From Sulfurimonas sp. (GTDB taxonomy: Bacteria > Campylobacterota > Campylobacteria > Campylobacterales > Sulfurimonadaceae): 64,000 nucleotides of DNA. The DNA is taken from NCBI RefSeq assembly GCF_014859695.1, contig NZ_JACUTS010000002.1, positions 23,328 to 87,327 on the forward strand. Direction: 5' to 3'. Shown here in pieces: positions 1-64,000 of the stretch. A program made the position numbers and the translations under genes. Every line of letters starts with the position of its first letter. The stretch's first letter is position 1. The notes beneath the pieces were generated by a model that worked only from the letters and a program-made list of their open reading frames with translations, searched no databases and was not told the origin of the DNA.

Positions 1-159
1 CTGTTCATCTCTTCTCCTAAAATTCAGTATAGGATTATATCTTTATGAAGATTTTTTTTTGATAAAAGCAATATTATAAATTTTATTCAAATAAAAAATC
101 TCTATCTTGCATAAAATTTTATAGCGTATAATAGAACAAATCTAAATAAGGAGTAGTGT

Positions 160-1086
160 GTGAAAAATTTTATAGTTTTCATACTCATAATAATTAACAT
201 GAATGCATCCGAACTAAAACCATGGAGTTCAAAAATCCAAAAACTTAGCCAAGAGGAGAAAAGTGTAATCATAAACAAAGGTACTGAGCGACCTTTTTCA
301 GGAAAATACACAAATGAAAAATCAAGAGGAGTCTACACATGCAAAGTTTGCGATACTCCGCTTTATGACTCCGGCGATAAGTTCGATTCCGGCTCCGGTT
401 GGCCAAGCTTTGATGATGCCATAGAGAGCGCCATCAAGAGAATCCCCGATGCGGATGGCAGAAGAGTAGAGATAGTCTGTGCAAACTGCGGAGCACATCT
501 GGGTCATGTTTTTGAAGGAGAGGGTTTTACATCCAAAAATACAAGACACTGCGTCAATTCAATATCTCTTAATCTTGTAAAAAAGCCGGACATTAAAGAT
601 GAAAACCTCTCCTATGCCTATTTTGCGGGAGGATGTTTTTGGGGAGTAGAGTACTATCTGCAAAAGCTTAATGGCGTAAAAGAGGTAATCTCAGGATTTA
701 TGGGCGGGCATATAAAAAACCCGAGCTACTACGAGGTTGTCCGATCAAACACTGGACATCTTGAAGCTGTGGAAGTCATTTATGACAGCAATGTAATCTC
801 ATACGAAGAGATTGCTAAAACCTTTTTTGAGATTCACGATCCGACTCAAACAAATGGGCAGGGTCCAGACATTGGAGAGCAGTATCTCTCCGCAGTATTC
901 ATAAGCAGTGAAGAGGAGAGAGAAATAGTTGAGACTCTTATTGAAAAGCTTGAAGCTAACGGATACAGAGTTGCCACAAAAATACTCAACAGTTCTGAGT
1001 TTTATGCGGCTGATGAGAGTCATCAAGACTACTATGACAAAAAAGGGAGCGAGCCTTATTGTCACGGGTATGTAAAAAGATTTTAG
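160..1086 (+). CDS. msrBA: Bifunctional methionine sulfoxide reductase, MsrB-MsrA fusion with N-terminal signal peptide
   Basis: MsrB motifs (CKVCDTPLYDSGDKFDSGSGWPSF, RHCVNSISL) followed by MsrA motif (FAGGCFWGVEYYL, DPTQTNGQGPDIGEQYLSAVF); GTG start with AAGGAG upstream. Confidence 0.93.
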   Translation: MKNFIVFILIIINMNASELKPWSSKIQKLSQEEKSVIINKGTERPFSGKYTNEKSRGVYTCKVCDTPLYDSGDKFDSGSGWPSFDDAIESAIKRIPDADGRRVEIVCANCGAHLGHVFEGEGFTSKNTRHCVNSISLNLVKKPDIKDENLSYAYFAGGCFWGVEYYLQKLNGVKEVISGFMGGHIKNPSYYEVVRSNTGHLEAVEVIYDSNVISYEEIAKTFFEIHDPTQTNGQGPDIGEQYLSAVFISSEEEREIVETLIEKLEANGYRVATKILNSSEFYAADESHQDYYDKKGSEPYCHGYVKRF

Positions 1087-1104
1087 CGCTTTAAAAAAGC
1101 AGCT

Positions 1105-1371
1105 CTAATCTCCTTGTACCTCTTTTTTTATTTTATGCTCGTCATACCCTTCGTTACCGCGGGATTTACTGAAATCACGTGCAGATTTATCGAGCGACTC
1201 TATCACTTCATCTTTGTATTTTGTGGCAGTATTGCCCGTTTCATGTGAATATATTATATAAACACCGACAGCCAAGACAAGAAACATCAGTTTAAAACTA
1301 TTGCCGCGATAGAGGGCAAAAGCCATTATAGCAACCACAATAAGAGATACTATGTATAGAGTTCCATCCAT
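1105..1371 (-). CDS. Small membrane protein of unknown function
   Basis: 88-aa ORF with hydrophobic N-terminal half and charged C-terminus; fits the gap downstream of typA. Confidence 0.6.
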   Translation of the reverse strand: MDGTLYIVSLIVVAIMAFALYRGNSFKLMFLVLAVGVYIIYSHETGNTATKYKDEVIESLDKSARDFSKSRGNEGYDEHKIKKEVQGD

Positions 1372-1447
1372 TGCTTATCCTTTTGAAGTAAATATTTAAT
1401 ATTTTTTTATGGGATAGTATAGCAAAATTAAGATTATTTATGATGAA

Positions 1448-1473
1448 TTTCACACATGTTACCATGTGTGAAA
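1448..1473. repeat. Perfect inverted repeat TTTCACACATG-TTAC-CATGTGTGAAA
   Basis: 11-bp arms with 4-nt loop, between typA and the downstream ORF. Confidence 0.85.
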
Positions 1474-1482
1474 AATAGGAGA

Positions 1483-3285
1483 TTATTTACGAATGTTTCT
1501 TTTTCTTTCGCTTTCAGTTAAGAATTTTTTACGAATACGGATGCTCTTAGGCGTTACTTCTAAAAGTTCATCATCCTCTATCCACTCTAATGCACGCTCT
1601 AGTGACATGTCACGAGGTGGAATAAGTTTAATCGCTTCGTCTGCCCCGCTTGAACGAACGTTTGACTGTGCTTTTCCTTTGATAGGATTAACCACTAAAT
1701 CGTTTGAACGTGAGTGCTCACCGATAATCATACCTTCGTATACTTTTGTTTGCGGTCCTATAAAAAGAACTCCACGGTCTTGAATATTGAAAAGTGAATA
1801 CGCTAAAGTTTCGCCGTTTTCCATACTTATAAGCGCACCGTAACTTCTTGATTCAACGCTTCCGCTGTATGGACGGAAATCCAAGAATGAGTGGTTCATA
1901 ATACCTTCACCCTTCGTATCTGTCAAGAACTGTCCTCTAAAGCCTATAAGTGCACGAGCCGGAATTTCAAACTCGATTCTTTGGAAGCCTTGTCCCATCG
2001 GAACCATAGATTTCATCTCAGCTTTACGCTTGCCAAGTTTTTCAATTACCGAACCGCTTAAGTTTTCTGGAACGTCAATCACTAAATGCTCAAACGGTTC
2101 ACACTTAACACCTTCAATTTCTCTAACGATTACTTCCGGACGAGATACACCAAATTCGAAATTTTCGCGGCGCATATTTTCAGCAAGAATTGTAATCTGA
2201 AGCTCACCACGTCCTGAAACTTTAAATTTACCCTCACCGACAACTTCAAGTTTCATTGCAACGTTAGTCGTCATTTCAAACTCTAAACGCTCTTTTAGTT
2301 TGTTTGAAGTTACGTGCTTACCTTCTTGACCGGCAAGTGGTGAATCATTTACAGAAAATACAACTGTTAAAGTTGGCTCTTCAATGTGCATTGGGTCAAG
2401 TGGCATAGGATTTTTAGGATCACATACCGTATCTCCAACATCAACAGTCTCTAAACCTGCGAATGCTACTATGTCTCCAGCTTCTGCCTCTTGAATCTCC
2501 ATACGGTTAAGACCGTGAAAACCAATAAGCTTACTAATTTTACCTTTTACCATTTCACCATCAGCTTTTGCAAGTATAATGTTGTCACCTTTTTTGATAA
2601 CACCGTTAAAAATACGAGAAATACCTATTTTACCGACATAGTTATCGTAGTCAAGTGTAAATACTTGAGCTTGAGTCGGATTTTCTCTATCACCCTCTGG
2701 CTCAGGAATATGCTTTAAAATTGTTTCAAATATGCACTCAAAGTCTCCATCAGGATCCGCCATGTCAAGCTTAGCTATACCATCTCTTGCTGCTGCATAG
2801 ATAATAGGGAAGTCTTGTTGATCATCAGTTGCACCCATTGCAGCGAATAGGTCAAACATCTCATCTACAACACGATCCGGTTCAGCAGAAGGCTTGTCAA
2901 TCTTGTTAATAACAACAATCGGCTTTTTACCAAGTGCTAACATCTTCTTAACAACAAACTTAGTTTGAGGCATAACACCCTCATAAGCATCAACAAGAAC
3001 TAAAACACCATCTACCATCTTAAGAACACGTTCAACTTCTCCACCAAAATCTGCGTGACCCGGAGTGTCAATAATGTTAATCTTATAATCTTTATAACGA
3101 ATAGCCGTATTCTTAGAAAGAATCGTGATTCCACGCTCTCTTTCTAAATCGTTGCTATCCATTGCTCTTTCATCATGTTGCTCATGAGCTCCATACGTTC
3201 CTGACTGTTCTAATAATCCATCAACCAATGTAGTTTTACCATGGTCAACATGGGCTATAACTGCAATATTTCTAATCTTTTGCAC
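1483..3285 (-). CDS. typA: Translational GTPase TypA/BipA
   Basis: [48 protein letters not shown]; full-length 600 aa. Confidence 0.97.
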
Positions 3286-3425
3286 GAGGCTTCCTTCTTT
3301 GGCTTCTTAAACATGAAACCAAGATAAAAATTTTCGCGATTATACCTTAAATAATGTTATATCTATGTAAAAGTAGTGTTATAATACATTTAAAAGCAAG
3401 AGAGTTGTTCATTTTTAGGAGTTAT

Positions 3426-4676
3426 ATGATTTATTATCCAAATAAACTAGATACTATTTTTGACAAACTAAAGAGTTACGGTATTAAGCCTATTATTGTT
3501 GGCGGGTATATTAGAGACTATCTTGCTAAGATTGAGTCAAAAGATATAGATATTGAAATTTACGGTATATCATCCTTTTCAGAGTTGCAAAATATACTAA
3601 AAGAGTTTGGCAGTGTTAATGTCGTAGGAAAAAGTTTTGGGGTTTGTAAACTATACTTTGAAGAGTACGATTTAGACTTCTCATTTCCAAGAATCGACAA
3701 CAAGGTTCAATCAGGACATCGAGGATTTGAGATATCTATAGACACGACACTTGATTTTGAAACCGCAACATCAAGAAGAGATTTTACGATGAACTCTGTA
3801 GGTTATGATGTTATAGAGAGAAAAATATTAGACCCATTCGGCGGAATTAAAGATTTTGAGAACAAAATACTTAAAGCCGTAAATTTAGAGAGTTTTGGCG
3901 AGGATCCTCTTAGAGTTTTAAGAGCTGTTCAATTTGCTACAAGATTTGAGCTTAAAATTGAAGATAATCTTTTTTCTATATGTAAAGATATGGTCTTAAG
4001 CGGAATGTTAAACGAGCTTCCAAAAGAGAGGATATTTGAGGAGATTAAAAAGCTTCTTCTTTATGCAAAAAAGCCCTCGCGCGGATTTGAACTCTTAAAA
4101 GAGTTTGGAAGTGGCTTGTATACTCAAAATATTTCCGTAATTGACGAGGTTGCAAAACAGCGAACAACAAACAATCAAACAAATATTGTTTTGATGTTAG
4201 CAGCTCTTTGTTATAACTTTTCTCAAAAAGAGGCACAAGATTTTATAGAAAAAATAACTCATGAAAAAGAGCTTTTACAAAGATCTCTTCTGCTTATAAA
4301 AAAACATAGTGAAGTAGAGACTCTTTATGAAAATAGCATAAACGATTATCACCTATACAAACTCGCTGCTGAAGTAAATATAGAAGAACTCCTTATTTTA
4401 AGCAGTTCAATCTACTTTGCAAATCACAATTCTGAAATTTACAGAGCCGGCGAAGAGATAAAAAAAAGAGCCAGAGAGCTCAATATACTCAACAAAAAAC
4501 TTCCAGCCATTTTAATGGGAAGAGATATTTTAAAGTTTGGAGTTGAGCCATCACCTCTCTTTTCAGAGATTTTGAACGAAGCTTATGAAGCTCAAATGCA
4601 TGGTAAATTTAAAAATTATGACGAGGCTTTTCTCTGGTTAAGAGAATATATATCTCACAAAGCAAGCTTTGTGTAG
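3426..4676 (+). CDS. CCA tRNA nucleotidyltransferase / poly(A) polymerase family protein
   Basis: GGYIRDYL, KDIDIEIYG, RRDFTMNSVGYD, DPFGG, EDPLRVLRAVQFATRF motifs; ORF track opens at 3354 but MIYYPNK at 3426 has a better start context (TTTAGGAGTTATATG). Confidence 0.85.
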   Translation: MIYYPNKLDTIFDKLKSYGIKPIIVGGYIRDYLAKIESKDIDIEIYGISSFSELQNILKEFGSVNVVGKSFGVCKLYFEEYDLDFSFPRIDNKVQSGHRGFEISIDTTLDFETATSRRDFTMNSVGYDVIERKILDPFGGIKDFENKILKAVNLESFGEDPLRVLRAVQFATRFELKIEDNLFSICKDMVLSGMLNELPKERIFEEIKKLLLYAKKPSRGFELLKEFGSGLYTQNISVIDEVAKQRTTNNQTNIVLMLAALCYNFSQKEAQDFIEKITHEKELLQRSLLLIKKHSEVETLYENSINDYHLYKLAAEVNIEELLILSSSIYFANHNSEIYRAGEEIKKRARELNILNKKLPAILMGRDILKFGVEPSPLFSEILNEAYEAQMHGKFKNYDEAFLWLREYISHKASFV

Positions 4677-4745
4677 CTTTAGGGGGTTGCAAGGGACATT
4701 TGTCCCTGCCACTAGAATGGGCTTTTGCTCATTCTGGTGTGTAAT
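4656..4745 (+). repeat. Interspersed triple-hairpin element, copy A
   Basis: CACAAAGC-AA-GCTTTGTG / TAGCTTTAGGGGGTTGCA / GGGACATTTGTCCC / TGC / CACTAGAATG...CATTCTGGTG / TGTAA; shares a core with copies at 8953-9043 and 52480-52567. Confidence 0.85.
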
Positions 4746-4748
4746 AAA

Positions 4749-5147
4749 CTAAAGTCTTGAACTGTCTATCTCTATAACAGTATGAACATTCCCTCTAGGA
4801 TTATAATCAGCCACTATTTTCATATATTTTGGTTTTAATTTTCTCTCTAAAACACTATATATCTCATTTGCACTATTTTCATGAGAGATATGTCTCTCTC
4901 TAAATGAGTTTATATAGAGCTTTACAGCTTTTAATTCTACAACCCACTCATCAGGCGTATACTCCAAATATATTGTTGCATAATCAGGATATCCGCTTCT
5001 AGGACAAAGACAAGAAAACTCCGGAAGTGTCATCTTTATAAGATAATTTCTCTTATGCTCATTTGGCCAAATTTCCAAATCTTTCTCTACATCAAACTCT
5101 TGAATAATTTTTTCACCGTATTTCATACTAACTCCTGTTATTTTCAT
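4749..5147 (-). CDS. queF: NADPH-dependent 7-cyano-7-deazaguanine reductase QueF
   Basis: CLCPRSGYPDYATIYLEYTPDEWVVELKAVKLYINSFRERHISHENSANEI is diagnostic of QueF. Confidence 0.95.
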   Translation of the reverse strand: MKITGVSMKYGEKIIQEFDVEKDLEIWPNEHKRNYLIKMTLPEFSCLCPRSGYPDYATIYLEYTPDEWVVELKAVKLYINSFRERHISHENSANEIYSVLERKLKPKYMKIVADYNPRGNVHTVIEIDSSRL

Positions 5148-6546
5148 TTTTATCTAAAGGCGCTATATATCTGCCTTGCATATAATCTATTTTCAACTCC
5201 TGCGCTAAAGCGTAACTATTTTGGCTCTCAATCATCTTTACCCATGTTTTAACACCCTTTTCATGTGCCATAACATTAAACCCGCTCACAATACTCTTAT
5301 ACTCTCTCTCATCACTATCTTTTGTGTAATATGAGTCAATTCTTGCAATATCAATATCCAAATCACGCAGATATAAAAAACTTGTATGCAAAGAACCCAG
5401 TCTATCTATAGCCACAAGAACTCCCAAATCTCTAAGCTGCTGCAAGATTGCATTAAACTTCTCTATTCTTGGATAATATTCGTTCTCGTTAAATATTAAT
5501 ATAATTCTACTTTTTACACACTCATTTTTTACGAAAACCTCTTTTATCTTTGTTAAAATTGTATAGTTTCTAAGAGAAGTTGGAGAGATCTGTATAGCAA
5601 ATTTACCGCTGTCGGGTTTTTTGCACATCTTTAATATTTTTTCCAAAACTATTAAATCATAATCACCCATTAATCTCAATTTATCTAAGATTTTCATATA
5701 ATTCTTTTGATGAAGCAATTTTTTATCTTCTGTTTTTAATTTTACAAAACACTCTTTAAATAGTTCTATTTTATTTTCAAATACACTCTGTGTATATATT
5801 AATAGATCTTTTCTTTTAATAGCATTTATAACACTATACTCAAGTTCGTTTGGATTTATATTAACTTCAATACTCTCCATTGCCAATTTTGAATTTCTAT
5901 TTTTAACCTGGAGTTCAAAAAGATTTTCTATTAAATAATCAATATCCTTTGAAAATACCGTATCGTTAATTGCTCCGGAAATTTGTATCTCAATATCATC
6001 AATCTTAAAATCTTCACTTTTTAGGCACAGTAGCTCTAAAATTGTCTTATATTGACTCTTGTCTCCGCTGAGTCCGATAATAAAATCACCACCTTTTATG
6101 CGTCCGATAGGAAAGTTATATATATCTTTTGATTTTAGGTAATCAGCTATCCAATCAATTGTTTTAGAGAGTACTTTATCGCCGTTTTTTATACCATAAC
6201 GACTATTTATCTCATAAAGATTATCAACACTTAAAAGTACAAGTGTATACTCTTTAGACTCATTTATCTCTTTTTTTAGATACTCATACATATACTCTCT
6301 TGTAAAAGCTTTTGAGATGCTATCCGTTATTTTAGTATCAAACCCTTTATATATAAGGTAAAAAATAAAATAGATACTAAATACTAAAACTAAAATTGAT
6401 TCAACGTAAAATGAGGTACTTAAGGTATCTTGGCTGGTTATAAAAGTATGAAGAACTAAAGCAACAACAAGAGCAAAAATAGGAAGTACCATCCTAAGTG
6501 CTAACTTAAAACGGTACTCTCTCTCTTTAATCTCCGGAAGTAACAT
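5128..6546 (-). CDS. Membrane protein with degenerate GGDEF and EAL domains
   Basis: Two N-terminal TM segments; GGDEF replaced by KGGDF (RIKGGDFIIGL); EAL-like domain lacking the EAL signature and with AIDRLGSLHTS in place of DDFGTGYSS; ends YMQGRYIAPL. Confidence 0.8.
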   Translation of the reverse strand: MLLPEIKEREYRFKLALRMVLPIFALVVALVLHTFITSQDTLSTSFYVESILVLVFSIYFIFYLIYKGFDTKITDSISKAFTREYMYEYLKKEINESKEYTLVLLSVDNLYEINSRYGIKNGDKVLSKTIDWIADYLKSKDIYNFPIGRIKGGDFIIGLSGDKSQYKTILELLCLKSEDFKIDDIEIQISGAINDTVFSKDIDYLIENLFELQVKNRNSKLAMESIEVNINPNELEYSVINAIKRKDLLIYTQSVFENKIELFKECFVKLKTEDKKLLHQKNYMKILDKLRLMGDYDLIVLEKILKMCKKPDSGKFAIQISPTSLRNYTILTKIKEVFVKNECVKSRIILIFNENEYYPRIEKFNAILQQLRDLGVLVAIDRLGSLHTSFLYLRDLDIDIARIDSYYTKDSDEREYKSIVSGFNVMAHEKGVKTWVKMIESQNSYALAQELKIDYMQGRYIAPLDKNENNRS

Positions 6547-6560
6547 GTAGTACTAAAATG

Positions 6561-8870
<2,310 letters not shown>

Positions 8871-8952
8871 TCAATACTCCATTATAACTTTGTTACATAA
8901 TTGGAGATATTTTATCTAATTTATTCTAAAAGAAAGTTTTATACTATCTGAT

Positions 8953-9043
8953 GTTACACACTAAAACGAACGTGTCCGTTATAGTGGCAGGGATAAATGT
9001 CCCTACAACCCCCTGAAGCTACAAAACGAAGTTTCTTTAGAAA
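8953..9043 (-). repeat. Interspersed triple-hairpin element, copy B
   Basis: Reverse complement reads ...GAAACTTCGTTTTGTAGCTTCAGGGGGTTGTAGGGACATTTATCCCTGCCACTATAACGGACACGTTCGTTTTAGTGTGTAACA. Confidence 0.85.
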
Positions 9044-9109
9044 AAAACAAGTTTTTTTGAGAACTATAAAGTATTTTTATGTATTTTTTGTAAAGGTGTA
9101 TTAAATCAG

Positions 9110-10177
9110 TTAAATAACTATAGGCATTACGACTGTTTTAAAATTACCCTCACTTAAAACAAAAGGAAGATTACTCTCATTTAAACCAATGTTGAACTCT
9201 GAGCTGTTTATGCTATTTAAAAAATCTAAAAGATGTCTGCTGTTGATGGCAATAATAAAAGGTGAAGAGAAGCCTGTTTCTTGATTGATTTCAGTTTTTG
9301 CTTCTATATTATCATCACTTAGTGATTCAAACGTTATGCTATTTTGTAAAAAAGTTATTTTAACATCTGAAGAGATTGTTGTAATCTGCTTAATAGACTC
9401 AATCATTGTAGCTTTTGGAAGAGTTAACGTTTTTGATATCTCTTTAGGAATTATTCTGGAATATTCTGGAAATTTTCCATTTATCAGTTTTGTAAAAAAT
9501 GTGTATTGCTCAGAATGGATAATAAGATTTGTCTCATCATAGTAAAGCTCTATGTCCTCAAAAAAGAGTTTTTGAATTTCTATTATTGCTTTTCTAGGAA
9601 TTATTATAGATAACTGATTGCTATTTTGGTTTTTAATATTTACAACTGCCAATCTTCTTGTATCGGTTGATGCAAAGTTAATTCCCTCTTCTTTTATGTC
9701 GATAAGCGCACCGTTGAGTTCAAATTTAGGGTTGTTGTTATCAATTGAGGGAGTTATTTTTTTAAGTGAGTCTATTAGTGAGTGTGAATTGATCAGTATA
9801 CGAGGCTTTCCTTCATAAGCAGGGAAGGACGGGAATTCACTATAAGAGAATGTTGGTAGTTTAAAGCTAGAGTGTGATTGAGAGATATAAAGAGTGTCAT
9901 TTTTAACTTCTAAAGTAATATCGCCATCTTTTAAGATTCTAACAATATCTAAGAATTTCTTACCGTTTGCTGTAACTGTACCGTCTTGGATAATATTTAC
10001 TTTGTCTGTTGATACAAAAAGACCTATTTCATAATCTGTAGCTTTAATATTTAATTTTGAATTTGAAACATCCAGTAATAGATGAGACGTAATTTGTGAA
10101 GCATCTTTTTTTTCTAAAAACGGTTGAACATGAACCAAAATATTTTCAATGATAGACTTTTGTATCGTTATCTTCAT
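9110..10177 (-). CDS. dnaN: DNA polymerase III subunit beta (sliding clamp)
   Basis: Position between dnaA and gyrB; DnaN-like sequence (NGALIDIKEEGINFASTDTRRLAVV; NGKFPEYSRIIPKE; C-terminal VVMPIVI). Confidence 0.97.
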   Translation of the reverse strand: MKITIQKSIIENILVHVQPFLEKKDASQITSHLLLDVSNSKLNIKATDYEIGLFVSTDKVNIIQDGTVTANGKKFLDIVRILKDGDITLEVKNDTLYISQSHSSFKLPTFSYSEFPSFPAYEGKPRILINSHSLIDSLKKITPSIDNNNPKFELNGALIDIKEEGINFASTDTRRLAVVNIKNQNSNQLSIIIPRKAIIEIQKLFFEDIELYYDETNLIIHSEQYTFFTKLINGKFPEYSRIIPKEISKTLTLPKATMIESIKQITTISSDVKITFLQNSITFESLSDDNIEAKTEINQETGFSSPFIIAINSRHLLDFLNSINSSEFNIGLNESNLPFVLSEGNFKTVVMPIVI

Positions 10178-10179
10178 TT

Positions 10180-10316
10180 GAATCCCTATTTATTATATAA
10201 AATTATAGTAGTAGTAGTAGGGGGGAGTGATAATGTGAATATTATCAATTTACTCCTACCACGAGAGCTTTTTAGATGTGATGAACCTTCGGGAGTTTTT
10301 TCACATCTATTCACTT
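10180..10316. promoter_or_regulatory. Candidate oriC2 / DNA-unwinding element: AT-rich tract, (TAG)5, G6 tract, DnaA box in palindrome, further TTCAC motifs
   Basis: tatttattatataaaattaTAGTAGTAGTAGTAGGGGGGAGTGATAATGTGAATATTATCA; (TAG)5 at 10206-10220; TGTGAATAT at 10234-10242; inverted repeat AGATGTGA...TCACATCT at 10274-10308. Confidence 0.7.
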
Positions 10317-10344
10317 AAGTAATTATATCTTTTTTTTATCTTTT

Positions 10345-11652
10345 TTAAGAAGATGAAGTTATTTTATTGGTTAATTCTTGTATTTTAACCTTGAAATCTT
10401 CATCGTTTTGAATGAGTTCGTTTATTTTTTTCAACGTATGACTAATTGCCGTATGATCTTTCATTCCAAAGTACTGTGCAAGCTGCGGCATGGTGTTTTG
10501 AGTTAAATCACGACAGAGATAAATTGCAATTCTTCTAGCGTAAACCAGATTTTTACTTCTTCCTTTTGAGCGTATTTCGCTCGGTTTTATATTCAGATCT
10601 TTAGCGACATTTTGTGTGATAATATCGAGGGTAAGATTGGCACGATTTTCCTGAAGTTGATCTTTTAAAACACTCTTCGTAAACTGTAAATCTATATCGA
10701 CATGCATAAGTTGTGAATAGGCATGTAGTTTAGATAAAATCCCCTCAATTTCACGAACATTACTCTCAATTACCGTTGCTATATAATTTATAATATCTTT
10801 TGTAAGAATAACTTTATTGATTTTACATTTATTCTCTATAATGGCTATCTTCGTCTCAAGTTCAGGCGGTTGAATATCTGCAACAAGTCCATGCTCAAAG
10901 CGGCTTTGAAGTCTTTTTTCAAGTCCCGCTATCTTTTTTGGATGCTTATCAGCTGTTAGTATAATCTGTTTTCCGACTCCCTTTAGAGCTTCAAACGTGT
11001 GAAAAAACTCCTCTTGAATCCCCTCTTTATTGCTTAAAAACTGGATATCGTCTATAAGGAGCACGTCGCATTTACGGTATTTCTCTTGGAATCTCTCCAT
11101 AGTTTTATTTCTTACATGACGTATAAAATCATTTAAAAACTGCTCAACCGTAGTGTAGATAACGATTTTTCCCTGATTTTGAAAAACGTTTCCCGCTGCT
11201 TGCATCAGGTGGGTTTTGCCCAAACCGACTCCTCCGTGAATAAAAAGAGGATTGTAGAGAATTCCCGGTTTTTCGCTTACACTCTTTACGGCGGCATAGG
11301 CAAACTGGTTGGAGCCTCCGACCATAAAATTTTCAAAAGTGTGTGAAGGATTCAATAGGGAGTGCTGATGTTTCTGCTCTTTTTTATGCTCTGTTTTTTT
11401 AGACTCAATCTGGTTTTTAAGTAAAATTTTCACAGTGACATTAGACGAGTCGTGTACTTCAAAAAGATGTTTGATTTTTGAGCTGTATTTGTTTTTTATC
11501 CAATTTAAAACCAGAGAGTTTGGAGCATAAAACAGAGCTGTATCACTGGTGGATTTTTTTGTGTCATAAACGAGATGCTTTATATATCTGTTATATTCAA
11601 TTTCGGGTATCTCTTCTTTTAGCAGAAGCAAAATCTTTTGACCTATATTCAC
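10345..11652 (-). CDS. dnaA: Chromosomal replication initiator protein DnaA
   Basis: LFIHGGVGLGKTHLMQAAGN, DVLLIDDIQFLSNKEG, YFGMKDHTAISHTLKKI. ORF track extends to 11799, but a GTG start (VNIGQKILLLLKEEIPEIEYNRYI) at 11652 preceded by AGAGGAAGAG is more plausible. Confidence 0.95.
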   Translation of the reverse strand: MNIGQKILLLLKEEIPEIEYNRYIKHLVYDTKKSTSDTALFYAPNSLVLNWIKNKYSSKIKHLFEVHDSSNVTVKILLKNQIESKKTEHKKEQKHQHSLLNPSHTFENFMVGGSNQFAYAAVKSVSEKPGILYNPLFIHGGVGLGKTHLMQAAGNVFQNQGKIVIYTTVEQFLNDFIRHVRNKTMERFQEKYRKCDVLLIDDIQFLSNKEGIQEEFFHTFEALKGVGKQIILTADKHPKKIAGLEKRLQSRFEHGLVADIQPPELETKIAIIENKCKINKVILTKDIINYIATVIESNVREIEGILSKLHAYSQLMHVDIDLQFTKSVLKDQLQENRANLTLDIITQNVAKDLNIKPSEIRSKGRSKNLVYARRIAIYLCRDLTQNTMPQLAQYFGMKDHTAISHTLKKINELIQNDEDFKVKIQELTNKITSSS

Positions 11653-11752
11653 AACTCTTCCTCTATCTCTATTGTATTTGTGAATAATAGCGATTATTGC
11701 CATAAATAGAGTTAAAATTATGTGAATAACAAATTTGTGAATATGTGAATAG
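11645..11752. promoter_or_regulatory. Candidate oriC1 DnaA-box cluster (dnaA-ruvC intergenic)
   Basis: Same-orientation boxes TGTGAATAA (11679, 11721), TGTGAATAT (11736), TGTGAATAG (11744); opposite-strand TATTCACA at 11645 overlapping the dnaA GTG start. Confidence 0.75.
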
Positions 11753-11808
11753 CTTAAGGACACCCCTAAAATAGTTGCACTATAATACGAAAATATCATG
11801 CCAAGAGG

Positions 11809-12294
11809 ATGGAGATGACAATTTTAGGAATAGACCCGGGAACAAGAAAGATGGGTTATGCTCTTATCTCTTTAGAAAAAGGCAAAATAGCATTAATCGA
11901 GGCGGGACTTATAAAGATAAAAGCCGAGGAGTTGCAGTTTCAGATACCTCAAATGGTCGAGGCGTTCGAGAGCATATTTAAAAATCACAAGATAGATGAA
12001 GTCGCAATTGAAGATATTTTTTATGCGCATAATCCAAAAACAACAATCAAACTAGCACAGTTTCGCGGAGCTATCATGCTTATGCTTCTTCAGCAGTTCG
12101 GGCAGTTTAACGAATACACCGCTCTTCAAGTAAAAAAAGCATTAACAGGAAACGGCAAAGCGACAAAAGAGCAGGTAGCTTACATGGCAAAGATGCTTTT
12201 AAATATAAAAAAAGAGATAAAACCGCTCGATATAACGGACGCTATCGCCGTTGCCATAACTCACTCCCAAAGAGTAAGGCTTAAGCTGCAGTAA
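11809..12294 (+). CDS. ruvC: Crossover junction endodeoxyribonuclease RuvC
   Basis: [49 protein letters not shown]. Confidence 0.96.
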
Positions 12295-12370
12295 TTTCCA
12301 TCTTGTTATAAATCAAAAAGTAAATTTTTTTAAACAGTATAATTTTGTTATAAAATAGTTAAGGAAAATA

Positions 12371-13336
12371 ATGAATCCATTTGCAAATTTGCCTGAGGGG
12401 CACCCGGTAAGAGTCTATTTAGAAGAAAATATGTTAATGAGAGGACTTATTTCAAGCATAAACAGTATAGATATAGTAGAAAATTTTGAAGAGTTTGAAG
12501 ACAAGTTTAAAAAGCTTTGTCTTGTTGAGAAGCATTTTGCAAGAAAAGAGAACCAACTTTTCCCATATCTTGAAAAGTACGGCTGGACGAGTCCCTCACA
12601 AAATATGTGGGCTTTTCACGATGATATAAGAGCAGAGATAAAAACCGCAAGAGCTTTAGTACAAGAGAAAAATATGCCCGCTTTGATGCAGCAGCTACAG
12701 GTAGTTTTTACAAACTTAGAACATATCATGCAGGTTGAAGAGGGAAGACTTCTTCCAAATGCGCTAAGCATGCTTGATGAAGATGACTGGAAAGAGATGC
12801 GTTCAGGCGATGAGGAGATAGGCTGGATGTTTGATACGCCGCCTGCTGCTTATCCTGCGCATGTAGAGGGTGAATATATCCATCCGTCTCAAGATAAACA
12901 GAAGAGAAAATTGCCTTTTTCACTTGAGAACAGAATCAATCTAGAAGAGGGTTACATGCTGCCTGAGCAGATTAACTGGCTTTTGAAGTTTATGCCGGTC
13001 GATATCACTTATGTAGATGAAAATGACATTGTTATCTTCTATAACCGCGGTGATGAGAGAGTATTTCCAAGAAGTGCGGGAATTATCGGGCGTGAGGTAA
13101 AATTTTGCCATCCTCCGAAATCTGTAGATCAGGTTTTAATGATTTTGCGAGAGTTCAAAGCTGGTCGCAGAGACGAAGCCGAATTTTGGATAACGTTTAA
13201 AGGCAAGTTTATTCACATTCGTTACTTTGCTATAAGAGACGATGAAGGTGTTTATAAAGGCGTTATAGAGGTTTCTCAAGATGTTACTCATATCAGAGGT
13301 TTAGAGGGTCAGCAGAGATTACTCGATTGGGAATAA
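12371..13336 (+). CDS. Hemerythrin-like (HHE/DUF438-type) plus PAS domain protein
   Basis: Spaced His/Glu in EKHFARKENQLFPYLE...FHDDIRAE...LEHIMQVEEGRLLPNAL; C-terminal PAS-like VDITYVDENDIVIFYNRGDERVFPRSAGIIGREVKFCHPPKSVDQVL. Confidence 0.8.
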   Translation: MNPFANLPEGHPVRVYLEENMLMRGLISSINSIDIVENFEEFEDKFKKLCLVEKHFARKENQLFPYLEKYGWTSPSQNMWAFHDDIRAEIKTARALVQEKNMPALMQQLQVVFTNLEHIMQVEEGRLLPNALSMLDEDDWKEMRSGDEEIGWMFDTPPAAYPAHVEGEYIHPSQDKQKRKLPFSLENRINLEEGYMLPEQINWLLKFMPVDITYVDENDIVIFYNRGDERVFPRSAGIIGREVKFCHPPKSVDQVLMILREFKAGRRDEAEFWITFKGKFIHIRYFAIRDDEGVYKGVIEVSQDVTHIRGLEGQQRLLDWE

Positions 13337-13379
13337 TTTAGTTACAATGGCAATATTATAAAAGAAGGAGATTTGATTT

Positions 13380-13691
13380 ATGTCATATTTAAATAATGCA
13401 AATATAAAAAAAGAGGCAAATATCTACCATGAGGGAAAAGTTACAAGCAGAACTGTCGAGTTTAAAGACGGCAGCGTAAAATCGCTTGGAATTATGTTGC
13501 CGGGCGAATATACTTTTGGAACAAAAGAGGCTGAGATAATGGAGATGATGAGTGGAGAGTTGGATATAAAACTTCCAGGGGAAGAGTGGAAAACACTTAA
13601 AACTCCAGAGAGTTTTAATGTTCCTGCAAACTCATCATTTGATCTAAGAGTAAAAACCGTTACAGACTATTGCTGTTCATATATTAAATAG
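13380..13691 (+). CDS. ppnP: Pyrimidine/purine nucleoside phosphorylase (PpnP/YaiE, DUF1255)
   Basis: 103 aa; VTSRTVEFKDGSVKSLGIMLPGEYTFGTKEAEIMEMMSGELDIKLPGE; FNVPANSSFDLRV. Confidence 0.9.
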   Translation: MSYLNNANIKKEANIYHEGKVTSRTVEFKDGSVKSLGIMLPGEYTFGTKEAEIMEMMSGELDIKLPGEEWKTLKTPESFNVPANSSFDLRVKTVTDYCCSYIK

Positions 13692-13697
13692 TTTTAC

Positions 13698-13722
13698 AAC
13701 TCCGGATTAATACTCCGGAGTT
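13698..13722. terminator. Bidirectional hairpin between convergent ppnP and gltA
   Basis: AACTCCGG-N9-CCGGAGTT perfect 8-bp stem followed by a C/T-rich run on the + strand. Confidence 0.6.
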
Positions 13723-14984
13723 CTCTCTTTTGGACCTCTATAGAGTTGTCTAGGTCTGGCAATCTTGACTGTTTTTTGTTGATTCAGTTCGCTCCACTGC
13801 GCAATCCAACCAGGTGTTCTACCTATTACAAAAATAACCGCAAACATCTCTTTTGGAATTTTTAGTGCTTGAAGAATAAGTCCTGAATAAAAATCTATAT
13901 TTGGATAGAGATTACGGCTGATAAAATATTCATCATTTAATGCAATCTGCTCTATCTTATTTGCAACCTCAATAAGTTCACTGCTAATGCCTAGCTCTTC
14001 AATAAGCTCATTACGGAGATTTTTAAGAATGGTGGCGCGAGGGTCAAAGTTTTTATATACGCGATGTCCAAATCCCATCAGTCTAAATGGGTCATCCTTG
14101 TCTTTTGCTTTAGCTATAAACTCATCTACCCTATCAACGGTTCCAATCATCTCTAGCTGACGAATTACACTCTCATTTGCTCCGCCGTGGCTTCTTCCCC
14201 ACAGAGCGCCTATTCCTGCGCTGATAGCGGCATAAGGGTGCGCATTTGTTGAGGCAAGATTTCTTACGGCGGTAGTCGAGGCATTTTGCTCATGGTCTGC
14301 ATGGAGGGTAAAGATAGTATCTAGAGCTTTTATCTCTATGGGTTTTAATTCAATATAGTCATGAGGATAAGCTCGCAACATATAAAGAAAGTTTTCGGTA
14401 AAACCTTTATTTATATCCGGGTATATAATAGGTAGTCCGTTTGAGTATCTGTATGAAAAAGCGGCAAGCGTAGGGATTTTTGCAACTATTCTGTTTGCCA
14501 TCTCAGTATACTCCTCAGAGTCTTTTATGTCCAAATGAGTATAGTAAAATGTTGAAAGAGCAGAAACTCCTGCCGAGAGAATTGCCATTGGGTGCGCGGC
14601 ATCCGGAAAAGAGTCAAATAGTTTTTTTACCCCCTCGTGTACAAATGAGCGTTTTTTCATCTCTAACGCAAAATCAGCCAACTCGCTTTTGTCAGGAATC
14701 TCGCCGTTTATAAGAAGGTAAGCAGTATCTAAAAAACTCTTCTTCGTTGCAAGATATGCTATATCGTAGCCTCTGTACATAAGTTTTCCCGCTTCGCCGT
14801 CTATATATGTTATGTCGGATTTACATGATGCCGTAGAGGTATAACCCTCATCATAGGTAAACATGTTAGTCTCTTTGTAGAGCGTTGAGATATCGATAAC
14901 TGAGGGTCCGACGCTTGCATCTAGTATGGGAAACTCATAACTTTTTCCATCACGATTGTTTGTTAGTGTTACTGTATCTTTCAT
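13707..14984 (-). CDS. gltA: Citrate synthase
   Basis: LHADHEQNASTTAVRNLAST, GPLWGRSHGG-type motif (GALWGRSHGGANE), GFGHRVYKNFDPRA. Likely start MKDTVTLTNN; track ORF extends to 15032. Confidence 0.97.
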   Translation of the reverse strand: MKDTVTLTNNRDGKSYEFPILDASVGPSVIDISTLYKETNMFTYDEGYTSTASCKSDITYIDGEAGKLMYRGYDIAYLATKKSFLDTAYLLINGEIPDKSELADFALEMKKRSFVHEGVKKLFDSFPDAAHPMAILSAGVSALSTFYYTHLDIKDSEEYTEMANRIVAKIPTLAAFSYRYSNGLPIIYPDINKGFTENFLYMLRAYPHDYIELKPIEIKALDTIFTLHADHEQNASTTAVRNLASTNAHPYAAISAGIGALWGRSHGGANESVIRQLEMIGTVDRVDEFIAKAKDKDDPFRLMGFGHRVYKNFDPRATILKNLRNELIEELGISSELIEVANKIEQIALNDEYFISRNLYPNIDFYSGLILQALKIPKEMFAVIFVIGRTPGWIAQWSELNQQKTVKIARPRQLYRGPKERTPEY

Positions 14985-15015
14985 ACCATACCTTTTTTGT
15001 TTAGTGACAATTATA

Positions 15016-15438
15016 CTATAGAAATTGTGCAACCATTTTATTTAATGTTGCCTCGTCCAAAGCACCTGAAACCCTATGAACCTCTTTCGCATCTTTAAAG
15101 ACTACTATTGTCGGGATGCTTCTTATGCCAAACCTTGCACCGAGATTTTGTTCATTTTCGGTGTTTACTTTTACATAGAGCGCTTTGAGTGGAAAATTTG
15201 CCGCACTTTTGGCAAAATTTGGTGCCATCATTTTACATGGACCACACCACGGCGCCCAAAAATCTACAATAACCGGAATATCGCTGTTCACCACTACCTC
15301 GTCAAAGTCAGCGTTTGTTAGCTCGATGGGTTTTGTATCAAGAAGTGAACTTTTACATTTTCCGCAATTGGCTTTTTTGTAAGAGTCTCTTTGCGGAACA
15401 TTGTTAACACTTTTACAAACGGGACAAACTACTCTCAT
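15016..15438 (-). CDS. trxC: Thioredoxin 2 with N-terminal zinc ribbon (TrxC-like)
   Basis: CPVCKSVN...CGKCKSSL zinc ribbon, then WAPWCGPCKMMAP. Confidence 0.92.
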   Translation of the reverse strand: MRVVCPVCKSVNNVPQRDSYKKANCGKCKSSLLDTKPIELTNADFDEVVVNSDIPVIVDFWAPWCGPCKMMAPNFAKSAANFPLKALYVKVNTENEQNLGARFGIRSIPTIVVFKDAKEVHRVSGALDEATLNKMVAQFL

Positions 15439-15454
15439 TTTAACTCCTTAGTTG

Positions 15455-16840
15455 TTATAGAACAGTGGCAAAAATACCGCCTCTTCTATAGATGAAAAAT
15501 CTTTTTTTGCTCTTTGATGCGGTAGCTTTTTTAAACTCATCCAAATTGGCTATCTCTTTGTTTTCTACTTGAATAATGATATCATTTTTTCTTACACCCG
15601 AATTAAACGCTTCACTGTTTTGATCTACTTCTTTAACTAGTATACCTTCTATTGTGAGACCCAGTTGTTGTTTAATAGCAGGAGTTATTTCAGAGAGCTT
15701 CATACCTTTATACTCAAACTCACCCGCAACAACTTTACTATCGAGTGTGGCAAGAGTCACATTTACTATATCTATCTTTTTGTCTCTTAAAAATTTTATA
15801 TTTACCACTCTTTGCGGAGCGTAAGAACCTATGGTGTTTTTAAGTTCACTTGCACTTTCAATTTTTTTGCCATTTACGGAGATAATCAAATCACCTCTTT
15901 TAAGTCCGGCTTTTGCCGCGGGTGAGTTCTCCTCCACGCCTGTAATAAGCGCGCCGTAATTTTCATCATAAAAACTGCTCATGTCTTCGCTGACGTCTGC
16001 TATAGTGACTCCAAGATATGCACGGGTAAATTTGCCGCTCTCTATCAAACTTGTTGCTATCGAGGTTACCATGTTTGAGGGGATTGCAAACCCGATGCCG
16101 ACATTTCCGCCGGATTTTGAGATAATGGCTGAGTTTATTCCTATGAGATGACCAGCTGAGTTTATAAGTGCGCCGCCCGAATTTCCCGGATTTATAGAAG
16201 CATCAGTCTGTATAAAATCTTCATACTCTACGATTCCCACGCCGCTTCTGCCGGTAGCTGAGACTATTCCCTGTGTGATTGTCTCGCCTACTCCAAAGGG
16301 ATTTCCCAGAGCAAAGACGATGTCCCCGACTTTTACTTTGTCCGAGTCATAAAATGTTACGGCATTTAGGTTTTTTGCCCCAATCTTAATAACAGCCAAA
16401 TCGCTCTTCTCATCTTTGCCGATGAGTTTTGCCTCATACTCTTTTTTATCTCCTGCCAGATTTACTATAATCTCATCTGCGCCGTCGATGACATGGTTGT
16501 TTGTAACAATATATCCATCTTCTGAGATGATAACACCCGAGCCTAGCGATTTTTGGATTCTATCTTGAGGAATATCCCCGTACCCTTTAAAAAACTCTCT
16601 AAAAAACGGGTCATTAAAGAAAGGGTTTGCGCTGTAGAGATTCCCTTTCATCTCTTTTTTTATAGAGATATTTACGATGCTTGTTCTAACGTTTTGTAGA
16701 ATGTTGTTATAGGAGAGTATCTGGTTTTGTGCGCTTGGGAAGTTTCTCTCAATATTTTTAGGTGCGTATTTAAACTCCACGCTCTCTTTTGCATAAAGTA
16801 GCGAAAGCACCAGAGTAAATAGAATAAAGAACTTTTTCAT
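15455..16840 (-). CDS. Periplasmic serine protease DegP/HtrA family
   Basis: Signal peptide; SGVIISEDGYIVTNNHVI, DLAVIKI, QTDASINPGNSGGAL; two PDZ-like regions. Confidence 0.95.
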   Translation of the reverse strand: MKKFFILFTLVLSLLYAKESVEFKYAPKNIERNFPSAQNQILSYNNILQNVRTSIVNISIKKEMKGNLYSANPFFNDPFFREFFKGYGDIPQDRIQKSLGSGVIISEDGYIVTNNHVIDGADEIIVNLAGDKKEYEAKLIGKDEKSDLAVIKIGAKNLNAVTFYDSDKVKVGDIVFALGNPFGVGETITQGIVSATGRSGVGIVEYEDFIQTDASINPGNSGGALINSAGHLIGINSAIISKSGGNVGIGFAIPSNMVTSIATSLIESGKFTRAYLGVTIADVSEDMSSFYDENYGALITGVEENSPAAKAGLKRGDLIISVNGKKIESASELKNTIGSYAPQRVVNIKFLRDKKIDIVNVTLATLDSKVVAGEFEYKGMKLSEITPAIKQQLGLTIEGILVKEVDQNSEAFNSGVRKNDIIIQVENKEIANLDEFKKATASKSKKRFFIYRRGGIFATVL

Positions 16841-16912
16841 TTTTTCATTCCTTTTAGTTTTTTTGCGGTTGACAAAATTTTATAACTAAATGGTTTATGA
16901 AATACTAATGAA

Positions 16913-17278
16913 CTAAAACTCGCCTTGCAAATATTTGAGTGAATCGGCTTTTATATAATATAGAGAGTCTGTTATATTGCGAAGATTGGTATAACTGCCG
17001 ATGCCAAAAGCAAATCGGCTCTCTTCACAGAGCAGTGTTATGCCCTCGCTCATATCTACATGTGAGAGTTTTGAATTTTCAAGCAGTAGCGCGCCCTTGA
17101 TACCGTTAAATTCTAAAGTGAGTGTTATCCAGTCAAATCCTCTAGCGTTGTCTTGTGCCGCTAGAGTAATTTTAACGGTAGTAGCAGAGACAACTTCTAT
17201 GAATCTTAACTCTGCATCTATAAAGTTGTCAAAACGCTTTAAAAACGCATTGCAATCTTTTTTAAGCAGTGGTCTCAT
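16913..17278 (-). CDS. Conserved hypothetical protein (121 aa)
   Basis: ORF co-oriented with and immediately downstream of nrdA (1-nt gap). Confidence 0.65.
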   Translation of the reverse strand: MRPLLKKDCNAFLKRFDNFIDAELRFIEVVSATTVKITLAAQDNARGFDWITLTLEFNGIKGALLLENSKLSHVDMSEGITLLCEESRFAFGIGSYTNLRNITDSLYYIKADSLKYLQGEF

Positions 17279-17279
17279 C

Positions 17280-19646
17280 CTATTGACAACCTACACACTC
17301 CATGCTTCTGTCTTCAACATCGCTTGCCATCTCAGGAGATTGTGAACGAAGATAGTAGGTAGATTTAAGTCCTAACCTCCAAGCCAACATGTAAATTTCG
17401 TTTAGGTATTTACCGCTTGCTTTGTCAAGCGTTATAAATATGTTAAGACTTTGACCTTGATCTAGCCATTTTTGACGGATTGCTGCTGCTTTGATAAGAA
17501 CCGTTTGGTTCAAATCATACGCAGGAGTATAGTACGCCCAAGTATCGGGAGAGAGTTCAGGAACAACAACGGGAATAAGTCCCGAGAGATTCTCCTCATA
17601 CCACTTTCGCTTAAATACCGGCTCAATCGCCTGCGTCGTGCCTGTTAAAATAGAGATAGAACTCGTAGGCGCTATCGCCATAAGATAACCGTTTCTCATG
17701 CCCTGTTTTTTGACTTTGGCACGAAGTTCGTCCCACTCGTAAGCTGAAGCAAAAAGTCCGCCACGGTCAACAAGCTTTTTAACCTCCGCATTTGCATGAT
17801 CCATCGGCATAATGCCTTGGCTCCATTTAGAACCCTCATACTCTGAGTAAGAGCCTTTTTCAAGTGCAATGTCGCTAGATGCAGAGATGGCATTAAAACT
17901 AACAGCTTCCATTATCTCATCTACTTTGTCAAAGTGCTCTTGGCTTCCCCATGTTATAGCTTTTTGCGCCAACATCTGCGCTTCGCCCATAACACCAAGA
18001 CCGATCGCGCGCGTTTTCATGTTAGTGCGTTTTACTTTCTCAAGCGGGTAGAAGTTAAGATCTATTACATTATCTAACGCGCGAATCGCAATGGGGACGA
18101 TTCTGTCAATGTCCTCTTTAGTATTTACGCGGGAGAGATTGACCGAAGCGAGATTACAGACCGCAGTGTCGCCGTCTATCTTCTCTTTTTCCACCATGTA
18201 TATTTCACGTCCGCCAATAGCGTCCAATGCCGTTACTTTTTTGGCAGGCTTCTCTAAGCCGCTGTCAACTTTGATAATCTCTTCCTCTTCATAACTAACG
18301 CTCTCGCCATTTTCAAAAATAAATTTTATCTTGTAGTGGTTAGGGTTTGTGTTTTGAAAAATCTCCGTACAAAGGTTAGAACTTCTGATAACTCCGCAAT
18401 GGCTGTTAGGGTTTGCACGGTTTGCGTTATCCTTGAAACATAGAAACGGGCTGCCGCTCTCAAAATAGGATGTAAGTATTTTTTTCCAAAGATTTTTTGC
18501 TTTTATCTTCTCTTTTACGATAGTCTCATCTTGTTCAAACTCTTTATATTTCTTGTTAAACTCTTCGCCGTGAAGCGTGGTAAGCTCTTTGCAGTCGTAA
18601 GGATCAAAGAGTGTCCAGATGCCGTCCTCTTGAACTCTTTGCATAAAGAGATCGTTTATCCAGAGTGCAGGGAAAAGGTCATGTGCGCGACGACGCTCTT
18701 CGCCCGAGTTTTTCTTCAAATCCAAAAAGTCGTTTATATCTATATGCCATGGCTCCATATAAACAGCGATAGCACCTTTTCTGGTTCCCAGCTGATCAAC
18801 GGCAACGGCTATGTCGTTTGTAATTTTTAGAAACGGTATGGTTCCGCCGGCTGCATTTTTATGCCCGTCGATATATGAACCCATTGAGCGGACATTTGTC
18901 CAATCCCAGCCGATTCCTCCGCCAAATTTTGAAAGAAGCGCCATCTCTTTGTATGAGTCAAAGATTCCCTCTATATTGTCGGGGGTCGAACCGATGTAAC
19001 ATGAGCTGAGCTGATGCCTTGGTGTTCTTGCATTGCTTAGAGTAGGTGTTGCAAGCATGACTTCAAATTTAGAAATCATGTCGTAAAATTTTATAGCCCA
19101 CTCCTCTTTTTTCTCTTCTCTTTGCGCCAAAAACATAGCAATAGCCATAAACATGTGCTGTGGCAACTCTATAGGGTCTGAGTTTCTGTCTTTTATGAGA
19201 TATCTGTCATAGAGCGTTTTAACGCCAAGATAGTTAAACTGCATATCTCGTTCTGGTTTTATATGCTTTTCAAGCTCGTCAAGGTTGTACATCTCTTTTA
19301 GGCCAAGAAGAATTTTCCCCTCTTTTTCCCCTCTTTGGAAATACTCTTTTAATGATGAGTAACCCGTAAATCCGTTTACTTGATGGTAGAGGTTAAACAA
19401 GAAGAGTCTTGAAGCAACAAAGGTCCAGTTGGGAGCATCTATGTCTATCTTGTCGACCGCTGTTTTAATAAGTGTCTGCTGTATCTCTTTTGATGTTATA
19501 CCGTCGCGGAACTGTATCTGCGCATCGACTTCGAGTTCGCTTTGAGAAACGTTATCTAACTCTTTGACGGCAGCGGATGTATACTTCTGTATCTTTGTAA
19601 TATCCAACGGTTCGGTTCTGCCGTTTCTTTTTATAATTGTTATCAT
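17280..19646 (-). CDS. nrdA: Ribonucleoside-diphosphate reductase subunit alpha
   Basis: N-terminal ATP cone; SSCYIGSTPDNIEGI, NLCTEI, VCNLASVNLS, C-terminal CVGCQ. Confidence 0.97.
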   Translation of the reverse strand: MITIIKRNGRTEPLDITKIQKYTSAAVKELDNVSQSELEVDAQIQFRDGITSKEIQQTLIKTAVDKIDIDAPNWTFVASRLFLFNLYHQVNGFTGYSSLKEYFQRGEKEGKILLGLKEMYNLDELEKHIKPERDMQFNYLGVKTLYDRYLIKDRNSDPIELPQHMFMAIAMFLAQREEKKEEWAIKFYDMISKFEVMLATPTLSNARTPRHQLSSCYIGSTPDNIEGIFDSYKEMALLSKFGGGIGWDWTNVRSMGSYIDGHKNAAGGTIPFLKITNDIAVAVDQLGTRKGAIAVYMEPWHIDINDFLDLKKNSGEERRRAHDLFPALWINDLFMQRVQEDGIWTLFDPYDCKELTTLHGEEFNKKYKEFEQDETIVKEKIKAKNLWKKILTSYFESGSPFLCFKDNANRANPNSHCGVIRSSNLCTEIFQNTNPNHYKIKFIFENGESVSYEEEEIIKVDSGLEKPAKKVTALDAIGGREIYMVEKEKIDGDTAVCNLASVNLSRVNTKEDIDRIVPIAIRALDNVIDLNFYPLEKVKRTNMKTRAIGLGVMGEAQMLAQKAITWGSQEHFDKVDEIMEAVSFNAISASSDIALEKGSYSEYEGSKWSQGIMPMDHANAEVKKLVDRGGLFASAYEWDELRAKVKKQGMRNGYLMAIAPTSSISILTGTTQAIEPVFKRKWYEENLSGLIPVVVPELSPDTWAYYTPAYDLNQTVLIKAAAIRQKWLDQGQSLNIFITLDKASGKYLNEIYMLAWRLGLKSTYYLRSQSPEMASDVEDRSMECVGCQ

Positions 19647-19732
19647 ATGATTTCCTGCTATGTTGCATTAAGCACAAATAAGTGCTTAACGACTTTTGAT
19701 TTTGCTAATGAATATTAGCACAATTATGTCAT

Positions 19733-21064
19733 TTATTTGTTGAAAACTCTCTTGAAAATTTTATCTACATTTTTTGTATAGTAGTCAAAATTGAAGCATT
19801 CGCGAATTGCCTCTTCGCTCAAACTTGCTCTCAGCTCTTCGTCCGCCAAGAGATGGTTTAGGTAGAGAGATTCTCCCTTTTCATTTGTGGTTGGTTTGCC
19901 CTGCTGTATCTCTTCCCAGACCATCATCGCGTTTCTCTGAACTATGCGGTAAGCATCCTCGCGGCTGACACCCTTTAGCGGAAGTTCTAAAAGTACTCTT
20001 TGGGAAAAGACAAGTCCGCCGGTAAGATTGAGATTTCTCATCATGTTTTGGGGATATACCGTTAGGTTAGCGATTACATTGTTCATGCGGTGGAGCATAA
20101 AGTCACTTGTTATAAATGAGTCTGGAAGCCAGAACCTCTCAGTTGAAGAGTGGCTGATATCTCTCTCATGCCAAAGCGCTACGTTTTCCATGGCAGGTAT
20201 CGCGTAAGCTCTTATCATTCTTGCCAAACCTGTTATGTTTTCCGTTAGTATAGGATTGCGTTTATGAGGCATAGCAGATGAGCCTTTTTGACCCTTTGCA
20301 AAATACTCTTCGCACTCGTAAACTTCAGTTCTCTGCCAGTGGCGGACTTGAACTGCAAACTTCTCTATTGAGCTTGCCATAAGAGCCAACGAGGTAGCAA
20401 GTCTTGCGTATCTGTCTCGCTGAATAACTTGGTTAGATGCGGGTGCAGGTTTTAGCCCTAGCTCTTCACATGTATACTCTTCAAGTTCTAGTGGTGCGTG
20501 AGCAAAGTTGCCCATCGCTCCGCTAACCTGTCCTACACTTATAACATCAAGTGTTTGTTCAAGATTCTCTAAATGTCTTGCCATCTCATCGTACCAAACA
20601 GCTAACACAAGACCGAATGTTATAGGCTCTCCATGTATGCCGTGGCTACGCCCGACCATAAGAGTCATCTTGTGTTCCATCGCTCTTTTTTTGATCGACT
20701 CCATAAGTATCTTCACATCTTCTATGATTAACTCCAGAGAGCTTTTCATCTGTAGTGCTACGGCTGTATCAATGGTATCGGAACTTGTCATGCCGTAGTG
20801 GAACCATCTGCTCTCTTCGCCTAGAGTTTCTGATACGCTAGTCGTAAACGCTATAAGGTCATGACGAGTTACTGCTTCTATCTCATCGATTCTTTTTATA
20901 TCAAATCCTGCATTCTCAACAATCTTCTTAGCATCATCATCAGGAATAAGTCCCAGTTTGTTCCAAGCTTTCACAACCGCTTTTTCTACATCTAGCCAAG
21001 CTTGATATTTTGCCTGCATCGTCCATTTAGAGCTCATCTCTTCTCTTGAGTATCTTTCGATCAT
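19733..21064 (-). CDS. purB: Adenylosuccinate lyase
   Basis: MIERYSREEMSSKWT; TSSDTIDTA; GSSAMPHKRNPILTENI signature. Confidence 0.97.
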   Translation of the reverse strand: MIERYSREEMSSKWTMQAKYQAWLDVEKAVVKAWNKLGLIPDDDAKKIVENAGFDIKRIDEIEAVTRHDLIAFTTSVSETLGEESRWFHYGMTSSDTIDTAVALQMKSSLELIIEDVKILMESIKKRAMEHKMTLMVGRSHGIHGEPITFGLVLAVWYDEMARHLENLEQTLDVISVGQVSGAMGNFAHAPLELEEYTCEELGLKPAPASNQVIQRDRYARLATSLALMASSIEKFAVQVRHWQRTEVYECEEYFAKGQKGSSAMPHKRNPILTENITGLARMIRAYAIPAMENVALWHERDISHSSTERFWLPDSFITSDFMLHRMNNVIANLTVYPQNMMRNLNLTGGLVFSQRVLLELPLKGVSREDAYRIVQRNAMMVWEEIQQGKPTTNEKGESLYLNHLLADEELRASLSEEAIRECFNFDYYTKNVDKIFKRVFNK

Positions 21065-21144
21065 TTATTCAACCTGATTATTGTAAAATTTCTTTTTAGC
21101 AAGTAATGATTTTACAAAAAATACTCTAACAGAAGGATTAAATA

Positions 21145-22062
21145 TTGCCATTTATAATTAAAAAAATGTTTGCACAGGAAAGAGAGAGCGCTTTTCTTTT
21201 CTTCAAGCGAGAATTGGGACACTCTCAAAGAGATATTCAAAGATATATAGCAGTAGGGAGAGTTCTTATAAATGGTGTTCCGATTACGAAGCCATCTGAC
21301 TTTTTAGAGGGCGAATTTGAGTTTATCTATTTTGAACCTATTTCAAAAGGTTTGGTGCCGCATGTAGTTGATGAAAGGTTTGTGATTTTTGACAAACCAA
21401 GCGGAATGCTTATCCATCCTCAAAACAGGCACACTCCCTACTCTCTTATAGACGAGCTAAAGTTTCAGTTCGGGATGGATGCAAACATCGCCCATAGAAT
21501 AGATCAGGAGACAAGCGGACTGGTTTTGTGTGCAAAAGATAAAAAGAGCGAAGTTGATATAAAGATGATGTTCCAAGAGCGGGAGATGAAAAAAAAGTAT
21601 TTGGCAATGGTTCATGGAGAGTTAAAAGAGGAGCTTCGCATCGATGCTCCTCTGCTTAGATACGATGATGAAAAAAGCGCACTTATAAGAATGGTTGTTA
21701 AAGTTGATGAGAGCGGAAAGAAATCATTGACATATGTGAAACCGATTAAATATTATCCAGAGTTAGATATGACTATGATTGAGTGTTCCCCGCACACAGG
21801 AAGACAACATCAGATAAGAGTCCATATGTTCCATGTGAAACATCCTATAGTCGGTGATCCGGTTTATGGGCAAGACGAAGAGAATATTGTAAAGTATCTC
21901 GACAGAGAACTCGATAGAGAGACAAGAGTAAAAATTAGCGGTGCCAGAAGATTGCTTCTACATGCAAATGAGTTAGAGTTTGAACTATACGGAAAAAATT
22001 ATCAGATAAAAAGCAGTGTAGATTTTGAAAAAGTTTGCCTGGAGAATATGAGAACCATATAG
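21145..22062 (+). CDS. RluA-family 23S rRNA pseudouridine synthase
   Basis: S4-like N-terminus; AHRIDQETSGLVLCAKD; HTGRQHQIRVH; GDPVYG. Likely TTG start. Confidence 0.9.
   Translation: MPFIIKKMFAQERESAFLFFKRELGHSQRDIQRYIAVGRVLINGVPITKPSDFLEGEFEFIYFEPISKGLVPHVVDERFVIFDKPSGMLIHPQNRHTPYSLIDELKFQFGMDANIAHRIDQETSGLVLCAKDKKSEVDIKMMFQEREMKKKYLAMVHGELKEELRIDAPLLRYDDEKSALIRMVVKVDESGKKSLTYVKPIKYYPELDMTMIECSPHTGRQHQIRVHMFHVKHPIVGDPVYGQDEENIVKYLDRELDRETRVKISGARRLLLHANELEFELYGKNYQIKSSVDFEKVCLENMRTI
21827..21842 (+). promoter_or_regulatory. Candidate parS site inside the RluA-family CDS
   Basis: TGTTCCATGTGAAACA, 1 mismatch to canonical TGTTNCACGTGAAACA; its reverse complement differs by one base from the site at 25299. 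Confidence 0.7.
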
Positions 22063-22485
22063 AGAGATATTGTAAGAAATATAACAATAAGTTTGAGTAT
22101 GTGAATAACTATTTGCATCTTTCAAAGACATTTTAAAAAATTATATTATAATCTCTGCTAAAATTATTACAATGCCCTAAAATAGGGAGTTTAAGCGATA
22201 TATAAAAATTTAGAATTCAGCAAGTATTTATATAAATTAATTCTTAAAAAAGAAGAAAATTTTCAAATTTATTTCAAACTATTCTCTATCCTATTCACAC
22301 ATTAGAACAATGTGTGAATAGTGCACAAGCAGAGAAAATTAAGTCTGTTTTTTTATAATAAATATTTTTTTAAGAAAGAAAGAAATTTTTATGAATCATT
22401 TATATATGTAGGGTATCATTATGCTTATAAACGACCTCCCTGGTGTGTTGGTCGTTTTGTTATAAGTTAAGAGGGGCAGTTTGTA
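22063..22485. other. 423-bp structured non-coding region (candidate ncRNA and/or DnaA-binding locus)
   Basis: No ORF in the track; TATAAT at 22147-22152; CCCTA-AAA-TAGGG 22175-22187; TGTGAATAA at 22100; 31-bp palindrome 22291-22321; hairpin AAACGACC...GGTCGTTT 22429-22457. Confidence 0.5.
22291..22321. repeat. Perfect inverted repeat CTATTCACACATT-AGAAC-AATGTGTGAATAG
   Basis: 13-bp arms, 5-nt loop; each arm contains TATTCACA, a DnaA-box-like sequence. Confidence 0.9.
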
Positions 22486-22725
22486 TTAAACCGCATTGTA
22501 TCTCTTGATGATTTTTTTAACACGATTCTTTAAATTGCGCAGAGCTTCAGTATCTGATTCTCCATCAGCCGTAAGACTTTCAAAACCATCATCAAACTGT
22601 GCCTTTGCAATCCATCCCATTTTTTTATGGTATTTCACTCCCACAAAACGAACGCCTCCAAAGTGATCCTCACAAAGTTGGTAAATTCTTTTTATTCTGT
22701 CTGAGTTTGTTTTTTTGTAAGCCAT
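22486..22725 (-). CDS. Small conserved hypothetical protein (79 aa, basic C-terminus)
   Basis: ORF MAYKKTNSDRIKRIYQLCEDHFGGVRFVGVKYHKKMGWIAKAQFDDG...; RBS-like GGAGATAATA upstream. Confidence 0.65.
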   Translation of the reverse strand: MAYKKTNSDRIKRIYQLCEDHFGGVRFVGVKYHKKMGWIAKAQFDDGFESLTADGESDTEALRNLKNRVKKIIKRYNAV

Positions 22726-22767
22726 TATTATCTCCTTAAGTAAATTATAGTTGAAATGATAACATTT

Positions 22768-22863
22768 TTAGTCATCCTTTGTCGCAGCCTTTATAAACCC
22801 TATGATGCCCACCGCAAAAACAATAACTAAAAAGATTATCTGAAATATCTCTACATAGCTCAT
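22768..22863 (-). CDS. 31-aa single-TM small protein, translationally coupled to rlmN
   Basis: Manual translation MSYVEIFQIIFLVIVFAVGIIGFIKAATKDD; its ATG overlaps the rlmN TGA stop (ATGA). Confidence 0.6.
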   Translation of the reverse strand: MSYVEIFQIIFLVIVFAVGIIGFIKAATKDD

Positions 22864-23930
22864 GATAACTCGTTGCCGGTTTGTTCTTTTAGCTGTCCGC
22901 ATGCAGCGCTTATATCGATTCCCTTAGAGTCACGAATAGTACATAAAAGCCCATGATTTAGCAGATACTCCTGAAAAGCTATCATATCGCTCTTTGAAGG
23001 TCGCTCATACTCTGTCCCCGGATAAGGATTGAAATAGATAAGGTTTACCTTAGCTTTTATGTCTGAGAGGAGCTTTACAAGCTTTTTAGCAGAAGCTATA
23101 TCATCATTTTTATTTTTAATAACCAAATACTCAAACATAACTCTTTTTCTAGTGTCAATTGGAAAGCGTTTAACAGCTTCTATAATAGAGGAGATATTGT
23201 ACGCTTTGTTCATAGGGATAAGTTCAGTTCTAAGCTCATCGTCAACCGCATGAAGTGAAATGGCTATATGAACGCCCAGATCCATCTCTCCGAGCTTATC
23301 TATCTTGCTGCTAAGCCCGCTTGTAGATACGGTCTGTCTTTTGCCCGATATGCATAGCCCCTCTTCCTCTTTGAAAATCTCAATAGCACGTGCGAGATTA
23401 TCAAGATTATCGAGAGGTTCTCCCATTCCCATGTAGACTATATTTATCATTCTGTTATGCTTATGCTCGTTATCGCGCTTTAATGCAATAACCTGCCCTA
23501 CTATCTCTCCTGCGGTTAAATCCCTTGTAAAACCGCCTTTTGCAGTCAAACAGAATGCACAACCGACTTTACAGCCGACTTGCGTGGATACGCAGATGGT
23601 ATATTTCGCCTCTTGTGTAACTTCGCCGGCTTCGTCCGTGAGCGTTTCTTTCATCTTTAGCCATACTGCTTCTATGGTTTTGCCGTCTTGGAGTTCAAAA
23701 AGGTACTTGATTGTGCCATCACTTGATATCTCTTTTTTTATTATTTTTAGAGGATTTACGACAAATTTTTCTGATAGCTCATCTTTGAGTGCTTTTGGTA
23801 TGTTTTTCATCTCATCAAAGTTTTGTGCATAGTTATGATAGAGCCAGCCGTAAATCTGTTTTGCTCTAAATGAGGGTTTTACAATCTCTTGTAGCTCTGT
23901 TAGTTTAAAATCAAGAAGTGAAGGTTTCAT
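22860..23930 (-). CDS. rlmN: Dual-specificity 23S rRNA/tRNA A2503/A37 methyltransferase RlmN
   Basis: CVSTQVGCKVGCAFCLTAKGG, YMGMGEPLDN, VSTSGL, NLIYFNPYPGT. Confidence 0.97.
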   Translation of the reverse strand: MKPSLLDFKLTELQEIVKPSFRAKQIYGWLYHNYAQNFDEMKNIPKALKDELSEKFVVNPLKIIKKEISSDGTIKYLFELQDGKTIEAVWLKMKETLTDEAGEVTQEAKYTICVSTQVGCKVGCAFCLTAKGGFTRDLTAGEIVGQVIALKRDNEHKHNRMINIVYMGMGEPLDNLDNLARAIEIFKEEEGLCISGKRQTVSTSGLSSKIDKLGEMDLGVHIAISLHAVDDELRTELIPMNKAYNISSIIEAVKRFPIDTRKRVMFEYLVIKNKNDDIASAKKLVKLLSDIKAKVNLIYFNPYPGTEYERPSKSDMIAFQEYLLNHGLLCTIRDSKGIDISAACGQLKEQTGNELS

Positions 23931-24472
23931 TTTTTAGTAAGCTCCGTAACTCTTTTTTTTACATGCTGCTCTAGAATTTTTTTTGCTTCTTCATGATTTT
24001 TTAAAAAATCTTCATGCGCATTTTTGTTAGTGTAGTTAGTTATACAAAAGACTCCTCCGGCAGGAATATCAAACTCCTGCGCTACCTTTAAAACAGCAAA
24101 AAACTCCATGTTTTCTATGCCTATGTCGAGGTTTAGAAACTTTTTTGTTAGCTCTTCGTTTGTTGAGATGTAGTTTGATGAGTTGACTATAACATCTTTT
24201 TTTGTTCGCTCTGTGTTAGTAGAGATTACATTATCCAAAGGGGTATATGCATCGTTACTTAAAAAACCAAGCTCTATATTTGAAGCTGTTTTGGACTCAA
24301 TGATGTCAAATATCTTATGCTCGCCGTAGCTCCCTGCACTTCCTACAAAGAGTAAAAATTCAGGCTTATCAAAGAGGCAGAGCCTTGTGAGATTTATAGC
24401 GGATTCAATTAGCCCTACTCCCATTGGAGTAGCAAAATCGAAAGTTTCGCTGTTTCCTGCGCATATTATCAT
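23927..24472 (-). CDS. Phosphorylase-superfamily nucleosidase/purine phosphorylase-like protein
   Basis: PNP_UDP-like FVGSAGSYG, GIENMEFFAVLKVAQEF; overlaps rlmN and hisF by a few bases. Confidence 0.75.
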   Translation of the reverse strand: MIICAGNSETFDFATPMGVGLIESAINLTRLCLFDKPEFLLFVGSAGSYGEHKIFDIIESKTASNIELGFLSNDAYTPLDNVISTNTERTKKDVIVNSSNYISTNEELTKKFLNLDIGIENMEFFAVLKVAQEFDIPAGGVFCITNYTNKNAHEDFLKNHEEAKKILEQHVKKRVTELTKK

Positions 24473-25230
24473 TAAAGTCTTACCGGTATGTTGTTATCGT
24501 GAAGATAGCGTTTTAGATCCATAATATCTATCTCTTTGTAGTGAAAGATACTTGCTGCCAGTGCCGCATCAGCACCGTGCAAAAACGCCTCTTTTATATG
24601 CTCCATAGTTCCCGCTCCGCCGCTTGCGATAACTGGGACATTAACTGCACGGCTAATTTGCTCGGTTATGTTTAGCTCAAATCCAGCCTTTGTTCCGTCT
24701 GCATCCATTGAGGTTAAAAGGATCTCACCGCTTCCGCGATCAACTACCTCTTTTGCCCACTCTAGGGCATCTATGCCTGTATCTACTCGACCGCCGTTTA
24801 GATAGACGTTATATCTATTGCCTGTTTTTTTGACATCGATTGCAGTTACAATGCACTGCGAACCGAATCTTTTTGCACCCTCGTTTATAAGCTCCGGTCT
24901 TTTAATCGCGGCAGAGTTTACGCTTACTTTGTCGCATCCGACATTTAAAAGTTTGTATATATCATCAAGTTTTCTGATTCCGCCGCCGACTGTTAAGGGG
25001 ATAAAGATTTCGCGCGCAACCTGAGCTACTATATCTACAATAGTATCGCGGTTGTCGCTTGAAGCAGTGATGTCCAAAAATGTAATTTCATCCGCTCCCT
25101 CTTCGTTATATCTCTTTGCGACTTCTACCGGATCGCCCGCATCTTTAAGTCCGACAAAATTGACACCTTTGACAACGCGTCCATCTTTAACGTCAAGACA
25201 TGGAATAATTCTTTTTGCAAAATAGTTCAA
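24472..25230 (-). CDS. hisF: Imidazole glycerol phosphate synthase subunit HisF
   Basis: [54 protein letters not shown]. Confidence 0.98.
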
Positions 25231-25298
25231 AACTCTACCTTTTGTAATATAGTGAAATTATACACACAATGGCTTATAGTTAGTTTTGGTATTTCAAA

Positions 25299-25314
25299 TG
25301 TTTCACATGAAACA
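25299..25314 (+). promoter_or_regulatory. Candidate intergenic parS site
   Basis: TGTTTCACATGAAACA, 1 mismatch to TGTTNCACGTGAAACA; between hisF(-) and rsmA(+), ~14 kb from dnaA. Confidence 0.75.
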
Positions 25315-25465
25315 TAAAATAATGTGGTTTTATTTATAATTATTATACGATTGTCTAATAATAGCCTCTTAACAATAAATTCAGCTTTAAAAAAGTAGTA
25401 TACACTAAAGTTATTTTTATTGATATTAATCAATTGTAAGCAAAATTACTATATGATGTCAGTCA

Positions 25466-26269
25466 ATGGAAAAAATTATAGCTAAAAAGAAGTTCGGACA
25501 GAATTTCTTAAAAGACGAGACTGTTTTACGAAAAATCATCGAAGCGATGCCCAACAATAACAATAAAATTGTAGAAATTGGGCCTGGCTTAGGTGATTTA
25601 ACTAAATATTTAGTAGATGTCAAAAGTGTAGAAGCTTTTGAGGTCGATACCGATTTGTGTAAACTGTTACAAAAAAAGTTTGAAAAAGAGATCGCAACCA
25701 AGCAGCTCCACATTAATTGTGGAGACGTATTGACTACTTGGAAGAGTGAGCTTATAGATGAGTCGTATGATTTGGTGGCGAATTTGCCATACTATATAGC
25801 GACTAACATAATCTTAAAAGCCCTCGCAGATTCAAAATGCAAAAATATACTTGTAATGGTACAGTTTGAAGTGGCAGAGAAGTTTTGCGCACATGAAGGC
25901 GATAAGGTATTTGGTTCTTTGAGTATTATAACTCAAAGTGCAGGGGAAGCACAATTGATTGTGAAGGTCCCTCCAAGTTCTTTTGAGCCTCAGCCAAAAA
26001 TAGACTCCGCAGTTTTTTTGATAGAAAAACAGAGTGATAGATTTGACAAAGATTTTGAGGATATGCTTAGAGTTGCATTTACGCAGCCTCGCAAAACTCT
26101 TATGAAAAATCTCTCTGCCGTTTATGAAAAAAATATACTTCAAGAAGTTTTTGAGAAACTTAGCCTAGCACAAACGATTCGTCCTCATCAGGTCTGTACA
26201 AATGACTATCACCAACTCTATAAACTAACAAGGAGTTTGGATGGAACAAGAGAAGCAAGAAAGTGTTAA
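25466..26269 (+). CDS. rsmA: 16S rRNA (adenine1518/1519-N6)-dimethyltransferase
   Basis: KKKFGQNFL, VEIGPGLGDLT, NLPYYIATNI, VFTQPRKTL-like (VAFTQPRKTLMKNL). Confidence 0.96.
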   Translation: MEKIIAKKKFGQNFLKDETVLRKIIEAMPNNNNKIVEIGPGLGDLTKYLVDVKSVEAFEVDTDLCKLLQKKFEKEIATKQLHINCGDVLTTWKSELIDESYDLVANLPYYIATNIILKALADSKCKNILVMVQFEVAEKFCAHEGDKVFGSLSIITQSAGEAQLIVKVPPSSFEPQPKIDSAVFLIEKQSDRFDKDFEDMLRVAFTQPRKTLMKNLSAVYEKNILQEVFEKLSLAQTIRPHQVCTNDYHQLYKLTRSLDGTREARKC

Positions 26270-28178
26270 AAGCACTTCTCAAGAAAATCGTAAACAATAT
26301 AACAACAATAAAAGACACAACAACCCAAGTAGACCAAGTGGTCAAGACGACAACAAGCAAGTAGCTGCCGCTCCCGCAGGTAACGCTAAAAATAAGAACG
26401 CGTCAAGAGGTCGCCGTCGCCAAAGCACACCAATAAATGATAACTTAAAGGCATTTGTCGAGATAAATCAAGAGGCGCATAAGCAGAGACTTAATCCCCA
26501 CTATAAACTAGATTTGAACTCAAATGAGAAGATTCGCATAACTCCGCTTGGAGGCCTTGGTGAAATCGGCGGAAATATCATGGTGATTGAAACAGAAAAA
26601 GAGGCCATATTAGTAGACGTCGGTATGAGTTTTCCTGATGAAGATATGCATGGTGTTGATATTTTGGTGCCTGATTTTACATATATTCGTGAGATAAGAA
26701 ACAAAATTAAAGCAGTAGTCATTACCCATGCCCATGAGGATCACATCGGAGCGATGCCGTACCTCTATAAAGAGATGCAGTTTCCTATATATGCCTCACC
26801 TCTTCCTTTGGCTATGATAGGCAGTAAATTTGATGAACACCATATAAAAGATTTTAAACAGTATCTCAACCCTATCGAAAAAAGAAAACTATATAAAATT
26901 GGCAATGATTTTGAAGTAGAGTGGATGCACATGACGCACTCTATTATAGATTCGTCATCATTGGCTATTACAACAAGCGCAGGAACGATTATCCATACGG
27001 GTGACTTTAAGATTGACCATACTCCGGTAGACGGCTATACGGCAGATTTACATAGACTTGCTCATTACGGCGATAGAGGCGTTCTTTGTCTTTTGAGTGA
27101 CTCTACCAACTCTCATAACATCGCACCTACACTATCAGAACTCAATGTTGCACCTGCGCTTGATAGAGTGTTTGCAAAGGCTGAGGGAAGAGTAATCCTC
27201 TCAACATTTAGCTCAAATGTTCACCGTGTTTACCAGGCGATACAGTATGGCGTAAAGTATGGACGTAAAGTATGTGTCATCGGTCGCTCAATGGAGAGAA
27301 ACATTGAAGTTGCAATGCAGTATGACTATATAAAACTGCCAAAAAATATATTTGTAGAACCTGACCAGATAGCGCATCTCAACGACAAAGATGTTCTTAT
27401 AATCACTACAGGTTCACAAGGCGAGCCAAGTTCTGCGCTTTTTAGGATGTCAATCGGCGAGCATAGACATGTCAAAATTAAGCCGACCGATTTAATCGTT
27501 CTCTCATCTCGCCCAATCCCGGGAAATGAAGGCTCAATCTCCGGAATGCTGAACTATCTTCAGCGTGCAGGAGCAAAAATAGCTCAAGACAGAGAGCTAC
27601 ATGTGTCCGGTCACGGTTCCATTGAGGAGCAGAAACTTATGCTCCGTCTGGTAAATCCTAAGTTCTTTTTACCGATTCACGGTGAGTACAATCATGTTAT
27701 GAAACATAAAGAGACTGCAGTAATGTGTGGTGTTCCGGAGCGTAATATACATATCATGAATGATGGAGACACTATTGAGATTGCTCCTAAATATATGAGA
27801 AAAGTAAAAACCGTAAGAACGGGTAAAACATATATTGACAATCAAAATAACCATAAAATAGAAGATGACATTGTGCTAGATCGTCAAAAACTTGCATCAG
27901 ACGGTGTTGTAATGATTGTTGCTCAGATTGACGGACAGCACTCGACAATGCTATCTAAGCCGATAGTGACATCATTTGGAATTGTTGCAGACAAGCAAGA
28001 TAAGTTTTTTGCTAAAGAGATAGAGGAAGTTTTAGAGCACTTCCTTGTAAATATCAAAGAGGGGCTTCTTGAGAATCCAAGAGCACTCGAAAATGATCTT
28101 CGTCAGGTTGTTAGAAAACATATCTATAGAAAGATGAAAAAATATCCGTTTATTGTTCCGCATATTTTTATTATGTAG
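26241..28178 (+). CDS. rnj: Ribonuclease J with long N-terminal extension
   Basis: PLGGLGEIGGNIMVIE, THAHEDHIGAMPYL, TTGSQGEPSSALFRM, HVSGHG, PIHGEYNH. Confidence 0.96.
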   Translation: MEQEKQESVKSTSQENRKQYNNNKRHNNPSRPSGQDDNKQVAAAPAGNAKNKNASRGRRRQSTPINDNLKAFVEINQEAHKQRLNPHYKLDLNSNEKIRITPLGGLGEIGGNIMVIETEKEAILVDVGMSFPDEDMHGVDILVPDFTYIREIRNKIKAVVITHAHEDHIGAMPYLYKEMQFPIYASPLPLAMIGSKFDEHHIKDFKQYLNPIEKRKLYKIGNDFEVEWMHMTHSIIDSSSLAITTSAGTIIHTGDFKIDHTPVDGYTADLHRLAHYGDRGVLCLLSDSTNSHNIAPTLSELNVAPALDRVFAKAEGRVILSTFSSNVHRVYQAIQYGVKYGRKVCVIGRSMERNIEVAMQYDYIKLPKNIFVEPDQIAHLNDKDVLIITTGSQGEPSSALFRMSIGEHRHVKIKPTDLIVLSSRPIPGNEGSISGMLNYLQRAGAKIAQDRELHVSGHGSIEEQKLMLRLVNPKFFLPIHGEYNHVMKHKETAVMCGVPERNIHIMNDGDTIEIAPKYMRKVKTVRTGKTYIDNQNNHKIEDDIVLDRQKLASDGVVMIVAQIDGQHSTMLSKPIVTSFGIVADKQDKFFAKEIEEVLEHFLVNIKEGLLENPRALENDLRQVVRKHIYRKMKKYPFIVPHIFIM

Positions 28179-28216
28179 ATCAATATTTTTGATATGCGGA
28201 AGAGATCCCGCATATC
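28158..28216 (+). other. Mutually exclusive hairpin cassette at the 3' end of rnj
   Basis: CCGCATAT (28158-28165), GATATGCGG (28191-28199), CCGCATATC (28208-28216): the middle arm can pair with either flank. Confidence 0.55.
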
Positions 28217-28345
28217 ATTAAACCTCCACTTATTTCCGACCTCTTTGTACAATAGTAGTAATTTACTAGACACTTTTTCGATACTATTACCCAAATTTAG
28301 CAAAATAGTTTAATCTCTTTAAATTTTTAAGACAACGGGGTAGTT

Positions 28346-29977
28346 TTGAGTATAAATAATGTTTTTGTAGATATTGTAGATTTGCATCCTTCAAGAATAG
28401 CCGTTTATGAAGAAAATGGAAATTTTTTCTATGCAAACAGTAACTACATAAAAGCTTACGGTATTGAGATGTCAGAGAAAGAAAGTTTAAATTTTGATAA
28501 GATTAAACCATATGAGGTAACATTCGAGTATATAAAATCTCAACTAATTACATCAAAGAGCTTCAGTATTCAAGAACTTGAAGATTCTACTTTATTTGAA
28601 TCTCTATTTTTTTATACAACTTCAAAATATCTTATCCATATCTCTTCAAGTATTACAACATTAAAAGAAGCAGACAAAAAAATCTACTATCATGCAAATT
28701 ATGATTCGCTGACTACGCTTCCAAATAGATCTTATTTTAAAAAACAACTCAAAAGTATCCTTCAAGAATCTTCGCGCAATAGCTCAAAAATAGCTCTGTT
28801 TTTTATAGATGTAGATAAGTTTAAAGAGGTGAATGATACATACGGTCATGATGTAGGCGACAAGATGCTTGTTGCAATAGCAAAGAGACTTTTAAACAGT
28901 GTTAGAGAGGATGATATAGTAGCTAGAATAGGCGGTGATGAGTTTGTTTTAATAGCTAAAGATATAAAAAATACAGAGATTATAGAACGTTTGGCACTTA
29001 AGCTGCAGAAGAGAATCAGAGAGCCTATAGAGATAGATACGCACATCTTCAATGTAACGCTCTCTATCGGTATAGCGGTATACCCGCAACATGGAATAAC
29101 AAGCCAAGACCTTTTAAAAAATGCCGACATTGCCATGTATGAAGTCAAAAAAACTAAAAAGGATGATTTTAGGATTTATAATAAGTCGATGTCAAGCGAA
29201 GCGGCTATAAAATTATCGATGAAAGCAGAGATAAGAAGAGCATTGGAACAGAACGAGTTTGTTATGCATTATCAACCGGTTATAGATTTTCGTACTAACT
29301 CTATTGTCGGGGCAGAGGCGCTTGTGAGATGGTATCATAGCAAAAGGGGCATACTGGAACCAAATGAGTTTTTGGAACTTATCTTATCGGGGGATATGGA
29401 TAAAGAGTTTAACTGCATGGTTGTTTCAAAAGTTTTAAAAGATTTGACAATAATGAATAAAGCTTTTTTAAATAAAAAATTAATCATCTCTATCAATATA
29501 TCAAAGGATCAGTTTTTTAGTCCAACTTTTTCTTTAAATATATCAGAGACATCTAAAAACTACTCCATAGATAAATCGCAAATAGAACTCAAAATTGTAG
29601 AAAATCAGATAATGAAAAATAGTTCTGTGGCAAAAGAGAACATAGAAACTCTCCATTTGATGGGATTTAAGATAGCTTTGGATGACTTTGGAATCGAACA
29701 CTCAAGTCTTAATCATCTAAAAAATTTTAAAGTAGACAAGCTAAAGATAGATAGATTGTTTATTAAAAACATAGCTCAAGATGAAAATGATCTGAATATT
29801 GTAAAATCTATAGTAAATACGGCAAAACTGTTTAATCTCAAAGTACAGGCAGAGGGAATAGAGACTAAAGAGCAGTATCAGAAATTAAAAAAAATCGGAT
29901 GTGACTTTTCGCAAGGTTTTTATCACTCAAGTGCCTTGCCTATGGATGATTTTATACACTATTTTAATAAAACTTGA
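28346..29977 (+). CDS. PAS-GGDEF-EAL domain protein (diguanylate cyclase/phosphodiesterase)
   Basis: RIGGDEFVLIA intact GGDEF; GAEALVRW intact EAL; LDDFGIEHSSL; QAEGIET. Confidence 0.95.
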   Translation: MSINNVFVDIVDLHPSRIAVYEENGNFFYANSNYIKAYGIEMSEKESLNFDKIKPYEVTFEYIKSQLITSKSFSIQELEDSTLFESLFFYTTSKYLIHISSSITTLKEADKKIYYHANYDSLTTLPNRSYFKKQLKSILQESSRNSSKIALFFIDVDKFKEVNDTYGHDVGDKMLVAIAKRLLNSVREDDIVARIGGDEFVLIAKDIKNTEIIERLALKLQKRIREPIEIDTHIFNVTLSIGIAVYPQHGITSQDLLKNADIAMYEVKKTKKDDFRIYNKSMSSEAAIKLSMKAEIRRALEQNEFVMHYQPVIDFRTNSIVGAEALVRWYHSKRGILEPNEFLELILSGDMDKEFNCMVVSKVLKDLTIMNKAFLNKKLIISINISKDQFFSPTFSLNISETSKNYSIDKSQIELKIVENQIMKNSSVAKENIETLHLMGFKIALDDFGIEHSSLNHLKNFKVDKLKIDRLFIKNIAQDENDLNIVKSIVNTAKLFNLKVQAEGIETKEQYQKLKKIGCDFSQGFYHSSALPMDDFIHYFNKT

Positions 29978-30017
29978 TACTATAAAAACAAATAAAAAAT
30001 TTAAATAAGATTGAAAC

Positions 30018-30740
30018 ATGAAGAACAATAAGTTAATAAGATTATCAAGCAGCTGCTACTGGAGTATGGAAATAGAGTCTCTCTCGGTAGAGGGGGTGGA
30101 TATTAAATTGTCCATTTCACAGAAAAAGTTGTTTAAATTTTTAGTTAAGCATATAAACAAACCTGTTCTAAATTTAGATATATCTTATGAACTGCATGAC
30201 TCCTTAGATAGAGAATTCAATGAAAAAAGTGTGCGCAATTTTATAACAGGACTTAGAAAATTAGCTCCATGTCTTAATCTTGTAAATATATACGGCGGAT
30301 ACTATATGCTTAAAAGTGAGCAGATTAGTAAATACATAAAGCTTAAAGAGCAGTTTTTTGAGATAATAGAGCAATCAAAAAATCCTATAGTTGTCACTAG
30401 CCCAAATGAATATGACAACCCCATAATTTATGTTAATGAGGCATTTTGTGAGTTGTTTGGGTATGAGTATGAAGAAGCGGTAGGTCAAAATTGCCGCTTT
30501 TTACATAGCAACGATACAGAGCAGGAAGCTCTTAAACAGATAAGAGAAGCAATAAGTGCGCAAAAGTCTGTAGAAGTAAATATCTGTAACTATACCAAAG
30601 ATGGAAACATGGTTTATGAAGATGTTACGATTAGTCCTATCTTTGATAAACAAAAAGAGAAACTTAGCTACTTTTTAGGCATATACAAAGATGTTACATC
30701 AGTGCCGCTCTTTTTGGAAAAAGTCCAAGAAGTTCTTTAG
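30018..30740 (+). CDS. OmpR-type winged helix plus C-terminal LOV/PAS domain protein
   Basis: N-term [27 protein letters not shown]...[15 protein letters not shown]...[11 protein letters not shown] (Trans_reg_C-like); C-term [25 protein letters not shown]...[20 protein letters not shown]...FLGIYKDVT (LOV-like, with the adduct Cys). Confidence 0.8.
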
Positions 30741-30838
30741 AAGAATTTTATGGTGCTAAAAAACTTCTTAAAAAATCATCACATCATTTTCTCAGCTATT
30801 TCTTGATACTCTATCGTTATAAAAACCTTACAAAGGCA

Positions 30839-31429
30839 GTGAAATTGTCCGATAACGAAGATACAAAATTTGAAAATGCGGTAAAGACCATGATGTTTCA
30901 TGTGGGAGAAAATCCTGAGAGGGAGGGGCTTTTAAAAACTCCTCAGAGAGTTAAAAAAGCATATGAGTTTATATTTGGCGGTTATAAAGAAGACCCTAGG
31001 GAGATACTCAAATCTGCGCTATTTACAAGCTCAAACGATGAGATGGTTCTTCTAAAAGATATAGAGTTTTACTCCACTTGCGAGCATCATCTTCTGCCTA
31101 TTATAGGGCGTGTGCATGTGGCATATATTCCAGATGGAAAGGTAGTAGGACTCTCAAAAATCCCACGTGTCGTAAATGTTTTTGCCCGTCGTATGCAGAT
31201 TCAAGAGCAGTTGACGGAGCAGATAGCCGATGCAATCATGGATACCATAGCGCCAAAGGGCGTAGCGGTCGTTATTCAGGCAAGGCATATGTGTATGGAG
31301 ATGAGAGGTGTTGAGAAGATAAACTCAACTACGACATCATCGGCTCTACGCGGACTATTTAAAAAAGATGAGAAAACAAGAAGCGAATTTTTCTCTTTGA
31401 TAAACTCTCCTACGGGTTCACGTTATTAG
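30839..31429 (+). CDS. folE: GTP cyclohydrolase I (FolE type)
   Basis: [63 protein letters not shown] start at 30839 more likely than track start 30803. Confidence 0.95.
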
Positions 31430-31456
31430 ACAGACTCAAAAGCAGGGAGATTTTTA

Positions 31457-32770
31457 ATGCCTTTTTCTTCACTAAAAAACAGAATCTCAAATAAAAAATA
31501 TTCGGTCGCATTCGGCGAGGTTGTTAAAATAAATGCAACCGTAATTACTGCTCGCGGGTTAAAAGTAAGTATAAGCGACATAGTAAAGATTATCTCAAAC
31601 GATACCAACCAAGAGACTATCGGGATGGTTACCGAGATAGACGGTGCTACATTTTTTATTACGCCTTTTAGCTTTGTGGAGGGATTTTGTTCTGGAGATA
31701 GGGTCTTTTTGGACCAAACAGGTTTAAATATTCCGGTGGGTCAATCTCTGCTCGGACGCGTTGTAGACCCGTTTATGAGACCCATTGACGGTAAAGGAGT
31801 TGTAAACGGCTCTAAACTTATGCCGATTATTAAAGCACCCATTGCAGCCATGAAGCGCGGCATGATAGATGAGATTTTTAGCGTCGGGGTAAAGAGTATA
31901 GATGGGCTCTTGACCTGCGGAAAAGGTCAAAAACTCGGAATCTTTGCGGGAAGCGGTGTCGGAAAATCAACACTTATGGGAATGATTGTAAGAGGCTCCG
32001 ATGCACCCATAAAAGTTGTTGCACTTATAGGCGAGAGAGGTAGGGAGGTTCCTGAGTTTATAGAGAAAAATCTAGGCGGAAACCTTGAGAATACCGTAAT
32101 CGTGGTGGCTACGTCGGATGACTCCCCGCTTATGAGAAAGTACGGCGCATTTGCTGCTATGAGTGTGGCTGAGTTTTTTAAAGATCAGGGACTTGATGTT
32201 CTTTTTATCATGGACTCCGTGACCAGATTTGCGATGGCTCAAAGAGAGATAGGTTTGGCCCTTGGAGAGCCTCCGACCTCAAAAGGTTACCCGCCATCAT
32301 CACTCACACTTCTTCCACAGCTGATGGAGCGTGCAGGAAAAGAGGAGGGCAAAGGCTCGATTACCGCTTTTTTTACCGTTTTGATAGAGGGCGATGATAT
32401 GAGCGATCCGATTGCAGATCAGTCTCGCTCTATTTTAGACGGTCATATAGTGCTCTCACGCGAACTTACAGACTTCGGGATATATCCGCCGGTACATATA
32501 CTAAACTCTGCTTCTAGGGTTATGAATGACATCATCTCGGACGAGCATCTCAAAGCAGTTCTGAAGTTTAGAAGACTCTATACAATCCTCAAAGAGAATG
32601 AGATGTTGATTCGCATAGGTGCGTACACGAAGGGCGGAGATTCGGACTTGGATGAAGCAATAGCTAAAAAAGGTGAGATGGAGAAGTTTTTAATTCAAAA
32701 TTCGATGCAAAAGAGCGATTTTAACGATACTCTGGATGCGCTTTTAAAGCTCACAGCCCCTTCATTATAA
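31457..32770 (+). CDS. fliI: Flagellum-specific ATP synthase FliI
   Basis: GIFAGSGVGKSTLMGMI Walker A; LIGERGREVPEFIE; LFIMDSVTRFAMAQREIGLALGEPPTSKGYPPS. Confidence 0.96.
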   Translation: MPFSSLKNRISNKKYSVAFGEVVKINATVITARGLKVSISDIVKIISNDTNQETIGMVTEIDGATFFITPFSFVEGFCSGDRVFLDQTGLNIPVGQSLLGRVVDPFMRPIDGKGVVNGSKLMPIIKAPIAAMKRGMIDEIFSVGVKSIDGLLTCGKGQKLGIFAGSGVGKSTLMGMIVRGSDAPIKVVALIGERGREVPEFIEKNLGGNLENTVIVVATSDDSPLMRKYGAFAAMSVAEFFKDQGLDVLFIMDSVTRFAMAQREIGLALGEPPTSKGYPPSSLTLLPQLMERAGKEEGKGSITAFFTVLIEGDDMSDPIADQSRSILDGHIVLSRELTDFGIYPPVHILNSASRVMNDIISDEHLKAVLKFRRLYTILKENEMLIRIGAYTKGGDSDLDEAIAKKGEMEKFLIQNSMQKSDFNDTLDALLKLTAPSL

Positions 32771-34883
32771 TATCGTTGTATCTCCAGCTGTCTCTTGTAG
32801 GCCTGTCTTCATGTGATTGTGTTATGGCAAGTTTATGAGATGAGATTTTTTCAAACTTTTTCATAAGATGGCTAATCTCGCTGTCTACTCCAAATATATC
32901 TATATAGGTATAGATTATCGCCTCTGCACCCTTAAAATTATTTTTCTCCATCAGGATGCCTACTCTTGCGTGAAAGCTTACCCTCAGAAGATCTCCTACC
33001 TTGTTGCTTCTGCTAGATAGAGCAAGAAGCTGACCCAATGTTTTTTTAATATCTTTTATACTTCCCTCAAGTGCGTACTCTTCGCATTTTTGCATAAGTT
33101 TTGACCAGTGTTTCTCAAGAAGCATTCCCAGTTCTGTGCTTCTTAGAAACTTATAGAGATCTAAAAGTTCATAGCAGCGCTTAAAGTCGTTCTCTTCATA
33201 TGCATTTTGAAGCAATTTTGCATGTTTGCATTTTAGGTGCAGCTCTTCTCTCTTTTGGCCTATATGAGGAATCTCCTCAAGAGTAAGCAGAAGCTCTTCT
33301 GCTTTGTCGATTTGTGCCGCTTTTATATTTTTTTCAACCTCAAGGAGAGTCTCCTCTATTTGGTTATTCATAGCTATATAGTTTGGTATCTGCTTAAAGA
33401 GTTCATTTTTATCTACAAGTTTGTTAATGGTTTGAAAATCCCTCTTTTGTATGGCTCTTAGCAGGTCTACAAACTCTCTGTTTTGTGTAAGAAGAAGTTT
33501 TATCAGAGGCTTCTTTGAGATTACACCGGTGTAATCTGCAAAAAGAGCTCTGGCACCCGCTATGTTATTTTGTACAATATGTCTTTGGGCATTTGAGAAG
33601 GCGAGTCTGAAAATCTGCTCCATTTTTTTATATTGAACTGTTCTTTTTAGAGGCTCATGTTTAGAGCAGATGGCATAGGCAAGGGCATACTTTTTTTCTA
33701 AAAAGAGCACTTGAAATCTAAGGTAGTTTTCAAAAGCGACAAAGAGCTCTTTTATGACACTCTCTTTTGATTTTATATCTCTGTATGGGTTTAGAATCTG
33801 GGTGGCATAAGCTCTGTTTTGGTTAATGAGTGCTTTTAGAGCAATCTCATAACTTTTTTCAAACCTCTGCTGGAGAGCTTTATGCTCATGTGAGCCTTGA
33901 AGCATAGGCTCTTTGGCAATTAGCTCAAAGGCTTCTTTGAGCGCATTGTGGGCAATTAGAGATTTTAATCTTGCGATACCGGGAAGTTCAATATGCAAGA
34001 TATTGTTGTTTTGAAGCGCGACAACAAGTGAATCACTCTTTAGAATATCTACAAATTTTATTTTAGAATCAAGCTCAATATATTTACTATGCGCAATTTT
34101 GCAATTTTTCACATCAATTATCGTAATGATATTCGAGTTACCGCTTACTAAAATATAGTTTGGATTTGGCATTATAATTACTCTATTAATTGATGCGATG
34201 GGCGTATCTATACTTTTATGACTCTCTTCATCCAAGAGTGAGACAATGTCTACTTTTCCGTTGTCTTTTGCGCATATAAGCGTATCTTTATTTAAAAAGC
34301 AAAGAGCGTTAATGCGGGTTTTGTTGTAGGTAAGGATACTTGTGTTTGTCTGCGAGTAGAGGTCAATTATATAGATAGCACCCCCATAGCCGCTACATGC
34401 AAAAGAGTTATTGTAAAATGCAAATGAGCTTACATAGTTTTGGCTCTCTCTTGTTATTCTCTTTCTGTCGTATGGAAAAGAGCAGAGTCTGGAGAGAAGC
34501 GATGGCTGATTTGTTTTGTATTGAAGGACTCTGCCGTTTTTGCTTCCGGCTATAATATAGTTTGAAGATGGGTCAAAACTTACAATATCAACATCTTCGT
34601 CATACGTCTCAATGATATATGCAATCTCTTTAGATTGTATCTCTAAAATATAAATAATTCTATTGTTGACAAAAGCAAAAAATTCACGATTTGGACTAAA
34701 AGCAGAGGTCGTTACATTTGTATTAAGATAAGCATTAGCAATACTTTTTTTTATTTCACACTCGTTAAGATCAAATATTTTAACTCCATGAAACTTGGTA
34801 TTATAGGCAACAAGCGAATCATCCAGTGCTTTTAATAGGGTAATATCTGATTTTGCTTCTTGGCATTTGTATATTTTAGGCAT
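32751..34883 (-). CDS. Large cytoplasmic protein: N-terminal WD40-like beta-propeller plus C-terminal alpha-helical repeat region
   Basis: 710 aa, no signal peptide/TM; repeating blade-like segments (DVDIVSFDPSSNYIIAGSKNGRVLQYK; RINALCFLNKDTLICAKDNGKVDIVSL) for ~300 aa followed by ~400 aa of predicted helical repeats. Confidence 0.75.
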   Translation of the reverse strand: MPKIYKCQEAKSDITLLKALDDSLVAYNTKFHGVKIFDLNECEIKKSIANAYLNTNVTTSAFSPNREFFAFVNNRIIYILEIQSKEIAYIIETYDEDVDIVSFDPSSNYIIAGSKNGRVLQYKTNQPSLLSRLCSFPYDRKRITRESQNYVSSFAFYNNSFACSGYGGAIYIIDLYSQTNTSILTYNKTRINALCFLNKDTLICAKDNGKVDIVSLLDEESHKSIDTPIASINRVIIMPNPNYILVSGNSNIITIIDVKNCKIAHSKYIELDSKIKFVDILKSDSLVVALQNNNILHIELPGIARLKSLIAHNALKEAFELIAKEPMLQGSHEHKALQQRFEKSYEIALKALINQNRAYATQILNPYRDIKSKESVIKELFVAFENYLRFQVLFLEKKYALAYAICSKHEPLKRTVQYKKMEQIFRLAFSNAQRHIVQNNIAGARALFADYTGVISKKPLIKLLLTQNREFVDLLRAIQKRDFQTINKLVDKNELFKQIPNYIAMNNQIEETLLEVEKNIKAAQIDKAEELLLTLEEIPHIGQKREELHLKCKHAKLLQNAYEENDFKRCYELLDLYKFLRSTELGMLLEKHWSKLMQKCEEYALEGSIKDIKKTLGQLLALSSRSNKVGDLLRVSFHARVGILMEKNNFKGAEAIIYTYIDIFGVDSEISHLMKKFEKISSHKLAITQSHEDRPTRDSWRYNDIIMKGL

Positions 34884-34966
34884 AAAATATTATAGATTAA
34901 AAAAGTAGTGTTTGAACTGAAATTTTTGGCAATGAGGAGCAAGAGCCGCAAAGAGGCAGCTCCGTT

Positions 34967-35941
34967 TTAAAAGTCTAGCATCTCTACTTCTGAGTAGGCT
35001 TTTATTAGGTGTTTGCCCATTTGACCTTCATAGGCATCCCATGAGTGATACTCTTTTAATTTTTCATGTACTTCCGGCTTTATTTCATAGCTTGCTATAC
35101 CATCGTCATAAGCTTTTTGGGCACCCTCAAGTACAATTTTTAGGTACTTTAAAAATGGCTCTACGGTTTTGCTTATCTCAGTGCCCGATGGACCATGACC
35201 CGGAACATAAAGTGTATATTTTTTAAATCCGTCCTCTTGATTTTTAATCTTCTCAAGCACTTTTATGTTTTCAACAATGCTTGAAGATTCATCAAATGCT
35301 CCAAAACGATTTGTTATAAGATTATCCCCGATAAAAAGCGTATTTGAGTTTGTATGTTCAATAAGTATATCCGTGTCGGTATGCCCTTTTGCAAAGTGGC
35401 GCATTATAAAAGTCTCTCCGTCAACAACAACTGTCTGCTTGTTTTCAACACCTTCACTCGGGAATGTAAAAGGCTTCGTGCCCTCTAGATTTCCAGTGAG
35501 TCTATCAAGGATACCGTACCAAGTTTCAGCTGAATTGTCTTTAACCTGCTCAATCATGTAGGTTAATGCATAGATTGGCACTTCTGGGTATTTTTCCCTA
35601 ATATTTTTGTTTGCAAACCAGTGGTCACCGTGTTTATGTGTATTAAAAACAGCAATTATCGGCTTAGGGCTCAATTTCTCTATCTCAGCGAGAATTTTTT
35701 GACCTACGTTGTAGTTTCCGCCCGGATCAATTACGATAAGTCCGTTTTCACTCTCAACAACGACAGGATTGTTCATAAACCCTTCGTTCTCTTTGCTAGG
35801 CTCTGTTTCAGGTCCATGCATAACATAAACATTTTGGTTCATCTTCTCAAATTTAAACTCACCTAAACTTCCTAATGTAAAAGCATTTAGCGATATTGAA
35901 AAGAGCATGGCAATTGAAGCTAAGATAGTAGCTTTTTTCAT
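34967..35941 (-). CDS. Secreted metallo-beta-lactamase-fold hydrolase (SoxH-like)
   Basis: Signal peptide; VVVESENGLIVIDPGGNYNVG, THKHGDHWFANKNI, FAKGHTDTDILIEH, VPGHGPSG. Confidence 0.87.
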   Translation of the reverse strand: MKKATILASIAMLFSISLNAFTLGSLGEFKFEKMNQNVYVMHGPETEPSKENEGFMNNPVVVESENGLIVIDPGGNYNVGQKILAEIEKLSPKPIIAVFNTHKHGDHWFANKNIREKYPEVPIYALTYMIEQVKDNSAETWYGILDRLTGNLEGTKPFTFPSEGVENKQTVVVDGETFIMRHFAKGHTDTDILIEHTNSNTLFIGDNLITNRFGAFDESSSIVENIKVLEKIKNQEDGFKKYTLYVPGHGPSGTEISKTVEPFLKYLKIVLEGAQKAYDDGIASYEIKPEVHEKLKEYHSWDAYEGQMGKHLIKAYSEVEMLDF

Positions 35942-36034
35942 CTCATCTCCTGTGTTGTGTAAAATTTTAATTGTGGGGGTTATTATACTATGCGAAGGGT
36001 AAATCCTCCATAAAGGAGGATTTAGTAGTTCTTT

Positions 36035-37513
36035 TTATGCTCTACCTGAAAGCATACCGTGGATTGTCATTGGCTTAAGCATATAAACTTTTAACAACCA
36101 GTAAATCCATCTCTCTTTTGTAGGATCAAGAGGGAATGAAGGTGTAGGTTTTTTACTCCAGTCAAACTCAGCAAGCATAACAGTACCGATACTTGTAATA
36201 AGTGGACAAACTGTATATCCGTCATATTTAGCAGTCGGCTCTTTGCCGCCCATTGCAGCAATAACGTTGTCAACAACGACTTTGTACTGCTTACGAGCCG
36301 AACCTCCGGTTTTACCCATTGGAACACCGGCACAGTCACCAACAGCCCATACATTAGGGAAGAAAGATGATTGAAGAGTCTCTTTATTTACGGTAACCCA
36401 GCTACCAGCTGAACCGATTTTTGATTTGCCAACAACATCAGGTGTTTTCATTGGAGGAGCAACATGTATAAAGTCATACTTGAATGTAACAGGCTCGCTT
36501 ACTTCTACTTCTTTGAAGATTGGTTCACCCATTTCGTCTTCAAACTCTTTTTTCTCCATTTTCCACTTGTTGAATGTTGCTGTTTTAGCAGCCGGATCTA
36601 TCTCAGCAAGGTTGTGCTTGTAGTTTACTTTGAAATCTCTCTCTTCAAACTGCTTAACGATAGGTACATTATAATCTGGAATACCAAATAGTGCCCCATT
36701 GTTTGTGTTGAAAGTAAGTTCAACTTTATCACGCACACCAGCTTCTACAAGACGAGCGTGTGTTAAATACATGATTTTAAGTGGAGCACCACCACACTTG
36801 ATAGCTCCTCTAGGGTTAGAGAATAACGCTTGAAGTTTTTCAGGTCCTTTGTGAGCTTTTGCTGTGTTAATCAGCTCTTGGATACCTTTCCACGTTGCAA
36901 CAGCACCGTCTTGGAAGTAAAGAGAGTGTACACCATTTTGTGTAATTGTCTTTTTTGTAGCTGCATTATCTTTCCCAGAAGATGTAATTTCACCCTCTAA
37001 ACCTTTAATAGCCCCGTAGTTAAGATTTGCTCCCGCTGCTACTATAAGCTGATCGTAAGTTACCTCTTGGCTTCCATCAACTATAACTTTGTTGTTCTCA
37101 GGATCTATAGAAGTTACGCTGCCTTTGATAAGCTTAACACCGCTTGGAACAAAATCATCTCTTTTGTAGATAATGTCATCAATTTCCCAAACACCACTAG
37201 CAACCAATGTTTGACCAGGCTGATAAGAAACAGATATTGGATCCGGCTCTATAACAGTTATATCTGCATCCGAAATAGTGTTGTTTAGACGTGCAGCCGT
37301 ACTCATACCTGCTAAGCCGCCACCTAAAATAACTATTTTACCTTTAACATCTGCAGATGCGGATGCAGTTGCAGCCCCCACGGTAGCACTAGCTAAAACA
37401 GATGCTGCTAACGGAGACACCGTTAGGTATTTTAAAGCCTCACGACGAGACATAACCTCCGGATGCTTATCTACTTCATTTAAAATCTCTTCTAAGATCT
37501 TATTTTTCTTCAT
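36035..37513 (-). CDS. Tat-exported FAD-dependent sulfide:quinone oxidoreductase-like protein
   Basis: SRREALKYLTVSPLAASVLAS Tat-like leader; IVILGGGLAGMSTAARL FAD motif; KCGGAPLKIMYL, YDGYTVCPLITSIGTVMLAEFDWSKKPTPSFP typical of SQR. Confidence 0.87.
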   Translation of the reverse strand: MKKNKILEEILNEVDKHPEVMSRREALKYLTVSPLAASVLASATVGAATASASADVKGKIVILGGGLAGMSTAARLNNTISDADITVIEPDPISVSYQPGQTLVASGVWEIDDIIYKRDDFVPSGVKLIKGSVTSIDPENNKVIVDGSQEVTYDQLIVAAGANLNYGAIKGLEGEITSSGKDNAATKKTITQNGVHSLYFQDGAVATWKGIQELINTAKAHKGPEKLQALFSNPRGAIKCGGAPLKIMYLTHARLVEAGVRDKVELTFNTNNGALFGIPDYNVPIVKQFEERDFKVNYKHNLAEIDPAAKTATFNKWKMEKKEFEDEMGEPIFKEVEVSEPVTFKYDFIHVAPPMKTPDVVGKSKIGSAGSWVTVNKETLQSSFFPNVWAVGDCAGVPMGKTGGSARKQYKVVVDNVIAAMGGKEPTAKYDGYTVCPLITSIGTVMLAEFDWSKKPTPSFPLDPTKERWIYWLLKVYMLKPMTIHGMLSGRA

Positions 37514-37647
37514 GATTTTTCCTTTTTTTGTGATAAAGTTATCAATTTTACATCTTTGCGCCTTAAGATATTTTTAAACATAGTAGTTTTTTCTTATAAT
37601 AATGCTATTTTAGGTGCTTATGTGTAATTTATAAGAGTAATTTTTGC

Positions 37648-39267
37648 TTAATAATTATATATTTTATTTATAATAAGCTGAACTGATACACGTGAGTTGA
37701 ACTCATTTTTTGTCACGCCGTAACTACAGGTTAACTTTTTTTCACTAGGCATTTCAAGACTCTTTTTAAAAAGTATTAACTCTATCGGTTTTCTCTCATG
37801 GGCAAATTGCTTAAGTAGTACTTTTGTATGCGACTTATCTTTGCCGAAATATTTTATCTCTAATATTTGGGCATCTTTTATTAAAAAAAGCGGACGTAAG
37901 TTTGCTTCTCCGTATGGTTCAAAGCTCTCTAGCAGCTCCAAGAGACTAAAGTCTATCTCATCGCTTGGAAGTATGCCCATAACCTTCTCAAGGGAGAGAA
38001 AGTCTGCCGGGCTTAGTTTTGAGGCACTTTTGTTAAGAGCAGCTTTAAATAAATCTATATTTTTATCCTCAAGAGAGAGACCCGCTGCCATCTTATGTCC
38101 GCCAAATTTGCCCAAAAGGCTGCTGTTTTGCTTGATAAGTTTATATATGTTTATGTTGCCTATGCTTCTGGCGCTCCCTTTGGCAACGCCGTTTTTTATG
38201 CTTAAGACAATTGCCGGCTTTGAGAAGTGATCTACAAGCCTAGAGGCTACAATCCCCACAACGCCCTCATGCCAACCCTCTTTTGCAACAACGATAATAG
38301 TCTCCTCTTCATTAACAAGCTCAAACGCTTCATTCGTAGTTTGAGCTTCTGTTGTGCGTCTGAGCTCATTTAGGGAGTTTAGCTTTTCGAACTGCGTATA
38401 GGCTTTATTTGTTGTTTGTGCAGTTAAAAACTCCAGCGCAATGCTTGCGTCTTCAAGTCTCCCTGCAGAGTTTATGCGTGGTGCAATTGCAAAGGCTATA
38501 TCTTCAGATGTGATGGAGCTTTTATTTAGAAAATCTCTTATTATAATAGAAGAGGGTCTTTGCGAGTGCATCAAAACCTTCAATCCCTCTTTAACAATGG
38601 CTCTATTTATGTCTGTTAAGGGCATGATGTCAGCAATTACCGCAATGCATAAAATATCCAAAAACCCTTTCATGTCGATGTCAAGAGAGAGCTCTTTCTT
38701 TACGAGTCCAAGCAGAAGCCATGCAACTTGAGCTCCGCAGATCTCTTCAAACGGGTAATAGCAGCGTGATAATTTTGGATTTACTATGGCATATGCTTCA
38801 GGAAGAGTTTCTAGCGGCGTGTGGTGATCTGTAATTATGAGTTCTATGCCTCGCTCTTTGCAGATCTTGGCAGCCTCTATGGCTGTTATGCCGTTGTCCA
38901 CCGTTATAACAATGTCTGCATCCACTCTTTTTAAAACGTTTGGACTTACTCCATAACCGTCACTGAAACGGTTTGGGATGATTGTTTGAAGCGGGTAGGG
39001 AATCTGTCTGAAAAAGTCGACCATTATGGCTGTTGCACTTACGCCATCAACATCGTAATCGCCCACAAGGGTTATTTTCTTATTCTCCCTTATGGCAGCG
39101 GCTATTTTTTTAGCTGCCCTTGAAGCATCATGGAGAAGATTTGGATTTGGGATTTGCGAGAGTGTTTTTTCTTGAGTGTCAAATCTTTGAGAGAGCAGCT
39201 CAAAAAGAGCCGACTTGTTTAATATAGGTACATCATCAAAACGAAGTTTCTTTAGAAAGAGATGCAT
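37648..39267 (-). CDS. recJ: Single-stranded-DNA-specific exonuclease RecJ
   Basis: VGDYDVDGVSATAIMVDF, VDNGITA, TDHHTPLE, GRLEDASIALEFL. Confidence 0.95.
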   Translation of the reverse strand: MHLFLKKLRFDDVPILNKSALFELLSQRFDTQEKTLSQIPNPNLLHDASRAAKKIAAAIRENKKITLVGDYDVDGVSATAIMVDFFRQIPYPLQTIIPNRFSDGYGVSPNVLKRVDADIVITVDNGITAIEAAKICKERGIELIITDHHTPLETLPEAYAIVNPKLSRCYYPFEEICGAQVAWLLLGLVKKELSLDIDMKGFLDILCIAVIADIMPLTDINRAIVKEGLKVLMHSQRPSSIIIRDFLNKSSITSEDIAFAIAPRINSAGRLEDASIALEFLTAQTTNKAYTQFEKLNSLNELRRTTEAQTTNEAFELVNEEETIIVVAKEGWHEGVVGIVASRLVDHFSKPAIVLSIKNGVAKGSARSIGNINIYKLIKQNSSLLGKFGGHKMAAGLSLEDKNIDLFKAALNKSASKLSPADFLSLEKVMGILPSDEIDFSLLELLESFEPYGEANLRPLFLIKDAQILEIKYFGKDKSHTKVLLKQFAHERKPIELILFKKSLEMPSEKKLTCSYGVTKNEFNSRVSVQLIINKIYNY

Positions 39268-39269
39268 AA

Positions 39270-40898
39270 CTATTTTTGCTGTGAAATATTTAGAGTTGCC
39301 TCAACAAATGCAAGAATGGAAGGGTTTGGAGTTTGAAGTCTTGAGGTAAACTCAGGATGAAACTGAACTCCCAAAAACCATGGATGATCTTTTATCTCAA
39401 CCGCTTCTATAAGCCCGTTTGACTCACCTGTTACAATCATGCCCGCATCTTCAAACTGCTTTCTGTAAGTAGGGTTTGCCTCATATCTGTGGCGGTGTCT
39501 CTCAAAAATTGTTTTTGCTCTGCCGTAGGCTTTGTGTATAATCGAGCCCTCTTTAGTGTCACATGGATACTCTCCAAGACGCATTGTTCCGCCCATTGGA
39601 GATTTGTGTGTTCTAAGTTGCGTATTTCCGCTTTGGTCTATAAAGTTGTCAATAAGGTAGATTATAGGATGAGGTGTGTTTTCATCAAACTCTACGGAGT
39701 TTGCACCCTCCAAACCAAGCACGTTTCTTGCATACTCAACAAGCGTGAGCTGCATGCCGAGGCAGATACCGAGATATGGGATTTTGTTTACGCGTGCGTA
39801 CTCTATGGCTTTGATTTTGCCCTCAACTCCGCGATTTCCAAATCCTCCTGCAACCAAGATTGAGTCGCAATCGCTTAGAAGTGCTTCCGTGCCTCTTGTC
39901 TCAATCTCTTCACTGTCAACCCAATGAATTTCCACGCGCGTATCAAGATGCGCACCTGCATGGATAAGAGATTCCGTTAAAGATTTGTAAGCCTCTTTTA
40001 GTTCGAGATATTTTCCGACAAACCCTAAAACAATGCGGTTTTTAGGCTGAACAATCTTTTTCACAAGAGAGTCCCACTTCTCCATGTCCGGATTTAGTTC
40101 GCCAAGCGAGAGCTCTTTTGATATCGGTTTTAAAATGTTTTGTCTTAAAAATGTAATCGGAATATCATAAATAGTTGCAGCATCAAGAGCCTCTATAACG
40201 CTATCAGCGGAGACGTCACAGCTCATTGCCAGTTTTTTCTTGAATGTTTTTGGGAGCGCATTCTCGCTTCTTGCAATTATCATCTGCGGAGTTATACCGA
40301 TGCGGCGAAGCTCTTGAACGGAGTGCTGGGTAGGTTTGCTTTTTAGCTCGCCTGCCGCTTTGATGTATGGAATAAGCGTGACATGAACAAAAAATGTTCC
40401 CTCTACCTCTTCGTCATGCTTCATCTGTCGGATTGCCTCCATAAATGGAAGACCCTCAATATCTCCTACCGTTCCGCCAAGCTCCACTATAAGGATCTCA
40501 TGACCCTCTCCGGCCTCTTTTATACGTTTTACAATCTCGCCGACGATGTGTGGGATGACCTGAATAGTCTGTCCCAAATAGCCGCCTGCTCGCTCTCTCT
40601 CAATTACGCTAGAGTATACCTGACCTGTAGTAAAGTTGCTCGATTTAAGGTAAGAAGAATCCAAAAATCTTTCGTAGTTTCCGATGTCAAGGTCTGTTTC
40701 GGCTCCATCTTTTGTAACGAAAACTTCCCCATGTTCAAGCGGGCTCATGGTTCCGGGGTCAACATTGATGTATGGATCTATCTTTAACATACCGACTTGT
40801 ATGCCGGCATGTTTTAAGAGTGTGCCAATGCTGGCTGCCGTTATCCCTTTTCCAAGAGAACTTAAAACTCCGCCGGTAACAAAAATATATCTAGTCAT
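39270..40898 (-). CDS. pyrG: CTP synthase
   Basis: [73 protein letters not shown]. Start at [10 protein letters not shown]; track ORF extends to 40919. Confidence 0.98.
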
Positions 40899-41065
40899 AG
40901 AATAGCTCCAAAATGTCAAACATAGCCGCGATTATAGTATAGAATCTCTTAAATTTAAGTATATGATTTTTTTAAAATATTTAAAGCTCAAAGTTTCTTT
41001 TGCTATAATAACGTTACTTCAAGGGAGCTCTTAAAACCCTTAAAACTAAGATTTGAAAGACTTTT

Positions 41066-42685
41066 ATGGATTCAGCACTTTTGTACATTGTTATGGCTCT
41101 AGGTATCTCCACGGTGTTAAATCTGTTTTTAAAGCGTTTTGGCATTTCGCAGATAATAGGCTACATATTTACCGGTACTATTATGGTTTATGCACTCGAT
41201 TTAAGGTACATGAACGACTCGGCAACTCTAGAGCATATAGGAGAATTTGGTATAGTTTTTTTGATGTTTACGATAGGTCTTGAGATATCCTTGGCTAAGA
41301 TGAACAGCATGAGAAAAGAGATATTTTTCAATGGCTTTTTGCAGGTTGGATTTACCGCCTTGGTTGTTTACGCTATAAGCCACTATCTCTTTTCGCTTGA
41401 GTCAACTTCTGCTCTTATCCTCTCGCTTGCTTTTGCCCTCTCTTCCACCGCCGTGGTTCTTAGTTACTTAAAGAGTTCAAAAGAGATACACAACCCCTAC
41501 GGTCAGCGTGCGACAGGGATACTTATATTTCAAGATATTGCCGTTATTCCAATCCTTATCCTTTTGGGATTTTTGATTAGCAAGGGCGATCAATCAGTAC
41601 TTCTCATAGTTAGAGACACATTTATAAGTGCCGTTTTTGTTATCGGTTTTATGTTTATCGTTGGAAAAAAAGTCATGACTTGGCTTCTGCACTTCTCGGC
41701 TTCAAGCGAAGTTGATGAGCTTTTTATGGGTTCGGTTCTTTTTATAGTCGTCTCTGCTGCACTTTTAGCTTCCTACATGGGCTTTACATACTCTTTAGGG
41801 GCATTTGTTGCGGGGATGATTATAGCTGAGACAAAGTACCACCATAAAGTGGAATCGGACATTGCGCCCTTTAAAGATATACTCCTTGGAACATTCTTTA
41901 TCGTTGTGGGCATGAAGGTAGATGTTCTCTTTTTTATCGACAACTTCTGGCTTATTGTCGGTATCTTTTTGCTTGTTTTGGTTTTAAAGACCATTATTAC
42001 CTATCTTGTAGTGCGAATCACATCTTCACATGTGCTCTCCTTAAAAACAGCACTTGCAATCTCACAGGTTGGAGAGTTCTCTTTTGTTATCTTTGCGGTT
42101 GCAAGCATGGGCGGTCTTTTGGAGAAGGAGCTTGAGTCTCTTTTCGTTCTTGTGGTTATCTTCTCAATGGTAGTGACTCCGTTTTTTATCTCAAGAATCA
42201 ACAGATTTGTAAGCTATGTAAGCCGTCATCAATATCTGGGGCTTAACACCTCCGCATTTATATCCAGAAAGAACCATGTAATCGTCTGCGGCTACAGTAC
42301 CATCGGTAAATTTGTCGCCAAAAATCTTGATGTGCTTGGTGCTCCGTATGTCATAATCGACAACAACCCAAAGCATGTTCAAGAGGCACTATCCGCAGGT
42401 AAAGAGGCATATTTGGGAGATATGTCAAAACTCTCACTCTTAGAAGCACTCCATGCAGAGAGTTCGGCGGCAATTATAGTGACGCTTGATAATATAGAGA
42501 AAAAAAGAGCGATTTGCGAGGCTGTTTTAAAACATACGAAAGATATCAACCTGATAGTAAAAGTCGCTACGCTTGAAGATAAGGAGAATCTTCAAGATTT
42601 GGATATTACATCCATTGTAGATACCAAAGTAGAAGTTGGACGCTTGCTTGTTGAGAAAATGATTACATGTAAGATGAGATATTAA
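41066..42685 (+). CDS. CPA2-type K+/H+ antiporter with TrkA-N domain (KefB-like)
   Basis: Multi-TM with Na_H_exchanger motifs (GIVFLMFTIGLEIS, LALSSTAVVLSYL, QDIAVIPIL) and C-terminal HVIVCGYSTIGKFVAKNLD. Confidence 0.93.
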   Translation: MDSALLYIVMALGISTVLNLFLKRFGISQIIGYIFTGTIMVYALDLRYMNDSATLEHIGEFGIVFLMFTIGLEISLAKMNSMRKEIFFNGFLQVGFTALVVYAISHYLFSLESTSALILSLAFALSSTAVVLSYLKSSKEIHNPYGQRATGILIFQDIAVIPILILLGFLISKGDQSVLLIVRDTFISAVFVIGFMFIVGKKVMTWLLHFSASSEVDELFMGSVLFIVVSAALLASYMGFTYSLGAFVAGMIIAETKYHHKVESDIAPFKDILLGTFFIVVGMKVDVLFFIDNFWLIVGIFLLVLVLKTIITYLVVRITSSHVLSLKTALAISQVGEFSFVIFAVASMGGLLEKELESLFVLVVIFSMVVTPFFISRINRFVSYVSRHQYLGLNTSAFISRKNHVIVCGYSTIGKFVAKNLDVLGAPYVIIDNNPKHVQEALSAGKEAYLGDMSKLSLLEALHAESSAAIIVTLDNIEKKRAICEAVLKHTKDINLIVKVATLEDKENLQDLDITSIVDTKVEVGRLLVEKMITCKMRY

Positions 42686-42691
42686 AACAAT

Positions 42692-43519
42692 ATGAAAAAT
42701 GCTTATATTACAGATTTGGATCACACTTTTTTGCGAACCGATTTGTCTGTAAGCCTTTTTACAAAAGAGATATGGAACGGTTTTGGAGTTGATTCTATCC
42801 TTAGTATAGCAACCGCAAGGACATATAAAAAGACGGCGCAGTTTTTAAAAGATGTAGATGTCAACGCTCCCATGATACTGCTTGATGGCGCATTGATAGC
42901 TACCATGGAGAAAAAGATAATCGGCACAAAGTTTATAAACAAAGAGGTCGGCGATGCAGTGATAGATGAGGGCGCAAAGTTCGGCATCTACCCTTTTGTT
43001 CTCTCTTTGGCAGATAAAAATCTGAGTGAAGCTTTCTCCTACTCTACAGTCTTAAACGTATATCAAACAAAGATTCTTAAAAACTACAAAAAAGATGAGT
43101 ATCATCATCAAGAGAAAAATCTTCGCGCCATGAGTGACAATTTTAAGATTGTATATTTTGGTGAAGAGGAGCTTTTAAGAAGAGTCGCATCGCATCTTAG
43201 AGGAGTTTTTGGAGACACGCTTAAGTATATTTTGGCTCCAGAAGCCTATGCAGGCTGCTACTTTTTGACGCTGCTTCACAAAGATGCGGACAAATCACAT
43301 GGCATACGAAGCGTTAGCGAAGCAATAGGCTTTGACTTAAAGAGGTTGAGTGTTTTTGGAGACAACTTTAATGATATAGGCATGTTTGAGTTAGCGGGAA
43401 CATCCATTGCGGTAGCAAATGCGCAAGAGGGCGTAAAAAAGGCGGCAAAAATAGTTCTGCCGCATACAAATGATGAAGACGGCGTTGCAAACTATCTTAA
43501 AGGGCTTAAAAATGTCTAA
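42692..43519 (+). CDS. HAD-superfamily (Cof/IIB-type) hydrolase
   Basis: ITDLDHTFLRTDLSVS; LLDGALIA; FGDNFNDIGMFELAGTSIAVANA. Confidence 0.88.
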   Translation: MKNAYITDLDHTFLRTDLSVSLFTKEIWNGFGVDSILSIATARTYKKTAQFLKDVDVNAPMILLDGALIATMEKKIIGTKFINKEVGDAVIDEGAKFGIYPFVLSLADKNLSEAFSYSTVLNVYQTKILKNYKKDEYHHQEKNLRAMSDNFKIVYFGEEELLRRVASHLRGVFGDTLKYILAPEAYAGCYFLTLLHKDADKSHGIRSVSEAIGFDLKRLSVFGDNFNDIGMFELAGTSIAVANAQEGVKKAAKIVLPHTNDEDGVANYLKGLKNV

Positions 43520-44777
43520 CAAAACATCGTTCCTTCCAATGGTTATCATAGGGGTTCTCTTTTTTATTTTCGGCTTTGTTACATGGCTAAACGGTTCGCT
43601 TATCCCATTTTTAAAGGTTATCTGCGACCTTAACGAGTTTGAGGCTCTTTTTGTGACTTTCGTCTTCTATATAGCCTATACGGTTATGGCTCTGCCGATG
43701 TCTTACGTGATTGAAAAAATAGGGTATAAAAACTCAATGGCACTCGGCTTGGCGATTATGACAGTTGGGAGCCTTCTCTTTATACCCGCAGCGCAGAGGG
43801 AGAGTTTTACACTTTTCTTGATAGCTCTTTTTGCTCTTGGGTCGGGTCTTACTATCTTGCAGACTGCATCAAACCCCTACATAGTCTGCATAGGACCAAT
43901 AGAGAGCGCGGCGATGCGTATAAGTATTATGGGGCTTATAAACAAGGGAGCAGGGGTTATCGCACCACTTCTCTTTACCGCATTTATACTCTCAGGGATA
44001 GGTTCGTTGGAGGATCTCTCTGCCGAGTCAAAAGAGGAGCTTGCTTCAAAGCTTATAGCTCCATACATTGTTATGGCACTGCTGCTTAGCTCTCTTATCA
44101 TCCTTGTGAAGTTCTCCAAGCTTCCCGAACTTGAGTTTGAAAAAGATGAAGCCGAGGAACAAAAGAGTATTTTTGCGTTTCCACGCGTGGTTTTGGGTGC
44201 ATCCGCACTCTTTTTCTATGTAGGCATAGAGGTTATGGCGGGAGACACCATCGGACTTTACGGACAGCATTTAGGCTTAACAAATGTTACCGCCCTAACC
44301 TCTTATGTAATGTCTTTTATGGTGATTGGGTATGCGCTGGGTGTCGCACTCATACCGAAATATCTCTCACAAGAGCGCGCGCTCATAGGCTCTGCACTTT
44401 TTGGAATACTCTTTTTGCTCGGCGTAGTGCTCTCATCTCAAAGCCACGGAATTTCAGAGGTTTTATGGGGATGGAGCGGCATTAGAACTCTTCCAAATAC
44501 CGTGACTTTTGTAGCATTTTTAGGGTTTGCAAATGCTCTTGTATGGCCGACGATCTGGCCGCTTGCACTTGAGGGTTTGGGAAAGCGCACTGCACAAGCA
44601 AGCGCTCTTTTGATTATGGCTATAGCAGGCGGTGCGATCCTTCCGCTTATATTTGGAAAGATATCTTACGTCAGCGGAGATATGCAGTCAACATACCTTA
44701 TGGGGATAATCTGTTATCTCTTTATACTACTTTACGCTCTTAGATGGCATAAGATAAAGTCTTGGGATGAGTTGTGA
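43512..44777 (+). CDS. MFS sugar transporter (FucP/GluP-like)
   Basis: GFVTWLNGSLIPFLKVICDLNEFEALFVTFVFYIAYTVMALP; LQTASNPYIVCIGP; start MSNKTSFLPM at 43512 rather than track start 43470. Confidence 0.9.
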   Translation: MSNKTSFLPMVIIGVLFFIFGFVTWLNGSLIPFLKVICDLNEFEALFVTFVFYIAYTVMALPMSYVIEKIGYKNSMALGLAIMTVGSLLFIPAAQRESFTLFLIALFALGSGLTILQTASNPYIVCIGPIESAAMRISIMGLINKGAGVIAPLLFTAFILSGIGSLEDLSAESKEELASKLIAPYIVMALLLSSLIILVKFSKLPELEFEKDEAEEQKSIFAFPRVVLGASALFFYVGIEVMAGDTIGLYGQHLGLTNVTALTSYVMSFMVIGYALGVALIPKYLSQERALIGSALFGILFLLGVVLSSQSHGISEVLWGWSGIRTLPNTVTFVAFLGFANALVWPTIWPLALEGLGKRTAQASALLIMAIAGGAILPLIFGKISYVSGDMQSTYLMGIICYLFILLYALRWHKIKSWDEL

Positions 44778-45610
44778 TAACTCACAAAAAACTGCCAAAC
44801 GGCTTTGCTTATATTGAGATAAAAAACTCTGCCGCAGAGGCAAAAATAGCGCTTCAGGGCGCACATCTGTTTCACTATGCAAGAGTAGGGGAAGAGCCTA
44901 TTTTATGGCTTAGCGAAGTGAGCGATTTTGAGCTAGGAAAAGCTATCCGTGGAGGAGTTCCGATCTGCTGGCCATGGTTTGGTTTTAATGAAGACAGAAC
45001 TCTGCCGCAGCACGGCTTTGCAAGAGTCTCTTTGTGGGAGTTTGTCTGCAGTGATGAGTCGGACGAGAAGAGAACAACTTTGACTTTTAGGCTGACTCAC
45101 AATAAAAAAACGCTTCAGATGTGGCACTATAAGTTTGAGCTTGAGTTGCATGTAACTATCTCAGACAAGCTGACTATGGAACTTAAAACGACAAATATAG
45201 ATGACAAAGAGTTTGAGATTACACAAGCGCTTCATACCTATTTTAAAGTTTCGCATATCTCTAATGTGAGTGTCAAGGGGTTTAATAAAAACCCCTATCT
45301 TGATGCCCTGACATACAAAAATAAGGTGCAAGATGGAGATATAACCTTCAATCAAGAGGTTGACAGAGTTTACCAAGAGGTTGATGGCATAATCGTTTTA
45401 AAAGATAAAAAGAGAGAGATTAGCATAAACAACGACGGCTCATCTTCCGTGGTTGTTTGGAATCCGTGGATAGAAAAAACTTTAAGAATGAGCGCAATGA
45501 AAAAAGATGCCTACGAGAATATGCTCTGCATAGAGTCAGCAAACGCCTTTGATGATGTGAGAGTTGTAAAGCCCCAAAAATCCCATACGCTAAAAGCCAC
45601 AATTTTTTAA
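44774..45610 (+). CDS. Aldose-1-epimerase-like D-hexose-6-phosphate mutarotase (YeaD family)
   Basis: KAIRGGVPICWPWFGF, LPQHGFARVSLWE, ALHTYFKVSHISNVSV; 4-bp overlap with MFS gene. Confidence 0.9.
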   Translation: MITHKKLPNGFAYIEIKNSAAEAKIALQGAHLFHYARVGEEPILWLSEVSDFELGKAIRGGVPICWPWFGFNEDRTLPQHGFARVSLWEFVCSDESDEKRTTLTFRLTHNKKTLQMWHYKFELELHVTISDKLTMELKTTNIDDKEFEITQALHTYFKVSHISNVSVKGFNKNPYLDALTYKNKVQDGDITFNQEVDRVYQEVDGIIVLKDKKREISINNDGSSSVVVWNPWIEKTLRMSAMKKDAYENMLCIESANAFDDVRVVKPQKSHTLKATIF

Positions 45611-45736
45611 TAAAATAAAATTTAACAAAGATAGTAGATTTTATTGTCTATAAATATTTAAGAGAAAAAGAATAAAGTATAGTTGTGGGAAAAGCGTTTA
45701 TGGTTAAATGTAATTTTTACAAATTCCTAGTAGGAG

Positions 45737-45994
45737 ATGAGAATGAAAGCTTCATCAAGAAGAGTTTTTTTCAGATATATGGCTATACTTGGGCTTGTAA
45801 CATGGGGTGCTTCTCCTCTTTTAGCAAAAGGAACAAAAGAGAAGACTATGTATCAGGATAGTCCAAAAGATGGTAAAAAATGTATAGACTGTCTCCATTT
45901 TTTACCAGAAACAAACGAGTGTAAAATAGTAGAGGGTTCCATAAGTCCAGATGGCTGGTGTGTACTCTATTTTAAAGACACGAGAAAAAAATAA
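45737..45994 (+). CDS. High-potential iron-sulfur protein (HiPIP) with Tat signal
   Basis: SSRRVFFRYMAILGL leader; KKCIDCLHFLPETNECKIVEGSISPDGWCVLYF matches the four-Cys HiPIP pattern. Confidence 0.85.
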   Translation: MRMKASSRRVFFRYMAILGLVTWGASPLLAKGTKEKTMYQDSPKDGKKCIDCLHFLPETNECKIVEGSISPDGWCVLYFKDTRKK

Positions 45995-46000
45995 CTATTC

Positions 46001-46978
46001 TTATTTGTTAAGCATAGTATGTGCATCATACGCAAGACGCATAACTCCGATAGCGTAGTTTGAGGAGTTATTGTAGCGCATTATTTTTTTGGCATAAGCT
46101 CTTAGATATTGGAGCTCTTCCTTGTCACATGCAAAACAGTCGTATGTTTTGTCTGCTTTAGAACTTTTCTCATAAACAAGCGAAGCGTTCTCATTTTCAA
46201 ACTCATAATCGTACCATTTGGATTCAATGCTTACGATATCAGGTATTTTGCTCCACTCTATCAGCTCTGTAAATTCTGCTTTTTGGCGTAAAAAATTAGC
46301 TGTAGAGACGATGGCATCTTCCATTTTTGTCAAATCTGCAATTTCTGTTTTATACCCATGAGCATATATAAAACTGTTTGGCATAAACTGTGGAATTCCA
46401 ACTGCTCCTGCGTAAGAGCTTGGCAGGGTGCACTCTTCGGGTGTTACTTCTTTTTTGTAGCAGTGGGTAATTATGGAAGCCATGTTTGTTTTGCCCATAT
46501 TTAGAAGCCACTTCTCTCTAGGGCTGTTTGGCTCTGTTCTGACGACCAAAGTGTTAAAGACAATAAATGCGTCATGGGTCGGCTTTATCTTTCCAAGCCT
46601 TGTCTCTTTGATCAAAATAGCGGCAATTATCTCACGGTTTACGCCATATTTTTGCTCTGCAAAATCATAAACCTCACTATACTCTTTGAGATGCTCAACC
46701 ATATCGGGCACATACTTTACAAGCACGTTGTTTGCTTTTTTCTCATTTTTTTTATGGGTTGTAATGTATTTTGGCTGAAGATATTTATAGCTAATCTCAT
46801 CAAACTTTTTTGTCTTAAAGTAAGAGAGCAAAAACTTGTTTGCATACTCATATGAGACACCGTTTTTGACGGCACTGTTGCAGACATCTATATAATCTTT
46901 GTTTTTAAATTCGCAGTTGTCATATTTCGCAAACAGCAATGTTCCCAGAGAAAGTATAAAAAATATTTTAAACATCAT
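46001..46978 (-). CDS. Lytic murein transglycosylase (MltB/SLT family)
   Basis: Signal peptide; KYGVNREIIAAILIKETRLG; SYAGAVGIPQFMPNSFIYAHGY. Confidence 0.92.
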   Translation of the reverse strand: MMFKIFFILSLGTLLFAKYDNCEFKNKDYIDVCNSAVKNGVSYEYANKFLLSYFKTKKFDEISYKYLQPKYITTHKKNEKKANNVLVKYVPDMVEHLKEYSEVYDFAEQKYGVNREIIAAILIKETRLGKIKPTHDAFIVFNTLVVRTEPNSPREKWLLNMGKTNMASIITHCYKKEVTPEECTLPSSYAGAVGIPQFMPNSFIYAHGYKTEIADLTKMEDAIVSTANFLRQKAEFTELIEWSKIPDIVSIESKWYDYEFENENASLVYEKSSKADKTYDCFACDKEELQYLRAYAKKIMRYNNSSNYAIGVMRLAYDAHTMLNK

Positions 46979-47084
46979 AAACCCTTTTTTTTATTGGTTT
47001 TAGTATAGCATGTTAAACCAAATCCTATTTTAGGTAATAAAAATATTTGTTATAATTTCAAAAAAATTTAAAATAGGAATAGAG

Positions 47085-47231
47085 ATGGAAGTAGATAAGG
47101 CTTGCGACAATAAAATATGTATGAAAAGCGATGAGTGCGCAAGATATCACTCATATTTAGAGGGAAACAAAGATTATAAGACCTTTAAAGGCACAGAGGT
47201 AAAAGGGTGCGGGCAGTTTATACAGAAGTAG
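47085..47231 (+). CDS. Small Cys-rich protein (48 aa)
   Basis: Manual translation MEVDKACDNKICMKSDECARYHSYLEGNKDYKTFKGTEVKGCGQFIQK; TATAAT and AGGAATAGAG upstream; 3' end overlaps murU-like gene on opposite strand. Confidence 0.6.
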   Translation: MEVDKACDNKICMKSDECARYHSYLEGNKDYKTFKGTEVKGCGQFIQK

Positions 47232-47880
47232 CATTTATCTCTTTAAGTCTTTGCGGCGTGCCTATGTCATACCATCTTCCGTCATAGAGAGAGCCGCCTA
47301 CTTTGCCCTTCTCTACCGCCTCTCTAAGCGGTGGTGCAAGCGGCATCTTTTGATTTTGTAAGCCCTCAAAAAGTTTAGCAGAGTAGTACCCGATACCTGA
47401 AAACGTAAATCTTCTTTTTGTATCGTTGCTAACCCTGTTTTTATATAGTGCAAAGTCCCCATCTGGATTATGTTTTGGATTTGGAACTAAGATAAGATGA
47501 GCCAAGTCATCCCTTAAGTTAAAACCTGTTTCAAACTCATAGTCGCACCAGATATCGCTGTTTACTACTAAAAACATCTCACTCTCTATAAGAGGCAGAG
47601 CGTTTATAATCCCGCCGGCACTCTCTAGCGCCCCGCTTTGCCTCTCATCCGAGTAGAGCAGGTTGACTCCCCACTCTGAACCGTCGCCCAAACTCTTCTC
47701 TATCATGTCGCCTAAATGGTCTATATTGATTATTATTTCGCTAAAGCCAAGAGAAGCAAGCCTCTCTATATGCCAAACAATAAGACTTTTGCCGTGAACT
47801 TTTAAAAGTGGTTTTGGAGTTTTATCGCTAAGCGGACGCATTCTCTCCCCGCGTCCTGCCGCCAAAATCATGGCTTTCAT
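47218..47880 (-). CDS. murU: MurNAc-1-phosphate uridylyltransferase-like nucleotidyltransferase (MurU)
   Basis: MKAMILAAGRGERMRPLSDKTPKPLLKVHGKSLI; context adjacent to amgK/anmK/nagZ. Confidence 0.87.
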   Translation of the reverse strand: MKAMILAAGRGERMRPLSDKTPKPLLKVHGKSLIVWHIERLASLGFSEIIINIDHLGDMIEKSLGDGSEWGVNLLYSDERQSGALESAGGIINALPLIESEMFLVVNSDIWCDYEFETGFNLRDDLAHLILVPNPKHNPDGDFALYKNRVSNDTKRRFTFSGIGYYSAKLFEGLQNQKMPLAPPLREAVEKGKVGGSLYDGRWYDIGTPQRLKEINATSV

Positions 47881-48824
47881 TTGAGACTGCTTAGAAGTTT
47901 TGCAAACTCTTGTGTTTCTTCATATCTGCTTGCCGTATCTATAACATACTTGAGAGTCAGAGGTATATCTTTTAAATAACCCTCTTTTTTGTCGCGAATA
48001 TATAGACGAGAGAAGATCCCAAGCACTTTTATATGCCTTTGAAGTCCCATAAAATCAAACCATTTTATAAATGTTTCATTGTCCACTTTGAGCCCTTTTT
48101 TGTCACGAAATTCTAGAGCCAGCTCTTTTATGCTTCTTCTGTCATAGGCGACGTAGCAATCTTTTAGCAGCGATACCAAGTCATAGGTAATAGCACCGTT
48201 CATGGCATCTTGATAGTCGATGATGCCGAGTTTATTGTTCTCTTTTAGTATTATGTTTCTTGAGTGAAAATCGCGATGAACAAATGTTTCTTGAGGCTGC
48301 TCAAGAACAGTGTTTGAGATAGTATCAAGGGTGTTTGCTATAAGCTCTTTTTGCGCCTCAGTCGGCTTTACATGAAGATATTTTTGGATGTACCACTCCT
48401 GCATCAAATCCATCTCTACATGTAAGAACTCTTTGTCATAGAGCCGAAGTCCTGCAACATCGGCTTTTTGCATCTTTAAGATAGTGTTCATGGCTTTTGT
48501 GTAGTAAGTTTTAAAGTTGTTTTGATTTAAGATATCCAGATAGTGCTTAGTTCCGAAATCTTCGAGTATCAAGTAGCCATTATCTATATTTTGTTCAAAT
48601 ATTTTAGGCACGCCTACATCTGCGCTTAGAAGTCTTGACGTTACATCGAGAAAGGATTTTAGTGACTCTTTTTCAAGTGAAGAGTCCATTAAAAGTGCCG
48701 TTTTGTTGCCGTCTCGCAGCCTGTAATATTTTCTAAAACTCGCATCTGCTATAGCAGACTCAATTATGTAGTTTTTAAAAGAAGTTGTTTTTAGCCAAGT
48801 TTGGATTTTACTCATAAATAGCAC
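47877..48824 (-). CDS. amgK: Anomeric MurNAc/GlcNAc kinase-like phosphotransferase (AmgK)
   Basis: APH fold: YLILEDFG, FVHRDFHSRNIILKENNKLGIIDYQDAMNGAITYDLVSLLKDCY; overlap with murU. Confidence 0.87.
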   Translation of the reverse strand: MLFMSKIQTWLKTTSFKNYIIESAIADASFRKYYRLRDGNKTALLMDSSLEKESLKSFLDVTSRLLSADVGVPKIFEQNIDNGYLILEDFGTKHYLDILNQNNFKTYYTKAMNTILKMQKADVAGLRLYDKEFLHVEMDLMQEWYIQKYLHVKPTEAQKELIANTLDTISNTVLEQPQETFVHRDFHSRNIILKENNKLGIIDYQDAMNGAITYDLVSLLKDCYVAYDRRSIKELALEFRDKKGLKVDNETFIKWFDFMGLQRHIKVLGIFSRLYIRDKKEGYLKDIPLTLKYVIDTASRYEETQEFAKLLSSLK

Positions 48825-49914
48825 CCAATATAGAATCTTTTGACGCTCCTGTTACGGAGGATAATTTAACACAATTTTTGTGCACTCTCTCATGTGCGAG
48901 CCATGCGAAAGCCATAGCTTCCATAAACTCGCTGCTTACCCCGCACTCATCGCTTGAAACCACTTCCACATCCTTTAGCACACTCCCGATTCTCTGCATA
49001 AGATAGCCGTTTTTAACACCGCCGCCGCATACTATAAGCAGATCTATTTCGTTTTTTTTGACCTCATTTGCGATATTTGAGACTGTTAGTTCCAAGAGCG
49101 TTGCCTGTACATCCCTGTTTTTTATATGCAGAGTGCCGCCCTTTTTCTGCAGAAAAGTCTCAAGCTCTCTCTCAAGCCATGCTCCATTGAAGAGCTCACG
49201 TCCCGTGCTCTTTGGGGCTTTTTTTGAGAAATATGGCTCGCTTAGCATCTGCTCTAATAGCTCAGAGTTTGGAGTTCCTGATTTTGCCCAACTTCCATCC
49301 TCATCAAATGTTGCACCGTTGTAAAGCGAAACCCAGTAATCCATAAGAACATTTCCGCATCCGGTATCATACCCCATGAGATTTTCTCCCAAAATAGACA
49401 GATTTGCCATTCCCCCGATATTTACAACGGCAATCTTACTCTTTAGCCTTGAGAAAATATATTGGTGAAATGCGGGTGCAAAGGGAGCGCCCTGACCGCC
49501 TAACGCCATGTCCTTTCGTCTGAAATCACTAACGACACTAACGCCTGTAATCGCTGTGATAACGTTAGGATTGCCCAGCTGCATGGAGAAGGGATACTCA
49601 CCATCTGGCTCATGCCACAGTGTTTGTCCATGCAGACCGATAGCGGCTATCTGCTCTTTATCTATCTTTTTTTGGGATATAAAACGCTCTAGCGTATCTG
49701 CGTACATTTTTCCAAGGCGCGTATCAAGTTCGCCAATTTGCTTAAGTGTTACAGGGGTCTTTAGCGCTTTTAAAATCTTCTCTTTTATCTCTTTGTCAAA
49801 AGAGTATTTGTCCGAGTGAAGGAGTTCAAAGCTGTGTTCTTTGATTTGGCAGTAGGCAATATCAATGCCGTCAAGACTTGTTCCCGACATTACACCGATG
49901 TAAAATTCACTCAT
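48808..49914 (-). CDS. anmK: Anhydro-N-acetylmuramic acid kinase
   Basis: IGVMSGTSLDGIDIAYC; GLHGQTLWHEP; VNIGGMANLSIL; GYDTGCGNVLMDYW; VCGGGVKNGYLM. Confidence 0.96.
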   Translation of the reverse strand: MSEFYIGVMSGTSLDGIDIAYCQIKEHSFELLHSDKYSFDKEIKEKILKALKTPVTLKQIGELDTRLGKMYADTLERFISQKKIDKEQIAAIGLHGQTLWHEPDGEYPFSMQLGNPNVITAITGVSVVSDFRRKDMALGGQGAPFAPAFHQYIFSRLKSKIAVVNIGGMANLSILGENLMGYDTGCGNVLMDYWVSLYNGATFDEDGSWAKSGTPNSELLEQMLSEPYFSKKAPKSTGRELFNGAWLERELETFLQKKGGTLHIKNRDVQATLLELTVSNIANEVKKNEIDLLIVCGGGVKNGYLMQRIGSVLKDVEVVSSDECGVSSEFMEAMAFAWLAHERVHKNCVKLSSVTGASKDSILGAIYE

Positions 49915-51379
49915 TTTTTGCTCCTCCTGTTTGAACGATTAAAAATGCCGCAGCGGTACCGATAACCATCTGCCATGAAAAACCAATCTCAAAGCCAAAG
50001 GTATAGGGCTGGAGCGCTAGAACTGTTACGAACCCGCCAAGAAGACCCCATAAAACACTTTTTTCATTTCCGCGTGATGTAAATATTGCCGAGAAGTATA
50101 CACCCAAAAGCCCCGTGTATGCAAATGCCATAACACCAAGCGCGAAGTTTATAAGTGATAAATCACCATGGCGCTGCCAGAAGTAGCTTAGTACCGCCAT
50201 AAGAGAGAGAAGAACGGCAAAGAAGAGCACTGCAAATCGTGAAGCTTTTACAAAGTGCTGCTCATCTGTTTTGCCCTGTTTTAATCTCCATGGTCTGTAG
50301 AGATCCTCAACCGCAACCGATGCCATGGCGCCAAGAACGGAGTTTGTGCTTGAGAGAGCTGCCGCAATTGCCCCGACTGTAACCAACCCTCTTAAACCCT
50401 CAGGCATCTCGTTTAGTATGTAGTACATAAAAATCGTAATTTTTTCGCCCTCAAAACTCTGTGTTACGCTGCTTTGCATGTAGAAGAGGTACAGAAGCGA
50501 GCCGATTGCCAAAAAAAGAAGTACGACGGGAATGGTAAGCAAAATAGAGACAATAAGTGATTTTGCCGCCTCTTTTTTGTTTTTGCATGCCAATACTCTT
50601 TGCGTCATATCCTGATCAAGTCCGAAGGCGGCGATGTTTAGAAGAAGCCAGCCGCCAAGAAGTCCGATAACGCTAAAGTTGCCATCAAACGATGTGTCTA
50701 AAAAGTTTAGTTTGTTCTGTTCGTTAAGCGTCTTTATAATCTCGATATGCTCAAGTGAGGTGTAGAGATAGATAAGAACAGCGACTCCCGCTCCGATGTA
50801 TGTCACGGCCTGAATAACATCGCTTAAAATGACGGAACGCACACCGCCGAAGTAGGTGTATGCAAGCGCTCCAAACATTAAAACCAAGATAGAGAGCGCA
50901 ACATGAAAAAAGAGTATATCGCTAAATAAAATCATCGATATTGCGAGCGCTCCGATGTAGAGTCTTGCTCCGCTGGCAAGCACTCGCCCTATAAGAAACA
51001 TCACACCTGCCTGCTTCTTTGCGCTCTGGCCATATCTGGCTTCTAGGAGTTCATAGACCGTAACCGCCTTCATCTCATAATATTTGGGAATCAAAACATA
51101 TGCTACAAAAACAACCGCTAAAAGCGCAGAGAAGTAAAACCCTATAAATGTAAAATCATGCGCATAAGAGTACTCGGGAGCACCCAAAAATGTGGCGGCT
51201 GATTGCGAGGTAGCCAAAACAGATAGAGCGACGGCAAACATCGGCATTGCGTGTGGAGATAGAAAGTAGTCCCGAGAAGAGTTGATTTTGGTGCGGCTTA
51301 AAATAGCCGACGTTATGGCAAGCATGATAAAATAGGAGGCAAATACAATCCAGTCTAGAGTTGAAAAAGCACTTTGCAT
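49907..51379 (-). CDS. Sodium:solute symporter (SSS family)
   Basis: ~13 TM; FGGVRSVILSDVIQAVTYIGAG; ALSSTNSVLGAMASVAVEDLYRPW. Confidence 0.92.
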   Translation of the reverse strand: MQSAFSTLDWIVFASYFIMLAITSAILSRTKINSSRDYFLSPHAMPMFAVALSVLATSQSAATFLGAPEYSYAHDFTFIGFYFSALLAVVFVAYVLIPKYYEMKAVTVYELLEARYGQSAKKQAGVMFLIGRVLASGARLYIGALAISMILFSDILFFHVALSILVLMFGALAYTYFGGVRSVILSDVIQAVTYIGAGVAVLIYLYTSLEHIEIIKTLNEQNKLNFLDTSFDGNFSVIGLLGGWLLLNIAAFGLDQDMTQRVLACKNKKEAAKSLIVSILLTIPVVLLFLAIGSLLYLFYMQSSVTQSFEGEKITIFMYYILNEMPEGLRGLVTVGAIAAALSSTNSVLGAMASVAVEDLYRPWRLKQGKTDEQHFVKASRFAVLFFAVLLSLMAVLSYFWQRHGDLSLINFALGVMAFAYTGLLGVYFSAIFTSRGNEKSVLWGLLGGFVTVLALQPYTFGFEIGFSWQMVIGTAAAFLIVQTGGAKNE

Positions 51380-52485
51380 TATTTCGTTTTTATCTTAGTG
51401 AACAACTGTTCTACTCTTGAGTTTGACTCTAAAATTCTACTTAGAGGGATAGCGCCATTTTTTACTTGAGCCAAAATAGTCTCTACAAGTTCATCATTGT
51501 CTTGATATGAGAGTTGGTTGCCAAAGAGCAGCATATCTACTCCAGAATTTATAGTTAGTGTCACAATCTGCTCGAGAGTGTAATGATTTGCAATTGCACC
51601 CATCTGCAAATCATCACTAACAATCACCCCTTCATAGCCTAGCTTATCACGCAGCAGCTCCGTATTTGTTTTGTATGAGAGCGTTGAGGGATAAAGCTCA
51701 TCAAGATTTGAGTTGAAGACATGAGCCGTCATTATCATGCGGGCATCTCCTGAGTGGATAAGTTCTATGTATGGCTCTAGCTCAACTTCGCTCCATGTCT
51801 TGCTGATATCTACAAATCCGTTATGCGAATCTCCAAGTGATGAACCGTGACCTGGAAAATGTTTTAAAACAGAGATAATATGTTTCTCCCTTAGTGCGTC
51901 CATAAATATCTTTGCATACTTTGCGACCTCTTTGGGCTCGCTTGAGTAGGAGCGTTTTAGTCCGACAATAACCCTGTTTTGAGGGTTGGTTGCCAAATCG
52001 ACTACCGGTGCAAAGTTGCAGTTGATGCCTGCATCTTTGAGCGTTTTTGCAAGATTGTCATAGACACGTTTCGTCATGTAGGCATCCATCTCAGAGACTA
52101 CTTTAGCGGAGGGTGTGGCTTCAAAACCGTATGCGGGCTTGAGTCTTGCAACTTTTCCTCCCTCTTGATCAACGGAGATTAGAAGCGGTTTTAGAGCGAA
52201 TGATTTGAGCGATGAGGTAAGAGTTTTCAGCTGCGAAGGAGAACTTATATTTTTTGTTTTGCTTCTGTCGTTAAAGTGGCGGTCAAATAGAATGACGCCT
52301 CCGAGGTAATATTTTTGCATCTGCTTTACGATTAGACTATCTTTAGTTACGCGCTCACTCTCAAAACCGACGATAAGCATCCTGCCAATCATCTTTTTAA
52401 GTTTCTCATTATTTGAAAGACTTTGGGATTGTGTTGCACTAAGAGTTACTATAGTGCTAATAAGTAGTGCAAAAAATCTCTTCAT
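51379..52485 (-). CDS. nagZ: GH3 beta-N-acetylglucosaminidase NagZ with signal peptide
   Basis: MKRFFALLISTIVTLSATQS leader; VDQEGGKVARLKP; LKHFPGHGSSLGDSHNG; VIVSDDLQMGAI. Confidence 0.93.
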   Translation of the reverse strand: MKRFFALLISTIVTLSATQSQSLSNNEKLKKMIGRMLIVGFESERVTKDSLIVKQMQKYYLGGVILFDRHFNDRSKTKNISSPSQLKTLTSSLKSFALKPLLISVDQEGGKVARLKPAYGFEATPSAKVVSEMDAYMTKRVYDNLAKTLKDAGINCNFAPVVDLATNPQNRVIVGLKRSYSSEPKEVAKYAKIFMDALREKHIISVLKHFPGHGSSLGDSHNGFVDISKTWSEVELEPYIELIHSGDARMIMTAHVFNSNLDELYPSTLSYKTNTELLRDKLGYEGVIVSDDLQMGAIANHYTLEQIVTLTINSGVDMLLFGNQLSYQDNDELVETILAQVKNGAIPLSRILESNSRVEQLFTKIKTK

Positions 52486-52567
52486 TTTAATGAAGTAGCT
52501 TTAGGGGGTTGTAGGGACACTAGTGTCCATGCCACTGTAATGGGCTTTGCTCATTACAGTGCGTAAC
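52480..52567 (+). repeat. Interspersed triple-hairpin element, copy C
   Basis: CTTCATT-TT-AATGAAG / TAGCTTTAGGGGGTTGTAG / GGACACTAGTGTCC / ATGC / CACTGTAATG...CATTACAGTG / CGTAAC. Confidence 0.85.
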
Positions 52568-52572
52568 ATCAG

Positions 52573-53181
52573 CTAGTTCCCTCTTGAGCCAGGCTTTATA
52601 GCTTCGCTTCCGGCTTTGCACATAGGGCACTCATCCGGCGCATACATCTCAAACGTGAAATCTTCCAGCGCAAAAAACGGAATATCTTGCGGAAGTTTAC
52701 AGTTTGGCTTTGTTGTTATATCGCTGTTTTGGCGCTTACAAAAACCGCGGTTGGCAAGTGCGGCAACGCCTACAATCTCTCCGCCAAGGCTCTTAACTAC
52801 CTCTGCGGCTTCCATAGCAGAACCGCCTGTTGTAATAATGTCTTCACACATCAAGACTCTCTCGCCCTTTTTTATCTCAAAGCCGCGACGAATAGTCATC
52901 TTGCCATCCACTCTCTCGGCAAATATAGAACGTACATCAAGCGCGGTTGCAAGTGCAAAACCTGCTATAAGACCGCCAAGAGCAGGAGCGCAGACTGTAT
53001 CTATCTCTAAACCGCTCTTTTTAATCTCAAGGGCAAGTGCATCTGCGAGAAGTTTTGCTGTTTTTGGATTCTCTAAAACTTTTGCAGATTGGAGATAAAA
53101 TTGTGAGTGGTTACCGCTGCTTAGTTTAAAATGCCCCTCTAAAAGAGCATCTGAATCCATATATATTTTTTTAATATCCAT
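52573..53181 (-). CDS. pyrE: Orotate phosphoribosyltransferase
   Basis: [41 protein letters not shown]. Confidence 0.95.
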
Positions 53182-53186
53182 CTAGC

Positions 53187-53744
53187 TTATACCTTTAGTA
53201 TCTCTGCTTCTTTTGTTTTAAGAATGTTATCAACTTCCGCAATAAATTTATCTGTAAGTTTTTGTATGTTCTCTTGAGCAGATTTTGACTCATCAGCTGT
53301 TATCTCTTTATCTTTTTCAAGCTTTTTGATTTTGTCATTAGCATGTTTTCTGTCGTTTCTGATAGCAACTTTTGCAGTCTCACCCATGCCCTTCATCTGT
53401 TTTACGGACTCTTGTCTTTGCTCAACCGTCATGGCAGGAAAAAATAGTTTAATTTGCTCACCGTCGTTATTTGGATTTGCGCCTACATTTGCTTTTGATA
53501 TAGCGCTCTCAATGGTCGAGAGAAGGTTTTTCTCCCACGGGTTAATAACGATTGTAGTTGCGTCTGCTACTAAAATAGAGCCGACTTGATCAAGCGCAGT
53601 CATGGTACCGTAGTAATCAATTCTGACATTGTCCAAAACAGAGGTTGTTACCTTACCTGTTCTTAACGTCTTAAAATCTTTTAGCATATGGTTTACGCTT
53701 GCTCTCATCTCTGATTCGCATGCATTGAATATTTCATTTGGCAT
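53187..53744 (-). CDS. frr: Ribosome-recycling factor
   Basis: [42 protein letters not shown]-like; [17 protein letters not shown]. Confidence 0.97.
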
Positions 53745-53840
53745 TTAGTTTCCTTATGTATGAAAAATAGTGGCGCCATTGTAGCGAGAAATGGCTAAAA
53801 AAAAGATTTTATAAAGAGTGTAGTTGCAAAAAAATTGCAA

Positions 53841-54173
53841 CTATTTCGGAGGTGTAGTTTCGCTCTGAGCGGGCGGAGGAGTTACGGCAGAGGGAGCTTG
53901 AACGTCAGTTGTTTCAACCATATTGTCAACGACTGACTCGGTTGCAGCCGATGCGTACATATAGCCTAGCGCTATTGTGTTTACGACAAATAAAAAGCCT
54001 ATGGTAAAAGTCGCTTTTGCTAAAAAGCTTGCTGGACCTTTTGCTCCAAAAACAGAGTCATTTGAGCCGCTGTATGCCCCTAAACCTATGCTTGAGCTTT
54101 TTTGCAGAAGTACCGCTATGATAATCATTACGACTAAAATTATTTGAACAATAAGTAGAAAACTAGCTGTCAT
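53841..54173 (-). CDS. secG: Preprotein translocase subunit SecG
   Basis: IAVLLQKSSSIGLGAYSGSNDSVFGAKGPASFLAKAT. Confidence 0.95.
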   Translation of the reverse strand: MTASFLLIVQIILVVMIIIAVLLQKSSSIGLGAYSGSNDSVFGAKGPASFLAKATFTIGFLFVVNTIALGYMYASAATESVVDNMVETTDVQAPSAVTPPPAQSETTPPK

Positions 54174-54270
54174 TATATATATCCTGAGTTTTAAAAGTTG
54201 CGAATTATACCCAAAAAAACCAATTGTTGCAAAATAAGATATAATTTCAAAAAAATGTTTGGAAATAGCG

Positions 54271-55185
54271 ATGAATTTTAAAAATAAATTTTTTTTGACT
54301 GCAATCTTGCTTGTTACGTCAATATCTCTTGGGGCAGAAGAAAAACTTAATGAAAAACCTACTATCGCGGTGAGTACCTTTTCGCTCTACGATATAGCAA
54401 AAAATATAGCCTCCGACACGGCGGAGACCTTTATGATTCTCCCTTTTGGGGTAGATGCGCACAGCTATGAGCCGACTCCTAAAGATATGGTAAAGATATC
54501 AAGAAGCAATCTTGTTCTTTACAACGGTGTCGGTTTGGAGCCGTGGATAGAGGGGTTTGAGTTTAAAAACAGAGCGCTCAATATGGGTCAGCATGTAAAA
54601 CTGATGGAGGTTGGCGGAGATGAAGATCAGCACAATCATGATGATCACCACCACGGCAGAGTAGACCCCCACTACTGGCAGAGTCCGCAAAATATGATAC
54701 TTGCAACAGAGCGAATAACCGAAGAGCTTATTGCACTCTTTCCAAAAAACAGAGAGCTGTACTCTAAAAACAGAGATAGCTATATTGCTATGCTAAAAAA
54801 TCTTGATGAAGATTACAAAAAAGAGCTCTCCTCGTGTCAACTCGATACAATCATCGTAAATCACAACGCATTTTCCTATTTGGCGAATAGATACGGCTTC
54901 CATACGGAGGCTCTGAGCGGACTCTCTCCCGAAGCAGAGCCGAGCGCAAAAACTATGATAAAGCTTATTAAGTTTATCAGAGAGCATAGCGTAGAGACTA
55001 TATTTTTTGAGAAGTTTGCAAACGAGAAAACTATAAAAAGCATAGCAAAAGAGGCAAACGTCTCTTACGATGTTCTTCAGCCGCTTGGTAATATCACTGC
55101 CGATGAGGCAAAAGAGAAACTGAGTTATGAAGATATCATGAGAAGAAATCTTAAAAAAATATCTAAAGCCCTAAAGTGCCAATGA
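54271..55185 (+). CDS. znuA: Zinc ABC transporter substrate-binding protein
   Basis: Signal peptide; DAHSYEPTPKDM; His-rich loop DQHNHDDHHHGRVDPHYW; start likely MNFKNKFF at 54271. Confidence 0.93.
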   Translation: MNFKNKFFLTAILLVTSISLGAEEKLNEKPTIAVSTFSLYDIAKNIASDTAETFMILPFGVDAHSYEPTPKDMVKISRSNLVLYNGVGLEPWIEGFEFKNRALNMGQHVKLMEVGGDEDQHNHDDHHHGRVDPHYWQSPQNMILATERITEELIALFPKNRELYSKNRDSYIAMLKNLDEDYKKELSSCQLDTIIVNHNAFSYLANRYGFHTEALSGLSPEAEPSAKTMIKLIKFIREHSVETIFFEKFANEKTIKSIAKEANVSYDVLQPLGNITADEAKEKLSYEDIMRRNLKKISKALKCQ

Positions 55186-55946
55186 AATTTAGCGTTCCAA
55201 TATTTGATGTTAAAAATTTAAGCTTTGTTCTTAAAGAGCAGACTATCCTCTCAAACATCTCTCTGGAGATTTTCCCATCAGAGTATATTGCAATCATTGG
55301 ACCAAACGGCGGAGGCAAAACAACGCTTATTAGAATGCTTTTGGGTCTTGAGAAGCCAACTTCTGGAGAGGTGAGAATATATGGCAAAAAATTCTCACAC
55401 TTTAAAGATTGGCATAAAATCGGTTATGTGCCACAGCGTGCTTCGCTTATAGACAGCTCTTTTCCGGCTACTGTTTTGGACATCGTAAAGATGGGAAGAA
55501 CATCACAAAGAAGCATCTTCAAGCCACTAAGTAAACTCGATAGAGAGCTTGTAGATGACGCAATGGCAAAGATGGATATAAGCGACCTGAAAAATAAGAT
55601 GGTAGGAACGCTCTCAGGCGGGCAGAGACAAAGGGTTATGATAGCTCGTGCGCTTGCTTCAAAACCCGAGATTTTGATACTGGATGAGCCAAATACGGGC
55701 GTAGATGTTGGCTCTCAAAAAAGGTTTTACGCACTGCTTAGAGAGCTAAATCAAAAAGAGGGTATTACCATTGTTTTTATAACGCATGATATAGGGGTGA
55801 TTGCCGATGATATAGCAAGACTCTTTACGATAAACCAAAAAGCAATCATCTGCAACAACCCAAAGCAAGCACTTAGCTGTGAAGAGATGAGCGAACTCTA
55901 CGGAATAGAGGCTCATCTGCTTCATGTTCACAAGCACGAGCATTAA
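55176..55946 (+). CDS. znuC: Zinc ABC transporter ATP-binding protein
   Basis: IGPNGGGKTTLIRMLLGLEKP; LSGGQRQRVMIARALASKPEILILDEPNTGVD. Confidence 0.95.
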   Translation: MPMKFSVPIFDVKNLSFVLKEQTILSNISLEIFPSEYIAIIGPNGGGKTTLIRMLLGLEKPTSGEVRIYGKKFSHFKDWHKIGYVPQRASLIDSSFPATVLDIVKMGRTSQRSIFKPLSKLDRELVDDAMAKMDISDLKNKMVGTLSGGQRQRVMIARALASKPEILILDEPNTGVDVGSQKRFYALLRELNQKEGITIVFITHDIGVIADDIARLFTINQKAIICNNPKQALSCEEMSELYGIEAHLLHVHKHEH

Positions 55947-56745
55947 CATGTTTGAGATGTTTGAATACGATTTTATGCAAAGAGCGCTCTTTGCGGGGGT
56001 CATCATTGCCATCTTAGCCTCCATCAGTGGTACGTTTGTTGTTTTGAGAAGATACTCTTTAATAGGCGAGACGCTGGCGCATTCAGCTCTTTTAGGCGTA
56101 GCTGTAGGTCTTGTTGCAGAGTACAATCCTCTCTGGTCGGCAGTTGTTTTTGCACTTTTATCGGCTTGGCTTATTGAGTATTTAAGAAGCGCATTCGCAC
56201 TCTACAGCGACGCGGTTCTTGCTATTTTGCTCTCAGGCTCTTTGGCGGTAGCAATCATAATCGTCTCTCTTGGAGGGGCATTTAACAACTCGCTTTTTTC
56301 ATACCTTTTTGGTTCTATTCTCTCTGTGAGCAGTGAAGATATTGTTGTTATTGCACTCTTTGGAACTCTCTCCTTGGGGGTGCTTCTACTGTTTTCAAAA
56401 GAGTTCTATTTTATTGCTTATGATGAAGAGGTGGCAAAGACCAGCGGCATAAAGGTAAACATTTTAAATTTTGTGCTTGTGAGTGTTGTTGCAATTATTA
56501 TTGCTCTCTCCATTAGGGTGGTCGGAAGCCTTCTTATAGGCGCTCTTATGATTATTCCCACCATCGCGGCACTGCAGTTTAGAGTCGGGTTTTTAAAAAC
56601 AGTGTTCATCTCTCTTACGTTTTCGCTCTTTAGCGTATTGGCTGGAATGGCTCTCTCGTTTCACTTTTCACTCCCCTCAGGAGCAACCATAGTACTATGC
56701 ATAATCGGGATTTTTATTCTGTCTTTGGTCGCTAATAGAAGATGA
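55924..56745 (+). CDS. znuB: Zinc ABC transporter permease
   Basis: ABC-3 family permease: SGTFVVLRRYSLIGETLAHSALLGVAVGL; RVVGSLLIGALMIIPTIAAL. Confidence 0.94.
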   Translation: MFTSTSINMFEMFEYDFMQRALFAGVIIAILASISGTFVVLRRYSLIGETLAHSALLGVAVGLVAEYNPLWSAVVFALLSAWLIEYLRSAFALYSDAVLAILLSGSLAVAIIIVSLGGAFNNSLFSYLFGSILSVSSEDIVVIALFGTLSLGVLLLFSKEFYFIAYDEEVAKTSGIKVNILNFVLVSVVAIIIALSIRVVGSLLIGALMIIPTIAALQFRVGFLKTVFISLTFSLFSVLAGMALSFHFSLPSGATIVLCIIGIFILSLVANRR

Positions 56746-57434
56746 AGATAAGCTCAGAGTTTTCAAAATACGCACTTGATTATAACAGCTACAACGTTAT
56801 ACAAAACAGAGTGATTGAGAAGCTTTTAAGTTATGTAAAACATAAACCAAAAAATATTTTAGATTTAGGGTGCGGAAGCGGAAGCCTTTGCAAGGCAATC
56901 AAGTGGGATTATGAGCACTTTTGCGGGGTAGATTTTGCGCAGGGCATGTTAGAGCTGCATCCAAAATCACCAAAGATTGAGCTTATCTACGCAGATTTTA
57001 ACGACAACGCTCTTTTTGAAAATAAGCTTACATATATATATAATTTTATTTTTTCTGCTTCGGCTCTTCAGTGGGCGGATGATTTAGAGCAAGTTTTTAG
57101 CAGGATTAAGAAGTTAAATGCTCCCGTTGCTCTGGCGATTTTTACCTCAAATACTTTTAAAACCATAAACAAAACGGCAGCGATTGACACAATCTTAAGA
57201 AGTGCAGAGGAAGTTTGTGAGCTTGGAAAAAAGTATTTTGACGCAAAAACCGAAATCGTAGACTACAAGCTTGAGTTTGAATCGACAAGAGATATGTTTC
57301 GTTATATAAAAAAAAGCGGTGTGAGCGGGTCGAGAAAAGTATTGAGTTATAAAGAGAGCAAAAAACTTCTTCGCGAGTACCCTCTAAGCTATTTGGAGTT
57401 TGAAGTCGTTTTTATCTACTCTTGCAACAAATAG
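56742..57434 (+). CDS. SAM-dependent methyltransferase, BioC-like
   Basis: ILDLGCGSGSLCKAI; SASALQWADDLEQVF; RYIKKSGVSG typical of BioC. Confidence 0.8.
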   Translation: MKISSEFSKYALDYNSYNVIQNRVIEKLLSYVKHKPKNILDLGCGSGSLCKAIKWDYEHFCGVDFAQGMLELHPKSPKIELIYADFNDNALFENKLTYIYNFIFSASALQWADDLEQVFSRIKKLNAPVALAIFTSNTFKTINKTAAIDTILRSAEEVCELGKKYFDAKTEIVDYKLEFESTRDMFRYIKKSGVSGSRKVLSYKESKKLLREYPLSYLEFEVVFIYSCNK

Positions 57435-57862
57435 ACGTCATCACCCTTTGATACTTTTCCGGGTGTAACAACTTTTGCGAAGATGCCTCTATCGTTTTTT
57501 AAAAGTTTAGGTATACGTTTGTCAAGCACGGATAGATGGTTGCATATAGTACAGTTTTGGCTTATCTCAAACAGTGCTGTGCCGATTTGAAGCCTGTTTC
57601 CCATGCCCAAGGAGTATGGATTATAGTCCATTAGAATATTTTCACCCAAATAGCCATACGGCATATCTATAGCATACTCTTTTATCAGGTTGTAGCTATC
57701 ACTAGAAGTGATTAAGATTGAGCGGCTGTTGTCTTTGTCGTAAAACTTGTCTCCTACAACTCCAGCCAGATCCAGTTCTATAGTAGGCTTATTGATTCTT
57801 GAGGAACTCTCTTTTGTGGAGATAAAGAGCTCTATAATTTTTCCGACACATTTTTTTGACAT
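57416..57862 (-). CDS. MOSC domain protein
   Basis: LAGVVGDKFYDKDNSRSILITSSDSYNLI; CTICNHLS. Confidence 0.83.
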   Translation of the reverse strand: MSKKCVGKIIELFISTKESSSRINKPTIELDLAGVVGDKFYDKDNSRSILITSSDSYNLIKEYAIDMPYGYLGENILMDYNPYSLGMGNRLQIGTALFEISQNCTICNHLSVLDKRIPKLLKNDRGIFAKVVTPGKVSKGDDVYLLQE

Positions 57863-58012
57863 TTTTTCACCGTTTTTAAGTAACTTTATATTTGCATAAT
57901 TTTAACATATTTTTAGTATCAATTATAAAAACTATAAGAGAAGTTAATTTTTTAATAAAGTGTGAAGAAATATAAAAATGTGAGAAAATTATTACATTAT
58001 TGATTATATTGC

Positions 58013-58042
58013 TTGACAATTTAATTTAATTTCATATATAAT
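58013..58042 (+). promoter_or_regulatory. Sigma70-type promoter of sox operon
   Basis: TTGACA-N18-TATAAT, ~90 bp upstream of soxC. Confidence 0.75.
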
Positions 58043-58055
58043 CTCCGTCTTGCAT

Positions 58056-58088
58056 TTTGTACTATGTATAAAGTTTGTACTGTGCATA
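58056..58088 (+). promoter_or_regulatory. Tandem direct repeat in the sox leader (possible operator)
   Basis: TTTGTACTATGTATA (58056-58070) and TTTGTACTGTGCATA (58074-58088), 13/15 identical, 18-bp period. Confidence 0.6.
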
Positions 58089-58130
58089 CTATAAAATCTA
58101 CAAGATTAAAGAGAAGGAGGTAGATGATAA

Positions 58131-59474
58131 ATGAGTAAAATTTCTGAAAATAATTTAGAAACTACTACTACAAATAGTGTAGAGCAATCAAGTAGAAGAG
58201 ACTTCTTCAAAAGAACTGCTGCTTATTCTGTAAGCGCTATCGCTGCTACAAGTATCTTAGCACCTGCTAAGTTATCGGCGGATGATGAAAATATTATTCA
58301 CCATGTGGAGTGGGGTACAAGTTTAGGTGATGAGCTTAATAAGTATCCATATGGTATACCGTCAAAGTATGAGCACAATGTTGTAAGAAGAACATCAAGT
58401 CTTCTTTCATCTGCTGGAGATATGCATGCTGCTGTTTCAATGACACCACTGCATGAGCTAGAGGGAATCATTACGCCAAATGGTTTACACTTCGTAAGAA
58501 CACACAACGGTGTTGCGCATGTAGATCCAAATAAGTTTAGACTTATGATTCACGGTCTTGTTGACAAGCCAATCGTTTTGACTCTTGATCAGTTGAAAAA
58601 ATATCCGTCTGAGAGTAGAATTCTTTTCATGGAGTGCCCTGCAAACGGTGCTGCTGAGTGGAAAGGTCCACAGTTTAACTCTTTACAATTCGTAAAAGGC
58701 ATGATGAGCAACGCAGAGTGGACGGGTGTTCGCCTAAAAACTATCCTTGATGAAATCGGTCTTAAACCGACTGCAAAATGGATGTTAGCTGAGGGGTCTG
58801 ACGGTTCAGAGATGAGCAGAACAGTTCCTGTTGAAAAAGTACTAGATGATGCAATGATTGTTTGGGCTCAAAACGGTGAGGCAATAAGACCTGAACAAGG
58901 TTATCCTGTTCGTTTAATGTTGCCGGGCTGGGAAGCAAACCTATGTGTTAAGTGGCTAAAACGTTTAGAATTCGGTGCAGAGCCATGGTACTGTAAAGAA
59001 GAGACTTCTAAATATACGGTTCTTACTGCTAGCGGTAAAGCTATCCAACATTTCTACCCGTTAGAAGTAAACTCTATTATCACAACTCCTTGTCCTGAAA
59101 AACCATGGTCTGACCTTAAAAAAGGTGATTTGGTAGAGGTAGAAGGTATTGCTTGGAGCGGTCACGGAACAATAACGGCTGTAGATATATCATTTGACGG
59201 CGGAGATAACTACGTTGAAGCAAGTCTTAAAGGACTGGTTCTTCCTAAGTCATGGACAAGATTCTCATATATGTACAGATATGAGGGCAAACCTCTGTTG
59301 ATTCAATCTCGTGCAATGGATGATGCTGGATATGTTCAGCCATCAGTTACTCAAGAGAAAGAGATTATTGGCGTAGAGGGTGTTTATCATAGAAACTCAA
59401 TTTGTACTTGGGAAGTAAGACAAGATGGTTCAGTTCACAATGTTCAAGTTAGAACAGATAACTGTCCAAGTTAG
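58131..59474 (+). CDS. soxC: Sulfur dehydrogenase molybdenum subunit SoxC
   Basis: Tat leader SRRDFFKRTAAYSVSA; FMECPANGAAEWKGPQ; sulfite-oxidase-fold motifs; followed by soxD/Y/Z. Confidence 0.95.
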   Translation: MSKISENNLETTTTNSVEQSSRRDFFKRTAAYSVSAIAATSILAPAKLSADDENIIHHVEWGTSLGDELNKYPYGIPSKYEHNVVRRTSSLLSSAGDMHAAVSMTPLHELEGIITPNGLHFVRTHNGVAHVDPNKFRLMIHGLVDKPIVLTLDQLKKYPSESRILFMECPANGAAEWKGPQFNSLQFVKGMMSNAEWTGVRLKTILDEIGLKPTAKWMLAEGSDGSEMSRTVPVEKVLDDAMIVWAQNGEAIRPEQGYPVRLMLPGWEANLCVKWLKRLEFGAEPWYCKEETSKYTVLTASGKAIQHFYPLEVNSIITTPCPEKPWSDLKKGDLVEVEGIAWSGHGTITAVDISFDGGDNYVEASLKGLVLPKSWTRFSYMYRYEGKPLLIQSRAMDDAGYVQPSVTQEKEIIGVEGVYHRNSICTWEVRQDGSVHNVQVRTDNCPS

Positions 59475-59487
59475 GGAGATGCAGAAA

Positions 59488-60639
59488 ATGATAAAATTAA
59501 ATAGTAAACTAATTATTCTTGGGGTTTCCGTAGTTGCAAGTAGTGCACTGTTATTTACAGGTTGTTTTGCTTCAAGCACTACTGCGGGTAAATCATCTGC
59601 AAAAGTTCAGTCAGCTGCTAACGGTATGTATAACCCGACTAAAGATGCTTTAGACGGTGGTGTTACATATAAAACAGAGAATGGTATGTATACTGCATAT
59701 GCTGTTAATGAGCAACCGACAACGGGTGTAAATTTCGGTAGAGCTCCGACTCCAAACGAGTTAAAAGCTTGGGATGTAGATATTATGCCGGACGGTACAG
59801 GTTTGCCAGAAGGTAGCGGCAGTGTTGATGAGGGTGAAGTGCTATACGATAGAGATTGTGCTGTTTGCCACGGTGATTTTGGTGCAGGTGGTAAAGGCTA
59901 TCCTACTTTAACAGGTGGATCAATAGAGTCTCTTGCAAACCAAAGAACTTGTCCAGGCAAAGATGCTCCAAACAGAACTATAGGTTCTTACTGGCCGCAA
60001 GCAAGTACGCTTATTTGGTATATCCGCGATGCTATGCCGTACGCAAACCCAAAAAGCTATACACCAGATGAGATGTATGCAATGACTGCTTACCTATTGG
60101 CTGAGAACGGTATCCAAATAGACGGTGAAGATATTGAAGAGTTAAATCAAGATAACTTCAAAAAGATTGTAATGCCGAATCGTGATGGTTTTTATCCAGA
60201 CATTGATGGACCAAATGGTATTGAAAACGTAAGAGCATTTTTTGCAGAGCCTAAAAACTTCGGTGCAGTCGGAACTCGTTGTATGACTAACTGCGGCAAA
60301 GAGCCTGTAGCAAGAATTGCAAATGAGATTACGAATGTTGTACCTCCATACTCTACTGTAAGAAATCTTCCACCTGAAGACGAGAATGCAGGACCGGTAT
60401 CAGAGGCTGAAAAACTGTATGAGAAGTCTTGCGCGGTTTGTCATAAAACTGATGCAATGGGCGCACCTGCAGTGGGAGACAAAAATGCTTGGGCTACAGT
60501 AATGGAGCAAGGCATAGATAGAGTTAACCATAACTCTATAAACGGTATTGGCGGTATGCCTCCAAAAGGTGGAGCTATGGACCTTAGTGACGATCAGATT
60601 AAAGACATTGTTAAATTTATGGTAGAATCTAGTAAGTAA
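59488..60639 (+). CDS. soxD: SoxD-like diheme cytochrome c, putative lipoprotein
   Basis: Two CxxCH motifs (CAVCHGD, CAVCHKT); N-term MIKLNSKLIILGVSVVASSALLFTGCFAS; ATG at 59488 has AGGGAG at 9-nt spacing; track start 59425 overlaps soxC. Confidence 0.9.
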   Translation: MIKLNSKLIILGVSVVASSALLFTGCFASSTTAGKSSAKVQSAANGMYNPTKDALDGGVTYKTENGMYTAYAVNEQPTTGVNFGRAPTPNELKAWDVDIMPDGTGLPEGSGSVDEGEVLYDRDCAVCHGDFGAGGKGYPTLTGGSIESLANQRTCPGKDAPNRTIGSYWPQASTLIWYIRDAMPYANPKSYTPDEMYAMTAYLLAENGIQIDGEDIEELNQDNFKKIVMPNRDGFYPDIDGPNGIENVRAFFAEPKNFGAVGTRCMTNCGKEPVARIANEITNVVPPYSTVRNLPPEDENAGPVSEAEKLYEKSCAVCHKTDAMGAPAVGDKNAWATVMEQGIDRVNHNSINGIGGMPPKGGAMDLSDDQIKDIVKFMVESSK

Positions 60640-60678
60640 GACTTATTAGATCTACTAACACTATATAAAGGAAAAAAA

Positions 60679-61134
60679 ATGCAAAGAAGAAAATTTTTAA
60701 GTTTAGGTGCGACAGCAGTAGCTGTTGCATCTGTGTTACCTGTAAGTTTAAGTGCTACCGACTTTAGAGCAACTGCTCCAAAAGCATGGGAAGCTCCTAG
60801 CTCTAAAGAGGCAATTGAGGCGTTATTTGGTTCATCAGAAATGATAGATGGACAAATTGAGATTAAAGCTCCAAAGTTAGCTGAAAACGGTGGTGCAGTG
60901 CCAATCGGTATTAAATCTAAATTAGATTTAGCTGTAGTTGCTCTATTTCAAGATGCCAACCCAAGAAGTGCTGTTGTAGTTATGGAGTTAGCAGAAGGTA
61001 CTGTTGCTGATCTTATGACTAAGATTAAAATGAGAAAAACTGCCAATGTAACAGTAGTTGCAAAAGGCAGAGACGGTAAATTATATTCAGCAGTACAAAA
61101 AGTAGAGGTTTCTATCGGTGGTTGTGGAGGTTGA
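60679..61134 (+). CDS. soxY: Thiosulfate oxidation carrier protein SoxY
   Basis: MQRRKFLSLGATAVAVAS leader; C-terminal GGCGG carrier motif. Confidence 0.96.
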   Translation: MQRRKFLSLGATAVAVASVLPVSLSATDFRATAPKAWEAPSSKEAIEALFGSSEMIDGQIEIKAPKLAENGGAVPIGIKSKLDLAVVALFQDANPRSAVVVMELAEGTVADLMTKIKMRKTANVTVVAKGRDGKLYSAVQKVEVSIGGCGG

Positions 61135-61191
61135 TTCAAACCTAAACAGAACGCAAAAGATATAAATAAAAATAAAAAAAAGGATTAAATT

Positions 61192-61482
61192 ATGAAAATA
61201 AAAGCAAAAGAAAAAAAAGGTCTAGTTGAAGTTAAAATTTTACTTGACAGCCCAATGGTAGGCAAAGAAGAAGCTGAGACAAGAAAAGTGGAAGTAGATT
61301 TTCTTACTCACGTTACTGCTAAAATAAATGGTAAAGTTATATGGGAAGCGTCTACTGGACCATTCCTATCTAAAAACCCTTACTTTATGTTTAATGTTGA
61401 AGGTAAAAAAGGCGATGAGCTTGTTATTGAAACTATCAATGACAAAGGTGTTGTTGATAGCGATAAAGATCAAGTTAAGTAA
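61192..61482 (+). CDS. soxZ: Thiosulfate oxidation carrier complex protein SoxZ
   Basis: VEVKILLDSPMVGKEEAETRKVE, follows soxY. Confidence 0.94.
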   Translation: MKIKAKEKKGLVEVKILLDSPMVGKEEAETRKVEVDFLTHVTAKINGKVIWEASTGPFLSKNPYFMFNVEGKKGDELVIETINDKGVVDSDKDQVK

Positions 61483-61491
61483 TTTTTCGCA

Positions 61492-61515
61492 CTTCTCTCT
61501 TTTTCAAGAGAGAAG
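61492..61515 (+). terminator. Hairpin after soxZ
   Basis: CTTCTCTCTT-TTTC-AAGAGAGAAG perfect 10-bp stem; no clear U-tract, so possibly attenuating/processing. Confidence 0.5.
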
Positions 61516-61611
61516 GTCTTAGGTTAAAAAAAGAGTAAATTTGATGTGTTATAAAACACTTCAACTATATTCTTACAACAAAGAGTAAATTAAATTAAAA
61601 GGTAAAAAAAT

Positions 61612-62574
61612 ATGATAAACAAGATGATTAAACCACTGCTTATAGCTGCAGTGGCAATGTTGCCACTTGCAACAGCTTCTTTTGCGGACGGTCATGAGTC
61701 AGATGCTGATTTTCAGTATAATCTTAAGCCAAAGCAAGTGAGCGAAAATGTATGGTGTTTTTTTGGAGCACTTGAAATTCCGACAAAAGAGAACGGTGGG
61801 AACATGGTAAACACATGTTACATAAAAGGTAACGATGGTTATGTTTTATGGGATACCGGACCATCTTACATATATGCGAAACAGGCTTATGAAGCAGTAA
61901 TCAAGGTTGCTGGAAAGCTTCCTGTAACACATGTTATTTTAAGTCATGAGCATGATGATCACTGGTTAGGTAATAACTACTATAAAGAAGTTCATGGAGC
62001 AGAAATTGTTGGTCCTGAATCTATTAACAAAAACTATGCGATTGGTCACGAAGAGTCTAGAATGTTCTTAACTCTTTCTAAAAATGCTATTAGAGGCACA
62101 AAGATTATTCATGTTGACAAATGGTACAAAGAGACTATAAAGTTTAAAGTTGCAGGTGTAAATCTTGAGTACGTTCCTGTTGGAATGGGTCACTCAGTCG
62201 AGGATTATTTCTTGTATATGCCAGATAACAAACTTATCTTAGCAGGTGACTTGGTTATGAATGGAAGAGTTACATCTAACAGAGATGGTTCTGTTATGGG
62301 TCAACTTTCTGCGCTAGAGACTATTAACTCAAAAGATTGGACAATTTTAGTTCCTGGACATGGCTTTATCATTGATAAGACTGCAACTGATGAATCTGTA
62401 CAATACTTTACTTTAACAAAAGAGAGAGTTGAAGCCGCTATGGATGATGGCATTGACAGTACAGGAATTGTTGAGGCTGTGCCTTTAGAAGAGTTTAAAG
62501 ACAAAGCACTTTATGATTTGCTTCATCCAGGTAATATAGCTAGAGCATATCTAGAATTTGATATGGGTCTATAA
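61612..62574 (+). CDS. Secreted metallo-beta-lactamase-fold protein (SoxH-like)
   Basis: Signal peptide; LSHEHDDHWLGNNYY (HxHxDH); LILAGDLVMNGRV; LVPGHGFI; downstream of soxZ. Confidence 0.88.
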   Translation: MINKMIKPLLIAAVAMLPLATASFADGHESDADFQYNLKPKQVSENVWCFFGALEIPTKENGGNMVNTCYIKGNDGYVLWDTGPSYIYAKQAYEAVIKVAGKLPVTHVILSHEHDDHWLGNNYYKEVHGAEIVGPESINKNYAIGHEESRMFLTLSKNAIRGTKIIHVDKWYKETIKFKVAGVNLEYVPVGMGHSVEDYFLYMPDNKLILAGDLVMNGRVTSNRDGSVMGQLSALETINSKDWTILVPGHGFIIDKTATDESVQYFTLTKERVEAAMDDGIDSTGIVEAVPLEEFKDKALYDLLHPGNIARAYLEFDMGL

Positions 62575-62590
62575 CATAAATAAAACTATA

Positions 62591-62618
62591 TAAGATTTGG
62601 CAATAACGCCAAATCTTA
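62591..62618 (+). terminator. Terminator-like hairpin after the sox operon
   Basis: TAAGATTTGGC-AATAAC-GCCAAATCTTA perfect 11-bp stem followed by a T/C-rich tract. Confidence 0.65.
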
Positions 62619-62671
62619 CCCTCTTACTTTTCATCTTCTTTTATAAAAATACCTAAAAAAATTACTGCTTA

Positions 62672-63094
62672 TTAATTGCCGACTAGAGTAGATTTTTCTA
62701 ACGCATAAAGCTCGTATCTTATCTGTTTAAAGTTCTCGCTATACTCAGCACTATGAAGTTTATAAAGCTCCTCTAGTACTCTTGCAGACTCCTGCGCTCT
62801 TTTAAAGTTAGCTAGAATGATTGCAGATATATCGGTGCGGTTAAGTTCACTCTTGATTGTAGTGCGAAGTACATCATTTACGCTGTCGCGCTCTTTTAGT
62901 AACTCTAGTGTCTCTTCGATTTTTGCTTTGTGTCTTAGTTGCTTTAATTGGGAGGAGAGTTCTTTGTTGTTGTCTCTGTATCTTGCAATATCTTCAACAA
63001 CTCTAATACCTTCTTTGAGGCGGTTTAAGTTGGCATCAATCACCCGATAAAGTTCGGGTGAAAGCTCTTTACTCATCTTTTCCAAATATACCAA
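62672..63094 (-). CDS. Stand-alone homologue of the N-terminal domain found in some thiamine-phosphate synthases
   Basis: LYRVIDANLNRLKEGIRVVEDIARYRDN resembles the ThiE-associated N-terminal domain; lacks a ThiE catalytic barrel. Confidence 0.6.
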   Translation of the reverse strand: MVYLEKMSKELSPELYRVIDANLNRLKEGIRVVEDIARYRDNNKELSSQLKQLRHKAKIEETLELLKERDSVNDVLRTTIKSELNRTDISAIILANFKRAQESARVLEELYKLHSAEYSENFKQIRYELYALEKSTLVGN

Positions 63095-63767
63095 ACAGGT
63101 GTAGAAGAGCAGTAAAAATATTTAAAAAGTCTAAATAAAGAGCAATTGCTCCATCGATAGGTGTTTCATATGCACCTTTAATGATATTTTGAGTGTCATA
63201 TACAACTAATATACTAAATAGTAAAACAACGGCTCCGGAGATAGCTATAGCCATCAATGGATTTCCCAAAAAGATATTTATAATAGAAAAGGCAATAATA
63301 ACAACAAGTGCTATCATTAACGGCTTCCCGTAGCTAGAAAAATCCTTAGTAGTTTTAACGGCATAAAAGCTCATGGCACCAAATACAAGAGATGTCATTG
63401 CAAAAGCGTTTCCGACAATTGTTCCACCACCGTTCATTCCTAAAGTATGTGAAAGCAGAGGCGCCAACATTAAGCCTGTCATAAATACAAAGCCAAACAT
63501 TACGGCTAAGTTAATTCCCGGCTTATGTTTTACAAAATGCAGTCCAATTAAAAGCCCAATCTCTAAAATCAGTAGAGGGAAAAAATTAGCTGCTATTGTT
63601 CCAGCCATCGGTACACCAACGTAAGAACCGACGGCACCTGCCATCAGTGAAGCAGCAAAAAGTTTATATGTCTCTTTTACAAAAGATATAATTTGTGTTT
63701 CACTTCTAGCTTGAGTACTGTATGCAGATGCATTTTCTCTAGCATAATCGCGATTGTAAAGTCCCAT
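63069..63767 (-). CDS. Bax inhibitor-1/YccA family membrane protein
   Basis: 7-TM; VFGAMSFYAVKTTKDFSSYGKPL; VYDTQNIIKGAYETPIDGAIALYLDFLNIFTALLHLFG. Confidence 0.93.
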   Translation of the reverse strand: MGLYNRDYARENASAYSTQARSETQIISFVKETYKLFAASLMAGAVGSYVGVPMAGTIAANFFPLLILEIGLLIGLHFVKHKPGINLAVMFGFVFMTGLMLAPLLSHTLGMNGGGTIVGNAFAMTSLVFGAMSFYAVKTTKDFSSYGKPLMIALVVIIAFSIINIFLGNPLMAIAISGAVVLLFSILVVYDTQNIIKGAYETPIDGAIALYLDFLNIFTALLHLFGIFGKDE

Positions 63768-63928
63768 TTTTTTCCTTTATATATGTAATGTAAAAGAATT
63801 TTATACATAAAGAGTTAATAAATAGCAACACAACTGCTTTATATAGAATGGTTATCGGTGAAATTTATTAAAAAAGCATTGAAAACTTAACACATGTAAA
63901 TAAATTTCAAAATTCATCTGAAAAACCA

Positions 63929-63957
63929 TTGACATCGAAGTTTGATTTCCCTATAAT
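63929..63957 (+). promoter_or_regulatory. Perfect-consensus sigma70 promoter (TTGACA-N17-TATAAT), possibly of an rRNA operon beyond the window
   Basis: TTGACA 63929-63934, 17-bp spacer, TATAAT 63952-63957, no ORF in the remaining 43 bp. Confidence 0.75.
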
Positions 63958-64000
63958 TCCCCTCCACAAACAAAGAGACCTAAAGTTTAGGATTTAAAAA

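Follow-up and report, generated by a model that had tools for sequence, protein, structure and literature searches.

Structured repeats in the window

The window, by which we mean the whole 64,000-nucleotide stretch of the Sulfurimonas sp. genome that was analyzed (window coordinate = position on contig C155 minus 23327), contains three copies of a hairpin-rich interspersed repeat. These copies had been recognized in a sequence-only reading, and a covariance model trained on 74 related sequences places each of them within a few bases of the positions given there: copy A at 4652-4749 (+), copy B at 8949-9044 (-) and copy C at 52476-52571 (+), with E-values of 4e-18, 2.9e-18 and 7e-18, respectively. 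Copies A and C are among the sequences from which the model was built, so that their own scores lean high, while the count of other copies is independent. The spans first noted are correct as far as they go and form part of a larger element, of which hairpin 1, directly 5' of TAGCTT, and the left end had been missed.

The structured core of copy A, consisting of hairpin 1, a linker, hairpin 2 and hairpin 3, begins within the cca gene. Hairpin 1 (CACAAAG-CAAG-CTTTGTG, 4656-4673, +), identified by a hairpin search and from the reading frame, falls within the last cca codons, and the first bases of the linker supply the TAG stop (4674-4676, +) of the gene, as had been proposed; the open reading frame spans 3354-4676 and matches the PolyA_pol domain. 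The linker itself, TAGCTTTAGGGGGTTG (4674-4689, +), occupies near-invariant alignment columns. The left end of copy A is gone and its right end is degenerate (TGTAATAAACT). Copy B lies in the dnaN-gyrB gap as a whole element of 162 bp (8948-9109, -) with a degenerate left end (CTGATTTAATACACC), the right end GTGTAACATCAG and no clear target duplication. Its hairpin 1 contains an insertion of about 19 bp (TCTAAAGAAACTTCGTTTT, 9023-9041, -) that is not present in the orthologous copy of genome G005 (L018 vs L031). Copy C, which has an ortholog at locus L128, has lost its left end and retains an intact right end that matches GTGCGTAACATCAG exactly. It is antisense to both of its neighbors, a phosphoribosyltransferase gene and a glycoside hydrolase family 3 gene, and the ATG of the downstream glycoside hydrolase gene (51379-52485, -) sits in the complement of hairpin 1 (CTTCAT-TTTA-ATGAAG, 52480-52495, +; from the sequence, the open reading frame list and a hairpin search).

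Anatomy of the complete element

Complete copies, read together with their flanks, are bounded by terminal inverted repeats of the type CTGAYSTTACGCACT. They are noncoding and shorter than 300 bp, typically 142-145 bp and longer where they carry nested inserts. The left part consists of CTGACCTTACGCACTTTT and its inverted partner, which form hairpin 0, followed by TCTC and then by hairpin 1, a stem of about 7-8 pairs whose letters are very variable. Beyond hairpin 1 come TAGCTTYAGGGGGTTG, hairpin 2 (mostly AGGGAC/GTCCCT), TGCC, hairpin 3 and the right end, GTGCGTAACATCAG. The linkers TAGCTTYAGGGGGTTG and TGCC, which join hairpins 1-3, are near-invariant.

Several variants of this plan were observed. 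A long subfamily of 175-177 bp (L195-L203, L253, L259, L261, L265) has an extra hairpin, TAGGTATGCTAACCAATGGCATACTCCATGACA, within the linker, and the sequence of this hairpin is almost unchanged among the copies of this genome. Several copies carry a second mini-repeat in their hairpin arms, either TTCTAAAGAAACTTCGTTTT or a longer version with TTTTCACTTCGTGAAAACCGCATTAGCTTG (window 9023-9041, -, in copy B; L014, L015, L054, L058, L259, L260, L267); it resembles a small element of separate origin that has these hairpins as its target. The arms of hairpin 2 come in two versions, GGGAC/GTCCC and GCTGC/GCAGC (L040, L097, L123, L164 and the list of strict matches), and in some copies chimeras that mix one arm of each pair leave the stem broken.

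Covariation of the stems

Paired changes in the stems, which had been claimed from three copies, are borne out by the wider family. Across 74 copies, both partners change in 20 of 31 pairs, with a covariation score of 0.246 compared with 0.107 after shuffling and at most 0.106 with slid partners; 92.3% of cells pair as opposed to 83.6% when shuffled. Among 65 copies from other genera and families, in an alignment that was fitted to the model and is biased in its favor, two-sided changes are found at 24 of 31 pairs, with 335 double-change cells against 100 in shuffled alignments and a covariation score of 0.468 against 0.155. Covariation is strong in hairpins 1 and 3 and weaker in hairpin 2. 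Two further structures were considered and rejected: a fourth helix, or three-way junction, closed by GTTG/TAAC, whose four pairs show almost no two-sided change, and an integron attC site, relative to which the order GTTG...TAAC is, by reading, inverted.

Family size and distribution

The initial count of three copies proved wrong. At least 54 covariance-model matches (E <= 4e-5) are found in this genome of 2.37 Mb, in addition to fragments at contig ends, and the scan of the genome and its relatives yields many copies with strong covariation, not a few copies devoid of it. A 17-letter linker pattern occurs in 30 places in this genome and in none of the reversed control, and the terminal repeat has 119 matches, many of them at contig ends, compared with 7 for the reversed control. 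In this assembly (G000; L185-L194, L254-L258), many contigs end inside elements, so that both the number of copies and their local order are underestimated.

In the GTDB collection, the strict matches listed all come from Campylobacterota, and the genera named include Sulfurimonas, Sulfuricurvum, Sulfurospirillum and Sulfurovum. The covariance model detects the family in at least 18 of 200 genomes of the class, at least 9 of 47 genera and at least four families, a patchy distribution that is a lower bound given the strict filters of the class-wide scan. Carriage by viruses or plasmids was considered and rejected: IMG/VR gave no matches and the phage collection none at the sensitivity used, and a single copy was found on a plasmid, pSULKU01 of Sulfuricurvum kujiense. 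In a complete genome of another family (G250; L337-L339, L342, L351, L355), the core occurs in a different repeat unit, GCCCC...GGGGCAGACGCTCGCTTCGCTCGCGGG..., which is partly tandem and has no terminal repeats. The literature searched contains no description of the element, although the GTAG and CGTC repeats of Sulfurovum (PMC3733652) may overlap parts of it.

Mobility and the likely mobilizer

The repeat is a nonautonomous mobile element, a MITE, as the sequence-only reading had suggested, and it recurs in this genome and in related Campylobacterota with its structure conserved through compensatory stem changes. The family is characterized by IS701-type ends, 7-bp target duplications and strong covariation. 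Repeats of the CTGAYSTTACGCACT type are found at both ends of 48 copies, and 28 of these lie between 7-bp direct repeats that differ at no more than one position, compared with 7% in mismatched pairings; direct repeats of other lengths (5, 6 and 8-11 bp) occur in 0 to 4 of the 48 copies each. At the dnaN-gyrB junction, the site of copy B, the element is missing in most relatives in which the junction can be read, and genome G081 has an independent insertion there in the opposite orientation.

Some contig ends of G000 that carry the terminal repeat lead into other interiors, CTGACCTTACGCACCAAGGAATCAAAG... and CTGACCTTACGCACCTTTTAATTTCTGC..., and the CTGACCTTACGCACCTTTTAATTTCTGC interior codes for a transposase C-terminus; a Sulfurospirillum contig (G105) terminates in the same end. 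Ends of an insertion sequence (IS), CTGACCTTACGCACC..., are present both where contigs of G000 break off and where the Sulfurospirillum contig stops, while protein search of the fragmented G000 assembly found no intact IS body with exact CTGACCTTACGCACC ends. Decayed IS copies were identified in G016 (L213) and G069 (L215), the latter with the duplication TTAATAA. A search for the IS ends in viral contigs and plasmids returned nothing relevant. Intact relatives score above the NCBIfam IS701_2 cut-off of 250 (264.8, 376.1, 354.6 and 357.7). An intact IS of Polaromonas (L377) shares the terminal repeat CTGACCTTACGCA, with ends CTGACCTTACGCAGCC and the duplication TTACTAA; relatives in Thiothrix (ends CTGATGTTACGCAG, no clear duplication) and Moraxella (ends CTGAAGTTACGCA, 8-bp duplication) were also found. 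The closest intact relative found within Campylobacterota is an IS701-type element of 1.2 kb in G081 (L217 562-1765), which encodes a transposase of 355 amino acids and has ends CTGATGTTACGATAATCTAAAT, reading CTGATGTTACGATA, with no clear target duplication. The missing IS body in G000, the differing ends of L217 and the duplications that are unclear or 8 bp long in L217, Thiothrix and Moraxella count against an IS701-type mobilizer. Because of the shared ends, the decayed IS copies, the intact relatives and the duplication in Polaromonas, the MITE was most likely mobilized in trans by the DDE transposase of an IS701-type insertion sequence. A different MITE of 266 bp in G054 (L206 1500-1766) has the same CTGACCTTACGCACC ends and a TTATTAA duplication around another interior without the core, and so the core appears to be dispensable for movement.

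Core retention in copies lacking the left end

Among 174 distinct copies, 94 have no recognizable left end. In a set of 99 copies without a good left end, hairpin 1 almost always lies directly before TAGCTT, and its 5' arm takes 41 different forms; since a search by core favors intact cores, this class of copies with the core intact and the end missing is in part a matter of ascertainment. We therefore compared core and flanks at orthologous sites. Ten orthologous pairs were taken from twelve by flank similarity, before identities were computed, with both flanks matched. In three of them the core is more similar than either flank, with p-values that are indicative, given that they compare sites within one pair, take the sites as independent and leave coding constraint outside the model: copy C and its ortholog L128 (core 98.1%, flanks 75.4% and 80.7%, p 1.3e-8), L137/L147 (94.2% vs 75.7% and 77.7%, p 5.5e-6) and L155/L166 (95.3% vs 73.5% and 80.1%, p 7.1e-6). 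In L137/L147 both sides of the outer pair of hairpin 1 have changed, turning C-G into T-A, a compensatory substitution. The remaining seven pairs show no or weak excess, copy B among them (core 91.2%, flanks 90.1% and 87.0%). Homogenization to a family consensus fails to explain the identity of copy C and its ortholog, because both share unusual hairpins. The core thus appears to be conserved after loss of the left end, with support at three loci, and a core that stays intact for longer than the ends needed for jumping hints that the host may now use it.

A selfish role for the structure has to be weighed against this. If the core aided the spread of the MITE, through transposase access or host tolerance, and copies simply decayed afterwards, complete copies would be expected to hold both ends and the core together and to lack orientation bias, as they do, and the covariation, which is seen between subfamilies, would also fit. 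We nevertheless regard this explanation as rather unlikely, as the L206 MITE and the L215 IS remnant moved with the same ends and no core, which makes the core unnecessary for transposition, and cores that have lost the left end are better conserved than their flanks at the three orthologous loci.

Gene context and possible activity in transcripts

The copies are intergenic. Those without the left end are sense to codirectional neighbors in 24 cases and antisense in 24, and the orientation of complete copies is likewise unbiased. Hairpin 1 may fall in coding sequence: the copies at L137/L147 provide the end of the upstream reading frame, which we read as the C-terminus of a hypF-like protein, as copy A does for cca. 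A gene for the bacterial small SRP RNA (Rfam RF00169, 60.5 bits) lies near one copy (L007 791-888, -).

Clustering at the 3' ends of genes and in the gaps of convergent pairs (27 copies without the left end, vs 10 between divergent genes), together with hairpins that are palindromic on both strands, would suit a bidirectional terminator or an insulator that renders insertion beside genes harmless. However, a terminator scan for a G+C-rich stem followed by a T run found no terminator-like site at copies A, B or C, which disposes of ordinary terminators as the whole explanation of the three copies, and the invariant linkers are not accounted for by a classical terminator; we consider such a role unlikely. 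That the MITE carries a small RNA family with its own transcription is improbable. Conserved linkers and covarying stems do resemble a structured RNA, and TATAAT-like letters stand directly before TCTC in young copies, but copies without the left end retain only weak residual sequence at that place, and a promoter in front of hairpin 1 was rejected, as -10 boxes are not enriched in these copies. Rfam likewise gave no matches in the window at the gathering threshold and, at E <= 5 over 13 loci with copies, none at the elements.

The proposal that the repeat is a REP element moved by a RAYT (Y1) transposase, for which GTAG after hairpin 1 and before hairpin 2 in many copies and Y1_Tnp matches in 46 of 100 genomes of the genus, this one included, could be cited, is very hard to sustain in view of the 7-bp duplications, the terminal inverted repeats and the ends shared with an IS701-type DDE transposon. 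The supposed GTAG foot lies within the stem of hairpin 2 and is not conserved, with GCAA in its place in copy A and TGCAG in another family; elsewhere in the family tree of the element GAAG often replaces the GTAG that follows hairpin 1. The expected RAYT is also missing: genomes G021 and G067, both 99% complete, have six strict core matches each and no Y1 match, and the two Y1 genes of G000 (C91:1992 and C160:21975) have no copy close by, with the nearest element listed kilobases off.

Proposed history of the family

We consider it probable that the copies are old members of a large MITE family moved by an IS701-type transposase, whose core has been kept by selection and acts as a folded nucleic acid. 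As a first step, which is well supported, complete copies with CTGAYSTTACGCACT ends would have been moved in trans by the IS701-type DDE transposase of an insertion sequence with the same ends, duplicating 7 bp of a target of about TTANTAA, often at the stop codons of genes. In a second step, supported at three loci, the left end would decay after insertion, while the core of hairpin 1, linker, hairpin 2, TGCC and hairpin 3 would be held by purifying selection with compensatory changes in the stems. In a third step, we infer that the core functions in folded form, most likely by making hairpins in mRNA from either strand, at the 3' ends of genes and between cistrons, where it may shield mRNA ends or modulate the expression of neighboring genes; a role as a DNA structure would be the alternative. 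The unbiased orientation makes an oriented cis-regulatory RNA unlikely. More tentatively, and with considerable doubt, the core may represent a new class of structured RNA or single-stranded DNA of Campylobacterota, dispersed by IS701-type elements and repeatedly adopted by hosts, in which a host factor would read TAGCTTYAGGGGGTTG and TGCC.

Relation to known systems and significance

Like ERIC, NEMIS/Correia, RUP and YPAL, as listed in PMC3733652, the element is short, noncoding and intergenic, has inverted-repeat ends, is probably moved in trans and could fold in transcripts. Going by their description, it is set apart from them by its ends, its 7-bp duplication and its Campylobacterota hosts, and unlike those MITEs it has several covarying hairpins with linkers that hardly vary, and at orthologous loci its core persists longer than the ends. 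With insertion sequences of the IS701 family (NCBIfam NF049921, IS701_2) it shares the terminal repeat and, in the case of the Polaromonas IS, the 7-bp duplication, but it is noncoding and no similarity was seen beyond the ends. It resembles the GTAG REPs and their RAYTs (PMC3733652) in having palindromes by GTAG, a location at gene 3' ends and stem variation that stays complementary; it differs in that GTAG is unconserved, terminal inverted repeats and a target duplication are present, and there is no consistent association with Y1 genes.

MITEs of bacteria are often called folded and possibly functional, and evidence of selection site by site is seldom available. In this family, independent insertions are numerous, empty sites and orthologous copies exist, and the stems covary clearly, so that the domestication of MITE hairpins by the host becomes testable by setting the ends of a copy against its core, locus by locus. 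The analysis also puts a name to the likely mobilizer of a repeat family that is able to break Sulfurimonas genome assemblies.
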